Shown piece after piece: positions 1 through 64,000 of a stretch of 64,000 nucleotides of DNA. Position numbers and translations under genes: made by a program. The DNA is from Lasiosphaeria ovina (lineage: Eukaryota; Ascomycota; Sordariomycetes; Sordariales; Lasiosphaeriaceae), in NCBI GenBank assembly GCA_033439765.1, contig JAULSN010000008.1:2418001-2482000 (forward strand), in the 5' to 3' direction. The notes beneath the pieces are model-generated. The model did not search any database. It was not told the DNA's origin and saw only the letters and a list, made by a program, of their open reading frames with translations. Numbering within the stretch: position 1 is the stretch's first letter; each line of letters starts with the position of its first letter.

Positions 1-1951
1 TCGATCTAGACGGGATTGGTGGATACGGGCAGCGGTCGGGGGGGGGAGACTTGAACAGGGTCTCCCCAAACTATTATCGAAGCATCTGTGGAACTAGATT
101 CCAGTATGGTTTTTTTTTTTTTGCATTTGAGCTGTTGGAAGTTGCGACTTGCTTGCATAAGATACCTCTCAGCCTGGCGTTTGTTTGCAGCGTGGGCGGC
201 CTTGGGACGAGATACTCTAGAGGGGAACTTGGTGGCGTTTGGGTTTTTTATTTATATACCTCCCTCCTTTCATCGACAGCGTTCAACATTCCTATCCTTC
301 TATGAAGTTTTCCAACACGGAGTTCGGTGAGCATCACGATAGCACATGTCGTTCCCATCCGTGAGGTTACATTTGCGGGACCCCGAATTGGACGAGTTCC
401 CAGCGCGTTTCCCCGGAAGCGTCTGACGAGTCCCTGGCGAGCACCATGGAGACGAAGTTGCATGTGGCATCCGACACGCACGGATCGATATCGGAGCCAG
501 GGGCATTCGGCACCCCGTAATGGACAAACTAGCTCCCGCCTGGTTGCGATACCCGGAATCGACGTTGTGGGCAGATGACCTCGTGCGTCGTCGCGGGGGC
601 CAATCGGGTGTTGGCAAATTCCTGAACTAACACCAAACAAGGTCCCAAGGGCCAATTCGACGACAACATGCCTGGCCAGCCTGCAATCCATCGCCCCGGT
701 TTAACTTACTACAAGTTCTTTGCTTTCGGGCTTAACGGTTTTTCTTTTCCAGAATTCGGGGGAAAAGCAGGCGAAGTCTTTTTTGCACAGAGCAGGGCCC
801 AGGGCCTTGACTGAAGTTGCCCAGCCCCCCGCCAGTTCAGTCTCGCGGAGTCACTCGCCGTCTCCTGGATCTTGGTTACCTTAGACTGTAACATTTAGCA
901 AACCCCCGGCACGCAGGGTCCGGGTAGCACGGGAATGGCAAACTGGAATTAAAACATGAGTGAACGAGGATCAGCCTCAGACCTCAAGTGCAGGTACAGT
1001 ACATACAAATGCAGCAAAAATTACAAGTCAGCAGTGGGCACGGGTCAATTACTGGGAACATGCCATTACGCAATGGTGGAGTATGCGGCTTGAAGCGTCC
1101 ACGGGTTTTCTCTTCTGGGTGTGTGAATCATGGCCGTTGTTGTAACTAATTGCCTCTGGTCTGGCCTTGATGTCATAGGCGCCGGACCTGGTATGTAGTC
1201 ATGGAATTTAGACGGACGGGTTGCGCAAACCAGAGCAGTGTGCCCAACCAAGGCAGGCGCGCTTCTCGACTTTCAGAACTTGTACCGGGCAACCGGGGTC
1301 GTCTCTTGTCAGTGCTGCAATTGACCATCTTGAGCCCTTCCGTTGACACACGACATTGACGATGAGCTCTTGGCCTCGGACGAGCAAGCCGACAGTTGCT
1401 GGAGGACCCACTGGTCGACGCCACCTAAGCTCACCAGCAGCCAGTCTTCAGGGGTTGCGGGCCGTCATCGGAAGCCTCCGTCCATGGGGTATATCATCAA
1501 AACGGATTAGCTTTGACCACACCCGGTGTCGATGGCCGTCCGTGAAGCTCTCTTCCTGGCACTGTAGCGCGGCCGCGCCCACCGGCTAACCGGGGAAGGA
1601 GCGAGGGAGGACGAGGAGGGAGGATCCAGTTCAAGTTACGCAGCCGGGCCGTTTGTTGCAACTGCCCACGTCAAACTTTAAAAAGGGTGCGGGACAAACA
1701 TGGATGGCACCATTTTGTGACTGTTTTCACTCTGTTTTTGACTTTGACTAGGCACCTGCCGGAGTTGAGCTCATCTTTAGGTTTTGCTTAGCTTTTCCCC
1801 TCACTGCCCCTTTTCCTGAACATCATCTCCCCCATTCTCAGCCCCGTTCCTGTCCTGTCGTTTGGAAGGACGCCAGAAAACTGTACCTACATATTAGCGC
1901 AAAGCAGGCAGGTGATTCGGCAGTACGAAATACACCATCACCTACCTTTCG
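1..1951. other. 5' intergenic region, no supported gene
   Basis: No open frame here has family resemblance or a coherent exon structure. The longest frames are low-complexity or antisense overlaps. There is a T-run near 108-121. The last few hundred bases are the probable promoter and 5' leader of the transporter gene that starts at 1952. Confidence 0.5.
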
Positions 1952-4176
1952 ATGTCGGCAAAGACGGCCACGGACCGAGGGGCAGAGGAGAAAACTTTGG
2001 CCAGTGTTGATGCATGTGTCAGTGCCAGCGAGGACACTTCGGTGCAAGACGGCGACTCGGGCATAGCGATCGCCCTGTCTGTTGTCCGAGCCGACGGCAA
2101 CCCCGACGCCCCTGAAAATGTCACGTACGCCATCCTCACCTTCGAGCCCAACGACCCCGGCGACCCGCACAACTGGTCAAAGGCAAGTAATCTGCGCACG
2201 AATCATTCTCGAGACTGGAACACGGCGGCGTGTCTCTGTGCCTAGTTTATGCCTGTCATCTATCCTCCTCTAGACTAGGGCTGACTGGCCGTCATGTGAC
2301 TTCCGAAAAACAGGGCAAGAAGCTGCGGATAGTGCTCACGGGGATCCTCATGTGCATCAACAGCAGCATGGGGTCGATTCTCACGACCAACATCTTCCCG
2401 CAGCTGCAGCAGACGTTCGACGTGCCGGGCGGGCCGGAGGCCGTGATGCCGGCGTCGCTGTACCTGGTCGGCTTCATGTTCGGGCCGCTCATCTTCGCAC
2501 CCCTGAGCGAGGGCTACGGCCGCAAGCCCGTGCTGGTGAGCGGGTTCGCCCTGTTCGGGGTGGCGACGCTGAGCGCGGTGCTGGCGCGCAACTGGGCCGT
2601 CTTCCTCTTCTTCCGCTTCCTGTGCGGCACGTTCGGGTCGCCGCCGCTGAGCGTCGTCGGCGGCGTCATCGCCGACGTCTTCTGCAACGAGGTCACGAGG
2701 GGCAGGGTCATCATGGCCTGGTCGGCCGCCACCTTTGCAGGGCCGCTGCTTGCGCCCGTGCTGACGGGATTCGTTAGTCCCGCCCTGGGGTGGCGCTGGA
2801 CGTTCTGGCGAGTATTGTCTTCATTCCTGTCTTGTTTTCTTTTCATGGCACAATGTGCTATTTCCTCCCTTGCTAATGCTTTAACGTCTGAAGGATCGCG
2901 CTGATTATGGTGTCTGTTTCTTTCATTCCCGTGATTGCACTGCCTGAAACGTTTGCTACAAAGATACTGCGCACAAGGGCAGCCAAGCTAAACAAGAAGT
3001 TCAAGGGGAGAAACTTCATCGCCGCCGGCGATGTGCGGAAGGGCAGTTTGTGGGCGTCTCTTGTAAGAAGCCGCGCCGTCCATCTGTCTAATTAGCCAAG
3101 CCACACTGAGCTCTTTGTTCTGTGTCCTCCGCTACTAGTCGTCCGTGTTTGGTCAGCGATCGCTTCAAGTGTGCTGAGAATCACTAACCGTGTCATTCTG
3201 CTTGCTAACTGTTGATTTGGGCAGAAAACAACACTCTCGAGGCCTTTGCGCTTGCTTTTCAGTGAGATGCTGCTGGCCCTGGCTTGTGTTTACATGGCAT
3301 TTGCATACGCCGTGTTCTACATGTACGTCCTGGTTTCGTGGATTCAAACCCTTGATCAATACTCACCCAACATAGCTAACTCCATGCAGGATGGTGCAGA
3401 TATTTGGCACCATTTTCCAGGGCGTCTACAAGTTCAGTCTTGGCATAGCAGGGGTTGCTTTCTCTATTAGTAAGTCTTCGCGGACACTGGTGGCAGACGC
3501 TTTTACGATGCAATGTCTGGTTGACGCGTCTGTCTAGTGGCTATCGGCACCGTTTCTGGGTGCTTGTTTTCTCTTTGGTATGATAATATCGGCCCGCGCC
3601 TGGGTGCCAAGCACCCCGACAAGAGAGCTGAGTATCTCCGCCTCCCGCTGGCGTGCGTTGGCGGCCCGATATTTGTTATCTCGCTGCTCTGGCTCGGCTG
3701 GACTGCGACAGCCTCGGTGCATTGGTTTGTGCCGCTGTCGGCTCTCATCCCATATGGTTTCGCTTATCAGGTGATCTTTGTGGCGATGATAAACGTGAGA
3801 ACCCGTGCCGCCTAGTCAACAACCGTGCAGATGGACCAATGTGCAAGTGCTGACTCGACCTGGTAATTCTCAGTATATCACCGATGCCTATGACATCTAC
3901 GCCGCGTCGGCGCTGGCAGCCTGCGGAACCACGCGGAGCATTGCAGGCGCCCTCATCCCGCTCTGCGTTGACAAGATGCTCAGCTCGCTCGGGATTGCCT
4001 GGTCCTGCACGCTTCTGGCGCTCATCAGCGCGTTGCTGGGCTTCGTGCCGTTTGCCTTCATCATGTACGGCGACAAGATCCGGGCCGCGAGCCGGTTTAG
4101 CGCCACGCTCAAACCACAGACTGACTCTCCGGACGGCGGTAGCCTGGCGAGAGCCAGGAGTCTGACAACCGTGTAA
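1952..4176 (+). CDS. MFS transporter, drug/polyamine DHA1-type, 7 exons
   Basis: Predicted plasma-membrane major facilitator superfamily proton antiporter of the fungal drug/polyamine exporter group. The exons that keep the frame are 1952-2182, 2314-2807, 2894-3062, 3225-3322, 3390-3469, 3538-3794 and 3874-4176, giving 543 residues. The hydrophilic N-terminus ends in the family motif DPGDPHNWSK before the first membrane span. The loop between spans 2 and 3 reads APLSEGYGRKPVL, and WRWTFW followed by a hydrophobic stretch is typical of span 6. Later spans include FVAMIN and ITDAYDIYAASALAACGTTRS, characteristic of this subgroup. Introns 1 and 2 appear to be GC-AG introns (AAG|GCAAGT and TG|GCGAGT), since only these donors restore the frame. 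The C-terminal tail is short and polar. The substrate cannot be told from sequence, and no cluster partners are adjacent. Confidence 0.9.
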
Positions 4177-4848
4177 GGTCACGTAGTGGTTTCGTGCTTT
4201 TGGTTTGTCTATCGTTTTTTTGAGCCTCTCTCGGATTATCAAAATAATTAGGCTGTTGATACGATGGTGGTAAACAAGACATACATGTGGTGGAATGCTC
4301 TCTCCATATCAAAAAGAAAAGTGCAATGATTTGTTCGAAGGAGTGGAAAAGAAAAAGGGGGAACAGGGGCAAAATAACAATGGGTCATTTAGGTAACCTT
4401 AATCTCTAATCGTCTCTTTAAGCAGTCTACCTTGTCTCATGCTCCTGTAACTGGATGCGATTGTCACATCCCGAGACTCGTCAATCTGAAGCTAATCACC
4501 TTTGCGCTGTCAGGGCACCATTCTGAGACGCCTACCATGACGGGGCGGCTGAGCACCTTCTCTGTCCTGCCCCCGGTGCGGTGCATTTAATATCCATCAG
4601 GTTTTGTTACAATATTCCACACGGACGTTGGTAGGACCACCCTTAAAAGTCTTTAAGCTTCGGAAGGCACTTTAACATCCTGGTTGTGTTGGCATTTGAG
4701 CTTCATTCTCCACCACAATCTGCACCAGTGCACTCCTGGAGTGCGGGTCCGCCTTTTACTTCAACAGATTGCCCTCCTCCCCGTCCTCGCTATTACCACT
4801 CAGTGTTTCTCAAGGAAGTCCGGCCTTGGTCCGCAGCAGGTGAGTTGG
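4177..4848. other. Intergenic, no gene seen
   Basis: Moderately AT-rich stretch between the transporter stop and the helicase remnant. I see no coding frame, RNA gene or clear repeat. Confidence 0.4.
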
Positions 4849-5440
4849 TTAGGTGCCGGTGCCGGGGTCTCTCAGCGAAGGGTCCCTACGCACAGCTTCG
4901 TCCACCTGCCTCTTGCAGGCCATGGCCATATCCATGTCGACAGCATATTCCGCCATGGGCACGTCAAGAGCATTCTCCAGGTGCAGGTAGATCTCTGCAT
5001 CGCTGTAGACAAAACATGTTAACTTTGGCCCTGCCAAGGTAAATTTCGGCAAAGGGGTTCGGAAGGTGCCTCAACTTACTGTTGTGTGACCTGTTGCGTG
5101 ACAAATGTAATGGCATGCCTCGAATCACCATCACTGCCAGGACCTAATGCGTTACTGACGCATCGTCGCGTGTATGTCTCGGCGGTCACGCTCCATGTGA
5201 GGCTGAAGTAGATGATGCGGTCGACGCGAGGGATGGGATCACAGAGGATAGCGGCGACGTTCGTCGTCACAATGGCATAGCACTCCTTGACATTGAGCTT
5301 GTTGAAAGCAACTGCTCGCGACTATCGAGAGAGGCCGTTTTGGAGCGACACGGCGCCGATATGGAAAGTGTTAAGCAGACGAGTAATGCGGTGCGTCTCG
5401 CTACAGAGTTGGACGAGGTAGGCGTCCTTAAGTCGTCAAT
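4849..5440 (-). pseudogene. Decayed C-terminal fragment of an RRP3-like DEAD-box RNA helicase
   Basis: On the minus strand this resembles the helicase C-terminal domain of RRP3/DDX47-type rRNA-processing helicases. In order it shows KDAYLVQL, a weakened segment ending in a stop (GLSR then stop) where the family has an LHGQLSQ-type motif, VTTNVAA with the altered ILCDPIPRVDRIIYF (family: ATDVAARGLDIP...VINYD), and HAITFVTQQ. A GT-AG intron at about 5080-5010 follows. The last exon reads DAEIYLHLENAL...YAVDMDM...KRQVDEA, matching the end of the RRP3 family. The ARGLDIP and HRxGRxxR motifs have lost key residues, the N-terminal RecA domain is absent, and there is at least one in-frame stop. I infer a non-functional partial duplicate. 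The final exon is intact, so decay is uneven. Confidence 0.72.
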
Positions 5441-6907
5441 CTACGGAGATGTAGTAATCGCCCTCCATGGTGGAAATAATGGATTGGGCTTGCTTAATGT
5501 TGTCGGATAGGGCTTGCGCTAATCGCTTTATTTCTGTTAAATCGAGAGTTTGGTACGTGGAAGTCATGCACCGTATAAAGCATAGCGCGGTCGACCTCGT
5601 GACAGAGGAAATACTATGGGTATTCAACAAGGGTTGGGGTGTGTTATTCCATCATAAAATATGTTCGTCTGGAACTGTAAAAATCAGGCTGGAGCTACAC
5701 AAGGATGGAAGTTTAAAGAAGAGCCCGCGTCCTTCTAGAGGACTTGGACTTGGCTTTGACGTGGTCTTGACGGGCTTAATGGAGCTCGAGATCGTATCAA
5801 GAAGCAGTAAGGTTAGTACCCGATTCTCGCAGATATATTGGTCCAAGAAAGAAAGTTCAAAGAAAAGCGGAAAGAAAATGAAGCTAGGTACCTTAGCGGA
5901 GTGCTTCGCGATACTCTAGCTCGGCGACTTCCTGATATACGCCATTTTAGCTAGTACAAGGACCCTGACCTCAAAATAGCTCCTTAACATACACAGACAC
6001 CCAACCAAACGCCCGCTAAGGGCTGGGGTAGCCACGTGTTTTGGCTTCGTCCTGGATGGCGAGATTTCGGACAGCTCGAGCAAATAACAGTCTGGAACTC
6101 GACAGCGGCATGTTTTCAATCCCAAATATAATAGGGACTCTAACAGCTATTGCATCAGTCGGTGAGAAGAAGTTTAGGGCGAACCGTAAGATATTAGGGC
6201 TTTTCAAATATCTTAGCGCGCCTTTGGTTCGACCTGTAGGCTAGGTTAAGGAGCCTTCCTGACCGCCTTACCGGTAAGGACATACCAGTCTTCATTTTCC
6301 GGCGCTACGGCGACTACACTACCACAAGGACCACACCACCATAAGGGCTGTACTATAAGGACCACACCACCGTAAGGCAAAAAAGGAGCACGGGGACCAC
6401 GGGGACCTCGGTAATGACCGGCGACGGCGACGACGAAAGGATCGTAAGAAGGACCGTATCGAAGAAGGAGAGAACGAAAGAAGGAGGAAGAGAATCCCAA
6501 GAACTCGAAGAAAGGAAGGGCATTAGTTTGGGCGGGCCGGGGCTAGTCCCGGGTCTCAACGTCATAGATTTTTATCACAAGCTTTTCACCTACCTACCTT
6601 ACCGGCTTGGAGTAAAGAAAATCCCCAGTTAGAAGCCCCGAATGGCCACACCCTCTACTTGGCTAGTGCGCCTACTGGTGATAAATCCACGCCCAAGTTA
6701 TGAGGGATGGAAAACGGTTAACGAAACCAAGCTTAATCAAAGGCGCCCTTAGAGTCACCGCCAATATTGTGTTGTTTCAGCCCATAATTATAATACTAAT
6801 TCTGGATAACGTGCTACTATCATAATAGTATTTCGATTTTGATCTTGAAAAAGCCAACATCCTGCTCTGACCGAAATGAGATAGTACCCAGTTGCCACAA
6901 TACTGCC

Positions 6908-6977
<70 letters not shown>

Positions 6978-7155
6978 ACTGACTAGCTGTCTGTCGAGGT
7001 CCTTGTCACTCTCAGAGCTTCCCTTTTTTACTTCTGTGCGTACACCACCACGCTGCGGGCGAGCCGAGAATTAGTCTGGTTAGCTTCAAGCTCGAACTAT
7101 CCCGTGAAATCTCACAGAAGACAAAATACGTAAGACTGGGAGGCTGGGCAGGGAC
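5441..7155. other. Degenerate intergenic region
   Basis: AT-richer sequence with scattered stops and no recognisable gene, probably mutated repeat or duplicate DNA flanking the helicase remnant. At 6300-6410 short direct repeats of the type ACCACACCACC(A/G)TAAGG occur, followed by purine-rich low-complexity sequence to about 6530. A trinucleotide microsatellite is listed separately. Confidence 0.45.
6908..6978. repeat. (CAA)n microsatellite
   Basis: About 23 tandem CAA units with a single CGA interruption near the 5' end. It lies outside any gene model. Homopolymeric Asn or Leu frames across it are artefacts of the repeat. Confidence 0.97.
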
Positions 7156-8652
7156 TCACATGGGCCAGTAAGCATGTATCTTCCTATCCTTAAGATCAGC
7201 CCGCGCCTTGGCAGCGAGCACGGCAATATCGTCAGCGGACCAGCCAAGGCCGCGCGTGCCGACGGCCAGCATGAAGGCCTCGAGCCCGTTGCTGATGTTG
7301 TTGTTATTCCACGCGCCGAGCTCCTTGTGGCGCCTGTCGCGCGGCCACGCGTGGTTGCTCGGCCAGTAGAAGCGCCGCTCGACGACGCCCGCGGCGCTGA
7401 ACCCTGCCGCCGCGAACATGTCCTTGACGCTGTGCACGTCGACGAAGCCCCGCCCGAACTTGGCCGCCCCGCCGCCGACCACTTCGATCGACGCTGCGAG
7501 GCTTGTCCCTGCCAGCGTGCCGTCGTCTGAGGTTGGCGTGCCGAATTCTTGTACTTCGAGCCAGCCGCCCGGGTTGAGGTGGCTGCGGGGTGGCGGGCCA
7601 GTCAGAAGGGGTTGGCTGAAATTAAGGGGGGGTGGTGATATTCCGAATTCAAGGAGGGGGCGGGCAGGCTTACTCGTAGCACTTTTTGATGTGGGCTGGC
7701 CAGTCGGTCAGGCAGGCATTCATGGCGCGGTGGTGGATGTAGTCGAAGCCGTGCGAGTAGGTCCACTCGTCCTCGACGTCGTCGATCTGGAATCTGACAT
7801 TTGGGGGGACGCTAATCATCACAGACAAGGTCAGTAAACTTGCTACTAGACTAGAAAATGAGGAGCAAGAGGGACCTACAAACTGGGCTGGATCGGGGAC
7901 AGATCGACTCCGATGATGTCAGCGTTGGGGTGCTCGTCGCCAAAGTCGATGGCCCAGATGCCCGTGCCCGTGCCAATGTCGAGCACGCGGCCCGGCGAAG
8001 ATTCCGGCTCGTTCGGAGGTGAGACCCCGAGCTTCCCACCCAGAGTTAAGTACCAGATGTGGTGCTGAAGGTCTTCAGAGCAGCTCTTGTCAGCCTCAGT
8101 TAGGGGTTGTAGGGAATGATTAAAATACGTGGCGGACGGGGGTTAGGTAAACTAAGCTGGGGATGCTGGGCTGCTCACCAAGGCGCTCATTCTCCTGCTC
8201 GTCGTTGGGATAGAGGTATTCTGATGAATTATTCCGGCGTCAGCTGGCGAGCCCATGTACACACGCAAGCACAAGAGGCGTGTCTCACTCCCGTCACGAT
8301 ATGCGTGGTAGGTCCGCCCGTTCTCCTTTCTGTAGTGGAGGATGGAGCTTGAGATACTCGCTGTCGACGATACGGCGTCCTGGCCAGACCGGAGGTGTCT
8401 TGTTAGAACTAGATGTGAATGAAGGCCCCGACCAAGGGGTCCCTGGCGAAGAACATATAGTGACCAACTAGTCTATTAGATCCAATCTTTGGGGAACAGA
8501 CGCACCTCGCCCAGCGCAGAGTCGGCGTCATTGTCGGGCTCGTCGTCGACCTGAACTGCAGGGCCTTGAGCGGGCTGCAGGGGCGCTTCCGAGATTGCCT
8601 GAGTCTCTTGATGCGGCTGCACTACCGGAACCTGACTCGTTTCTTCGGCCAT
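7156..8652 (-). CDS. LaeA-like SAM-dependent methyltransferase, 6 exons
   Basis: Class I methyltransferase of the fungal LaeA-like family, which includes secondary-metabolism regulators and many paralogues of unknown substrate. Exons on the minus strand are 8652-8506, 8379-8289, 8220-8179, 8072-7880, 7811-7674 and 7582-7156, summing to 345 residues. The variable N-terminus (MAEETSQVPVV, with DADSALGE) leads to SSILHYRKENGRTYHAYRDG, a segment typical of these proteins. The SAM-binding motif I is VLDIGTGTGIWAIDF, followed by IIGVDLSPIQPS, the WTYSHGFDYIHHR motif, HLNPGGWLEVQEF and the C-terminal end DLKDRKIHAYWPM. All motifs are intact. No biosynthetic backbone gene lies nearby, so a role in secondary-metabolite control is only a family-level possibility. 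Confidence 0.92.
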
Positions 8653-10860
8653 CGCTACTGTCCAGATCTGTGTTTGTGTTCAACGAGGTTTGAAAACCGA
8701 GTGCCGCGTGACTGTCGAGGAAACACGCGGGGATTCCAAGGCCAGCTCGTCCTGGAGGGGAGCGTGGGGGCTCTGGTGTATGTATGTATGTACGGCACGA
8801 TAGGAACAACGACCCGGCTGCTCGCCGGTTCGGGAATCCTTCTAGCAATAATACTCTATCGGCTTGCTCGAGGGTGTATGCGTCGTCACACTTGGCACTG
8901 GTGCACGGCGTTGTGTTGCATTATTAGGAACCACTCACGCGCAATGCCGCAGCTTGGCATCGCCAGAATGTGCTCTCAGCCGGTATTGGCAGTCTCTCGC
9001 CGTCGGCCCATGTTGATGCAAGTCAGCGACTGAGATCGTCTCCGATACTTTCGATAGTAGCTCAAATCGACAATAGACACAGAGAAACCGCCCAACTGTA
9101 GATCGTGTCTCCCGCTATCCCGGATCCTTGTCACCGATGCCTGCAAGACTCAAGTCTTTTAGAGTCCAGACTTCCGCCTCCAGCCGGCCTCCCAATCGTG
9201 CAGGTTCCACGACAAAGAACTTGGCCGGATGCAACGGGAGGGTTCCTCGATCACTATCACCCCTCACGTTCTGAAGAGGAATTTGCGGCCTGACGTGCAT
9301 CCTGCACAGTATACCCGCACGCTGCAGCAAACACCGAGGCGGGCTGCTGGCCTGGAAGGGAAGTTCACTGCCGTCCCGCCTGCAGCTCAGGGGCGCAGCG
9401 CCGGAGACAAGCATCTCGACTCCGTCGTGACACCACACTCCTCGTCAACATCCTCAATCCAATGCAATAAAGCCGAGGTATTTAAACTCGATGGCATGTT
9501 GGCCGTGGTGCTCTGTTGCCTCTATCACGATGCCATCGCTCGTCACTATTTCTCATCACTGTACTGCCATAGACGGACACAAGAGAAACGAGAATCACTC
9601 TCGAGCCTGATGGCAGCGGGCTGTCGAGTCCAAAGTCCAACCCACTCCAACTTAGTGTCACCTGCAGGGGAGATGATCAGCAGAACCGAACATTGGCGCC
9701 GTCCAGGGTTCCCCACAATCCCGCGATGCAGCGAGTGCAAGCTCATCACGGAGACACGAATCCGTGGAGCTGGGACTGGAAACCGACACTTGGCAGCTCC
9801 GTTGCCGGTGTCTTGCCATGTCGACCAACCTATAGTTAACGCTGCTAGCAAGCGGCTAGCCTGGGTGGCATTGGCCTGCAATTTGTCCCTTCCTGGGAGT
9901 GCTGGTTTCAGACGTCAGATCGTTAGCCACGACCTTAATTACCTCAAGGTATGTTGCAATGCTGCCCGCTTGGCAGCTGGCTGCTTGGGCCGCACGCACC
10001 TGTTCTAGTCTAGATGCTCGTTGGAGACGAAACGAACAAGATCACGGCCTAGACCTCGGACTACTAATTAGGGGCTGGGCGCTGGTAAATAACACTCCTT
10101 TCCCCCAGTCGTGCAAAAAAAAGCAGCAGACTCAGACAGACGGAGTCAATTGACTGACGGCCATCGTGGAATTCCCAAATCGCACAGGAGAATGCTTTCG
10201 TGGTTCCGTCGTTGCATGAGAGCGCATTGACAGAAGGCCGGCTACAGTTGTATTTGGCGGCGTCTCACGGCCGGAGAATTTCCACTCAGGTGTCCGCGCC
10301 GCGTGCTTTTTCGACTCCATGATTCTGAAACGTGGGAAAAGATCGCCCGCCCAGCCGGTTTCCCATGGGGTCTGGGGGTGCAGCAATGCATGTGTCCTCA
10401 ATGCCATGGGCATGCGACCATGGTAAAACAGGCAAACCCAAAATGGGAAGCAGCAGCAGCAGCAGCAGAAGACAAGAAAAGGGAGCGCGAGTATCCCAAA
10501 ACAATCCCAATCTAGACTTCAACTCGTTAGCGCTTCGCGGGAAGCTCTCCCTAGCTCCGGAACTATTTGCCCTTTACCCCTCTCCGCCCTGCCCGGCCTC
10601 TTGATACTCGTGATCGCCCACGAGCGGCGGTCCCGAGGCATTCGCGACAGGGAAACGGGAGGAGCAGCAGTGGTAGCCGAGTCGAATAAAACCCGATAGA
10701 TAGCGATCTGAGCTTCCATTCCCTCCGTCCCCTTGTTCTCGAAGCCTCTCCTTCTCTGGCCTTCTGGTTTTCGGCGGAGAATACAAAACGACCACGGCGC
10801 TTCTCAACCAGGGGTTGTGAGAAAACCCACAACCCACACTCGCCGTATTATTAAACAGCA
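8653..10860. other. Intergenic, no supported gene
   Basis: This holds the probable divergent promoters of the methyltransferase (minus) and the xylanase (plus). A 259-codon open frame at 9229-10008 has no domain, no splice context and mixed composition. I do not regard it as a gene. A short CAG run lies at about 10447-10468. Confidence 0.45.
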
Positions 10861-12229
10861 ATGGCGCGGAGAATATTAGCCAGCCTGACCATGCTGTCGG
10901 GCTTGCTGGCCAGCTCGGGTGGGAGCAGAGCGTGGGCGCAGGCGACATCGCCGTCGCCGCCTGCAGGCCAAGGGCTGCACTCGCTATTCGTAGCATCGGG
11001 GAAGCTATTCTTCGGCACGGCCACCGACACCAACAACATCAACGACGTCCCGTACCAGGCCATCGCCACCAACCAGAGCGAGTTCGGCATGATCGTGCCC
11101 GAGAACTCGCAGAAGTGGGAGGCTGTGCAGCCCACGTTGAGGCAGTTCGTCTACAACAACTCGGATGTCGTGGCTTCGCGGGCCAAGGCCAATCGACAGC
11201 TCTTCCGCTGTCACACACTAACATGGCATTCGCAACTGCCGCAGTTCGGTAAGCCCGCCGTCTAGATACCGGTGTCTGTAACTGCCTGCTAGCCCGTGAT
11301 CAAAGAGATGCTGACCACGGAAAGTCTCCACGACGAGCTGGACACGGGCTACATTGACGGCAGCGATTCAGGCGCACATCGCCAACGTGGTGGGCCACTT
11401 CAAGGGGCAATGCTACAGCTGGGACGTGGTGAACGAAGCCTTGGCGGACAATGGCACGTTCCGCAACGACGTGTTCCTGCAGACGCTGGGGACCGACTAC
11501 CTGGGCATCTCGTTCACGGCGGCGGCGGCGGCGGACCCGGACACTAAGCTGTACTACAACGACTTCAATCTCGAGACGATCAAGGCCAAGGCGGACGGGG
11601 CCGTGGCCATTGTCAAGATTCTGCAGAGTGCAAACGTGCGCATCGATGGCGTGGGCTTCCAAGCGCACTTCAACGTCGGGCAGACGCCCAACAAGACGTC
11701 GCTCGTTGCCACCATGGAGCGCTTCACGTCGCTGGGGCTCGACGTGACGCTGTCGGAGCTCGACATTGCCCACACCAAACTGCCGGCGACGCCGAGCGCG
11801 CTCGAGCAGCAATCGCGCGACTACGTGTCGGCCGTCGACGCCTGCCTGGCCGTGCCCAAGTGCGTAGGCATCACCGTCTGGCAGTTTACCGATAAGTACA
11901 GTTGGATTCCGAGCACGTTTCCCGGCAAGGGTGACGCCTGTCTCTTCACGGCCAACTACACCAAGAAGCCTGCCTACTTCGCTGTGTCGAACCTCCTCGT
12001 CCAGGCGGCAGCCGCTCAAGTCCAGGCTGGGGGCACCTCGGCACCAGCATCGGCATCACCGACAGTGGCAACGACATCGTCGCCGACATCATTCACGCAA
12101 GGCAGTGGTACTGCGGCGGCGTCGCCTTTGCCAACAAGTGGAGCCCATTCATTGCTTGAGGCCATTACGGCCAAGGGACTCGGCAACTTCTTGTTGCCGC
12201 TTGTTGGGGTAGTCTTTCTTGCCTTGTAA
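10861..12229 (+). CDS. GH10 endo-1,4-beta-xylanase with probable GPI anchor, 2 exons
   Basis: Secreted family GH10 xylanase that cleaves internal beta-1,4 bonds of xylan. Exons are 10861-11248 and 11325-12229 (430 residues). The 76-nt GT-AG intron is phase 1 and splits the segment HSQLPQF|VSTTSW. The N-terminal secretion signal (about residues 1-26) ends near AWAQA. The catalytic domain shows HTLTWHSQLP, WDVVNEAL (acid/base Glu167), LYYNDFNLE, IDGVGFQAHF and LSELDIAHTKLP (nucleophile Glu274), then WQFTDKYSWIPS. There is no carbohydrate-binding module. Instead a Ser/Thr/Ala-rich linker of about 60 residues ends in a hydrophobic tail (LLPLVGVVFLAL), as expected for GPI anchoring. The enzyme would therefore stay at the cell surface or wall. 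The context before the start is good (GCAATGG). It faces an AA7 oxidase tail to tail. Confidence 0.93.
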
Positions 12230-12679
12230 AATAAGACGCGGAGAATAGTACGAGCTCTTGTGTCCCGATCTTGTTATGGAATCCTGTCGATGGCGTTTCA
12301 GGAGTCCGGAAAATGCGGTAATGAATGATACCTTGATAGAGAATGGCTTTGGGATGTTCTTGATTTGAGAATGACAGAGGTGCATAAGAAAAGTGACTCG
12401 GGCCATTTTACATTGAAAGCACATTTTTATTCATGGGGAACCTTCTCTGCGTTGACGGAGATCAAAAGTGCACTGAACAGTAAAAAGTGCCGTTTGAAAT
12501 TGAAAAAGGATAGCACTCTGTGATGTTTATTCCCTGCCGTCTCTCTCGGTCGTCATGCAAAATGCAAGATGCAAGGGGTATAAATATCAATCTGATGATG
12601 ACGTTTAATGACACACTTGATGAACCGTCCTTGTCCTGCTCCCAGATCCTGGTACGACATGACCGTATGGGCGCGTAGC
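12230..12679. other. Convergent 3' region
   Basis: Shared downstream region of the xylanase and the oligosaccharide oxidase. It must hold both polyadenylation regions. No other feature is visible. Confidence 0.5.
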
Positions 12680-14286
12680 TCATGCAGGCAAGACGCCCTG
12701 TGGGTAGTTGAATACGTCTCCGGGATCCACGGCCTTCTTGACTGCCTGTAGCTTCGGCAAATGGGTGCCCCAGTAGTTGGTTTGCGCCGTGATCTGGTCC
12801 ATGTTGGGGTCTGGGTAGTTGATATACTGGCCCCATGCGCTCTTTCCCATGCCGTCCGTGATGTTACGGATGAAGTTCTGGGTGGTTGCAAATCCATCTG
12901 CTGGGTACGCAACATTTCTGTCGACCCGGTCGTAGAAGAGATACATGAGAAGATAATCCCGGTGGGCATACGATGTGGCGTCCACCTCCAGCTCCGTTAC
13001 CGCAGACGTGCTGCCGCCGTGAAGGTCGATTTGCACGTACCAGTCGCGCTTGTTCTTTTTCGCGACGTTGAACCAGTAGCCAACGAAAGATTTTAGCTGC
13101 GTATCGTTGAGCGCGTTGGTGTATAGACTGGATGAGTAGAAAGTCTCGTGCTGTCTCAGGGGTCAGTAAATGAGGACGAGCATCAGAAAAATGACCAAGT
13201 TGCCGACTTACAAAGTTGTACGGATGAGTCTGATCAATGGTGACACCGTTGCCAAAGTGCTTGAGCTGGTCCAGCCACCCGCCCTCCTGTACCAGTTGCA
13301 TCGTGGCGTTGATTTTCTTGACAAGTGGTGCAAGGGTGGCTGTCAAAGTTGCCGAATCACCGTAGTACAGCCCCTCGATGTTGATGAACCGCGGCGCAAT
13401 GAAAAGACGCATGTTCAGCTCGGGCGGCATGCTCTGGGCAAAGTCCTGGACAGCTTGCATGCCGACCAGCGCTCTCTCCTGTGTCGGCCACTGCATAGCG
13501 CCGACAAAGAAGGTCAATTTTTGAGGGACCACAAACGTATTGAAACGGAATTGCGTCACGACGCCCATCGACCCGCCGGCGCCGCGAAGTGCCCAGAACA
13601 AATCCGAGTTTTCGGTCGCCGAGCAGTTCACGATGGTCGAATTGGCGAGAACAACCGTCGCCCCGACCATCCAGTCCACGGCCAGCCCCTTGGTATGCGA
13701 GCTGACACCGTATCCGCCATGAAGTGCGTGTCCGCCAACGCCCACGCTAACCTCGTGTCAGCTCGCTCCGGCAGAAATGTTGAGTAATCATGTTGCAGAC
13801 TCACCCTGGACAGGTTCCGTGGCTGAAGGCTCTATTCCCTTGATTGTAAAGTTCCCATGCGACATGGCCCAGACGTGAGCCACCTTCGATCGTGGCGATG
13901 CCGGTTGTGTTGTCCAGAACGACCTTGTTCATGCGGTCCATCTCGATCGTCAAGTGCCCGTCCTCGCCACCGAGTCCAAAGGACCCGTAACTGTGCCCGC
14001 CGCACTTCGCATTGGCCTTGACACCGAGCTTGGCGGCACAAGCAACGGCATCTTGAACGTGCTTGGGCGTAGTGGGCACGGCAATCCCCACCGGAGTGAA
14101 GTTGAGTCGGAGGTTGTATGGGGCGACATCAAGTTTCCAGTCGTCAGTCCCAAGGGCGTCTGTCGGCACGCCAGACTTTGACAGGCAGTCGGCAAGAGCG
14201 TCGGCTTTATCGAAGGGCGAAGCGTGCGCGGCAGGTGAGGCGCCCGCCAAGCCCAACAGGGCGAGAAGGGGGTGCAGCGGCAGCAT
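12680..14286 (-). CDS. AA7 FAD-linked oligosaccharide oxidase, 3 exons
   Basis: Secreted flavoprotein of the berberine-bridge/glucooligosaccharide oxidase family (CAZy AA7), which oxidises the reducing end of oligosaccharides and releases hydrogen peroxide. Exons are 14286-13805, 13746-13213 and 13151-12680 (495 residues). A signal peptide covers about residues 1-22. The FAD domain carries CGGHSYGSFG with His98 and SHGTCPGVGVGGH with Cys159, the two residues expected to bind FAD covalently in this family. ALRGAGGSMGVVTQF and the C-terminal YINYPDPN and TNYWGTHLPKLQAVK...DPGDVFNYPQ segments are typical. All key residues are present. Xylooligosaccharides are a plausible substrate, given the facing GH10 xylanase and known fungal xylooligosaccharide oxidases, but this is inference. 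Confidence 0.93.
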
Positions 14287-16444
14287 CCCGCAGTCGCGTC
14301 GTAACGTGATGTAGATAAGGCGTATGGCGGCTGCTCGTGCAACGGGTGCAAGGGGGTGCGGCCGCTGGTGGGATCTCCACGTTTCGCTTCCTCCGCCTTG
14401 GTTCAGATCGTGGAGAAGAAAATCTGGGGAAATAGGGGCCGAGATATATTCGTTTTTGTTTCGGGATCGGCCGGGGAAGAGGATCGGACACGTACTCGTG
14501 GTCCTCTTCACTGGACGCGCGGTAAAGACAGTGGAAATGGCGCCATTATCGGAGCTGGATCGTATGGCGATCTCACCACACTTAAAGCCCCGTGCTTGTC
14601 GATCCACTGTCAGAATTTTCTGGACAAGGCATCGGATCAGTCGAGCGTTTTTGCCGACTGTTGTTTAATTAACTGGGCCCGTCCCTGCGGCCATAATAGT
14701 GAGTGACGGCCCAGCCCGGGAATCGTCCGCTTGGGATGCATGTAGCAGAGGAGGCTGAAGGGTGCCTAAGAGGCATCGGAAGGTTAATATGGGGGAGCGA
14801 GGTGATTTGCTGGCGCTCATACAGGTGCTAGGAACGAGGATTGCCCTGCCAAGGATCACGAGGGATCTCGGGCGATCTTCCATGATAGCACCCACCGCAG
14901 AGGGCTTGGGGGCTCCGAGTCAACGGCTCCTCGGGAGAGCCAAAGTGGACTTGGCCATCAATCCGCGGTCAAGTGGCGGCTCCGACATGTCTGCCATGGC
15001 GGGCATAACCAGCCAGGTGGTACTGGGCTGACAAGCGAACGCCTCCTTGGGCAAGATGGAATGCGGCTAATCTGAAACGTGCGCGATGAGCTTCCGTCGC
15101 TTAGACCGGCGTGCTCTCTCTCTACTCGGATTGTTTGACGAGCTATGCTTGGCGATCTTGGGGGTTCAGCCTCACAGAGAGATATCCACGTACCACCATC
15201 GACAGATTGTTTTGACTGGCTCTAACGGAGGGTCTCCGCCGCAAATGCCGCAGTAGACGCTGGAGGATGTGCACCAGTTTCTCCGAGATCAATGGTTCAC
15301 GCCAACCACGGGATTATATTGGGCGGCTGGAATTACCCGGCGTTGGGCAGAAGCGCACCTGACTGACGCGATTGACAAGACAAGGACCATTTGGGCGCAA
15401 GCTCAATGCCATCCCAGCTAAGAATGGTAACACGGCCAGGCTCATCCATGATACCGATCCATAGCGTTGGCGTTGGCGTTGGCTTTGCCGTTGGTGTTGG
15501 CGTTGACGCTGGCGTCTCCAAGTTTGGCATCAAACTTTGAAGAAAGGGGTTTCAGTCGTAGCTGCACATGTGCTCTCTCGGCTACGAAAAAATGGGAACG
15601 TGGAAGTGGGGGTTTAGAAGAAAGAACGTAACGATTAATGAGAGGCAGTTTCCCCAATCAGCCGGCTTTGGTGTTGCAGGCCGGGCAGGTGGAATTCGCC
15701 GCCAGGAGCTCCTTCCTCGACAATTCACAATCGCCCTGGGTCTGTCTGGACAGCGAGTGTGGGGACGCCGAGCAGAGGGCAGGGCAGGGCAGGGAATCAC
15801 CTCAGGGATCATGTCCCAATCTTTTAATCAGGGTTACGGCTTGAACAGGCGTGGGCAGGATTTAGCCAAGAATGTCTCCGAGAGCGAGCGGTTTTTGGGG
15901 AAAAACGCGGGCCCAGTCTGCCGGATCTGCCTTCCGCAGCATTCCGCTTCGGGCGTTCGGAGGCCATGCTTCAGGCGGCAGACTGCTCTCTCAGTGGACC
16001 CGTCTGATGGAAGCCATGCCACACGGAGCTTGGCATAATGAACAAAATTTAACGGCCTGACGTTGGTGGCTCGTTTTTTACCTAGAAGAGCTTGTTTGAC
16101 GCCTGTTGCTCATTTGGCTTTTTTGCTGCTATTTTGAACGAGCCTCACTTTTGGCCCTTGGCCCAGATATTTGCCCGTCCCCGAATCTTCTGGGATGATA
16201 ACTAACTGGTCACTGGTTTCTTTGGGGATAAACGAGTAAGGATATTAAAGATTGCATGCAAAATAAATACTTCAACTTTAAATACAACTTGGAAACAAGA
16301 AGATAGACTCAGGTACCAAGCCGGTGTCTGCGGGATCGTTCAAAGGGCTGCCTTTTGGAAAGGGGAAGGAGAGGAGTGTGAAGTAAAGATAGTAAACTAT
16401 GGCAACAAACACAGCACAAAGACAGAAAGCAAACACAACATGGG
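14287..16444. other. Intergenic, no supported gene
   Basis: Upstream region of the oxidase and 3' flank of the glycine-rich gene. A short GTTGGC-type repeat occurs at 15463-15515. Open frames here are short and unlike any family I recognise. Confidence 0.45.
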
Positions 16445-19269
16445 CTAGTAGGCTCCATACTGGCCACCGGCTGCCCAACAGATCGAGGCCGACTGGTAGT
16501 TAGTGTACGTCGTGTACTGCGTTTGTCTGCACGGGCCGGGCAGTTAGCAACAAGATAAGGCGGCTATGGCGAACTGCAACGAAGAGAGATAATTACGTAC
16601 CCAATCCAAACTGTCACTATGGTGTTGTAGGTCACGTCGCTCACTTCGAGCACAGTCTGCGTTGGCTGAGACGAGAAGACTGTGACGGTGGCCGACTCTC
16701 GCTGGTCACAAATGGTTTGGGCAGGAGGAACGCTGCAGTCTGGTTAGCCAGGCTTCCGTGCTGCACGGGATAGCCAACAATGGCACATTCAGGGAGACTT
16801 ACAAAGTCGAGGTAGCGGTGGCGTATTCTGGGTCTGTAGTCAGCCGAGCACTCTCGATGGAAACGAGCAGTAGTTAACTGTTGACTCACCAGTCTCGATC
16901 CAAGTGCGTCCGGGGACGATGACCGTCGAAGTTGTTGTGACAGTGGTTGATGCTTCAACAGTCGTCGTAAACGCGGCTGCCTTGGCCGCCTCGCGTTGCT
17001 GAAGCTCGGCCTTGACTGCACGACGACCATGGCCACCACGGCCACCGCCGCCACCGCCGCCGCCGCCTACATGTCTGTCAGTTCGTGCCAAGCAGCACTG
17101 GTAAGGACTTCGAGCGTACCTCTGCCGCCGCCTCCACCGCCTCCACCGCCACCGCCGCCGCCAGCTATAAGTTAGATGTCAGTACTGAGGACCAGGGGGT
17201 CGTTTAAGGGGGGAGGCTTTGCTGAGCCTTACATCGGCCGCCACCTCCACTTCCGCCTCCGCCGCCGGCTATTGATTTGTGGGTCAGCACCAAGGACAGA
17301 GTGAGGTTGTCACCGGGAGAGGCTCATAGAGTCTTACATCGACCACCTCCGCTTCCACCACCACCACCGCCGCCACCCCCTCTGCTCCCACCGCCGCTTC
17401 CACCACCGCCTCCCCTACTTCCTCCTCCGCTACCGCCTCCTCCACTTCCTACACCACCACCGCCACCTCTATTTCCACCGGATCCTCCACCGGATCCTCC
17501 ACCGGATCCTCCACCGCCGCCGCCTGTAGTTCTCGCGGTTAGTTCCCGAACCCTAGAATAGAGACAAGTGAAGCTGGGGCTCCATCTTACCTCGGTTGCC
17601 TCCGCCACTGCTTCCGCCGCCGCTGCCGCCGCCCCTATTGCCTCCTCCGGTTCCGCCGCCGGCACCACCACCTACACCACCGCCTCCACCCCGGCTTCCA
17701 CCACCGGAGCCGCCACCGGAGCCGCCGCCTCGGCTTCCACCGCCTGAGCCACCACCACCCAGTCCTCCTCCGCCGCTGCCGCCGCCACCCCTACTTCCTC
17801 CTCCACTTCCCCCACCGGCACCACCGCCTACGCCACCACCACCTTTACCCCCTCCAGCACCACCAGCACCTCCACCAGCACCACCGCTGCCTCCCCCGCC
17901 TCGTCCGCCTCCCGTACCACCTCCTGCACCACCACCTACTCCGCCACCACCACCTCTCCCCCCTCCAGCACCGCCAGCGCCGCCACCGGCACCACCGCTA
18001 CCTCCACCTCCTCGCCCACCCCCTGAGCCACCACCGCCCAGCCCCCCACCGCCCTTCCCACCGCCAGACGACCCGCCACCGCTCCCACTACCCCCTCCCC
18101 TCCCACCTCCCGAACTCCCTCCCGAGCTGCGCCCGCCAGACTGCCACCCCCACCCACTCGAGGAATACCACGGCCGACAGCCATCGCTGCACCCGCTCGG
18201 CTTCGGCTGCGCCGGCGCGGGAGCAGGCCGATCAGCAACAGGGGCAGCGGCCGCGCGGCCGCCGTGACAGTACGCCGCGACGCCCACGGTCGTCGCGTAC
18301 GCCGACGTGGTTACCCCCGCCGTGCGCGTGTGCTCGACGACCGTCTCGATCGTTGTCACGGGCGCCGGCAGCCATTGTGTCAGCGTGCGCGTGCCGGGCG
18401 GGCTGTCGCCGCAGCGGCTTACGACTGTTGGTGCGCGGCCGATTACGGTGGAGGTTTCCGTGAGGGTTTTTTCGATTACTTGGGTGGGTGAGAGGTGTTA
18501 GTGGTTGCCTAGGGGGGTTGTTGTTTTGTTTGTGTTTTTGTGGAAGGGGGCAGGGGGGAAACGGGGGCGGCGATGGTGTTGTGGGAGGAAAAAAAGGAAA
18601 AGGGGGGCGGTTGTTGTTGACAGGAAACGAAAAAAGGGGCTGGCTAGCCCGGTGGTGTAACATACTCACGCCCGGCGCCGTACTCGTCACGCCCACGACC
18701 ACGGTCGGCGTCACCGTCGTCGTGACGTGGTCGGCCGTCGTCACGGTCAGCTGGAACACGCGGATCACCTGGAAGTTGGTGTTGTCGGCCTGGATCACGA
18801 TGGTCCAGGTTCCCGACGACATTTGCGAGTACGGCACTCCGCTGCGGACATGGCGTGTCAGCCACACATACGCATCACGTCTCGGTTTAGGAGATTGCAG
18901 CGGGGAAGCTCAAGGCGGCACTGACCAGGACGACCGCTGCTGCTCGTCGTCGATCTGCATGTCAATGGCGCCGCACGTAAACTGCTCGTTATTGGGCCCA
19001 ACGAGGATCGGCTGGACACTGTCGGGCGTGCTGCAGGCTAAGGAGGCGAAGTGTTAGGCTTGGCTCGTCATGACTAGGATACAGTCTTGAGGTTGCTCAC
19101 AGCTGAAGACCGAAGTAAAGGTAAAGTCGCCGTCGGCGGACCCGTCGACGAGGTACGAGCCGCCATCGGTGTAGTCAAGGCCAGTGCAGGTGCAGGCGGA
19201 GTCGTCGGCAGTGGCTGCTCCCAGCTGCAGGGCCAGGAGCGCCAGCCACGTCCACAGCGAGCGAGCCAT
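16445..19269 (-). CDS. Secreted glycine-rich cell-surface-type protein, 11 exons
   Basis: Exons that keep the frame are 19269-19101, 19037-18926, 18841-18666, 18478-17591, 17523-17338, 17268-17233, 17164-17120, 17066-16890, 16827-16803, 16732-16601 and 16526-16445, giving 675 residues. The signal peptide (MARSLWTWLALL, to about residue 21) precedes a Cys-containing N-terminal domain (CTCTGLDYTDGGSYLVDG) and a Thr/Val-rich region with repeated TTIETVVEHT-type motifs. About 350 residues of (GGG[SR])n repeats broken by single Leu, Val, Lys or Asn follow, then a Thr-rich stretch (TTTVEASTTVTTTSTVIV) and a short Tyr-rich end (QYTTYTNYQSASICW). This architecture suggests an extracellular or wall-associated structural protein. 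I do not recognise a named family. The five introns in the Gly-rich to Thr-rich part are all phase 1. The last exons are tiny (36, 45 and 25 nt), so details there could change with transcript data. Confidence 0.72.
17040..18160 (-). repeat. Glycine-codon low-complexity array
   Basis: Minus strand GGN-codon repeats that encode glycine-rich units in the gene above. The plus strand gives long polyproline frames, which are complementary artefacts. A near-perfect 15-nt unit, encoding GGGSG, repeats three times around 17480-17512. Confidence 0.9.
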
Positions 19270-21626
19270 CGCGGGCAGAGAATCTGCTTTGGTGGTGAGC
19301 CTGTGTGGCTACCTAGCTAAGCTGCGTACCGGGCACGGCTTGTTAGAAAGGGGCTGCGATATCGATATCACACAAGGATGTGATTTGCCCCCACTCAGCG
19401 CAGGACCAAGAAACTTGCCACAAAGACTGGACCCGGTTTGGATCCGATGGGGACACGGAGAGAAACCAAGCAAGCAAGCATGGAACTGCAAAGATCGAAG
19501 GCAACGGCTCGTCCGCCGAGTCTATATACCTACCTGTCTTGTAGCCCGACGCGAACCGCAGTCCCAGCAGCGCTCGCCCCCCAAATATGGGCGGCATTGG
19601 CAATTTACGAGTGGCCAACCATGGCCCATCAGCCGCCAGGTCGTGACGTTGGGGGATTCCGCCGACCAGGTGAGGATGTGGCTACACGGACACATACATG
19701 GCTTCATGTGTGTGCTCTTGTACACGGGCAACTCCCCGGGGGAATCAGGCTATAGTCTGAAAATAGGTAGTCGGTCAAAGCTGGGGCAGCAAGGAGCATG
19801 TTAATTAGTCATGACATAAGTAGGTAGTTGTGGTGGTGGGTGGACTGAAGGCCAGACCGGCAGCGTCACTTGATGTTTACCAGCAGCGCCGCAAAGGACA
19901 GCGACTATGGCCGATGGTGTGCGTGTGCTTGTGGTGTCATGGCGTGCTGGCAGATCTCTCTGGTCCATAATAGCCTGGGCAAGGCCGACGAGGATCGGCA
20001 GTGTCAGTAATTTCGCGGTCGTCGTTATTTGCTTGCACGACGTCGGTACGGACATATAGACAGGTAGACACCGGTCAGGCAAAATACCCGGAGGCGCGGC
20101 ATCTCGCAGCGCTCCTGTCAAAATAAGCCTTCGGGTACCCTGCCGTGCTTCTTGTGTGGTGCTTCCCCCTTTCGACATTACGACTCGTGGAAATCCCCAG
20201 AAATCTCCCATTGGCCCATAATCTCCGTCTCGGGAGTTGTGCTCGTGGCGACATGGCCAAGGCCGCGTCGTCAGTTGACGTCCCATCACGTACATGGCCA
20301 TGGCGTAATGGGGTTGGCTTTATGCCCTTGAATCTCTAGTCAGTGGTTTGTCAAGGCGTGCCAACCATTTGCCAGGCATGTACATACATTACCTATAGCG
20401 GCTACTTACCTAACTATCGATGGGGTTGAACAGGGCAACTCATTTACATCTGCGCTAGCATCTGCCTAACGACCTCAACAGGTTGATCCCCCAGACTGGA
20501 TGCTGGTTTGGATTCTGTCACGGCAACATAACGACTCGTAGACGGGAGGATGGACATATAGCTGCCCTGTTATGGCGGCGCGGATAATATACGAGCCTCG
20601 ACGGCACACATGGTCATTCGTCAAATCTCCGGGGCGTATATGGGCTCCGGTCTGGTGTCATATTACCGTCAAAGTGAAATGCGGGGATGGAAATCCTGGG
20701 GACGGCCGAGCTGCTTGCCTGCCTAATATTGTAGCTGGACCATGACCATGACCAGGGATGATTGCCACAGTTCAAGACTTTGTTGTTCTAGACTTCGCGA
20801 CCAGGTCTGTTGGGAACTTTGTTGCAAATGCCCCGAGATGCATGCAGTATGCAAATAAGAATTCAAGGTACGGTGGCCGAGGTTGAGTAGTTTGCGTCGG
20901 CGGCGCTTGTAGTGGGGAGTAGTGCAGTGCAGTGGACCATACTCGGGCTTGGGCGTCTCCGTAGTTTTTTTTTCTTTTTTTTTTTCTGGATGTTCTAGCA
21001 GCAATTAAGTGATACAGGACATGTGTAGACAGAAAAGAGAGGCACAGGTCATGGCTCTCCTTTTTGCTTCTCAAAGAATGGAAGGTAGCAGCCTGCAAAG
21101 CCAAGACCCATAACGTACCCTAACCCTGGGACACTGGGAATGCCCGAGCGCTTCTTACTGTGTAAAGCCCTGACTCCACTGAGCGACCCCCGATCGCCAG
21201 GTGGTTACGTCACAGCATGCCTCGCCAAACTCAAAGCCTCATTTGTATCCGGTCCGCAATGCTCTGATGTTTACTTTCGAACGCAATCATTCGATTTCCC
21301 AAGTCTTTGAGTCAGATTCCTAACTTCTTTTCCCCTTAATTGTTCGATCTTCTTTAACGCACCTCTTGTCCAACAGTCAGGTCAGATCTGGTCAGCGCAG
21401 CTCAGGTCAGCCACGCGCCGCCAACCCCTCCATCCATCCATCCATCCATCATCCCAGCATTCCAACAACCTTCCCACCAACAACCCCCCCCCCAAACACC
21501 GCCACGCTGGACGGTATAAAGATCCCCGGGCGCTCCCTCCGTCTCCTCCTCCGCGCCGCCTCCTTCTACCGAACCGTCGTACTGCTCGTCTAGGGGACCG
21601 TCGACTCACTCCGCTCCCGAATCACC
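19270..21626. other. Intergenic, no supported gene
   Basis: About 2.3 kb between two outward-reading genes, so probably promoter territory on both sides. It contains a poly-T tract near 20966-20986 and a (TCCA)n tract at about 21430-21450 in the leader of the next gene. Pyrimidine-rich sequence just before 21627 is typical of fungal promoters. No coding frame is convincing. Confidence 0.45.
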
Positions 21627-22254
21627 ATGGCCGTGACCGGCCCTAACAATGCCGCCTCCAGGCTGGTCGGCTTCACGCAGCACCATGTCGACCGATTTGT
21701 GCCGCCCGAGTCGCGCCAAAGGGCCTACACGCACGTGCTCGACTTTGCCATGGCCCACCCGCTGCTTGCTGTGCGTACTGCGTAGTGACTGCCCTGCCTG
21801 CCCGCCCCTCTTACACTCCGCATTCCATCCCGTTTCCATCTCTTTCACCCCTTCATTGGGGCTCGTGTCTGTAGCTGACCTGCAACCTTGCAAACCCCCT
21901 CAGACATTTATCCTCTCCGAAGTGATCTTCTGCATCATCCCCGTGCTGGTATTCCTGGCGTTCGCCGGGTCCGTCTTCTTCGTCGCCATCGGCGCCGCGC
22001 TGGTCTTCACGCTGTTCCTGTCGGGACTCGCCCTGTTGTTGTTGGTGCCCGCCCTGTTCCTCGCAAGCGCCGTTGCTGCCACCGTCTCGGTGTGGGCCGT
22101 CGGCTCGTTTCTCGTCGCCCAATGGCTGTACAACGTGTTGCAGCAGGGCGAGACAACATCAACACTGGAAACCAAGATCGATGGCGGCGGTAGCCGGGAG
22201 GCTGTTAAGATGGGCCCTAGCGGCATAAAGGTCGATGTTTTGGGCGGCGTCTAG
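21627..22254 (+). CDS. Promethin/LDO-like lipid-droplet membrane protein, 2 exons
   Basis: Exons are 21627-21770 and 21904-22254, giving 164 residues. The N-terminus is hydrophilic (HHVDRFVPPESRQRAYTHVLDFA). It is followed by a long, almost unbroken hydrophobic stretch from about residue 49 to 115 with a central proline (LLLLVPALFLAS), then a polar tail ending VKMGPSGIKVDVLGGV. A long hairpin-like hydrophobic region with short polar ends is the layout of promethin/LDAF1 and yeast LDO proteins, which act with seipin at lipid droplets in the ER membrane. I assign the family from topology and pattern, not from a motif match. A purely hypothetical membrane protein remains possible. The frame stays open behind the stop (see next entry). 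Confidence 0.55.
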
Positions 22255-22761
22255 GAAGGCCAGCCTGGCGGCGGCGGCGGCGGCGGTGGCCGAGCGGCGG
22301 GAGCTGGAGATGACATTGCTGCTCCTGTTGCCGGGCCCGCCGCGGAAGTCGAGACGGAGGTGGAGAAGGACAAGGTGTTGTGGGGCGATGGCTTGGCCGA
22401 ATCTGACCCACGACACAAATTACCCATGACATTGGACCTCACAGATACGGCCACGGGAGCATTAACGCAATACAACGAGGAAAAGGCAGAAGAGGCGCCG
22501 TTGTCACCACAAGCGAAGAGGGCACGTGTTTTGTCCGATGGCGGACGCCGAGGAGTACTTGACAGCGAGCGGGAGGAAGAGCGCAAGCCTGCCCGCAAAG
22601 ACTTGGGAGGAGGAGGAGCAGGCTACGCGACCGAACCCGGCGGCCTCAGTTTTGCACTCCCCAACCTTCCGGCCCGGAACCGCTCCGTCTCTCGGGGGTC
22701 TCGATTGGACACGTCACCTGATACCGGCGGACTTTCTTATCGTCTACCTCGCAGCGGCTGA
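22255..22761 (+). other. In-frame extension behind the promethin-like stop codon
   Basis: Directly after the TAG at 22252-22254 the same frame stays open for 168 codons, to a TGA at 22759-22761. It encodes a Gly-rich run, an acidic segment (AAEVETEVEKDKVLWGDGLAES) and a basic/Ser-rich end (RNRSVSRGSR). It could be 3' UTR with chance openness. Alternatively, removing a 51-nt segment 22204-22254 (GTTAAG...TCTAG), which is in phase 0, would join it to the upstream gene and give a longer isoform. The donor is weak and the size is near the minimum for an intron, so this stays speculative. Confidence 0.35.
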
Positions 22762-22764
22762 AAA

Positions 22765-23644
22765 GCGGGCCATCTTTCTCTTTGCGTCACCAACGCCGGG
22801 AGCGGGCTTCTTGCCAGCAGCGATGGACCCGACTTGTTATGCTTTGTAATCCCACCACTAATTACCACGCACTGCCTCAATGTGGCATTTACTGTTTTAT
22901 TATCTGTTGGCTTGGCGTATAGATCGTTGGGTTCTGGGGCTCTAATTATTACAGTACGCGACTAACACATTTGTTATTGTCGGCCTGACTTTTAGAGAGA
23001 GAGAGAGAGAGACGGAGAGAAATAGAGAGGCCGTCAAGTTAATGCGTCATGCCTTTGAGCTTCAATACAAGCAAGCTATTACACGAGAACAAACTTCAGC
23101 GCTGCATTTCATCCGTGGAATCTGACATCGAGCGAGCGACCTGACTGAATGAATGCATTCACGGGATCACGATGAAATTAAACATCTCTTTTATTATTGA
23201 CATGAAAAATCGCAGAACTAAAGCCACAAACTCTTTCTAAACCACCTAGATACTCAGGAAGGTATCTAAAGCGAAGCAAAGGACGCAACCTCTATATCTT
23301 AAAAGCCCGTATAATGCTCATTTGTTTCGTGCTTGTTGATGCCTGTCGTGCCGTTTACCCAGCCTGAACACCAATTCAATGACCCTCAACGTGCTCGTCT
23401 TTTGGCCCGGCCCTGTAATAAGAATATAGATAAAATAAAACGAAGAAAGAAAAAAAATAACAAGGGGGGGAAATACCCGTATGCAAACAAGAACACATCT
23501 AATACTGCTACAATACAAGAGTCTTTTCGCTCTCCGTGCCCCCCTTTTTGTGTGTAAGGTTGGGTCTGAACACCAGTTGATAGGTCTATTACTTGTCATG
23601 GGCGGGCGACATCCATCACCCCGTGCCGATCTTGTCGTTAATCA
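22765..23644. other. Convergent 3' region with GA microsatellite
   Basis: Downstream of both the promethin-like gene and INO80. It holds a short (GA)n run at about 22996-23012. The AT content is higher than in the genes. Nothing else is visible. Confidence 0.5.
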
Positions 23645-26600
23645 TCAATCAACCCTCCCGTCGGCGATGGCCAGCCGTTGCTTTGTGGTCTTGGCCTTTT
23701 TACCGCCAGTCACTCGCTTTCGCTTTCCAGCAGGAGCGCCTGGTTCAACCACGGGAGTCGCTGTGCCCGAGGCTTTGTTATCGTCAAAGTTACCCTCTCC
23801 TACAAAAACTGGGGTCAGCACGGAGAAACTCGAATAAACGCCGTGGATATAGGAAACTCACCTTCATGGTACATCTCGTCCAAACTGACATCGGCGCCAC
23901 TCTCGGCCACCCGCTTCCGCTTCCCGCCTTTCTTCTTCTGCAGCTTGTCAAACTCGCCGCTCTCGAGAAGCTCTTTCTCGCGGCGTTCGATGAGCTCCGC
24001 CTGCTCGTCGTCCGCCAGCCACATGGCAATATCGCGGTTGCGGTTCTCGGGAGCCCTACGCCCAGAGAAGTCGACGCCGCCGCCAGATCCTGATGACCCG
24101 CCTGTGATGACGACACGCTGTACCTCTTCTTTCTGCATGGCACGCTTCCGAATCCGCTCCTCGATGGTACCGCGCGTGATCATGCGGTAAACAGTGACCT
24201 GCCTGGTCTGGCCGAGACGATGGGCGCGATCCATGGCTTGCGAGTCGATAGTCGGATTCCAGTCCGAATCGTAGAAGATAACAGTATCGGCCGACGTGAG
24301 GTTGATGCCGAGGCCACCGGCGCGAGTGGAGAGGAGGAAGATAAAGATCTCGGGCCTCGTCTGGAAATCTGCCACCGTGTCTCGTCGATCTTCCAGTTTC
24401 GTCGAGCCATCGAGCCGGCAGTACTTGTAATTCCGATACGTCAGATACTCCTCCATAAGGTCTATCATGCGCGTCATCTGGAAGTACAATAGTACACGGT
24501 GACCGCCTTCCTTCAACTCCCTCAAGAGCTTGTCCAACTTGGCAAGCTTGCCGGAGTCCGTGACGAATCGGCGCATAGAAGGAACAGTGATGTTGGTGAA
24601 TCGCCGCTTCTCGTTGTCTGGAGCAGGTAGTAGCGCGGGCGGTGGGTACCATTGGACAGGCACCTTCTGCGTGACAAGCGCCCTCTCGTCATGGAGCGAG
24701 GGTCCGAACAAAGTCTTGCGCATTGGCTTGTTGAACATTATGTCCTCGCGTTCAATCGCCGATCCACGGCCAAGACAGACAACATCAATGGGCGGGGCCG
24801 TGGCTCTGGGGGCCCCCGCTTGCTCAAGCCGCCCGAAGCCGAGATCGTCGTACGTGGCCCGGGCGACGTTCATCAGACTACCCAAAACGCCTTGTTCGGT
24901 GATATCGGCCAATGGTTTGCGGTCTTGCCGTTCGCGGATCTGAAACAAGGCATGCGCGGGAGTCCAGATCTTATCCTCCGGCTCGCTATAGGCCACATTC
25001 ATGTTGCCAAGCCGGTTTTCCTTTGTGGCAAGGCCGACAGCACGAGTGAAGATGTCGCTTTGGGCTGCCTGGCGAACTTCCTGCGGGCTGGTGTCCGCAA
25101 AACGGAGCCACGAAAAGTTGCCGCTCCCCTGTAGGCTGTCGCGGATGTTGTCCGGGGTCCATATATTCATCATCTGGTCCAGGTATTTGTTCCGGAACCC
25201 AGCCTTCGAGTTGTCAGGGCCAGCCTTCTGGATCCTTCCTCCGTCCCTCCAGACAAGTTTTGGTAGGTCGTACTCGATCAAATTGCGTGAGGAGTAACTG
25301 ACGGAGACGTTTGTGCCTTCGCGTATAAACGAGGCCGTCTCGGCGAAATAACTAAACGAAAAGCGCGAAGCAGTGTCGGCGCGTTCGAACAAATCGGGAT
25401 GGTTGCAAACTTTACGGAACTGCATGACAAGGTTCATGAGACTAGACGAGTCGTCATCTCCCAGCGTCGCCTTCTCAATCAAATCCATGATGCTGATCTG
25501 ATTGCGCAAATTTGCGTACATGGCCCGCTGGCGATACGTGAGATCGCAGAATATATCCAATTCAATCTTGTCACCGAGTTCTTTCTGAACATGCTTCTTG
25601 ACACGACGAAGCATGAAAGGCTTGAGGATCATGTGCAGACGCTTTAGCTGATCCTCGTTGAGCTTCGTATTGCTCGTTGCATGGGATTCGATGTCCTTGG
25701 AGAACCACTCGCTGAACTCGTCATGAGAGTCGAACAACGACGGCATGATGAAATGAAGGAGGGCCCAAAGTTCCTGCATGTTGTTCTGAATAGGCGTTCC
25801 GGTCAGAAGCAGGCGGTTTCGGCAGTGGAAGCCCAGCAGGCACTTCCACCGCGAGCTCTGGGAGCTCTTGATGGCCTGGGCTTCGTCGAGAATCATGTAC
25901 TGCCACTTCATCTTCTGGAAGTAGGCAACATCGGAAACGACAAGCTGGTAAGACGTCACCATGACATGGAAGTCGGCTTCCTTCTTGTATGTGGTGTGCT
26001 TGCGATCCCAGAACTTTCGCAGGACCTTGCGATCGCCCGCCGTACCCCAGTATGGGAGCACCTTAAACTGTGGAACGAACTTGGCGATTTCCTGCTGCCA
26101 ATTGTGCAAGGTGGACGCTGGCGCAACAACGAGGAAAGGGCCCCAAATGTCGTACTTTTCCGCGAGGTACGCCATGACGGAGATGGACTGGACAGTCTTC
26201 CCGAGACCCATTTCATCGGCGAGAATGCCGTTGATGCCCTGCTCGTACAAGTTAACCAGCCAGTTGAGGCCCTTGAGCTGATATTCTTTGAGCTGGCAGT
26301 TAAGCATCTTAGGCTGCTCAATCTCGACGTCACCCATGCCAGTGGGGTTCTGGAAGTTCATCTCGCCGTCCTCATCCATATCGTTCTCGCCCTTGTTGAA
26401 CTCTCTCGCCTTCTTCTGAGCTTCGGCAATGGCATTCTGGGCATTGGCAATGGCAGCCGCTTGGAGAGTTGACTCGTCGTCAGCGTCAAAGTCAAGGTTC
26501 TCAAAGTTTGTGACTTTGGAACCGACGGGCCCAGTTGGTTCGTCAATATCAAGCTCGTTCTCCGGAATCGTGTCCTTGTTGGCGGCGACTTCATCGGGGT

Positions 26601-29583
26601 GATCGGTGCTGCGCTCCACCTCATTGGTCTTGATCTTCTTGCCAATGAAATGGGAGTACAGCTCGGTCTGTGAGATAAGGAAATTCAGCTTTCTCTTCTG
26701 GCGAGCAGCCTCGCGATCTGCCTCTTCCTTTCGAGCATTCTCAAGTTCCTGCTTTTCAGCCGCCTTGCGGAGATCACGCTCCTCGCGCTCGTTGCGCTTC
26801 CAGAAGCCCATCATGTCGCGCATAACGCGCTTCGCCCGGGCTTGGAGATCCTTGGTGCCTTTGTTGGTCTTCAGCTGCCACCTCTTGGCCTCCTTGGACG
26901 CTAGGATGGCAGTTTTCTTGAGGTTGGATGTCTTCGTCGAGTACGAGTCGGTCGCCAATCTGAATACCTTGTTGACATCTTTCCTAGCGAGGTCACGCCA
27001 GATCTGGTCGTAGATCTGGTTGAAGCCCTTGGACAGGAATTTGAGCTCCAGGGGATCCTTGGGCTCCTCGACAACCTTCTCCTTCTCCTTCTCCTTGGGC
27101 TCTTTGGGTTCCTTGTTCTCCTTGTCCTTTTCGCCATCATCCTTGGGAACTTTGGTCTTGCTAAGCTTGATGCGGATCTTGCTGGTTTCCTCTTTGCTTG
27201 GCAATTCTTCGCCGGCATCCAGGGCAGCCTGGGCAGCTTCGGCAGAATCCTTCTCGGCCTGCTTTTGCTCCTTAGATTTTTTAAGTCTGCTACCAGTGCG
27301 GCCCTTGCCCTTGCCCTTGGCCGTCTCCGTGCTCTCGGCTTGGAAGGTTGACATGGTGCCGCCCTCCAGATTAGGTTCGATCGGGCCGAGATTGCGCGCA
27401 GGGCCCTTGATGCCCTTTTGCAGGATGAGCTTGGTCTGTTGGACCTTTTTGTTGGCACGCTCCGCCTCGCGCATGTACTTCAGCCTCTCGGACTCGTCCT
27501 GGGCAGCCGATGCTCGAGCAAGAGCGGCGGCCTTCTGTTCCATTGTAGTAGCCATCGACTTCTCGCGGCGCCTCTTGCGTTGCATGTCCTTCTTGCGCTC
27601 CTTCTCAGCGAATAGTTCGCGCTCGCGGACCTCTTGCAAAGCCTCGTCGTAATTGAGATCATCGAACCGCCTCTTACCAAGATCGGAATGCACCTTCAAC
27701 TTCTTAGACTCGGATTCGGTGAAGTCGCCCCGCCTCGGCTGGCGCTGGCTAAGGTCACGGTTATTCATCTCAGCTCGGCGGCGGAGAGAGCGCGCCTTCC
27801 AGACGCGTAGTTCTTCATCAAACGAGTCTTCGTCGACGTCTTCGGCTTCAAACTGCTCCATCAGCTCCCTGATTTTCTTCTCCTTGTCCGCAGAGAAGGT
27901 CTTGTGTTTTGGATGGCCATTGGCCTGTCGCTTGGTGGGAACGCGGAGCGTAGGGGTATCGTGTTTTGATGAGACTCTCCTCGAGACTTTTGGTGTTGAC
28001 CCCGAAGTCTTAGAATCTGTGATGCGTAGCTTTGTGGTACTCCTGCGCGGCTGCTTCTTCTCTTTCTCAACCTTTTCAGCCTTTTCGGTCTTCTCGGGCC
28101 GCTCGGGCTTTTCGACCTTGATGGGAGAGTCGTCCAAGTCGATAACGATGGGCGACTTCGCTCTCGGTTTCGAGGCAGGCTCGGCGCTTGAGAGAATATT
28201 CGAAAACGACATGACACCAGCGGTGCGGTTTGGGGTCTTCAATAAATGTCAGCGGAGAGGCCGTGGCAAAACCCATAGCCCTTGCATCGATGAATACTCA
28301 CACTGGATCCGGCAGAGGCTCTAGATGGCGGCGCCGGCGACTCGGTCCGCGCGAGGGACGGCAGTGCGGCCGAGATGGAACCGTTGGCGCCGTTGGCACC
28401 AGGACTGGGCATCGGTGCATGCCGGGCGCTAGGCGAAGCCATCTTGAGCGGCCGTGCGGATGGGGAGATGGATCCGGCAGCGGATGGATGGGAATGAGTG
28501 ATGGGGCTGCGTGGCGGAAAACTCGATGTCGCGGGCGAGGTATAGGCCCCGTTGTAATACTCGGTGGAGGTCTGGGAATAATTGTACGGATGGTCACGGG
28601 CCTAAAGTGGCGTGCAAATTTCGAGTTAGTGGTAAATTTTGGCACAATGGGCGCGTTGGTTGGCGATCAATGAGGCGGGTGCTCAGGAGCAATGTCGTCT
28701 GCAGAGAGAAAAAATGGGGGCGCTGGGATTGGCCATAGTCCGGCGGGCATGCAAACAAGCACGGCCAAGCTGTTGATGGCGGCGATGATGATGATGGGGA
28801 TGGGGATGGGGTTGGGGGAGATTGATGAGGAATGGCGGATGATGGTGGAAAGGATGGAAATGGTGAAAGTGGGCAATGGCATTGGGGTGCCCAAAGCTTA
28901 GGGAAGGAAAGGTATGGACAAACCTTTGGTGTCGAAGCCTGCGTCGCGTTGCGCCAGGAGGAGCCTGTGTCAGAAACCCTGCGTTCTCGCTCCGCCTTCG
29001 CCGTCTTGGTGTCGGCGGTCGGGTCGTAGAAGCTGCTGCTGGCCGACTTGTCGCGCGACGGCTCGCGGTCGCGCATATCAGTGGAATAATAGATGGACGG
29101 GGCGTGCAATGGCGATGGCGGCGGCGGTTGCAGGTTTAATGAGGTCGACACCGGACCTCCAGACGATGTTGCTGACGATGCGATGGTTGGTGGAGCCTGC
29201 AGCGGTGGTGGCGGCAGCGACGGCGCGGATGCTGACATGAAGGGATTGTTGATGATGGAGCGACTGCCTGGCTGCTGGCTGCTGCTGCCCACGCTCGACG
29301 ACGGCGGCGATGCAGCAAAGGGCAGAGGGGCGTGATGGAGGTCGGGATGCGTTGGCGACCGCAGATTGAAGGACGAGTGCGGCCGTGAAGGCGTTGGTGC
29401 TGTCCCTGGCGTGGTTGGCGGCCCATAGGCTGCTGCTCCCTGCGACGCCGAGCTCACAGGGTTTAGGATGTCGCGGAGTCCTCCTCGCGGCGGCCCGCGA
29501 TCTTCGCCTCCAGCTGCGGCGCCATTACTCCCGTCCTCATCAAAGTGAGGCGGCCGTTGCAGCACTGTCGAGAAGCGGTCCAT
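23645..29583 (-). CDS. INO80 chromatin-remodelling ATPase, 4 exons
   Basis: Catalytic subunit of the nuclear INO80 complex, a Snf2-family ATPase that slides nucleosomes and exchanges H2A.Z. Exons are 29583-28924, 28601-28302, 28236-23862 and 23799-23645 (1829 residues, in the normal range for fungal INO80). The disordered Ser/Pro-rich N-terminus contains [10 protein letters not shown], and Lys/Glu-rich coiled regions follow. The DBINO domain ([20 protein letters not shown], then [16 protein letters not shown]) precedes the ATPase. ATPase motifs: DEMGLGKT (Walker A), DEAQAIKS (motif II), [21 protein letters not shown], then the long INO80-type insertion, and the C-terminal lobe with [11 protein letters not shown] and [17 protein letters not shown] basic C-terminal tail ([15 protein letters not shown]) lies in the last small exon. 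All catalytic motifs are intact. Confidence 0.97.
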
Positions 29584-32105
29584 GTTGCAGGCCCGGCTTC
29601 AAGTTCCTCGCCAAATTCCAGTCCCAATTCCAATCCGCAGCGAGTTATTTTGCACGTTCTACAGGTTATGTGCGCCCCATCGAAGAGTTTGGTGGCGCGT
29701 CGCACTTCGCACGTCGGGGATCACGACACAGGGAGAAATCGACGACGGAGATGCAATCTAATGGCCGTGCAGGGTAGGTCGCGGCCGAATTCGCGTTGAT
29801 TTGGCGAGGGGAACAAATATTTAAATGGGTTGGGCCGTCGAAAGCAACACAAAATGCGTCCACGGCTTGGGCGGCCTGGGGGAGGGAGGGACAGCGCTGC
29901 GCAATAGGGGTGCAGCACACGATGCCGAACTCGGTGGGCCGGTTAAGGGTGGCGTCAACAACGAGGTTATCGCAAGAGACCGGACGAAATGGGAGGAGGG
30001 GAGGGGACGGCTTCGTCTAGGCGTTCGGGATTATTTTGTTGGCAGCCGCGTCGAACCGGCACTGGGGAGGAGCGAGAGGCAATCACCGACAACGGGCAAT
30101 CAGAGAAACAGCGCGCCTAGAGGCCAGGAGCTCAACCGCAGCGACGGCGGCGATGGTCTCGAAGGGGTGCAGTGGGACAGTGGTGATGTGATGTTGCGAA
30201 GGGACAAGACGTGCTGGGGATGGTGTTGGTTGCAAATCCGTGGGACAGCCGTGATTGCCAGGCTGGATGGCTCTATCGATTTGGCCACATCTGGCTTTGC
30301 TGCGCTGGTGTGCGCGTGGTCTTTCCCCCCCAAATGCCCCTTTGACACCCGCTTCTTCTCACCTCTCGCGAAGATTGATCCATCCATCCACCCAAGCATC
30401 CCATCCAGCAAAAATTAGTACCACCAGTCCACCCTACCCGCAAGACGTCAGCCCTCCCCGCTACGCCCACCCCCGCATTCTTGTTAGCAGCCCGCTTGTT
30501 CAGGTCCGGCTCCAAACCTCCAAGCCCCCAACCCACAAGACCGTGACAGCCCTGAAATGCTTCGAAAGCCAGAATATGGGGATTCTAATTTTCTCACAGA
30601 CACTCAAGGCAATCGGCGCCCGATGCGCATATTCCCCTAATAGTGTCTATCAATATATGTGACATGTATTTTAGTCCGAAGAGTTCTCTTGTTCGTCTGC
30701 TTTCATCTCAAGCGCAGTTTGTAGACGAGCCAACACTTCAGCGACCCGTCTCCACATTGTGCATCGGGGTTCTCGGGTTTCGAGGCCATCGCGAGATTAG
30801 CATCCCAACCCCAGAGCCCAGTTATCCTTGGCAGCGGCAACCTGCGCCTTAGGACCTCAGGGCCAAATTTACAAGTGGATCGTCAAAATCGAAAGGCATG
30901 TATTTCACATTTGACAGTTTACAGTCAATGAATCAACTCCGGCAGCCTTCCTTACACTCGTGATCTCCGGGTATCGCTTCAATTCCACCACCTGTTGAAT
31001 CGTGGACGCGGCGAACGCTGGGGATGTGATGTGCCCAGGCCAGGAGAATTGGGGGCGGCGACACAATATCCCGAAGGACCCAAGGTTCCGCCCGACAGGC
31101 ACAAATCAATCGCACAGGACGCGCGAACAACAAAGAAGAGAACAAAGGTACCGGGGGGGCGGGTGGGAAACGCGGGAAAGGGGTGGTGCTGGCGGCCGCA
31201 CTAACAGAGATATCACCACCCCTCCCTTGCCTGAGTGGGTTTTCTTCTCTGGGCCGGCCGCCGCGTTTTCTTCTTCAGCCCTGGTACGATTCCTTGATTG
31301 GTAACTGGGGCTGGGGGTATCCGCCGGGGCTGCATGCTAGTTCGTGCGCCCAGCAAGCCAGAAACATGGGAAAAAAGGCAACAAAAAACAAAACACATGC
31401 TAAAACCCGTAACTGAAGAACCTGCCCGCACCCATGGACCTGCCCTTTCTTCGTCTCTCCTGTCGGTTTATTCTGGTGCGACACCAGAACATATCCGATG
31501 GAACCGCCCACCCGTCTACGGGCTCAAAACCCCGGAACGATGCAAGCCCGATCCTCCTTTGCCAAGCGACCAAAAACAAACGGATACCAGCCCCAACCGG
31601 CAAGCCACATCAGGCAGTGCGGCCTGAGAGGCAAGCCTCAAAAACGAACCCCTCAGCACAAACACTAGAAACCCGAATTCAGTTGAGTTCCTCATATTAG
31701 TCATTTAAAACACTCTAGAGGGATTTTGTCGACGCTTTTTATTTACATTACACGTGCCAATCTTGTCAGGATCTCGACATAAAAAGATAACGGCCTAGAA
31801 GCATAGCTGTAAACGTACGCAAGATCCTGGTTTTGTATTACTCAGTATCTACATGCCTCTAATGAATGGTGGGGGTGAATCAAAAGCAGAGATAAATAAA
31901 AGTCTATCCCGTCCATCCTAGAAGCCACCGTCGCTGGCTCGAACTGAGCACCCGTCGCGAGCCTTTTTATTTGGCCCAGGAGCCCCAGAGCGGCCATCTT
32001 CCCCTTCCGCAGTCTCGCTTTTATCCGCCACTCTACTGCGGGCGGGCGGGCTCGATCATGACTGTCATTATTTGTGGTAACTGACTGCAATCTATAGCAA
32101 CCGCT
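29584..32105. other. Intergenic, INO80 promoter side, no supported gene
   Basis: About 2.5 kb upstream of INO80 and downstream of ARB1. It has GC-rich CpG-containing stretches near the INO80 start and a short ATCC-type repeat at 30370-30395. No open frame shows family features. Confidence 0.45.
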
Positions 32106-34133
32106 TCAAACCGCGCCGGCCGAAATCATCTTCTTCCGGAGATGGTTCTTGTACCCGGCTATCGTACCATCCCATACTTTGATGGTCTTGTTATCGCAGA
32201 CGAGAATCTGCTTGGCAATCTTGTCCAGAAGTCTGCAACAAATATTAGCAAAATGAAGCGTGTAAACCCGGATGGCTGAGTCGTGGCTTACCTGAAGTCG
32301 TGACTGACGACAACAACACCGCCGCTGAAGGCGTTGATGGCATCCGCCAAACTGTCAATTGTGGGAATATCGAGACCGTTGGTAGGCTCATCCAGCAGCA
32401 ACATGTTGGGCGACTCGATAGCAAGCAGAGCAAACACGATACGGCTCTTCTGTCCGTCGGAGAGGGTACCGATCAACGAGGTCTGGGACTCTCCAGTCAG
32501 GCCATAGCGACCAAGCTGTTGTCTCCAGTACTGGTAGTCTTGCGACTTGTGGCTGTACTTGTCGCGAACAAAATCGAGAGCCGACTTGGTCAGATCCAGC
32601 TGCTCAGCCGAATGCTGAGAGTACAGGCCCAACTTCAAGTGGGTGTGTCTGGTCACGGAGCCTTGGGTGGGCGAAAGCTTGCCGGTCATAAGACGCAGAA
32701 GAGTTGACTTGCCCACACCGTTGGGTCCCACGAGCGCCGTTCGGGAGTCCATATCGAAACCAAGGTCGAGATTCCGGTACAGGTCGTCCTTCGGGTTGCC
32801 CGAGTAGGAGAAGGTAACGTCGTCAAAGGACAGAACCGGGGGCGGCAGCTTCTCGACCTCAGCGAACCGGAAGGTGAATACCCTGTCGTTGGACACGGGC
32901 TGGATGAAGCCATCGGCCTCCATCTTGTCCAGGATCTTTTGACGGGACTTGGCCTGGCGGACCAAGTTGGCGTATGTACCGGCACTGGCAATGAATTTCT
33001 TGATGTGCGTAATTTCGTCTTGCTGCTTCTGGTACGCCTTCATCTGGTTGGCCTCCTGCTCAGACCGGGTCTTGACGTACGAGTCGTAGTTACCACCATA
33101 GTAGAGGAGCTTCTTGTCCCTCATGTCGATCATGGTTGTGCAGACACCATTGAGGAAATCCTGGGAGTGAGACACGAGAATGAGCGTGCGATCCCACTTC
33201 TTCATGTATTCCTCGAGCCACACGCAGGCCTCGAGATCCAAATGCGCAGTTGGGTCATCGAGGAGGAGCAGTGTCGGCTTGACGAAAAGGGCCTTTGCGA
33301 GCGCAACACGCATTCTCCATCCACCGGACATGTCCTTGGTCTTCTTGTGAATGGTAACCTTATCGAAGCCTAGACCGGTCAAGATCAAAGAGGCACGGGT
33401 TGCGAATGTCGAAGGGTCCATCTTCTCCATGTGCTAAATGACGGACATCGAGTTAGTACTGATGGAAAGGCTCGTCATGTCCGAATGGATTGCAGGGAGC
33501 ATATCATACCTCGTACAGGTCCATGAGGACGGCCGACTCGGGGCCCTCGTCCTCCAGTAGCTTCTCGGCCAGCTTGTCCAGACGCTCCATCTCATTCTCG
33601 GCCTCCTTGACGACCCACTCCAAAGCGCCCATGTCGCTCGGGGGTGCGCCCTCGTTAAGCAGGTAAATGTCGACGTGCTCGGGAATCGGGTACTCGCGGG
33701 CGGCAATGGCCTTCAAGAAGGTACTCTTACCGCACCCGTTCTCACCCAACAGGCCATATCTCCGGCCAAAGTTGAGCTCGAGGGTTCCGTCGGTGATCAG
33801 CACACGACCGTGAAACACCAGACTTGTGCTGGTAATTTTCACATCTTTGCTGGCGGGGGTGGAGGCGAGGACACCGGTAACGACACGGTCAGAAATGCCA
33901 TGCTTGTCCAGCTGGTCAGCCAACCGCTTGACCTCGTCCATCTTCTCGGCAGAAGTGGCGGGCTCGTCGGCTACGACTGGGTTTCCAAAGGCATCGATCT
34001 CGACCTCGGCGTCTGACCCCGTGTTGCTGGCATTCTTGGAGTTCGCCTTGGATCGCGAAGCGACTGTCTTCTTATCCTTGCCCTCGGCAGCCCGCTTCGC
34101 CAGGCGCTTCTCTTTGGAGGATGACGGCGCCAT
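32106..34133 (-). CDS. ABC-F ATPase ARB1, ribosome biogenesis factor, 3 exons
   Basis: Soluble twin-ATPase of the ABC-F class, orthologous to yeast Arb1/human ABCF2. It takes part in 40S and 60S ribosome assembly and export and has no membrane domain. Exons are 34133-33510, 33433-32292 and 32232-32106 (630 residues). The Lys/Ser-rich N-terminus is followed by ATPase 1 with GENGCGKST, signature [15 protein letters not shown] and Walker [13 protein letters not shown]. The DDPTAH variant also occurs in the yeast protein. The linker contains [20 protein letters not shown]. ATPase 2 has [23 protein letters not shown] and [11 protein letters not shown], then VVVSHDFR. The end reads [20 protein letters not shown]. 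Everything needed for activity is present. Confidence 0.98.
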
Positions 34134-37100
34134 TTTCGGGATTCTTCGTTTAGGCTGTGGTCGCTGGTAAAAAAACGTATTACTACATAGAAATGCGAAA
34201 TTCTAGCGAGCGTTTCGGAGGATCTTACTCTTTGTTCTCGACCAACAATGTAATGACCGAACGAAGAAAGATGGTGTGTTGGGTGGTGGGCGCCTTTGGT
34301 GGGCTGGAAAGCGGGAGGCAAAGAGGTGGGGGAATCAAGGCCTGGTTGGTGGGGCTTAGAATTTCGAAAATTTCTGATAACCGATAGCAGCCTGGTTGGT
34401 GCGTCAGGCACCAAGGCAGCAATCCGTTCGCAGAGTCACTCGACTCTGCTGAGTAGATCTGATTGTTCACGAGCGCTTGAATTTTCACTTTTCTCCAAAG
34501 AACAATCGCCGGCAAACATATTACCACCCTGCAAGACCTCAAGACGAATTTGTTTTGGAATTGCAGCACGCGCCCCATGTGCCCCTTCCAACGCCGTTGC
34601 TCTTCGCATGTTGGAACAAGTGACTGACGTCAGCTGCCAGCTGCCAACAGCCCCTCCCAAGCCCATTAGTAGCTTAGTCAGCAACCCCTGAACGTGTCAA
34701 CACCCAAGTCGCCGCGAGTCAGGGGGGGCTTCCTGGAATAACTGGGGCGCTCCGTCAAGCACGCCTGGTTGTGGCCAGACTTGACATTAAATGTAGCTAG
34801 CCACTTGGTCAAACTTTGACCTTAGGCCGCTAATTCTTCAGTGCACGGGTTTGGGATCCTCATTCTCCCGCAGCAGCAACCTCTGTCGTTTTGTATTTTC
34901 TGTCTGTCTGGCCCTCCTTTTAAGCTGGATCTCGGATGACCGAGGGAGGGCTAATCGTTGGGCGCGTTTAGGGACTAAAATTTTTGCAACAATATAGCCA
35001 AAATAACCTTCACCCTAGATCTATAGGAATTATATTTATTTCGAGTTTCTGACCAAGTATTACTCCATGTTTAAGAGGAACGCAAGAGTGGAAAATTCAG
35101 GGCCTACATTACCTTTATTAAGCAAGAGTTGATTTAACGTTACGTATATGTTAAAAGACTAAATCAACCTCTACAAAAAAATTGCCTTCGACTCCTGTCA
35201 ATAGTCCCTGAAACACAAAGCAACCAGCCAACGATTTGGACACAATGGACAGGATCGAGAAGGCAGAGGCAGACCACGCAAACGAAGTGGAAGTTCGGAA
35301 ATATTATCAAGATCGGGGACCGCTTGTTCAAAGAGAGGGGTGGCAGGCGGGTTGTGACTTCCGCCACCGGGAAGAGAGCCAGGAAGCTCATCATCAAACG
35401 GCCAGGCTCTGCGACTTGAGATAGCGACTAACAGAGCCAGTTGGAATGTCGACGAAATTATTAGCAGGCCTCCCCGTCTTGCAACGATGCTTTGTTCCAT
35501 AGTATTGAGGTGCTGGACAGAACTTTTGAGGTGTAGAATAATTTTAGCAGAACTGTTTCATATGAATTTTCAATCTTTTTGTTTTCCCGAGTGGGATAAT
35601 TACTATAGAAAACTCGTGTACATAAATCTATTCCAACAGTGCCTACTCATTATTTGCCTAGATATTTGTTAGGCTGCATGACTTATAACTTGCGATCGCC
35701 ACAAAGCCATCGGATATTTTCGACATCAAAGAAGAGTCACGACGCCAGCCTATTTTCCAACATATCGCCAGTAACACAACAGATGTTTTGAGGGTTGGGT
35801 CCATATAGCTGCTATTGCCCAGACCACTAAGCAACAGGGGTCTGTTTGTCTGCTCGTGTAACAGCAGGCTGCTATATTGTAACAACAGCCCCAGATTCAA
35901 GTCGGAGAGGATCAAAATGGTCTTCGGTCTCCCGTCTGCCCAGGCGGAACTCTTGATGGCGTCAAGTGTCTTTCTTGGTGGCTAAAAAAGCAAACGTTCG
36001 GGCCTAAAATCATAATTACATAGAGTGCGTGTTTCTGTTCATAGTTATGGAAAGAGCAAAGAAAAAAAAAAAAAGATCTCAAACAAACTGAGCCAGGCTG
36101 GAGAATGATTCAGCCTATCGAGAGCACGGGTAGATCGACCCCCCGACACCATCAGCCCGGAGACATCTATACTTCGAAAGCGGCACCAACAATGTCTTCA
36201 AAGACAATGCCCGTCAGTGATGATTATATCCAAACATGAGATCCAAGACCAAGCAGGCCAAGAAAGGCCAACCCATCCCGACCCAACAAGCAGCCAGGCA
36301 AAGCCATGTTCGCCGGCCCACCATCGGAACTTTTCCGCGGATCTGCACAATCCTTCCCGTGGCCGAGATTGCCGCCGCCATGGCCGCGCAGATGGCGGCC
36401 GGCCACCCCCCGTCTCGATCAGAACCCGTAATCCATCGCTGCTTAATTATTGTGCTAATTATTTCACGAGTGACACAAAATACATGACGACGCCTTCACC
36501 CCAACTTCCTTCTTCCGCCCGCAGGCCGCAATGCACAAGGTGTCCAACAAAGTTGAGCGAGCTTGCCAGCTTCATCGGAACTTGCCAGGACTTGATCAAG
36601 TTAACAGAGAATTAGTGGGCGGCCGGTGCAGTCTAATTGCGGCTGAGAGGGCTGTTTCATTATTTGGAATTCATCATTCATGTGATTTACCTACCAAGCC
36701 TCGTCATGCAATCTGACGGTCCCAACTCCTACGTTTGAACCGAAGCGCAAACACCATTTGACTAATCACAATGTAAACATGATCAGATACCCCCCGAATA
36801 GGAAATGTAAACCAGTTTCCGGACTATTGCCGAGCAATGAGATGACGGGCCCCCCGCCAAAAACCCCGTCGGCCACGGCCGCTGTTTGGGGCCGCCTAGT
36901 TTGAGGTCCACCTCTGAGGCACCGCGCCGCCCGGTACGCTGCGGCACGGCGAGGGACACCCAGAGAAGACGGACAGAGGACCTGCACACGCTCAAAACAG
37001 AAAAAGCTGGGCGCGGAACACAGACGTGCAAAAAAAACCATTTCAAAACTCAATTCCGAGGTTTCTCGCAATCTACAAAAAGCCAGACTCAGCCCCTTTT

Positions 37101-37198
37101 CCGCAGATAGTTACACGGCACCACCGCTCAACCATCCGCACCTGCACGCGCGCGCCCCCCGCCCCCACAAAACACACACACACATCACGCCGAGAACC
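34134..37198. other. Intergenic, partly AT-rich, no supported gene
   Basis: 3 kb without a convincing gene. 34970-35170 and 35470-35680 are AT-rich, with many stops in all frames, consistent with mutated repeat DNA. An A-run lies near 36060-36075. GC content rises again from about 36850, where the promoter of the nucleotidase begins. CA-rich leader sequence precedes the ATG at 37199. Confidence 0.45.
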
Positions 37199-38419
37199 AT
37201 GGACTCGCCGTTTGCGCACGAGCTGCGCGTCGCCTTCGCGGCGCTCGAGCGAGCCGCCAAGATCAGCCAGGCCGTCATGGCGCGCTCCGACAAGGGCACC
37301 GTGAGCAAGGAGGACCTGAGCCCCGTGACCGTGGCCGACTTTGCCGTGCAGGCGCTGCTGACGGCGACGTTCCACGCTACGTTCCCGGGGGACGGCTTCG
37401 TGGGCGAGGAGTCGTCAGCCAAGCTGAGAGAGAGCCCGGCGCTGCTGCAGCGCGTGTGGGACGTTCTCGTCGAGACCGCCGGAGCGGCTTCTTCGTCGTC
37501 GCTGTGCGCGATCCCCGAGTCCAAGGAACAGATGTGCGACATGATCGACTGGTGCTGCACCGGTGCTGGGAGTGGAGGAGATGGGGAAGGAGAAAAGTCC
37601 GACGATGGATCTGGATTTTCCGGGGCGAGGAGGAGCAGGAAGAGCCGGCGGACCTGGGTGTTCGACCCCATTGACGGGACGGCCAACTTTGTGTGCGGCG
37701 AGCTGTACGCCATCAACATCGCTTTGCTCAAGGACTACTCCCCGCACGGCCCGGGCGGGAAGCAGGTCCAGGTGCTCGGGGTCGTCGCGTGTCCGAACTT
37801 GGCGGTCGGCACGCAGGCGCCCGTGACGAACAGCTCCGTCGACCCAGATGGGGCTGGTTGCATCGTCTTCGCCGCGCGGGGGTACGGGACATATGTGCGG
37901 AGCCTGTTCCCGAGACAGGGCGAAGGGTCGGAGCCGGCGATACAGAGGGTCCCGCTGATAGCACAGACAGAAGTGGTGGATAAGGCGGTCAGCGAGCTGA
38001 GGCTAATGTCTTGCTCCAAGACGGTGGCGTCGTCGTCGGGGCTGGATGAGGTCCACGACGCGGCGATGGCACGGCTGGGCCTCTCGGCGCGGCGCCCCGA
38101 CGACAGCGACGTCTACCCGTGGGTGGTACAATACGTCGTGCTTGGGCTGGGGCTCGCCGATGTCATGTTCTGGGCGTATGCGGACCGCAAGCAGCTGGCA
38201 AAGATCTGGGACCACGCCGGTGCCATGCTCCTGTACGAGGAGGTCGGGGGCAAGATCACCGACTTTGACGGACTGGATATCAACCTGACAGAGGTGGGCG
38301 GGAGAACGCTGGCGGCAAACTACGGCATTGTAGCTGCGCCGCGACACTTGCACCACCAAGTGCTCCAGGCCGTACAGGACGCAATGAGGGAGAAGCGGCC
38401 CGACTTGGTGATGGACTGA
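37199..38419 (+). CDS. 3'(2'),5'-bisphosphate nucleotidase (HAL2/MET22 type)
   Basis: Single-exon gene, 406 residues. Member of the lithium-sensitive inositol monophosphatase-like phosphatases that remove 3'-phosphate from PAP and PAPS, by-products of sulfate assimilation, and so relieve inhibition of RNA exonucleases and sulfotransferases. Visible motifs: LSPVTVADFAVQALL (substrate/metal side), GDGFVGEESS (metal-binding Glu pair), VFDPIDGTANFV (the core metal-binding DPIDGT motif) and WDHAGAMLLYEEVGGKITDFDG (C-terminal motif). Yeast Hal2 has DPIDGTKGFLR, so the AN in place of KG hints at a divergent paralogue or altered specificity. A low-complexity Gly/Ser/Arg insert at about residues 121-144 sits before the DPIDGT motif. 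The start follows a CA-rich leader (GAACCATGG). Confidence 0.88.
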   Translation: MDSPFAHELRVAFAALERAAKISQAVMARSDKGTVSKEDLSPVTVADFAVQALLTATFHATFPGDGFVGEESSAKLRESPALLQRVWDVLVETAGAASSSSLCAIPESKEQMCDMIDWCCTGAGSGGDGEGEKSDDGSGFSGARRSRKSRRTWVFDPIDGTANFVCGELYAINIALLKDYSPHGPGGKQVQVLGVVACPNLAVGTQAPVTNSSVDPDGAGCIVFAARGYGTYVRSLFPRQGEGSEPAIQRVPLIAQTEVVDKAVSELRLMSCSKTVASSSGLDEVHDAAMARLGLSARRPDDSDVYPWVVQYVVLGLGLADVMFWAYADRKQLAKIWDHAGAMLLYEEVGGKITDFDGLDINLTEVGGRTLAANYGIVAAPRHLHHQVLQAVQDAMREKRPDLVMD

Positions 38420-38857
38420 GTGAACGCGTTGAAGGCTGGCAGAGAGGCAGCGACCCTACTTGGTTCAGATACCCATGGCATCCATCGTTTGCTCGCGATC
38501 GTCCGCAATGGGCGAGCTGCTTGATTACCGTCGATATTCGGCGGACCAGCTGGAACCTGCTGTGCCCAGCCTCTACCCAGCCAACTGCTCTGTAATTACT
38601 CACAATCACAGTCGTGTTCCTTCTCGAGTGGCCTTTGCTCTCTTTGGCTGGTTCCAGCGGTCATATTTTTCGCCGGGGATTTGCGTCATCGAATGCTCAG
38701 CCACAAGGCTCTGTGGTTATGCTTCGCTTGTTCGCTGTATTGGTTTTCAACCGCCACCAACCATGTGGCCTTTAGAGGTCGACTCTTCGTTCACAGTCTC
38801 AAAATATAGACCAAAGGGCCTTTGGGACTGCTCGCCGTTGCCGCTGCTGCGGTCAGG
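38420..38857. other. Convergent 3' region, no gene seen
   Basis: Between the nucleotidase (plus) and the four-span membrane protein (minus). No features beyond presumed 3' ends. Confidence 0.5.
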
Positions 38858-39775
38858 CTAAGGTCTTTCAGACGCGGCACGAAGCTGGGCGGCTTCCGCC
38901 AATATCAAAGTCGGGCTGGCGCGCTTTGTGGCACCTGCATAGGGCGTCATCAACAGCACCGCCGGCGGCTCTGCTTCGGGCAGAAGGGTAGTGGTCATCA
39001 GTGACAAGGTCTTTCTCTCCCGCTCTCGCCTGTCTATTTTGTTGCAAATAAAGAAGAAGAAGTAAAATGAGTGGATGATCCTGTGCAATTCATGACCTGT
39101 TGTCAGCGAGTCTCCCCAACACAGACAAAGGACGCAAGCTAGTTCGCGACCGGGGACAACTTACATGACAGCAATCAGAAAGCAGGCGCCGACTATTTCG
39201 CGTGCGCCGGCTCCTGGGAAGGTGTCGCGACTTTCGATGCCAAAGACCACATCGACGAGCATGAAGCCAGTGGTGATGGCTGCCCCCAAGAACAGAGCGC
39301 CATCCACCCATACGTGGATTATGGGCGAGATGCCTTCGCCGCGGCGGAGGCAGCCAAGCATGATGAGCTCGGCTGCATTCCACATGACAACCAGGGGGCA
39401 CTGGGCAAGAGATGTTGTCAGCACACGAAGGGGCCCTTCTTGGCGATCTGGCGCAGACAGAGAGCTTGAACGCACCACCACCAGCGCCGGAACCAGCCGG
39501 TCAGGGGCAAAGACGCCATTCTGGTCTGCTAGGATGGACAAGGCGATGAAGGCGACGATGGCGGCGAATGTGAGGGACGAGACGCGCAGGATGATGCCGC
39601 CGGTGAGGAGTCTGCCCCCGGCGCGGTCACGGCGGCCATCTCGGTTCCACTGGCCGAGATCAACGGAAGAGAGACGGATGCTGCTGTGCGGGAGCCCTTC
39701 CAGCCAGTTCTCGACCGTCGGATTGAATACGGGGGGCGGCCGGGCCGGAGGATGGTGGAACGCTTGCCGCCGCAT
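38858..39775 (-). CDS. Four-span integral membrane protein, unknown function, 2 exons
   Basis: Exons are 39775-39165 and 39080-38858 (277 residues). Four hydrophobic segments are clear: ILRVSSLTFAAIVAFIALSI, SLAQCPLVVMWNAAELIML, VWVDGALFLGAAITTGFML and IVGACFLIAVMIIHSFYFFF. The last one is created across the splice junction, which supports the intron. A basic patch follows (DRREREREK-like, about residue 220), then a cytosolic tail. The layout recalls fungal MARVEL-like or other small tetraspan proteins, but I see no diagnostic motif. The N-terminal 65 residues are polar and poorly structured. A downstream start is possible. Confidence 0.68.
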
Positions 39776-41603
39776 TGGGGAGCAGCCGGCGATGGGCGCG
39801 TCTGTGAGGCCTTGACGTCTGCGACTCCAGCCTCACGGTATTGACCTTCAAGTTGTCGGTCTTGGGATGCCTGGGGGCGAGATGTAAATACATAGGGCGT
39901 CTGGTCGTGAGGAAAACGTGTGCGTGTGGAGCGTCCGCCACCTCGGACCAAGGAGAGATCTGGTACGCCGGACCGTTGTGGCCTCAGAGCCAATGCATCA
40001 GCGGCGCAAGTCTAGTGTGACGTCGGGGGCGCTGGGTTGCTTGGTCCGGTGAAGGGTGGTTGCGGCGTAGTCGTAGGCGAGATCAGATATGAAACCAAGC
40101 GTCAAGCTATCCCCTGCTCTTCTTGATTGATTCCACCAGTGACGGGTCCCCAGAGCCGTGAGCTTGTTCCTTTGCACGGCACAGGAGCAATGTTTAGGTA
40201 TGGCATACCACCAACTCAGGTGCGTGCGGCCTGTTGCATCTCCAGCTTCGAGGTTGGTGCTGGCCAGCCAGAGCCATTTCAACGAGGAACGAACGACGAC
40301 AAAGCAGCCCGGATCTTCCTTGGGCGGGGAGGGATGTCATCGAGTCGGGTGCTGGCAAAAGGGGTCGACGCGCATGTCCGCTCATTCAATACGAGGAGAG
40401 CATCCGTAGGGACCAATCGACTGTGCTGTTCTCGGTTTGGCATTTGGCTAGATCTGGTTCTTGTGGATCGCAACATGCATGACGAAAGCTCCGAAGTTGG
40501 AAGGTGGGGGACAGCCAAGGTGGGATTGCTCCCGTCTGGAGTTCCCCCCAACCAACGGGCCTCAGAGCGCTGAGAGAGGTGGGAACCAGGTAGCCGCCTC
40601 GCCCCAACAGCATCCACAGCATTAGGCGGTTTGTGCCGATGCCCGCCCTGCAATTTCCCACCCCTCAGCCGTTTCATCCCGGAGGCACAGCAGCCCCCTG
40701 CACGCGTGGACGGAGTACCCGAGCAACAATTGCCCTGGCTCTTGAAATACTTGATCTACAGCACAGTCCAATCTCTGTATGATTTAAAGCCCAAGTTGAC
40801 AGTCAATCTATTCATTCGCCCTGCAGAAGCCTTTGCCAGTGACTGTATGCGAGGGAGAGGGCGGGGGCACTCTTGGACTTTGTCTGGACTGGGCGTCCAA
40901 ACATCTATTGCGGCATTGCCTCTCATCTCAATGGCGATGAAGGGAGCTTTTAGGAATATATAGGAAGAACCATGTCGTTTTATATTAGGGATCCTAATAG
41001 TTATTGTCTCTCTTGGGCAAAAACATTCAGGGTCAGCCGTGAGGTAAATGAGGGCTTTCTTGTCCAGGAACATGTCCCGCCAACAGACACTAAGGCAGGG
41101 GTCGAGTTGTACAAGGCGCAGCCGGTAATGTGCTAGGTCGGGAACGAGCTTCCTTTTCGAGTGCCTACCTGCCCCTGCTTAGGGGGTACTTGATAATATG
41201 AAAAGTTAGACTCAAGACTGGCTGGAGTCAAGAAGAGTGGGACATCCTGCGCGCCTCCAGCGATTCCATGAGGGCGGTCTTATATTTTGATTTGCGGTCT
41301 CTCCCTCCACACATCTTCAGATCGTTTTTTTGTTCGACTAATAGGCCGTGCTTGTATGAGATGCCGTAGGCTGTTCCTTGCATATAGAATGAGTCTTTAT
41401 TAAGCACTTAAAGAAAGATGCATGCCACTCACCGTTCAGGACTTAGGAGTGGTTTGCTGACAAGTCTTTGGAGCAGTCAACTCCTGAGTTTGTTCCGGCT
41501 GACATAGACTCTAATTATATCACTCCTAAGCTTATTAACGACTAGTTCTAAATTTTCCTCACAATCTTAGCCAAATAATTACATCTCAGCCGTTCACGGC
41601 GCA
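39776..41603. other. Intergenic, no supported gene
   Basis: GC-rich near the membrane-protein start and AT-richer from about 40950, where stops are dense. No gene or RNA signature recognised. Confidence 0.45.
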
Positions 41604-42879
41604 TCATTGCGCTATGATCTCATCGATCCAAGTCTTGGTCTTCTCCGCAACCTCCTCGCTATGCTCTGATTTTCAAAGCACGTCAGTTCTCCATACCTAG
41701 ACAAGGGTGTTGCGTAGCTAGGGGACCTCATGCGAAAGGGGTGGTGTACTCACTGATGCAAAAGTCGTGCGGAATATTGCCCTCGTCAATGACGATGCGC
41801 GTGCGGCTCATTTGGTTTTGGCGCCTTCGCGAGATAAACTCATCACGGCATTTCTTGGCAACCCACTCGTCCTTCCTCCCAAAGAAGATATAGAACTTCT
41901 CTCCGCCGGGCGTCGTCGTCGCCGTCTTTGTCTCGGCTGCCCCCTCGGCGGGTCCCGCATCCTTCGCGACGGAATCCTCGCCGCCATCAACAGCTGCGGC
42001 TTCCTCTTCAATCTCCCAGATGTCTTCGCTCCACCTCTCTTCGGTTATGGCGCGCATCTCGTCCTTGCCGAGGTGCAGCGCCTGCCAGAGGCCGTCACGG
42101 CTTTTCAGCCAGCGCACAACTATGGCGGCCGCGTCGGGAGGGTGGCCGACTATGCGACGGACAATGAAGTTCAGTAGGCCGGTTGGTACCAGGTCTAGGA
42201 AGCGCCTGGCGATGCGGTGGGCGTTCCGGTCCAGGAACGGTGAGGTGCGCAGGTTGTTCATCCTCTTCCCGCTGGGAGAGAGGGCAATGTTGGTGACGGT
42301 GGCGAAGAGCAGGATGCCGGCTTTCAAGTTGACGTTGGCGAAGCTGTCGACGGTGCCGTCGCTCTGGGCCGCCGCAGTCCCCTCCCGGATGGCTTTGCGC
42401 AGCAGGTGGTGGCGGTGGAAGAGCTCGACGGCGATGTAGGTGCCGACCGAATGGCCGGCGAGGATGACCTCGTCAAAGGGCTTCTTCTCGGCCTGTTCGC
42501 TCGCCGGATCAGCCATGCTCACCTGGGCCAGGCGGTCGTAGCAGTGGCGGACTTGGTCCTCGAGGACAAAGGGCTCGGTACCGGGGGCCGAGCCAAACGG
42601 GTCATGGTCGGCGTCGTCGAAGCCGAGCAGGTTCGCCGAGTAGATGTGGAAAGACCGGTCACATCCGGCCCGGGCCTCGGTCTCGTCCAGCAGGCGCCGC
42701 AAGGTGGTGAAGAAGGGAATGTAAAAGTCAACGACGCCGGGATTGCCGGTGATGTAGTAGATAAGACAGCGCTTCCGGCCGCCTCCCGTGTTTGATGAAG
42801 GATACTCGAGGAAGGGCACCTTCTGTGCTGTCCTCAGCGCCCTGCTCCTGTCTTCTGTGTTGTCCTCCATTGGTAACAA
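41604..42879 (-). CDS. Lipid droplet-associated serine hydrolase (LDAH/DUF2305 family), 2 exons
   Basis: Alpha/beta-hydrolase of the LDAH family (yeast homologue YPR147C), associated with lipid droplets and proposed to act on sterol esters or other lipids. Exons are 42879-41754 and 41665-41604 (395 residues). Visible features: CLIYYITGNPGVVDFYIPFF, the family's strand and oxyanion segment after strand 1; SANLLGFDDADHD; the nucleophile elbow ILAGHSVGTYIAVEL with Ser in GHSVG; FYIFFGRKDEWV (acid region); and IPHDFCIKHSEEVAE, giving the catalytic His (HDFC) just before the second exon. A Glu/Ala/Thr-rich insert of about 40 residues precedes the last strand. Starting at the second Met (three residues later) is equally possible. 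All three catalytic elements are present. Confidence 0.9.
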
Positions 42880-43698
42880 CTTTGGCTGGGCGCAGGCAGC
42901 AGCAGGAACGGGAACCGCCGTGTGGTGAAGCCGTGAAGGTATTCAAGCTCCAATTGAACCTCGGCTCAAGAAATGTGAAACAAGAACTTGAAGGGCTGCC
43001 CGGGTTTCTTCTCAATGCGATATCTCAATCTTCGTTTTCTGACCCACTGTGGTTGTTCTCTGCGGAAGACGTGGGCTATCCGGGTCGTTTGGGGACGGGT
43101 GAAGTCGATAGGGAGGACGGGAACAAGAGTTGAAGTCAAGCTCTGAGAAAGGCGCCAATTTGCCCCCCCTGTAAATTGTGGGTACAGTGCGTCCTTTGAC
43201 CAACCAACGACCAACCTCGGATTTTCCAAAACGAAAAGCACGAGACCACCAACGGCCGCGCGTCGAAGGATGAGTGTGGAGCACACCACTAACCCTAACC
43301 CTCACCCGGAAGATGGCCGTGGTTGACCCATCGGAGACGGAGCGGGATAGTGGTTGACCCGCCGGATGAGGAACGGAATAAGTCAACGAGATGCCGAGCC
43401 AACAGCTATCATTGGGTGGCATCGGAGGCATGATGCATCAGCATTTGGGTCCTCTCCGACTTTGCATGACCAGTGATGACTGATGAGCTGGGGCAACATG
43501 TTTGAGCAACATGTTCGCCTGTCAGGCGGATCATGCACCAGAGCTCTGTCAATAATGTTAATTATGAGGATGATTAAAGGCTACTTGTAACGGTGACTTG
43601 TAACAGAGAAAGCAGCATCCATTCCATTCCATTCTCACTCCGAGTGACCGAGTTCCAGGACGGGGAGCCATCGTCCATCGAGTACCTTCTTCCACAAT
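42880..43698. other. Intergenic, no gene seen
   Basis: Promoter side of the hydrolase and 3' side of the first cyanovirin-like gene. Two telomere-like CCCTAA units occur by chance at about 43291-43305. Confidence 0.45.
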
Positions 43699-44953
43699 CT
43701 ATTCCGCACAGCTGTTCAAGCCCAGCTCCTTGGCCTTCGCCTTGCCACCGCAGTAGAGCACTCCGCCAACGTTCCAGATCCCCGAGGCTGTTGCGCATCG
43801 ACTGGTTAGCTCCCACATCAGTTTGCCGATTCGAAGGGACTGGGCTCTTACTGATGTCAACGGCCGTGATATTCGGCTTGCCGTCCGACTGCCAGCAAGT
43901 GCACTTGATGTTGCGGTTGATTGCGTCAAATTCGCAGTCCGTGCAAGTTTCCCACCACTTGCCCGCATTGTCTGCCACCGGGACCAGAGTCCCGTCATTA
44001 TTCGAAAAGCAGTTCCTAAGGCCAAGCTTGGAGCATCGGTAGGTTGGGGATCCCGCATTCGAGTTTCGGCAGGCTGCCTGGATGTACGCGTTCTTGCCCG
44101 GCGAGTTCTCGTCGTTGAGGTCCAGGTCCACCTGAATGACTGCCTGGCTGTTAGCTGAAACCCTGGCGTGGCTGTTACTCTCAGAGCCTGACTCACAATT
44201 GCACGTCTCAATGACCGAAGGAGGCGGAGTCAAACCCGCCAAGTCAACTTCATGAAGCGCGACAACATCGGCATAGGGTCCATGGGCCGAAGCCTGGGGG
44301 GACTTAGACACAGTGGAGCTGGATGTCCCGGATGACCATGAAATTGCCGGATTTTCAAACGGCTTCTTCTTTGGGAACTTCGGGTTGGGGGTGTTGCCAA
44401 ACGGGGGGACACCGTATGGCCAGGGGGGAGGAAAGGGCGAGGGTGGTGTCGGCGTTGGCCGAGGGCTCATCACTGCCGTCTTTCTAGGGAATGCAGCTGT
44501 CGACCGAGAAGCCGAGACAGGGGCCCGAGTTGGAGTCATGAAAGGGGTCACGATGGGCGGTCGTCGCCAAGGATCTCGCCAAGGAACTATTTGCCTCGCG
44601 GGAGGGTAAACTGGACGTGCCCATCGTGTGGGCCTCTGCAACGGCCGACCTGCATTGGGCGACAAGGTCTGTCGAGTAGGAGCCGGGAACAAAGACCCTT
44701 GCTTCGTGGGAGCAGAGCGCGAAGAGCTCTTTTGAGTAGAAGCAGGGAGCGAAGAGCTCTGTTGAGTGGCGGAAGGGCGCGGATTGCCTTGTCGAGTCGG
44801 AGCAGGGAGAGCGAGCGATGAGATTTGCTGTGGAAGTGGCCGCCGGACAGGAGGATCGATGTTGGCATCTCGTGGGCCTACAACGCCGGGCACACCAAGC
44901 ACGCTGTCCAGGCCGCCGAGGAGCATGAAACCGATGATCGGAGTAACCCGCAT
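43699..44953 (-). CDS. Secreted Pro-rich protein with C-terminal cyanovirin-N-like (CVNH) domain, 2 exons
   Basis: Exons are 44953-43852 and 43787-43699, giving about 396 residues from the chosen start. I chose the Met of MRVTPIIGFMLLGG because it begins a good secretion signal. An in-frame upstream Met at 45121 would add 56 residues with another hydrophobic stretch. After the signal come about 220 residues of Pro/Ser/Thr/Arg-rich low complexity with repeated SLPAPTRQ-type units. The C-terminal domain shows QVDLDLN, IQAACRN, LGLRNCFSNNDGTLVPV, WWETCTDCEF, CTCWQSDG and, after a phase-1 intron, SGIWNVGGVLYCGG. This is the two-lobed CVNH pattern (sugar-binding lectin fold in the founding member). 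The ending and intron position match the divergent neighbour at 45816. CVNH assignment is by pattern. Confidence 0.65.
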
Positions 44954-45815
44954 GATGGGCCAAGTGAGCGAGCGGAAGAGAAAATAAAAGATGCAAATGA
45001 CAAGAAACGGGATGCCCAGCAAGGTAGCGATGCTTGTGTCCTGGCGTGGCGTGGACAAGCTCTCTGCTCGTGGGAATGGAAAAGATGCTGCGGGTGTTGT
45101 AAAAGCCAAGAAATAAGACAAGGAGGGGAAAGGGAAAGTTGGAGTACTTAATACCTGCTAGGCGGTCTAGGCTCAAAGGGCCAAAGGCAAGTGCACATGA
45201 GTGTTTTGTTGGGCTGCGTCTTGAATGAGGCATTGAATTGCTGAGCGGGAAAGAGCTATCAAGGCAACCCAACCCCGAGCACCCCGACTGCCCGGGAGCG
45301 AAGGAAATGGGACTAAGCTCTTTCCCAAGTTGGGAGGCTCGATTGGCAGCACCTCGTGGGAAAGAATTCAATGGCCTCCACTAGCCTGACTCTTGCTGGT
45401 TTCTGCTTCCTGGTGTTGCCAACGTCTACCACGGCCGGCAGGCAGGTGCCCAGGCTGCTTCGTTCCGCCCAATCAGAATGAAAAGGTAAAGGTCAACACA
45501 TGGATGCTGGGAAGCAAGACCAGGAGCTCTCTGTTGCAAAGTGGAGCGTCAACTGCTTCCGTGGCTCCCCCCAAAAATGCCCGCAGCCCTCCAATATCTA
45601 AACCCCGGATGGCAGTGGCTACCTTACCTACTGCTACGGTGGTCTTATTCCTGTCAGATTCAGAAGCCAGGCAGCGATTCTCCCTCCGGCAGTTTCCACT
45701 CTCCGACACTTAACTACATATCTGATCTGATCTCTGCTCCGCAAGCGCAAATCTGAAGCCCCGACCCTGCATCGAGACTGCCTGATATACAAGACAGCTC
45801 GGGCATCTCGGCAAT
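44954..45815. other. Shared divergent promoter of the CVNH-like pair
   Basis: About 860 bases between the starts of two divergently transcribed related genes. An in-frame upstream Met (45121) of the minus-strand gene falls here. A bidirectional promoter is plausible but no specific elements were identified. Confidence 0.45.
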
Positions 45816-46538
45816 ATGGAGCTGAAGAAGATTCTCGACTTCCTCTCCGTCGCACTGACGACACCCCCGCCGTCGATTCTCGACTTCCGCCGCGACACCA
45901 ACATCACGCAGCCCTCGCGTCAAGGCGGCTTCATGCAAAGCTGCGAAGGCAAACAACCATCTATATGCTTTTTGCTTTGCTTCCCTTTCCATTGCTCGGT
46001 ATCCGTGATGCCGTATGCTGACTTGCATCTCCATATCTAGAGATCCGCGCATATACCGACAAGTTCTACGGCCAAGTTAGCTCGGCCTTCAACTTGGCTG
46101 CAGCGTGTGGCAACTCCACAAGCGCCGCCACCGGTGTTTCGAATCTGACCTGCACCTACCTCAACCTCAGCCCCTGCTACAGCAACAACCTTGGCGTGCT
46201 TGAACCGCTCTGGTCCAACGCCACCTGGCAGGGAAACTTTACCGAAACCTGCAAGAACTGTTCACTTGTTACCAAGAGCAACGATGCACTCATGGGCTGC
46301 GACTGCCTGAATGTCTCGGCCAGCGGTTCCGTGGAGTTTGTCCGCGCACAGGTCAACCTCAGTAAGCACCTTCCTTTGGCAACCACCCCATGGGACAATT
46401 GATCAGGCGCCTGCTAACACGCGGACAGACGACCACATCTGGAACGATAGCCACGGAATCCTAGCGTGCGGTGACTGGTTCGGCAAGCCCTGGCCACGGT
46501 GCGAGGCTATCGGGACGTGCATTGAGCCTTTCTGTTGA
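45816..46538 (+). CDS. Cyanovirin-N-like (CVNH) domain protein, 3 exons
   Basis: Exons are 45816-45948, 46041-46361 and 46429-46538 (187 residues). The domain starts at GGFMQSCEEIRAY and continues with FNLAAACGNS, LNLSPCYSNNLGVLEPL, WQGNFTETCKNCSLV, CDCLNVS and, after a phase-1 intron, NDHIWNDSHGILACGDW. This repeats the Cys and Asn-rich pattern of CVNH lectin-like domains and matches the last part of the neighbour at 43699, including the phase of the final intron. Many N-glycosylation sequons (NST, NLT, NAT, NFT, NCS) suggest secretion, yet the N-terminus is not a clear signal peptide, so the true start may lie elsewhere. Intron 1 appears to use a GC donor (GAAG|GCAAAC). Biological role unknown. 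Sugar binding is a family-level guess. Confidence 0.62.
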
Positions 46539-47732
46539 GAATGTCCGACCAGGGCGGGTGATTTGAAATAGTAAAAGAAGGAAACACATGGACATTCACT
46601 TCACACACAAACATTTGAAGGAGATCACAGCAGCTGGGAACAAGTAGATCTCTTCACAGAACCGGAATGGATGTGAAAAGGCCTACCCATGGACTTCTAT
46701 GTCTCTAGCTTCAAGGAATGTGCGCCCAGATTCACTGCCAGATCTTCCGATTTCGACGCTGAAGCCTGCCCTAGAGAGTCATCTGCCCTGGGATCGTTTG
46801 GCGTGAAACCAACATGTTTGCGCGATGCTCGCTCTCTAAATCTCGTAGTAAATACTTTCTAACTGAGGGCTTCGTGGACCAAGCAGTCATAGTTTCACAG
46901 ATTGGTGCTGATCAAGCAAGAAAACAGGCCTTATTCTTGCGGCCAGACCCAGCCTCAGCCTTACTTTTGCAATTCTCGCCTTTCATATAGAACGAGACAC
47001 TACTCCCGCCTTTCAATTGCAAGAATTTCAGCAGCACCAGCGTCTCTCTGAATTCTGAAGTGCATCTGTTTATCTCTAGTTGCCAGATACAAATGGATGC
47101 TGGATATGAGGTCAAGTTATAGGTCGAAAGGAAACGTTTATTACCAACTAGCTCAGCTACCACGTGAAGGTAGATAGGTAACATACTTCTACAAATATCT
47201 TCATTTTGACTTGATGGATGCGAATCTTCCTAGACATAGTTTCATACCTAAACTTGAGTGTGTTGTATGTCCATATGTCTTTATATGAAAGATTCAGAAA
47301 CGAAAGTTCTCATATAAGGGGTAAAGATATATTTGCTGTATGTATATGTGTCCCCCTCGCCTAGGATTTATATTCTCTATCCTAGGCCTCTTTAGGGATG
47401 GAGATACTAAGCCTGACACTTCTCGCTATACTATTAAAGTTGCTCTCATATAAAGTTCTATGACACATGTCTAGTGATAGCTTGCGAGAATGTAACTAGT
47501 TAAGCTTTCCCACTATCGTGTCGTGCTGGGACCACTTATTACACTTAGCGCCGGATCGTCTCACAACTATTCAGGAAAAAGTGTCCTTGTGACTAAGCTA
47601 GAAAGTTGACTACCTAGCTAATAAGAGCAGGCGTCTCAGACCCCTCCTCGTTCCCGTCGTAAAACAGCCGCCATAGAGCCGAAAGCATTCCCCAGCCCCG
47701 ACTCAAAAGTGAGCTGGACTTGCCATCTCCCC
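46539..47732. other. AT-rich intergenic region, no supported gene
   Basis: 46800-47640 is AT-rich with dense stops in every frame, consistent with decayed repeat DNA. No terminal repeats or transposase-like frames were recognised. Confidence 0.45.
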
Positions 47733-48476
47733 CTATATCCCGCGCCCGGCATCCGTTTTACCTCCGCCAATGTACTTGGAGATAGACACAATGTTCTCTG
47801 CACCCAGTCTGACGTCTCTGGGAACTTGCTCGGCCCGTGCCGTCGCCGTATTGCCGGCGAGCTTCGCATTTTCGAGTGAGTCGTCCCCACCGCCGACCTT
47901 GGCAACGAACGGTGACTGCGACACGGTAAACATACCCCTGTCAAGGCGCAGTAGTGTGGCTCCCGAGCACCTGAGCCACCACATGCCCCTGTGCCCACAG
48001 CAACACGGCCGTGCTCACTTTTACCCTGTAGCCTCTCCCAATGCAGTTCCACAGCTCTATCTTCTGTGTCACAGTGATAGGGGTAGAATGATACGCAATA
48101 ATTGAGTTCCTGTTGCTGTGGTCGTTCTGGTCCTGCCGCTTTTTTGGCGAGAGGGAAAAGGGGTTGGCTGGTTAGTGGTTTCAGTAAAAGTACACACAAA
48201 GGCGCAACCAGGATGAAGAAGTAAACGTACCTGAAAGAACAGAACCTGTCCGTACCACCAGGTGCGGTACTTGCTGTGGCTGCCACCGAGCCAGCAGATC
48301 TTGCGGCGGGTATACAGAAGGCCAAGTATCTTGCTGCCGAGCCTCTCAAGACCACAGTATACTGTCTCCACGCCTTCCAGGTCCGGAAGTCCCGCGTAGT
48401 CTGGAGAGTGGAGGTAGACGGGCTCGGGATTCGGGTCCTTGCAGATCAAAAGCCTCGCTCCCTCTGGCGTCGTCAT
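47733..48476 (-). CDS. Unrecognised small gene, approximate structure
   Basis: The first exon, from about 48476 to 48231, is convincing. It encodes MTTPEGARLLICKDPNPEPV and continues with LHSPDYAGLPDLEGVETVY, LGLLYTRRKICWLGG and YRTWWYGQVLFFQ, followed by a good GTACGT donor and a downstream CTAAC branch. A second exon around 48119-48040 may encode ELNYCVSFYPYHCD. A third open segment around 47984-47733 (RGMFTVSQSPFVAK...VSISKYIGG) has coding-like composition, but I could not join it with consistent phase. Function unknown. The exon boundaries after the first exon are not reliable. Confidence 0.35.
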
Positions 48477-50140
48477 AGTCGTCTCCTTCCCTTCAGAGAT
48501 GAAAGGTGAAGCCGTGAAAAGGCACCACAACACAACAACGACAGAAGCAGGATCAGGGCGAGCTGTAGGCTGGCGAGAAAGGTGTAAAGATCGATTTATC
48601 GTCGTGTGCACATAGGCCGCAGGGCGGTCACCCCTGACATATATATACCCCTGACCAGCGTATGTTGTTGCCCCGGCTTAGTGGAAGAGGAGGGAGGAGA
48701 TTGCTGGGTTTCTAGGATAATCACCCGGGGCAGAGGTCATGCGCACGGAGCGGGCCAGACGCGTAAGGGTTTGGAAGGCGGCCATGTCGGGCCCCCTGAG
48801 TATCTGGCCATGTTGACGCCGGCCGACAAGAATGTGTGGGATTAGTCGTGGGTGCAGGCGAGAGAGACGGGGGTTTCCTTCGGCCCTAGCCTGTCTGCCG
48901 TCGATGATTCGGAGGAGGGTGATGTTGCACTCGGAGCGGTAGGTAGCCCATTGGATACACGATCGTGGCATGTCGGTCGAGTCGAGTTTGGCAGACTGGC
49001 CTGGGAGTGAGGAATAATCTGGCGTCTTGGATGTGTGATCAGCGGGCCAGCAACCGTTTCGTGGTAGATGGAAGGATACTTTACGTTGATGGCAGAGCGG
49101 GATGCAAGGTGATGATGAAAACAGAGTCCCCTTTCCGTCCATACACTTAGACGGTGACGGGTCCGTGTCGTTCGATTCCGACTCGGCGAAAGTCGGTTCT
49201 ACCGACAATGGCAAGCATGTGCCCATCTCCCTGGTAGTAAAGAGCAGGCGATAGCGAAGAGACGGGGGCGACCGTGTCTTGGTTGTCAAAACTGGAAGGC
49301 GTCTGCTTTCCCGAGTGACTGGAGTTTGGTTTCCCCAAGACATGATGGCCGAGGTTCTTGGCCGACTTTGTATAGGACTCGATGTGATAGGGGGAGGCCA
49401 AATGTTGCAATTCCAACCTTTGTCGTTTTCTCTCATGGATCTGTGTGCGGGGCACCTTTTCTGATACCTATACCCTTTTGGCGCTGCACCTAGAATTTCC
49501 ACTATGGCTTTTCAGATGACGTGCCCAATTAGGTACGCCTAGCGACCTGACTTAGGCACGTCGTACCTGGACCTACACGTACATGGGCTGCATCAAGCGC
49601 ACCGACCAGTCTTGTCCTCTCAACTCTGGCTGCCTCGTCTTTGCAGCAACAGGCGGGGATAAATGCTGCCATCTCCCGCGCTGCTTTTCCAGACTACCTA
49701 AGCCGCAGCCGTCCCAAAGGTTGCCCGCAAAAATCATTCCGCTCCACTGCGTCTTTCTTTCTTTTTTTGCTTGTAAAGCTTTACATGAGGCCGTTTCACA
49801 CTGAAGCGCGTCTTCCTTCAGCCTGACAACGCCGCAAGATAAGATAAGGCGCCACACAGGCAGTTTCTCCTAATCTGCAAAGACATAGCTGCCGAAAGCT
49901 CCATCATAGCTGACAAAGTATCTCCGTGACTTGGGCAACCCTTTTTTCAGCTTCCGGATGCAGGCCGTGCTATCCCGCCGCTTGACACTCGTCAAGGCTC
50001 CAAAAACACCGGGACCAAGGTGGTAAACCCCTTGACCTGACCGTGGAGCTTGCGACAGGTTCAGAGGCGCTTTTGGAGCCCCGACGAGTAGCCACTTCAT
50101 TCAACTTTGGGTTCTAGCAGTTAATACGCCGGATACATCA
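48477..50140. other. Intergenic, no supported gene
   Basis: Several 60-270 codon frames exist, but none has family features or a matching splice structure. Confidence 0.45.
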
Positions 50141-50269
50141 TGGTTCCCGCTCCTCAGCAGTCTATCAATTGTCGCCTCGAGGCATTCAGCCACTGGTTCC
50201 TGTGCCGGCTGTTGTTCCCAGATGGCGACGTCATTGCAGGACGACCTTCGTTTTGATGCCTCCCAACTA

Positions 50270-50720
50270 CTTCATCCCGGCCGCGAACAGAACAGGCCAA
50301 GGAGCTCTTCTTTGCCGATTGTCCGCTTCCCAGCCACTGCATCAAGTTTGTTGAGGACATGAGCGTTCACTATGTGTAAGCCGCTATCACAATCACTACT
50401 CTCAGCTCTCAAGATTCACATGCTAACTACGATAACCTCCCAGCTCGGTCACCAATTGCAACGGCGCAGCTCTGGCCATCACTGAGAAGCGAATCGTGAT
50501 AGAGTTTCTCAAGTCGGGCACGGCAATCGCCATTCAAAAGCGGAGTCTCCTGAACAACAACAAGCGAGTGCCAGTCAGTGGCTGCATTCTGCCACAGAGG
50601 CTCCCACCGCACACCGAGTTGGTTGACCTACAGTCCGTTACCCTTGCTGCCCTGAAGGCCAAATATTTGGAGTCCTCTCAAAGGATGATAAGTTATGTAT
50701 GGGTGTTTAGATGTGGTTGA
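50270..50720 (+). pseudogene. Unrecognised two-exon gene fragment
   Basis: An open segment ending KELFFADCPLPSHCIKF then VEDMSVHY is joined, through a good intron (GTAAGC donor at about 50377, TGCTAAC branch, CCCAG acceptor near 50444), to VTNCNGAALAITEKRIVIEF and on to TLAALKAKYLESSQRM before a stop at 50718-50720. The phase-2 junction is coherent, so it looks like real coding sequence. However, no start codon lies upstream in frame before a stop (TGA near 50256). I read it as a gene fragment or an incompletely modelled gene of unknown function. Confidence 0.3.
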
Positions 50721-51109
50721 AGGAGCGTTGTTTTCTATATAAGAGAAGGAACATGAAAGATGTCTAATCAGTAACAGGGGTCATCCCTCCGACATTTCAC
50801 TTCAAGACTGGCAGCAATTCAACAAGATCCAAACTTAATGGCTCGGTTTCTTCTATGACCCGGACGATAATAACCCCGTCTTCCTCTTCCATAACAAGCA
50901 CATGAAGAGACCTCGGCACGGGCGACAACAATAAGATCGAGTCTGTGCTCGAGGACAAATATGAGTTCACCAATGTTCTCGACACCGTCTAAGAAGGACA
51001 GCAGCCTCCTCATCATCCTGCAATCTAATTAGTCGACCCGCTACCTTCATAAGACACAACACATGAACGCCAGGAATAAGCCCACTCGGAAGGCATCTCC
51101 TGCATATCA

Positions 51110-51570
51110 GTTTTCTCCTTCCCCAGCTGCCGCGATGCGTTCAATACTTATACTGGGGTCTGGTTTATATCTACTGTTATGGAAGAGAGGTTCGCGTGGC
51201 GCTGATCCCTTCTGTCAAGTACGTTGCGAGTAAAGAAGAGGATAGAAGAATACCTTGGCTTTCAAAACGGGAGCCCTTGATAGGAGAGAGATCGAGTCAT
51301 CGGCTTCATAGAACTAGATATCCCTAATTAAACTGCCTTCTTCGCTTACTCGGTGCTCTCCTCGCCCAGCAGCCATGCCACATTGGATATTTATACTGAT
51401 GTTTATACAGTGCCCCTCGGTCAACGTTATGAAGGAAAGGTTCGTTAGGCTCTGATGACTTTGGAGGAGGGATGGAGAACATCTTGGCTTTCAAACAAAG
51501 GAACATCAGTGAAGAAAAGGAGATCAGGTCGTCCGTTTCGTAGAACTAGATATCTCCGTACTGCCCCCGT
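51110..51570. repeat. Diverged tandem duplication, unit about 250 bp
   Basis: Two copies share the order TATACTG...TTATATC or TTTATAC, TTATGGAAG or TTATGAAGG, AGGTTCGYKWGGC, CTTGGCTTTCAAAAC or CTTGGCTTTCAAACA, and CATAGAACTAGATATC or CGTAGAACTAGATATC. Copy one runs about 51140-51330 and copy two about 51385-51565. Divergence is substantial, with many transitions. Confidence 0.65.
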
Positions 51571-51734
51571 CGACCCCGCCGCGTTCGTACTCATTATCAT
51601 CCATCCGCGTAGCTGTGATTAGCCACATCCGTAGTGCGGCCTAGGTGTCATCAAGTGAATGAAGTCAAGTTCACTGTCACAGGCAACAGTTTAGTATTCC
51701 CACACTACTGCTTTCTCAACTAGGGCTCAGGGTC

Positions 51735-52015
51735 TTGAGTATCGTATGGTGCAATCTACCTCTAGTACTAGCCTTCGTGAGCATACGCTGCAAAACGTAG
51801 GTAGGTAGCGTACCTCGATGACAGCACAAGCGACACTGAGCATGAGATATCCCGCACAACTGTGCTCTCTCCGTCGACGATCCTAGCACAGGAGATTTAA
51901 GTAAAGTATCGCATGGTGCAATCTCCTAGTCAGGCTGCGCTGAAAAACGTAGGTAGGGTCCCTAAACGGCCGCCCGAGGCACAGCAAGCATGAGTTATCT
52001 CGCGCAACAGTCCTC
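51735..52015. repeat. Second diverged tandem duplication, unit about 160 bp
   Basis: Copies starting near 51737 and 51903 share AGTATCGYATGGTGCAATCT, then GCTGCAAAACGTAGGTAGG or GCTGAAAAACGTAGGTAGG, and GCATGAGATATCYCGC-type ends. There is no coding potential. It lies shortly upstream of the snoRNA host locus. Confidence 0.65.
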
Positions 52016-53591
52016 TCGGCATATGATAATAGTTAGCACAAAATAAATCAAACAGCATCATTGAGTGTTTCATTATCTACAAATGCCATCATTCCGGCCT
52101 CTGCTGTGCTCTGGGGCCCAAAATCCGGCTCGGTTTTCTACCGTACGGTCTGCTGTCTAGCGCTCCTCGCCAAGTGCCTGCCCTGTACTCTACCCATCAT
52201 CACTTCGGACTAAAACAAACCAGGGCGTTGCCGCAGAGCAACACCCACTACACATCAAGCACCAACTACTTCGTCACCACCAACGTCAAGAATCACTAAG
52301 CTAGGTCACCGTGCTGGGTAGAATTCTACGTGAATAGCTGTATGCCCGCCTAGATACCTACCTATCTACCCCTCCCTTGGTCTCCCCCCCTCTCCCAACC
52401 CTGGCACACCACGACCGTCTGTATCTTTGCCTGCACCAGCGCCAGTCCTGGCCCGGCAGCGTGCACCTTGATAGCCAGCCCGGCTTGCGGGTGTGGGTCC
52501 ACCCCCCGAGCACAATCAGCTGCGGCCTCACCTGGCCTCGACGCACTAGTATTTAACGTCCTCCACCTTCGTCCCCTGCTCAACCTTTCACCTTTCTGCA
52601 CACAACACATTGGGATATTCTTTTTCTCGCCTCTATCTTTCAACCTTCGACTTCGTCATCGCCAACTTCGACATGGCTTGCTCGCCTGGCTACTAAGCAA
52701 GTCAATATATATCTCCTTGTCTTCGTCGTCGTCGGCACTGCCTATGCCTTCACTTTCTGCCATGCCTCCATGTTTCTCTGCTGAGCAGCAGCCCCGTTTG
52801 GGCCAGCCTTTAGCGAGTCCTTTTCCCATTTTCGTCCCATATGCCCGCGCCGCTACCTGATTTTGGTTGGCTGGCTGGTTGGCCTTCACACATTTCTTTT
52901 CGTTTCCTTTTTTTTCCCTGGGCAAGGCAGGCCCCACACTTCCTAATCACCCGTTCTACTTCCCTCTCTATTTATTTCACCCCCCGAACATCGGTGCTGG
53001 CTGGATTTCTTCTTTCCTTCCACACACATTTCGGGCTTCGTCCTCTTCGGCATATTCGTCTTGCCTCGGGCTTGCTTTCCCTTTTACTTCCTTTCTGCCT
53101 CGCCTTCATCGACTTACACTCACGTCTTCCTTCGACCTGGCATGCCTTTCGGCGTTGCTAGGTCGACTGCGGCGGAGAGGTACGTCTGCACCAAGATTTC
53201 CCCATCTCGCACCATTTCTCTGCCCTCTGCGGCTGCACAAACATCATTTGAAAATCCGTTTGATTTGATTTTTCCTTTCGCGTCTTCGCTGCTCGCAAGC
53301 CTTTTTCTGTCTCGCGTCATCAGCAGCCGACCTCGACTTTGCACCTTTCCTCTCCCGCTTTCTGCCTTCGCATCACATCATCTCGCGTGGCCTTTGAGCC
53401 CATTGCATTTTCGCCATGTTCTAACTTCTTTCTTCTTTCCATAGACGGCCACGGCCACGACGCGGTACAGCCTCCTGAACCGGTCAGGATTCGACAGGCT
53501 CGCCGACGCTCGCCTCTCTATCATCTTTCCTCAGCTAAGTTTCCCTTCCCCTTATATCCGTTGATTGCCATAAATGTTTTGGCTAAATCTC

Positions 53592-53696
53592 GGGCCGGGA
53601 TGATGAAAGCAAAGAACAGTCCTTAGATTCTTCAGCTTCGGCTGGAATCGATGAGGATCAAACCCACTTTCTACACTCTTGCAAACTGACCGGCCC
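53592..53696 (+). ncRNA. Box C/D snoRNA (sno-1), 7-bp terminal stem
   Basis: Box C ATGATGA (53600-53606) and box D CTGA (53686-53689) are brought together by a perfect 7-bp stem, GGGCCGG with CCGGCCC. A D'-like CTGG (53642) and a C' GATGAGG (about 53650) lie in the right order. The guide before D is CACTCTTGCAAA. I could not place the target in rRNA by eye. It is probably intronic, in an intron that ends in TTTGGCAG at 53940. Confidence 0.85.
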
Positions 53697-53768
53697 AAAA
53701 AACCAGCTTCCTAGCCATCTCGGTCATTGGAAGCTGGCGTGTCTCTAGGTTGTCATTTCTTTCTCTCC

Positions 53769-53887
53769 CTCCTCTGTGACGATGTTTGTTCAGCAACCTG
53801 AGCTTTGATTCCCAACGGTTCCTCTTCCTTCGGGTCGACGTAGCTGGTGGCAGTCGCTCACGGGGGCGCGAACACTACTGAGAGGAG
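53769..53887 (+). ncRNA. Box C/D snoRNA (sno-2), 6-bp terminal stem
   Basis: Variant box C GTGACGA (53776-53782) and box D CTGA (53878-53881) are flanked by CTCCTC and GAGGAG, a perfect 6-bp stem. A D' CTGA sits at 53798. The D guide is GCGCGAACACTA. It shares an intron with sno-1, so that intron would carry two snoRNAs unless an unseen exon separates them. Confidence 0.72.
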
Positions 53888-54040
53888 TTTCATGGGATTG
53901 ATCTAATTGACTTGTTGGTTTTTCTGTTGCTGTTTGGCAGCCTTTCAGCGATCGTCGCGCTCGATCGCGTGTCACACTCAGGTATGTTTTCTGTTTTCTC
54001 TTTCTACTGATTCCTTTCCCTGTGGCGCCAGTCGGCCTGC

Positions 54041-54143
54041 CCCCGATGATGATTCAAAATTTCCGGTATCTGGAGAAACCCAGCCTCGCCTTGCGATGGT
54101 TGTGGATTTGGTGATGATATCCAACGGCAATTTTTCTGAGGGG
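54041..54143 (+). ncRNA. Box C/D snoRNA (sno-3) with complete C, D', C', D set
   Basis: C ATGATGA (54046), D' CTGG (54070), C' GTGATGA (54111) and D CTGA (54136) occur in order. The ends CCCC and GGGG pair. The guide before D is ACGGCAATTTTT and that before D' is AATTTCCGGTAT. It lies downstream of the GTATGT donor at 53982, so it is intronic. Confidence 0.85.
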
Positions 54144-54292
54144 ACCTTTTGTGGGTAATGTGGGATTTGCTGGCTGACGCCATGTCTTGTTGGCTAATGA
54201 TGGAGCATAGAGAAAACCAGTCTTGCTCTTTGGACGAGACTTGGGATTCACGTTGTTTCCATTTGGTGGTTGGCTCATATTCGTGTGTCTTA

Positions 54293-54421
54293 TGCCGATG
54301 ATGATGATCATTGAAAGGAACAGCTTGAGGTCTTGCGGATTTGAAGCCGGTCTTGAGACAGAGTCTCAGGAACCCCTTAGAACCGCTCATTCCAATGAAA
54401 CCTACAGATCTTACTGAGGCA
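54293..54421 (+). ncRNA. Box C/D snoRNA (sno-4), paralogue of sno-5
   Basis: C box within CGATGATGATGA (54298 or 54301), D box CTGA at 54414. The ends TGCC and GGCA form a 4-bp stem. A C'-like AATGAAA follows CATTCC, as in sno-5. The D guide is ACAGATCTTA. An intron acceptor after GCTAAC and a T-run follows at 54489. Confidence 0.72.
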
Positions 54422-54620
54422 CCTAGACGAGATCATCGTTTCCAGCCAGCAGTTTCTGTTCTTGCTTGCTAACTTCTTTTTTTTTCCAGTGCAAATATTC
54501 GACTCGACTTTCTCTGACCTTCAGTTCAACAAGCCGATTGGGAGCCGATCGCCATTGACGATCGATCTCAAGGCAAGTTTCCCTACATTCCATTTCCTCT
54601 TCCATGATGACCCAGCTTCG

Positions 54621-54730
54621 TGCCGATGATGAGAACCATCAAGCCTAGGAACGGCACCGCGGAGAGTTCCTGACAATTGCAGAAACCTCCAGCACGTCAT
54701 TCCAGTGACGACAATGATACTACTGAGGCA
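54621..54730 (+). ncRNA. Box C/D snoRNA (sno-5) with complete C, D', C', D set
   Basis: C ATGATGA (54626), D' CTGA (54670), C' GTGACGA (54705), D CTGA (54723), closed by TGCC/GGCA. It lies inside the GC-AG intron 54573-54804. The end segment CATTCCAGTGACGA...ACTGAGGCA parallels sno-4, so the two are duplicates whose guides have diverged. Confidence 0.85.
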
Positions 54731-55271
54731 CATTGAGCATTTCGCATCATCTTCGTTTTGGCAAAAGGATTTTGATCTTGTTTTCTAACTTGCTGTTTTC
54801 TTCAGGTCAATATCTCAATCCGCTCGACATTCCACTTGCTCCATTCTCAAGCTGAGTCCATCCTGCCATTCTGCCGTGTTGCTTCCTGGTCTTGGCCAGA
54901 GCAGCCGCCCTTTGGTTTGCTGACACTTTCCGACACATCTTCCGAGCTCTGCCGGCAGCCGACAAAAAAGGTACGTTGACTACTGTCTCTTTTCTTTCCT
55001 CTCCCTTCTCTTGCGTTTCGGCAATGATGAGGAAATGGATTCCCCTGTGACATTCCTTGACGACAAAAACATATGTCCTAATCCACATTTTTCTTCTTTT
55101 TTTCACGCGAGGACAACAGCAAGCTAACTTATCTTTTCTTCTCCATATAACTCGATCAGCCGCCATCAGCCTCGAACAAGCATCTCCAAAGTCGTCAGTC
55201 TTCCGACCGCAAGGGCAGAATCGGCCATCAAGAAATCGGTACGTTGGTGTCTCCCTTCCCTTCCTCTTCCA

Positions 55272-55340
55272 CGGCACCCATGATGAATGAAATGTTATTG
55301 CCATGATCTTTCATGATTTAAAAATTACAATCTGAGGCCT
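55272..55340 (+). ncRNA. Box C/D snoRNA candidate (sno-6)
   Basis: C ATGATGA (55280) and D CTGA (55332), 70 nt, inside an intron with GTACGTTGG donor at 55239 and GCTGACC...GCCAG end at 55402. The D guide is AAAAATTACAAT. The terminal stem is weak. Confidence 0.6.
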
Positions 55341-55496
55341 CCTATCCTTCATTTGTTCGGTTTTCATTTTCCGCTTGGATTTCGGGGCTGACCAGCTTTG
55401 CCAGACATATCCGGGCTTCCAGCGGCGAAGGCAAGGCTCGAACATGAAAAAAAAACCGGTACGTTGGCTCCTCTCTCTTCTTCTTTTCTTCTGCTT

Positions 55497-55565
55497 GGCA
55501 ACTACGTGTGATGACAACGTCGTTTTTCTTGACTTACCATGGAGAAAATTTTTCTATCTGATGCC
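55497..55565 (+). ncRNA. Box C/D snoRNA candidate (sno-7), paralogue of sno-8
   Basis: C GTGATGA (55508), D CTGA (55558). GGCA and TGCC can pair around the boxes with a bulge on the 5' side. It lies in an intron from 55459 (GTACGTTGG) to 55633 (CTTCTAG). It shares ACTTACCATG and neighbouring spacing with sno-8. Confidence 0.65.
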
Positions 55566-55710
55566 CTTTTTCCTTTTCCTTTGCTCGCTTTTCTACTTCT
55601 GCTTGGAATTCGGGGCTGACCATCTCCTTCTAGTTATATCAGCAGCGACGGCAAGGCTCCATCATCGAAAAACGGTACGTTGGCTTCTCTCCTTTCTTTT
55701 CCTCGACAGC

Positions 55711-55775
55711 TGCATGTGATGGCAAAACTCGCTCTTTTCAACTTACCATGAAGAAGAATTTTCGATCTGACGCAT
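55711..55775 (+). ncRNA. Box C/D snoRNA candidate (sno-8)
   Basis: C-like GTGATGG (55716) and D CTGA (55767) in the next intron, donor GTACGTTGG at 55674. The middle ACTTACCATG is identical to sno-7, but guide sequences next to D differ (AAGAATTTTCGAT against AAAATTTTTCTAT). Confidence 0.6.
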
Positions 55776-55978
55776 TCTTCGTTTTCCATGGCCCAATTTT
55801 CTACTTCCGCTTGGGATCCGACGCTGATTACTTCTCCTCCTCGCACAAATTTAGTCTAGGGCTTTTTTTTTCCCACCCGCAGCAGGCAAATATCAACCGC
55901 ACCACACCACGCACACAAATTCACACACAAGGTGCTTCGGCTTCCTATCTCTTCCTTTCTTTTCCCTGTACATTTTCT

Positions 55979-56051
55979 GCAACATGATGATTTAAAGCCT
56001 TTTAACCCATTGATTTCTACAATGATAACAAGTTCCCGATCTGAGGTTTGC
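55979..56051 (+). ncRNA. Box C/D snoRNA candidate (sno-9)
   Basis: C ATGATGA (55984), C'-like ATGATAA (56022), D CTGA (56041). Near-complementary ends GCAAC and GTTTGC. Intronic: donor GTGCTT at 55931, branch GCTAAC, acceptor GGATAG near 56145. The guide before D is AAGTTCCCGAT. Confidence 0.65.
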
Positions 56052-56370
56052 TTTTCTTCTGCCGGCTCGTCACTTTCTATCTTGCCTTCCATTCCGATTT
56101 CAGACTTGCTAACGACTTCATATTTTCCATATTCCTCATCGGATAGCTCGCGAGGACTCGCAGTCCAGCAAAATACTTCTTTCCGTTCCCCTCGAACCAT
56201 CGGTCGCCAGCAGCCGGCATCGCTTTCAGCAGCGCTAAGTCATTTCCTCGTGTCCAATCCTTTCGTCGCTGCCAGTCCAAGCTAACAATCTCTATCTTTT
56301 TACATATCAATCTCGTCTCGAATGCCTGGCCTCCATCTTGGACGGCCGGTGGAAAGCAACAAATTAGGGA

Positions 56371-57424
56371 GTCAAGCACATCCGTATCTGGCACATCAAT
56401 CACTTTTCGCTAATCTTTCTCTAGGAATTTCGCATCGCATTTCATTTCAGCGGACTACAATATCGGGGAGTAGAAACATCCATATCCATTTGATCATTGT
56501 TCATTTGCTGATATTTTCTTCTTCACAGGCATCTCTTTCCATCGTGGCTTCAGTAGCAAATGGATCACACAACATATCGGGGAGTCAAGCTATCCATTTC
56601 CCTTTGATCATGGCTTTCTCGCTGACAATCTTTTCTCCAGGCGGCACACATTAATCTCCTTCGGCCAAGGCCAGCAGCAGGAAAGTGGCATTCCCTTCCA
56701 AAGCAACTTCACTCTTTTCCCTCTCATGATGACATTCGCCGCCTCTTTCTGCTACAGCCGCTGCGCGGCTCTGTGGAAATGCGGTGTCTGATCCCCTCTT
56801 CCCTTTCTACACACCACGGTCTTATTCTTTTGAGATCCGAGCTGACTTCTTTTCTTTTTTTCCCAAGTCGACACATCCTGCACTTGCTTGCAATCCGCTG
56901 CCAGCTGCGACATGGAAATCGGGAAGTCAATACTCCACAGTCAATGTTCCTGTTCGTCGCTGATCATATTTTGCAGGTTTCTCGCTCCAATATCGGCACG
57001 CCATTCTGGCTATTAAATCTTTGGGAAGTCAATTCTCTTCAATCCATATCATTGTTCCTCGCTGACTATATTATCGCAGGCTTCTTCTACTCTTCGAATC
57101 TCTTTGGCTCGGCACAGCACTTGGATTAACACACTGAAAAGTTACTCCGCCTCCATCTTCCTCTTTGACATTTTACTGACCAGTTTGTCCTTCTAGATCT
57201 CATCGCCGGCATTGGCCAAGAGCCTCCAACAGGAAAGTGTCATCTTCTTTTCCCTTCCTTTCTTTCATATCCAATTGAATATCTCAGCTGACATCTTTTC
57301 TCCAGGTCCTGATCGAACACTCATTTCCTTTCCCGACTTCGTCCTCGAGGACCATGACAACAGAGAAGTTTCAAATCGACACCCCTCTTTGCAGTATAAA
57401 CATATCGCTAACATATATATCTAG
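56371..57424 (+). repeat. Array of tandem mini-introns and mini-exons
   Basis: Introns read off by branch and acceptor: 56371-56424, 56470-56528, 56584-56640, 56685-56867, 56926-56976, 57028-57079, 57141-57196, 57237-57305, 57368-57424. Apart from the one carrying a snoRNA candidate they are 51-69 nt, and the exons between them are 40-62 nt. Each has GCTGAY, ACTGAC or GCTAAY 12-20 nt before an AG. Exons tend to end GGGA or GGAAA, followed by donors such as GTCAAG, GTCAAT or GTCATA. The regular alternation and shared boundary sequences imply duplication of an intron-exon module. No exon set gives a long frame. Confidence 0.6.
56724..56793 (+). ncRNA. Box C/D snoRNA candidate (sno-10)
   Basis: C ATGATGA (56726) and D CTGA (56788) in the intron 56685-56867, the only long intron in the mini-intron array. 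No terminal stem is visible. The D guide is GAAATGCGGTGT. Confidence 0.5.
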
Positions 57425-57562
57425 CCTCGCCATCCTCTCGGAAACGATCTCAGCCAGCTAGCACTTGTCTTTCCTAGTCGACACATCACACACTCAGCCG
57501 GTCGGCCAGCAAGCCGAACAACAGGAAAGTCATATTCCCTTTTTCCCCATTCCCATTCCCAA

Positions 57563-57657
57563 TCCATGATGACAATGCCTCTTTCCTCGACGACCACTGG
57601 CGTAACTCCAGGGTAAAGGCCGCCAGGCGGTTGGCGAGGGGACATCGGCTCTGACTT
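57563..57657 (+). ncRNA. Box C/D snoRNA candidate (sno-11)
   Basis: C ATGATGA (57566), D CTGA (57651) in an intron from 57528 (GTCATA) to 57728 (CTTTAG). Strong internal GC complementarity (GGCCGCCAGGCGG) is unusual for a C/D RNA, so this could be another structured RNA or a longer chimera. Confidence 0.45.
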
Positions 57658-58130
57658 TCCTTCCTTCCCTTCGCTTTTCCCTTTCCTCTTTTCGCTGACC
57701 ACATCCGCTGACGTCTTTTACTCTTTAGAATCAATTGTCCTGTTTGGCTTCATGCCAATGTCCAGCGACAGTACTCTCTTTTCAAGCACACTCGCCAGCG
57801 ACCTGGCTTCGGGCGACAAAGAAGACATATCAAGGGGGCAGCCTTTTCAGTTTCTTCCCTTTTTCTTTGGACACTTCGCTGACATGATATGCTCTCTGGT
57901 CCTTTGGGTCGGAGAGTTCAGGGACCTCTTTTCAACCAAGCTTGAGTAAAAGCCTCTCTGTCTTGACAGCGGTTCGCTGCCAGATAGTCAATCACACATG
58001 CACACACATGTTTGGTACCGGTGGGAGTCGAGGGTATCTTGTGGGAAAGGATCTCAAGCACTGTGGGCATGTGGGCACCCACCGTGAGCACACATTGGGC
58101 ACCGTGGGATCTTCGAGGGCTTAGTTTACT

Positions 58131-58182
58131 GAGGGCACCGGGGGTTTGTGGGCCGAGGGCACCGGGGGTTTATGGGCCGAGG
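58131..58182. repeat. 24-bp tandem duplication
   Basis: The unit GAGGGCACCGGGGGTTT plus RTGGGCC occurs twice in tandem with one difference. The G-rich sequence immediately precedes sno-12. Confidence 0.9.
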
Positions 58183-58192
58183 ATACACTTTG

Positions 58193-58289
58193 CTTCGATG
58201 ATGAGAAATTGCGAGCGATCTAATTATCTGAACACTGGGCGCGTAAAGCGACCGTGATGATGATAACCCCAGAGACACTTTCTGAGAAG
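58193..58289 (+). ncRNA. Box C/D snoRNA (sno-12) with complete C, D', C', D set
   Basis: C ATGATGA (58198), D' CTGA (58228), C' GTGATGA (58254), D CTGA (58282). Ends CTTC and GAAG form a perfect stem next to the boxes. Guides: AGCGATCTAATTAT before D' and CAGAGACACTTT before D. This is one of the best candidates, although it has no obvious intron around it. Confidence 0.87.
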
Positions 58290-58339
58290 TCTAGATGCCC
58301 TCGCGGGCTTCTAGGTGTGTGGCTTCGTTTAGGATTCTT

Positions 58340-58625
58340 GGCTTTGGCCAATGAATAGGACCGAGTTGGATCAGTATGTCTCTGTGGGATCTGTTGGCTC
58401 GTGGCCTTGTGGGATTTGTTACCTTGTGGGATCAGCCGCCTTGTGGGTTATGTTGGCTCTTGCAATACGTGGTGGGTGGGAGGGAGAGGGTGAGTGTGGC
58501 TCGTTGCACATTCACCACTCTGATACAGGCAAATCGCCACACATCTGGAGATACATGGGAACTTCAAAATGGCTCGTGGTTGCTTGGGAGACCGTGATTG
58601 TGGCTCATTGCACATTCACTGCTTC
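58340..58625. repeat. Imperfect GT-rich and direct repeats
   Basis: GTGGGAT-type units recur between 58382 and 58450. GTGGCTCRTTGCACATTCAC occurs at about 58496 and 58604, 108 bp apart. No gene is evident. Confidence 0.6.
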
Positions 58626-58914
58626 GACAAACAGTCGAACCAATAGCTGTGGGAGGGAGGGCGGGCTATTGGGACCACAAACCTCGCCGACGACGCGGTC
58701 GAGGTTAGCTAGCAACGCGGGCTTTGAATCCGCTGCATCATGTTTGGGTTCTGGGGGGGAAAGTGTGGGCTCCGGGGGGAAAGCCAAGGTCCCCGGCTTT
58801 GTTTTTCTAAGAAAAGCACATTGCGTCGAATTGGACTCGACAACCATGACGGGAAAATGCTCTAAAACAAGTAAGTTGTCCTCCCCTCCCCCTCCTCTTC
58901 ACTCTCCCGGGTCT

Positions 58915-58990
58915 CGAAATGATGAACACTTTTACACATCTGACTTTGTCATGATGATTTTTCATTTGTACTTATTCCAACTGATATTTC
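58915..58990 (+). ncRNA. Box C/D snoRNA (sno-13) with complete C, D', C', D set
   Basis: C ATGATGA (58919), D' CTGA (58940), C' ATGATGA (58951), D CTGA (58981), compact and canonical. GAAA and TTTC close it. It sits in a textbook intron, 58871-59059, with GTAAGT donor, CGCTAACC branch and TTTAG acceptor, about 75 nt upstream of the acceptor. D guide: TGTACTTATTCCAA. D' guide: TTTTACACAT. Confidence 0.92.
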
Positions 58991-59442
58991 ACCCATCGAG
59001 CTCTTCGTTCTCCAGCCGCGCGCATTCACGTCAGATCGCTAACCTTCATATCTGTTTAGTGTGAGGCCCTCTTTGACGCTGTCATTCGGGGTCATGCCAA
59101 TCTTCTCTCGCGAGCTTCTCTTCGTGGCGGTCCGAACAGGATCTTCCTGCGGAGACGAAGCTCGCCCATAGTGTGCGTGCCGTTTTTCTTTGACCAGATT
59201 GCCCTCCCCCTTCCCTTCCCTTCCATTCCCTCCCCTCCAATATTATTATGTGCACCGTCAATGCTTGGGTACTGATCACAGGTTTACAAGGGCTGCCTCG
59301 ACACCACGGTGCGGGTGGCACGAGTCACGACGACCGGCAAAGAGGAGGAATCACAACTAGTCTAAACGCGGTCTGTACGCCCCCACCCCCCAAGCCCTGC
59401 CACTGAGAAAGAAGTTTATCCAGATGCTAATCACTCCAACAC

Positions 59443-59555
59443 AGACCCGGTGGCGATGATGAGTCTTAAGAAGTCAGGGACAAAGAGGTCGAGCTTGGCT
59501 GTAATGGCTTCGCGCGCTCCGAGTCTCCTGATACACAGACTGAGTCGCTGGGTCT
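59443..59555 (+). ncRNA. Box C/D snoRNA candidate (sno-14)
   Basis: C ATGATGA (59456), D-like CTGA at 59528 and 59540. AGACCC and GGGTCT can pair at the ends, but the 5' strand of this stem overlaps the predicted splice acceptor at 59444, so either the stem or the splice site is wrong. It is related to sno-15 and sno-16 by the GAGGTCGAGCTTG segment. Confidence 0.5.
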
Positions 59556-60018
59556 CCTTTTAGTCGGTCTATCTATCTTACTCGGTCTCGCACTAGTCTC
59601 GGGGCATCCATCGTCGGCGGAGCCCCGCCCAGGTCTGTGTTGTTTTGCTTGATCATATTGCCCCCCATTTTAGATAGAAACAAGCAGCATTGACATTTTG
59701 ATGCTGACCACTCTCCTGCCAACGCATGTCTAGGACCATGCAAACATGCCATGGTAGCGATGAATCTCCAGTGTTGAGGTCGAGCATTGCCGTTCTGGCT
59801 TTGCTCACAACGGCAGACCTCCAGCCTTTTGATCTTGAACGCCAAGACGACAATTGCACTTTCGATCTCGGGGCAACCATCGCATCATCATGGAAGCCCC
59901 GCCCAGGTCTGTGTTGTTTTGATTGACTCATATTGCCGCCCTAGTAGATATTTCAGCTCATGAAGTGTGGATGCTAATCACTTTGCCAAAATCCTTTAGG
60001 ACCGGTCAAAATTTCTCC

Positions 60019-60134
60019 TGGCAGTGATGAAATCTCTTGGTGAGTGAAGACCTTGGTCTGAAGTCAGCAAGAGGATGAGCTTCTCGCCGTCAAGGCAGTG
60101 CTCGCTCGACTATCTCCTTGAGATTGCTGAGCCA
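60019..60134 (+). ncRNA. Box C/D snoRNA (sno-15), exon-located
   Basis: C GTGATGA (60024), D' CTGA (60058), C'-like GATGAGC (about 60073), D CTGA (60127), closed by TGGC/GCCA. It lies within the predicted exon 60000-60242. The D guide is CTCCTTGAGATTG. Confidence 0.75.
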
Positions 60135-60600
60135 CTAAAGGGAGCCGGAACCGCCAAACCGAACCGCCAAACCGAATCGCCAGCTGACGCCGACACTCCC
60201 GGTCTTCTTCGGGGCAGCCTCCGCCACGGCTGCCCCGCCCAGGTCTGTGTTGTTTTGATTGACCACTATTGCCGCCCTTGTAGATAGGAAAGCTCTTGAA
60301 GTCCAGATGCTAATCACTTTTCCCCGGTTTCCCAGGTGAAATGTCTAGTGACACGAGCTGCAGCTTGCTGCCTCCGCCTCGCTCGCCAATGACAATGATC
60401 AACACCACGTAACGCAACGGAACTTTGAACCACAAATGCATGCGAGTTTGGGTCTTGGGGCTGTGTTTGCCGGAGGGAGCCCCCGCCAAGGTAATCTGTT
60501 GATGTTTGATGTTTCATTGACCATACTGCCGCCCAGTAGATAGACACTCCGTGACTTTCCTCATGCTAACTTTTTTTCTTTTTCCAGGTTCGAATCCCGG

Positions 60601-60702
60601 TGGCCGTGATGACATCTTGGTCTAAAGAGGTCGAGCTTGCCGTCAAGGCTCGCTCGCTCCAGCGACTGAGAGCCTAACCTTCGAGAAGGGAAGTCTGAGC
60701 CA
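60601..60702 (+). ncRNA. Box C/D snoRNA (sno-16), exon-located
   Basis: C GTGATGA (60606), CTGA at 60665 (D') and 60695 (D), closed by the same TGGC/GCCA ends as sno-15. It lies within the predicted exon 60588-60760. The D guide is CGAGAAGGGAAGT. Internal sequence is shared with sno-14 and sno-15. Confidence 0.72.
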
Positions 60703-60847
60703 ACTTGTCCACTCTCTGGGGGATCCTCTCGGGGCTACATTGGACGTAGCCCCCGCCAAGGTGATATGTTTCTATTCATTGATCATGCTACCCATCATTT
60801 TCATAAACAGCCCCTTGGCATCCCCATACTAACTTCTATTCTTCCAG

Positions 60848-61745
60848 CCAAGTAGGCAACACCAAGAGACCATCGCAAAGCCCCCACTAACAAACAGTTG
60901 GGCATTAGATTTTTGACATCATCGGGTATTGAAGGGGTGAAAAGTACCATAACATTAGCAACCACAAGAACAACACCAATGCGAGCCACAGGCGATCCTT
61001 ACAGGGTACTGGTACAGGAGTTCATGGCCAGGTAGTCAATATATCAATGCAAAAGGCACTATGCGTGCACCAGTCTCGGGATCTCAGTTCATGGTAAAAG
61101 ACGTGGATCTTAAAGAAAAGTAAAAAAGAAGGTAAAGAGAGATGCCAGCCTCAAATCAGAGGGAGAGTGGGCCGCTCATCTTACATGAGGTGAGCAGGCC
61201 AAGGGAAGAGGAAAATACGAAAATATTATGTTATATTTCGTCTGCTTCAATAAGACTTGCCTTAAGGAGAGATTCCACAGTTCGATTTATCACAAAAGTG
61301 ACATGGCTCATACCCATCACCACGTACACATTAAAGGTTGACACAGGCATTTGCCGCTGTACAGCAAAAAGTCAAAACAACTAAACGGCACCGACAGAGT
61401 CATACCACGAAAATATTATACTAGATAACATCGGGGGAGGATATAATTAAACCCTTGTTATCCGTCCCTGAACCCCTAATCAGTATCAATAAATCCTATA
61501 GTATTTAATCAAATAAGGTAAGGCACGACAAGACAAGCAAGCAAGGCAATCAAAGAGAAGCAAGCAAGGCGTAGAGCACAAGACGATATGCATTCGCGAG
61601 GATCAGTCCTATCTATTAGAGACTTCCATCCTCCGACGTGGGAAACCAACCTTCAAAAACCTCCCTGTGAGAGGAAAGAAAGGTTGGGCAAAACCACGCC
61701 AATATCATCCACCGCACTAACCATGCTCTATCTTCCTATAAAGGC
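60848..61745. other. Intergenic, AT-rich
   Basis: The presumed 3' end of the host transcript is followed by AT-rich sequence. AAGCAAGCAAGGC recurs at about 61535 and 61558. No gene seen. Confidence 0.45.
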
Positions 61746-61894
61746 GCAACGGGTCATGCAACCTTCCCTACAAGGTGTGAAGGGTCACACAACCTTGCCA
61801 TCCTCGGCTGCAACGGGTCATGCAGCCTTGGATCCCCCGCAAGGTGTGAAGGGTCACACAACCTTGCCATCCACAGGTGCAACGGGTCATGCAT
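61746..61894. repeat. Tandem repeat with internal hairpin, period about 64-68 bp
   Basis: GCAACGGGTCATGCA occurs at 61746, 61810 and 61878. Between them CAAGGTGTGAAGGGTCACAC followed by AACCTTGCCATCC appears twice. Each unit can fold: AAGGTGTGA is nearly complementary to TCACACAACCTT. It lies just behind the stop of the protease gene and may form part of its 3' UTR. Confidence 0.85.
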
Positions 61895-61896
61895 CC

Positions 61897-63804
61897 TCAG
61901 ACCAAGTCAGGTCTGCATCCTGTCTCCCGTTCAATATCATCAAAGATGTACTGAATGGGGGTGATGAAGGACACGTCGACACCGCGCTTATACTCGTGGA
62001 ATCCGGGAGGGAGCGGAGTTTCCATTTTCGGGTCATCCTGTGCCCCGGTGTCTTTCGGGAGAGTTGTGTCATCTGGCGACATTTTCTTGAATTTTCTGAG
62101 AACTGCTTTTCCAGCGACGAAATTGTTCCCGATCCCGTTCTCTCCTTGCTTCGCTCCGCCGACGACCATGCCAATGACTTGTCCGTCCGTGTCAAAGACA
62201 CACGACCCAGAATCACCCGGTTGAGAGAAGGGGGCCTTTAGGTCCATTGAAATGACAAGCCATTCCCAGGTGATCTTTCTATCATTCCCTTTGGTATTAC
62301 TGGGTTGACGTACGATAGCCTTAATATCGTTTGTCATTCCATAGGTGAGTTGCGTTTTCTGTCCACACTTTCCAACTATGAACGACGTACGTGGGTGATG
62401 ATCGAAAGACCGTGACTTGTGGGCTCGTAGGGTGGCGAAGGTTTGGCCGGCGTCCATAATGTCGGGGGAAAGTACGGCTTCTCCACCAACGTAGACCTTA
62501 TTGATAATAGGATTAGGGTATTTTGAAAGGTCGAGGCGGATTAGCGCCCAGTCCCGTAAGAAGCCCTGCTTTGTGACCTCGAATGGCGGCAGAAAGGCAA
62601 CGTGCCCAATCGCTGGAATACCGACAAAGCGGTCGCTCGACTCGTCTAGAAAGGGGCGAATTTTCCCAAGGTAGTCCTTGTTCATCTGGAGAGATTCTAA
62701 CCTTCTTTGGTCCGCAGACGTCCAGGGGCGACTGTCTGGGTCCATATCGTGTTTCATCTTCCTCCGTTCGACAACTTCCAGGAAGGGATCAAGAGTCTTT
62801 TCGAACGAGTCCAGAGAGTCTTGTATGTCCCTGAACTTTCCCCTGTATCCGCGATTTACCAAACGCTGCTGCTTATCCAAGTCCCCATTGTAGGAGTCTT
62901 GATCGCTGAGCCAAGCATTGTTGGATGGTACCACAACATGGCGGCAGGTAAGTCCAAAGACTTCGGATGGGCGGCCGTCGAGTTTGATGTAAAGACCCAT
63001 CGTACCGGCCGACGTTGCATGCGAGGGCTGTATCGTGTGGCCGAGAAGTGGCAGAATTGGTATGAGGTCCTTATTGATGACGCCATATTGGGGCGAGGGA
63101 GCCTGGTTCTCCCAGAATTTGCTTTCAATTGCATTCTCGAAGTCGGGTAGATTGCCACCGAAAGGCTCGCGGTGGATCTCTCTCATCTCAACTTCGATAT
63201 CTTGAATCCCTTCATTTCGTAAAAGCGATCGGCAAGCCAGGGCGGCTGGAATGGCGCCCTCCCAGTCAGTTGTGCCCGGCACAACATCGACCATCAAAAC
63301 AAGTTCCCGCCGGGGAATTTCGGCGAACATGGAAGCATATGGGGAGCTGGATCTTTTGGGCGAAACACCAATCCGTATCGGGTAGAATGCTTCCCACTCC
63401 ACATTATTCAAAGCGTCTTGAATGGACCCAACCAGCTTGTTCGACCATATGGACACCAGAGGATGCTTCCCGATTATATTGAACACCTTCGAGTTATCCG
63501 GAACTTCGAAGTCCTCCGTGGCGTTCAAACCGGTAAAATCGGGAAACTCGTATGAGCTGGTTCTCGCCAGCAAGTGCCCCTGAACGCCATCGTAGTAGTG
63601 GGTTCGCTCGTACTCGGAAGGTCGTGCGGGATCCATCACCTTCTTCGGCGAACACGGCGTGCACGAGTCTGTCGGGGAGCTCACTGACTCGAATCGCAAG
63701 CGCTTAGTGGGTGAGCTCGTTGAACGCGATTCGGATGAAGATCCAGAAGAATCGGACGAGCTGGTTGATGGCGCGTTGCGCTTCGATGGGGAACGGCTAG
63801 CCAT
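61897..63804 (-). CDS. Trypsin-like serine protease, intracellular type
   Basis: Single-exon gene, 635 residues from the Met of MASRSPSKRN. An in-frame Met nine residues upstream (63831) is less likely. The N-terminal 60 residues are Ser-rich and polar, with no signal peptide. The peptidase part shows EVFGLTCRHVVVPSN (His289), GFLRDWALIRLDL (Asp418) and SQPGDSGSCVFDTDGQVIGMVVGG (Ser532), a complete trypsin-fold triad with GDSGS in place of GDSGG. A region of about 110 residues between His and Asp is a large charged insertion (EKTLDPFLEVVERRKMKHDM). Fungal genomes carry many such cytosolic trypsin-like proteins of unknown role, some linked to immune-type (NLR) proteins. No NLR domain is visible here. 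Confidence 0.85.
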   Translation of the reverse strand: MASRSPSKRNAPSTSSSDSSGSSSESRSTSSPTKRLRFESVSSPTDSCTPCSPKKVMDPARPSEYERTHYYDGVQGHLLARTSSYEFPDFTGLNATEDFEVPDNSKVFNIIGKHPLVSIWSNKLVGSIQDALNNVEWEAFYPIRIGVSPKRSSSPYASMFAEIPRRELVLMVDVVPGTTDWEGAIPAALACRSLLRNEGIQDIEVEMREIHREPFGGNLPDFENAIESKFWENQAPSPQYGVINKDLIPILPLLGHTIQPSHATSAGTMGLYIKLDGRPSEVFGLTCRHVVVPSNNAWLSDQDSYNGDLDKQQRLVNRGYRGKFRDIQDSLDSFEKTLDPFLEVVERRKMKHDMDPDSRPWTSADQRRLESLQMNKDYLGKIRPFLDESSDRFVGIPAIGHVAFLPPFEVTKQGFLRDWALIRLDLSKYPNPIINKVYVGGEAVLSPDIMDAGQTFATLRAHKSRSFDHHPRTSFIVGKCGQKTQLTYGMTNDIKAIVRQPSNTKGNDRKITWEWLVISMDLKAPFSQPGDSGSCVFDTDGQVIGMVVGGAKQGENGIGNNFVAGKAVLRKFKKMSPDDTTLPKDTGAQDDPKMETPLPPGFHEYKRGVDVSFITPIQYIFDDIERETGCRPDLV

Positions 63805-64000
63805 TTTAAGGAGGAAATTCTTTTTTCTCAATCAGCAGCCAGACTACACGGTTTTTCCGTCCCAAGAAACCCAAAAACCTAAAGCCTAGGCCAACAGATT
63901 AGAAAAATATGAAAGGGGAACTTAGCCGAAATTTTTGGTAGACTTCGTCTGTTAGCATAAGTTAAGCGTTTGATCGAAACCGTGATTTTGCGCGATGATG
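63805..64000. other. Promoter side of the protease gene
   Basis: AT-rich upstream flank, truncated by the window edge. Nothing else is seen. Confidence 0.4.

Follow-up and report, generated by a model that had tools for sequence, protein, structure and literature searches.

A probable spliced, non-coding host gene for box C/D snoRNA-like elements in Lasiosphaeria ovina

It is chiefly in mammals that arrays of orphan box C/D snoRNAs have been described, and what they do is not settled. Does a filamentous ascomycete carry such an array? The question is raised by a locus of the L. ovina genome, positions 53100 to 60850 of the window analyzed here (64,000 nucleotides of contig JAULSN010000008.1), which a first-pass annotation described as an unusually dense fungal snoRNA host gene. 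According to our analysis, the locus is probably, at a probability of about 0.72, a non-coding, spliced host gene of the UHG/gas5 type, which would release box C/D snoRNAs from a precursor and would have grown in part by tandem duplication. The proposed transcript is placed at 53100 to 60847 of the plus strand, with the first clear donor at 53180 and the last clear acceptor at 60847; its true ends may differ. All features below lie on the same strand.

Box content, terminal stems, and coding potential

The plus strand of the locus carries 21 RTGATGA C boxes and the minus strand only 1, against a mean of 0.73 (standard deviation, 0.86; maximum, 4) in 300 dinucleotide shuffles of 53100 to 60850 and against 8 in the richest 7.75 kb of a genome background of 432,000 strand-bases. 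The C boxes are far denser than in shuffled sequence, which confirms the density noticed in the first-pass annotation. By the first of two search rules, 8 C boxes have both a CTGA downstream and a terminal stem (shuffle mean, 0.06; maximum, 2). By the second rule, CTGA follows 55 to 160 nt downstream of 17 of the 21 C boxes and 7 of these also have a terminal stem, while the background holds 12 and 2, respectively, which corresponds to 7 stemmed elements per 7.75 kb in the locus versus 0.04. CTGA alone is only weakly enriched (50 versus 39.6 ± 5.8 in shuffles); branch-point-like words (CTGAC/CTGAT) account for many of its occurrences.

We counted 18 elements, S1 to S17 plus S1b, instead of the approximately fifteen first noticed: 14 have both boxes exact (RUGAUGA toward the 5′ end and CUGA toward the 3′ end), while S1b, S5, S8, and S15 are partial and fall short of the box C/D definition. 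The five terminal stems quoted earlier are all present, whereas the full C-D′-C′-D order, earlier ascribed to several elements, is clear with exact boxes only in S12 and S13. A terminal stem, which in box C/D snoRNAs brings C and D together as a kink-turn, is missing by both rules in S6, S7, S9, S10, S11, and S13, and S1b has one next to an off-consensus C box. For S2, S11, S12, S13, S14, and S17, the predicted folds do not surpass those of shuffled sequences (z from −1.12 to 0.28). Boxes and enrichment support a box C/D snoRNA nature, and the products, if so, would be stable RNAs associated with fibrillarin, Nop56, Nop58, and Snu13.

The longest plus-strand open reading frame encodes 237 amino acids, with no Pfam match at an E value of ≤0.001 and no homologue at an E value of ≤0.1 among 369 candidates, which bears out the absence of a coding frame. 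Like a UHG-like host gene, the locus combines introns, here predicted only, with the lack of a long conserved open reading frame. The Rfam comparison, suggested earlier as a check, gave a mixed answer, with no gathering-level match at the locus and C/D families in 9 of 10 sub-threshold matches. We do not take this silence as counterevidence, since the L. ovina U14 likewise stays under its gathering score (58.6 of 64). The SNORD15 family search gave no lead, its control finding nothing either, and neither did a tRNA scan or a comparison with viral contigs.

Predicted splicing geometry

Donors, branch points, and acceptors are predicted across the plus strand, in agreement with the splice signals noticed earlier. 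Among 10 mechanically called introns, a C box lies 36 to 66 nt past the donor in 6 (0.05 expected from 2,000 shuffles), CTGA lies 48 to 66 nt upstream of the branch point in 7 (1.2 expected), and both occur together in 5 (0.005 expected). Two of the 10 pairings are doubtful, namely, 58490, which shares its acceptor with 58871, and 55239, which took the branch point of the next intron and hence borrowed the D box of S7; a nearer branch point of its own lies 55 nt from the D box of S6. Since these distances match, the locus has the layout of intronic box C/D snoRNAs. The same spacing is seen in the U14 (SNORD14) locus of L. ovina (G000:C27:104966-105069), whose first snoRNA has its C box 54 nt past the donor and its D box 65 nt before the branch point, and on both grounds the evidence best supports a dense fungal host gene for C/D snoRNAs.

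S2 (54040 to 54145; C 54046, second C-like box 54111, D 54136; stem CCCC/GGGG) and S3 (54290 to 54423; C 54298, D 54414; stem TGCC/GGCA at 54293; fold z, −2.41) lie in one called intron (53982 to 54489), and S4, the paralogue of S3 (54618 to 54733; C 54626, D 54723; stem GTGCC/GGCAC; z, −2.85), lies in a called GC-AG intron (54573 to 54805). They are followed by S5 (55018 to 55080; C 55024, no D box found; intron 54971 to 55159), S6 (55274 to 55342; C 55280, D 55332; intron 55239 to approximately 55404), which has a sub-threshold SNORD37 match, and the paralogues S7 (55500 to 55570; C 55508, D 55558; intron 55459 to 55633) and S8 (55706 to 55780; GTGATGG at 55716, D 55767; intron 55675 to 55854). 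S13 (58912 to 58990; C 58919, D′ 58940, C′ 58951, D 58981) occupies an intron at 58871 to 59059.

The donors are noncanonical at S9 (55978 to 56050; C 55984, D 56041), with GTGCTT and an intron from approximately 55932 to 56146; at S10 (56720 to 56800; C 56726, D 56788; strong inner hairpin; z, −3.27), with GTGGCA at approximately 56685 and without a YAG acceptor; and at S11 (57560 to 57660; C 57566, D 57651), with GTCATA at approximately 57529. No clear host intron was found for S1 (53592 to 53696; C 53600, D 53686; inner hairpin; z, −2.68), which is closed by a 7-bp stem (GGGCCGG/CCGGCCC, 53592/53690); for S1b (53769 to 53887; GTGACGA as C box, D 53878; 6-bp stem CTCCTC/GAGGAG, 53769/53882; no guide match); or for S12 (58192 to 58295; C 58198, D′ 58228, C′ 58254, D 58282; stem CTTC/GAAG at 58193).

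We propose that a single precursor RNA would be transcribed from the locus and that splicing would release introns, each C/D element sitting approximately 37 to 64 nt past its donor and approximately 43 to 67 nt upstream of its branch point. Once bound by the C/D core proteins, the element would be left as a snoRNP after debranching and trimming.

Probable tandem duplication and the fate of the copies

Part of the set probably arose when exon-intron units of approximately 210 to 340 nt were duplicated in tandem. CTGA is in register in four of five paralogous introns, and mean column identity across aligned units is 53 to 65%. The tandem copies of mammalian SNORD115/SNORD116 arrays are near-identical, and SNORD116 genes are also many and imprinted; the copies of L. 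ovina, at this identity, are diverged and do not form a near-identical tandem array. Searches of the genome for further copies of 53560 to 54420 and 59390 to 60890 returned self matches only.

Alternatively, most of the elements may be snoRNA pseudogenes. In that case, an ancestral host gene of small size, with few working guides (S12 and S13), would have been inflated by tandem exon-intron copies, most of which are now decaying and functionless. This is the alternative that survives best, and we hold it to be possible but rather doubtful. Partial copies are what it expects (S5 without a D box, S8 with GTGATGG, S15 with neither box exact, and the lack of a C box in a fourth exon unit), as is an above-chance guide in just 2 of the 18 elements, whereas 14 of the 18 keep both boxes exact and the diverged paralogues retain an intron geometry that decay should erode.

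A less probable extension of the host gene reading is that the locus serves as a nursery of orphan C/D snoRNAs, where duplications below the reported length for RIP would keep boxes and splicing geometry while the guides diverge. The result might be a reservoir of snoRNAs for lineage-specific rRNA sites or for non-ribosomal RNAs, such as pre-mRNA splice sites; S7 and S8 have in common ACTTACC, the complement of GGTAAGT.

Guides and targets

Box C/D guides pair over approximately 10 to 21 bp, and D or D′ lies 5 nt downstream of the position opposite the target nucleotide. On this basis and with at most one mismatch, the guides were scanned against the 18S, 5.8S, 25S (nt 1 to 722), U2, U5, and U6 RNAs of L. 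ovina; 25S beyond nt 722, not found in the L. ovina assembly, was covered solely by a yeast 25S sequence. The D guide of S13 forms 15 bp with the 18S rRNA, placing D+5 at A506, and the D′ guide of S12 forms 13 bp, placing D′+5 at U755. The S13 guide is supported, and as a pair the two exceed chance, a second-best guide this strong occurring in 8 of 1,000 target shuffles. S12 by itself is not significant, its value of 12.3 being reached in 110 of 1,000 shuffles and, with one D mismatch allowed, in 47 of 200; when the D-box rule was dropped, even 14.3 was reached in 41 of 200. Neither site is in the Neurospora list, and we propose that S12 and S13 would guide 2′-O-methylation of 18S rRNA at lineage-specific positions. 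They were not retained as homologues of snR53 and snR41, respectively, since the yeast sites map to 792 and 536 of the L. ovina 18S rRNA instead of 755 and 506.

For the other sixteen elements, no guide above chance was found against these rRNA and snRNA targets, the yeast 25S included, and they look orphan in consequence; they may be true orphans or recently diverged copies. The alignment of guides to rRNA and snRNAs that had been called for thus succeeded for two elements, and the suspicion that many guides are orphan or divergent is supported. Antisense matches at any position are also at chance level (11.3 reached by 6 elements; mean, 5.3), for which reason a 14-bp match of S3 to U2 was set aside.

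Could the sixteen be ordinary guides that the scan missed, pairing with the missing parts of the L. ovina 25S rRNA, with other snRNAs, or with tRNAs? We regard this as unlikely. The scan did cover the organism's own 25S to nt 722 only and, of the snRNAs, U2, U5, and U6 only, which leaves U1, U4, and tRNAs as possible targets, and D′ boxes can be too degenerate for a limit of one mismatch. Against this, methylated 25S segments are mostly conserved, the yeast 25S recovered a known guide, to G2395, in the U14 locus used as control, and the position-free antisense matches stay at chance level.

Elements in predicted exons

The 3′ part of the locus contains five tandem exon-intron units (59445 to 60847), in which a GGGGC..GCCCC hairpin closes the exon ahead of the donor and the introns measure 87 to 101 nt. 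Four elements lie there in predicted exons: S14 (59446 to 59555; C 59456, D 59540; 10-bp stem including 3 GU pairs), S15 (59752 to 59870; GCGATGA at 59757, no CTGA), S16 (60016 to 60140; C 60024, CTGA at 60058 and 60127; stem TGGC/GCCA at 60019), and S17 (60598 to 60705; C 60606, CTGA at 60666 and 60695; stem TGGC/GCCA at 60601). They do not fit the intronic distances of a UHG-like host gene, and their release as snoRNAs is a possibility only. Their position, 12 to 25 nt past predicted 3′ splice sites, and the repeated hairpins of their exons would suit a long non-coding RNA that keeps exonic C/D modules and acts whole, e.g., as a binder of C/D core proteins, the release of snoRNAs being secondary; sno-lncRNAs and LoNA are described in a review (PMC8162545). 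We consider this improbable, as the locus shows, over its first two thirds, the intronic geometry of released snoRNAs and the exon boundaries are themselves predictions. Least credible of all is an origin of the boxes by chance in pyrimidine-rich sequence, which the weak enrichment of CTGA and its overlap with branch-point words would allow but the C boxes, the two-box introns, and the stemmed elements contradict.

Comparison with known systems and significance

The UHG-like C/D clusters I to V of Neurospora crassa (Liu et al. 2009; PMC2780460) resemble the proposed L. ovina host gene in their spliced non-coding host, short open reading frames, and chiefly intronic snoRNAs, for which the distance to the 5′ splice site is mainly 41 to 60 nt; a single exon-encoded snoRNA, CD6, is also reported there. 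In contrast, yeast and N. crassa share those five clusters, only 2 of the 55 C/D snoRNAs in that study are called orphan (here 2 of 18 elements have an above-chance guide), and most snoRNA genes of N. crassa are singletons, whereas the L. ovina locus has paralogous copies. The chromosome V snoRNA cluster of Aspergillus nidulans is a comparable non-coding host, in which each intron shows one read peak, alternative splicing is heavy, and no open reading frame can be reconstructed (PMC4046813). It comprises seven introns, against approximately 18 elements here, of which several belong to tandem paralogous units and four lie in predicted exons. The L. ovina U14 locus is similar in spacing but differs in that its 3.1 kb hold one exact RTGATGA and two guides with known sites, 18S C414 and 25S G2395.

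Mammalian SNORD115/SNORD116 arrays resemble the L. ovina locus in their repeated units, non-coding host, and intronic C/D snoRNAs, which in L. ovina too appear largely to lack an rRNA target, but SNORD116 genes lie approximately 250 nt past the donor (PMC8162545), whereas the spacing in L. ovina is short. The likeness in lacking targets would apply to 16 of 18 elements, within a scan that covered the organism's own 25S to nt 722 and, of the snRNAs, U2, U5, and U6.

The L. ovina locus would be an unusually large host gene of its kind for a fungus, the fungal hosts compared being smaller (seven introns in A. nidulans; PMC4046813) or conserved (the N. crassa clusters; PMC2780460), as far as the parts of these sources go. 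No fungal host gene of this size was found in a literature search judged mostly by titles and abstracts and excluding the survey "The fungal snoRNAome" (2018), from which we claim no absence from print. If the reading is true, a large and mostly orphan array in a filamentous ascomycete would open orphan snoRNA function to direct tests, and it would also allow tests of how new guides originate in a genome subject to RIP.

Box density and element inventory

Lasiosphaeria ovina belongs to the Sordariales and is a relative of Neurospora. The window (C31:2418001-2482000 of the 51.7-Mb assembly) carries a 380-aa ORF of the ABC-F/ARB1 family with 100% identity to an L. ovina protein and 99% to an L. 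miniovina protein. According to the first-pass annotation, 53100 to 60850 is densely filled with box C/D snoRNA-like elements, and our counts agree: the plus strand of this locus contains 21 RTGATGA C boxes (the minus strand 1), versus 0.73 ± 0.86, with a maximum of 4, in 300 dinucleotide shuffles of the locus. Eight C boxes are followed by CTGA and have a terminal stem, against 0.06 in shuffles, and under a second rule CTGA occurs 55 to 160 nt past the C box in 17 of the 21, 7 of which additionally have a stem of 4 bp or more. The same-genome background, consisting of 22 stretches (every one a contig start; 432,000 strand-bases in total), holds 58 C boxes, 12 with CTGA and 2 with CTGA and stem, which corresponds to 1.04, 0.22, and 0.04 per 7,751 bases; its densest 7.75 kb holds 8 C boxes. 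The window outside the locus (112,498 strand-bases) holds 24, 4, and 0, respectively. A single minus-strand C/D-like candidate with a 4-bp stem was seen within 38755 to 46506.

No Rfam match was obtained in the window at gathering level, while permissive E-values returned 10 matches at 52500 to 61500, 9 of them to C/D families and none close to its cut-off. This silence counts for little here, since the genome's own U14 locus (SNORD14; G000:C27:104966-105069) scores 58.6, also below its cut-off of 64.

We list 18 elements, S1, S1b, and S2 to S17. Exact C and D boxes are present in 14 (S1, S2, S3, S4, S6, S7, S9, S10, S11, S12, S13, S14, S16, and S17), and four are partial: S1b has the C box GTGACGA, S5 is missing the D box, S8 has the C box GTGATGG, and S15 reads GCGATGA and is missing CTGA. 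Among 11 elements folded against shuffles, S1, S3, S4, S10, and S16 fold better (z −2.26 to −3.27); the other six, S2, S11, S12, S13, S14, and S17, show no such advantage (z −1.12 to 0.28). The region around S12 (58010 to 58620) contains G-rich GTGGGATC/GGGCACCG-type repeats, unlike the pyrimidine-rich remainder of the locus.

Splicing geometry

Canonical donor, branch point, and acceptor define 10 predicted introns in the locus, of which two pairings are doubtful (55239 took the next intron's branch point; 58490 and 58871 have one acceptor), versus none on the plus strand of 1 to 52500 and 3 on the minus strand of the 64 kb. A C box lies 36 to 66 nt past the donor in 6 of the 10 (0.05 in 2,000 shuffles of intron interiors), CTGA lies 48 to 66 nt ahead of the branch point in 7 (shuffles, 1.2), and both are found in 5 (shuffles, 0.005; maximum, 1). 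Read by hand, donor-to-C distances are 64 nt for S2, 53 for S4 and S5, 41 for S6, S8, and S10, 49 for S7, 52 for S9, 37 for S11, and 48 for S13, and the D box is 43 to 67 nt ahead of the branch point in S3, S4, S6 to S11, and S13. Donors are noncanonical for S9, S10, and S11, the acceptor of the S10 intron is not YAG, and the splice-signal reading gave no clear host intron for S1, S1b, and S12. The first snoRNA of the U14 locus, used as a control, shows 54 nt from donor to C box and 65 nt from D box to branch point. In the available text of the respective sources, the distance between the 5′ splice site and an intronic snoRNA is mostly 41 to 60 nt in Neurospora crassa (PMC2780460), and a review puts the optimal distance ahead of the branch point at about 50 nt (PMC8162545). 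The evidence from boxes and geometry is strong; function we infer.

Short intron-like units of about 50 to 60 nt, arranged in tandem and lacking a C box, occupy 56350 to 57430, before S10 and between S10 and S11; their donors are weak (GGGGAGTC, GGGAAGTC).

Candidate guides

Guides were scanned against the organism's own 18S (minus its group I intron), 5.8S, 25S nt 1 to 722, U2, U6, and U5; the remainder of the 25S target was a hand-typed yeast sequence (3,396 nt), which aligns with L029, another sequence stretch, and with the own 25S in pieces of 45 to 1,235 nt at 73 to 93% identity, plus short chance matches. The S13 D guide forms 15 bp (1 GU) with 18S, placing D+5 at A506 (yeast ~511), and the S12 D′ guide forms 13 bp (1 GU), placing D′+5 at U755 (yeast ~759). 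In the exact-box scan (21 CTGA boxes), 13 of 1,000 target shuffles reached the S13 score of 14.3, 110 reached the S12 score of 12.3, and 8 had a second-best match scoring 12.3 or more. When one mismatch was tolerated, the corresponding counts were 5, 47, and 4 of 200. Therefore, S13 and the S12-S13 pair are significant at about 0.01 to 0.02, and S12 alone is not. When the D-box rule is dropped, complementarity is at chance (11.3 reached by 6 elements versus 5.3 on average), and 41 of 200 shuffles attain 14.3, so S13 is weaker if its D box is ignored. S1b gave no match, and none of the remaining elements of the 17 scanned against these targets beats controls. In the U14 control, the known guides for 25S G2395 (12.3) and 18S C414 (12.0), in yeast numbering, rank first and second. 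Their N. crassa homologues are CD16 and CD37, and the S13 and S12 sites are absent from the N. crassa table (PMC2780460, Table 1, as far as available).

S7 (at 55520 to 55545) and S8 (at 55729 to 55754) have ACTTACCATG in common, whose ACTTACC, directly ahead of a D′-like ATGG/ATGA, complements the splice donor word GGTAAGT. TCATTCCA, kept in S3 (at 54380 to 54400) and S4 (at 54690 to 54710), complements the 18S segment paired by the S13 guide, at chance level by the D-box-free control.

Elsewhere in the genome, the 18S group I intron (L006 7804-8170, on G000:C25) matches RF00028 with 70 bits, and this single genome has 7 snRNA gene matches above the Rfam cut-off for U2 (the stretch L030 among the sites) and 9 for U6. 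A 55-nt 25S fragment (L032 1463-1517; G000:C9, near 201,586) lies away from rDNA and ends in the conserved core, possibly as the leftover of an rDNA-targeting retroelement.

Tandem duplication and exonic repeats

The introns of 54971 to 56146 are mutually alignable, with CTGA in register in four of five, and S3/S4 and S7/S8 are paralogue pairs. At 59445 to 60847, an exon-intron unit occurs five times; S14 to S17 sit in the predicted unit exons, 12 to 25 nt past the predicted 3′ splice site, and a C box is missing from the fourth exon. The exons close with GGGGC..GCCCC before the donor. Compared by eye, this hairpin shows two-sided changes between units 3 and 5 (pair 6, A-U to U-A; pair 7, G-C to A-U), but pair 6 does not form in units 1 and 2, nor does pair 7 in units 2 and 4. 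A whole-genome search with 59390 to 60890 had the locus itself alone among the matches listed, repeat counts being lower bounds. Unit spacing (about 210 to 340 nt) is below the roughly 400 bp reported as necessary for RIP in the available part of PMC2780460.

Directly ahead of S17, AGGTTCGAATCCC (60586 to 60600) resembles a tRNA T-arm/B box; ARAGORN found no tRNA in the window.

Overall reading

With a probability of about 0.7, we read the locus as a UHG-like host gene, i.e., a spliced noncoding snoRNA host gene, carrying intronic C/D snoRNAs, of which two would be candidate 18S guides and the others orphans or copies in decay; C/D-like repeats would also lie in its exons. As far as the available text of the two reports describes them, the N. 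crassa clusters (PMC2780460) and the A. nidulans cluster with its seven introns (PMC4046813) differ from such an L. ovina host gene in size, orphan share, and tandem origin.
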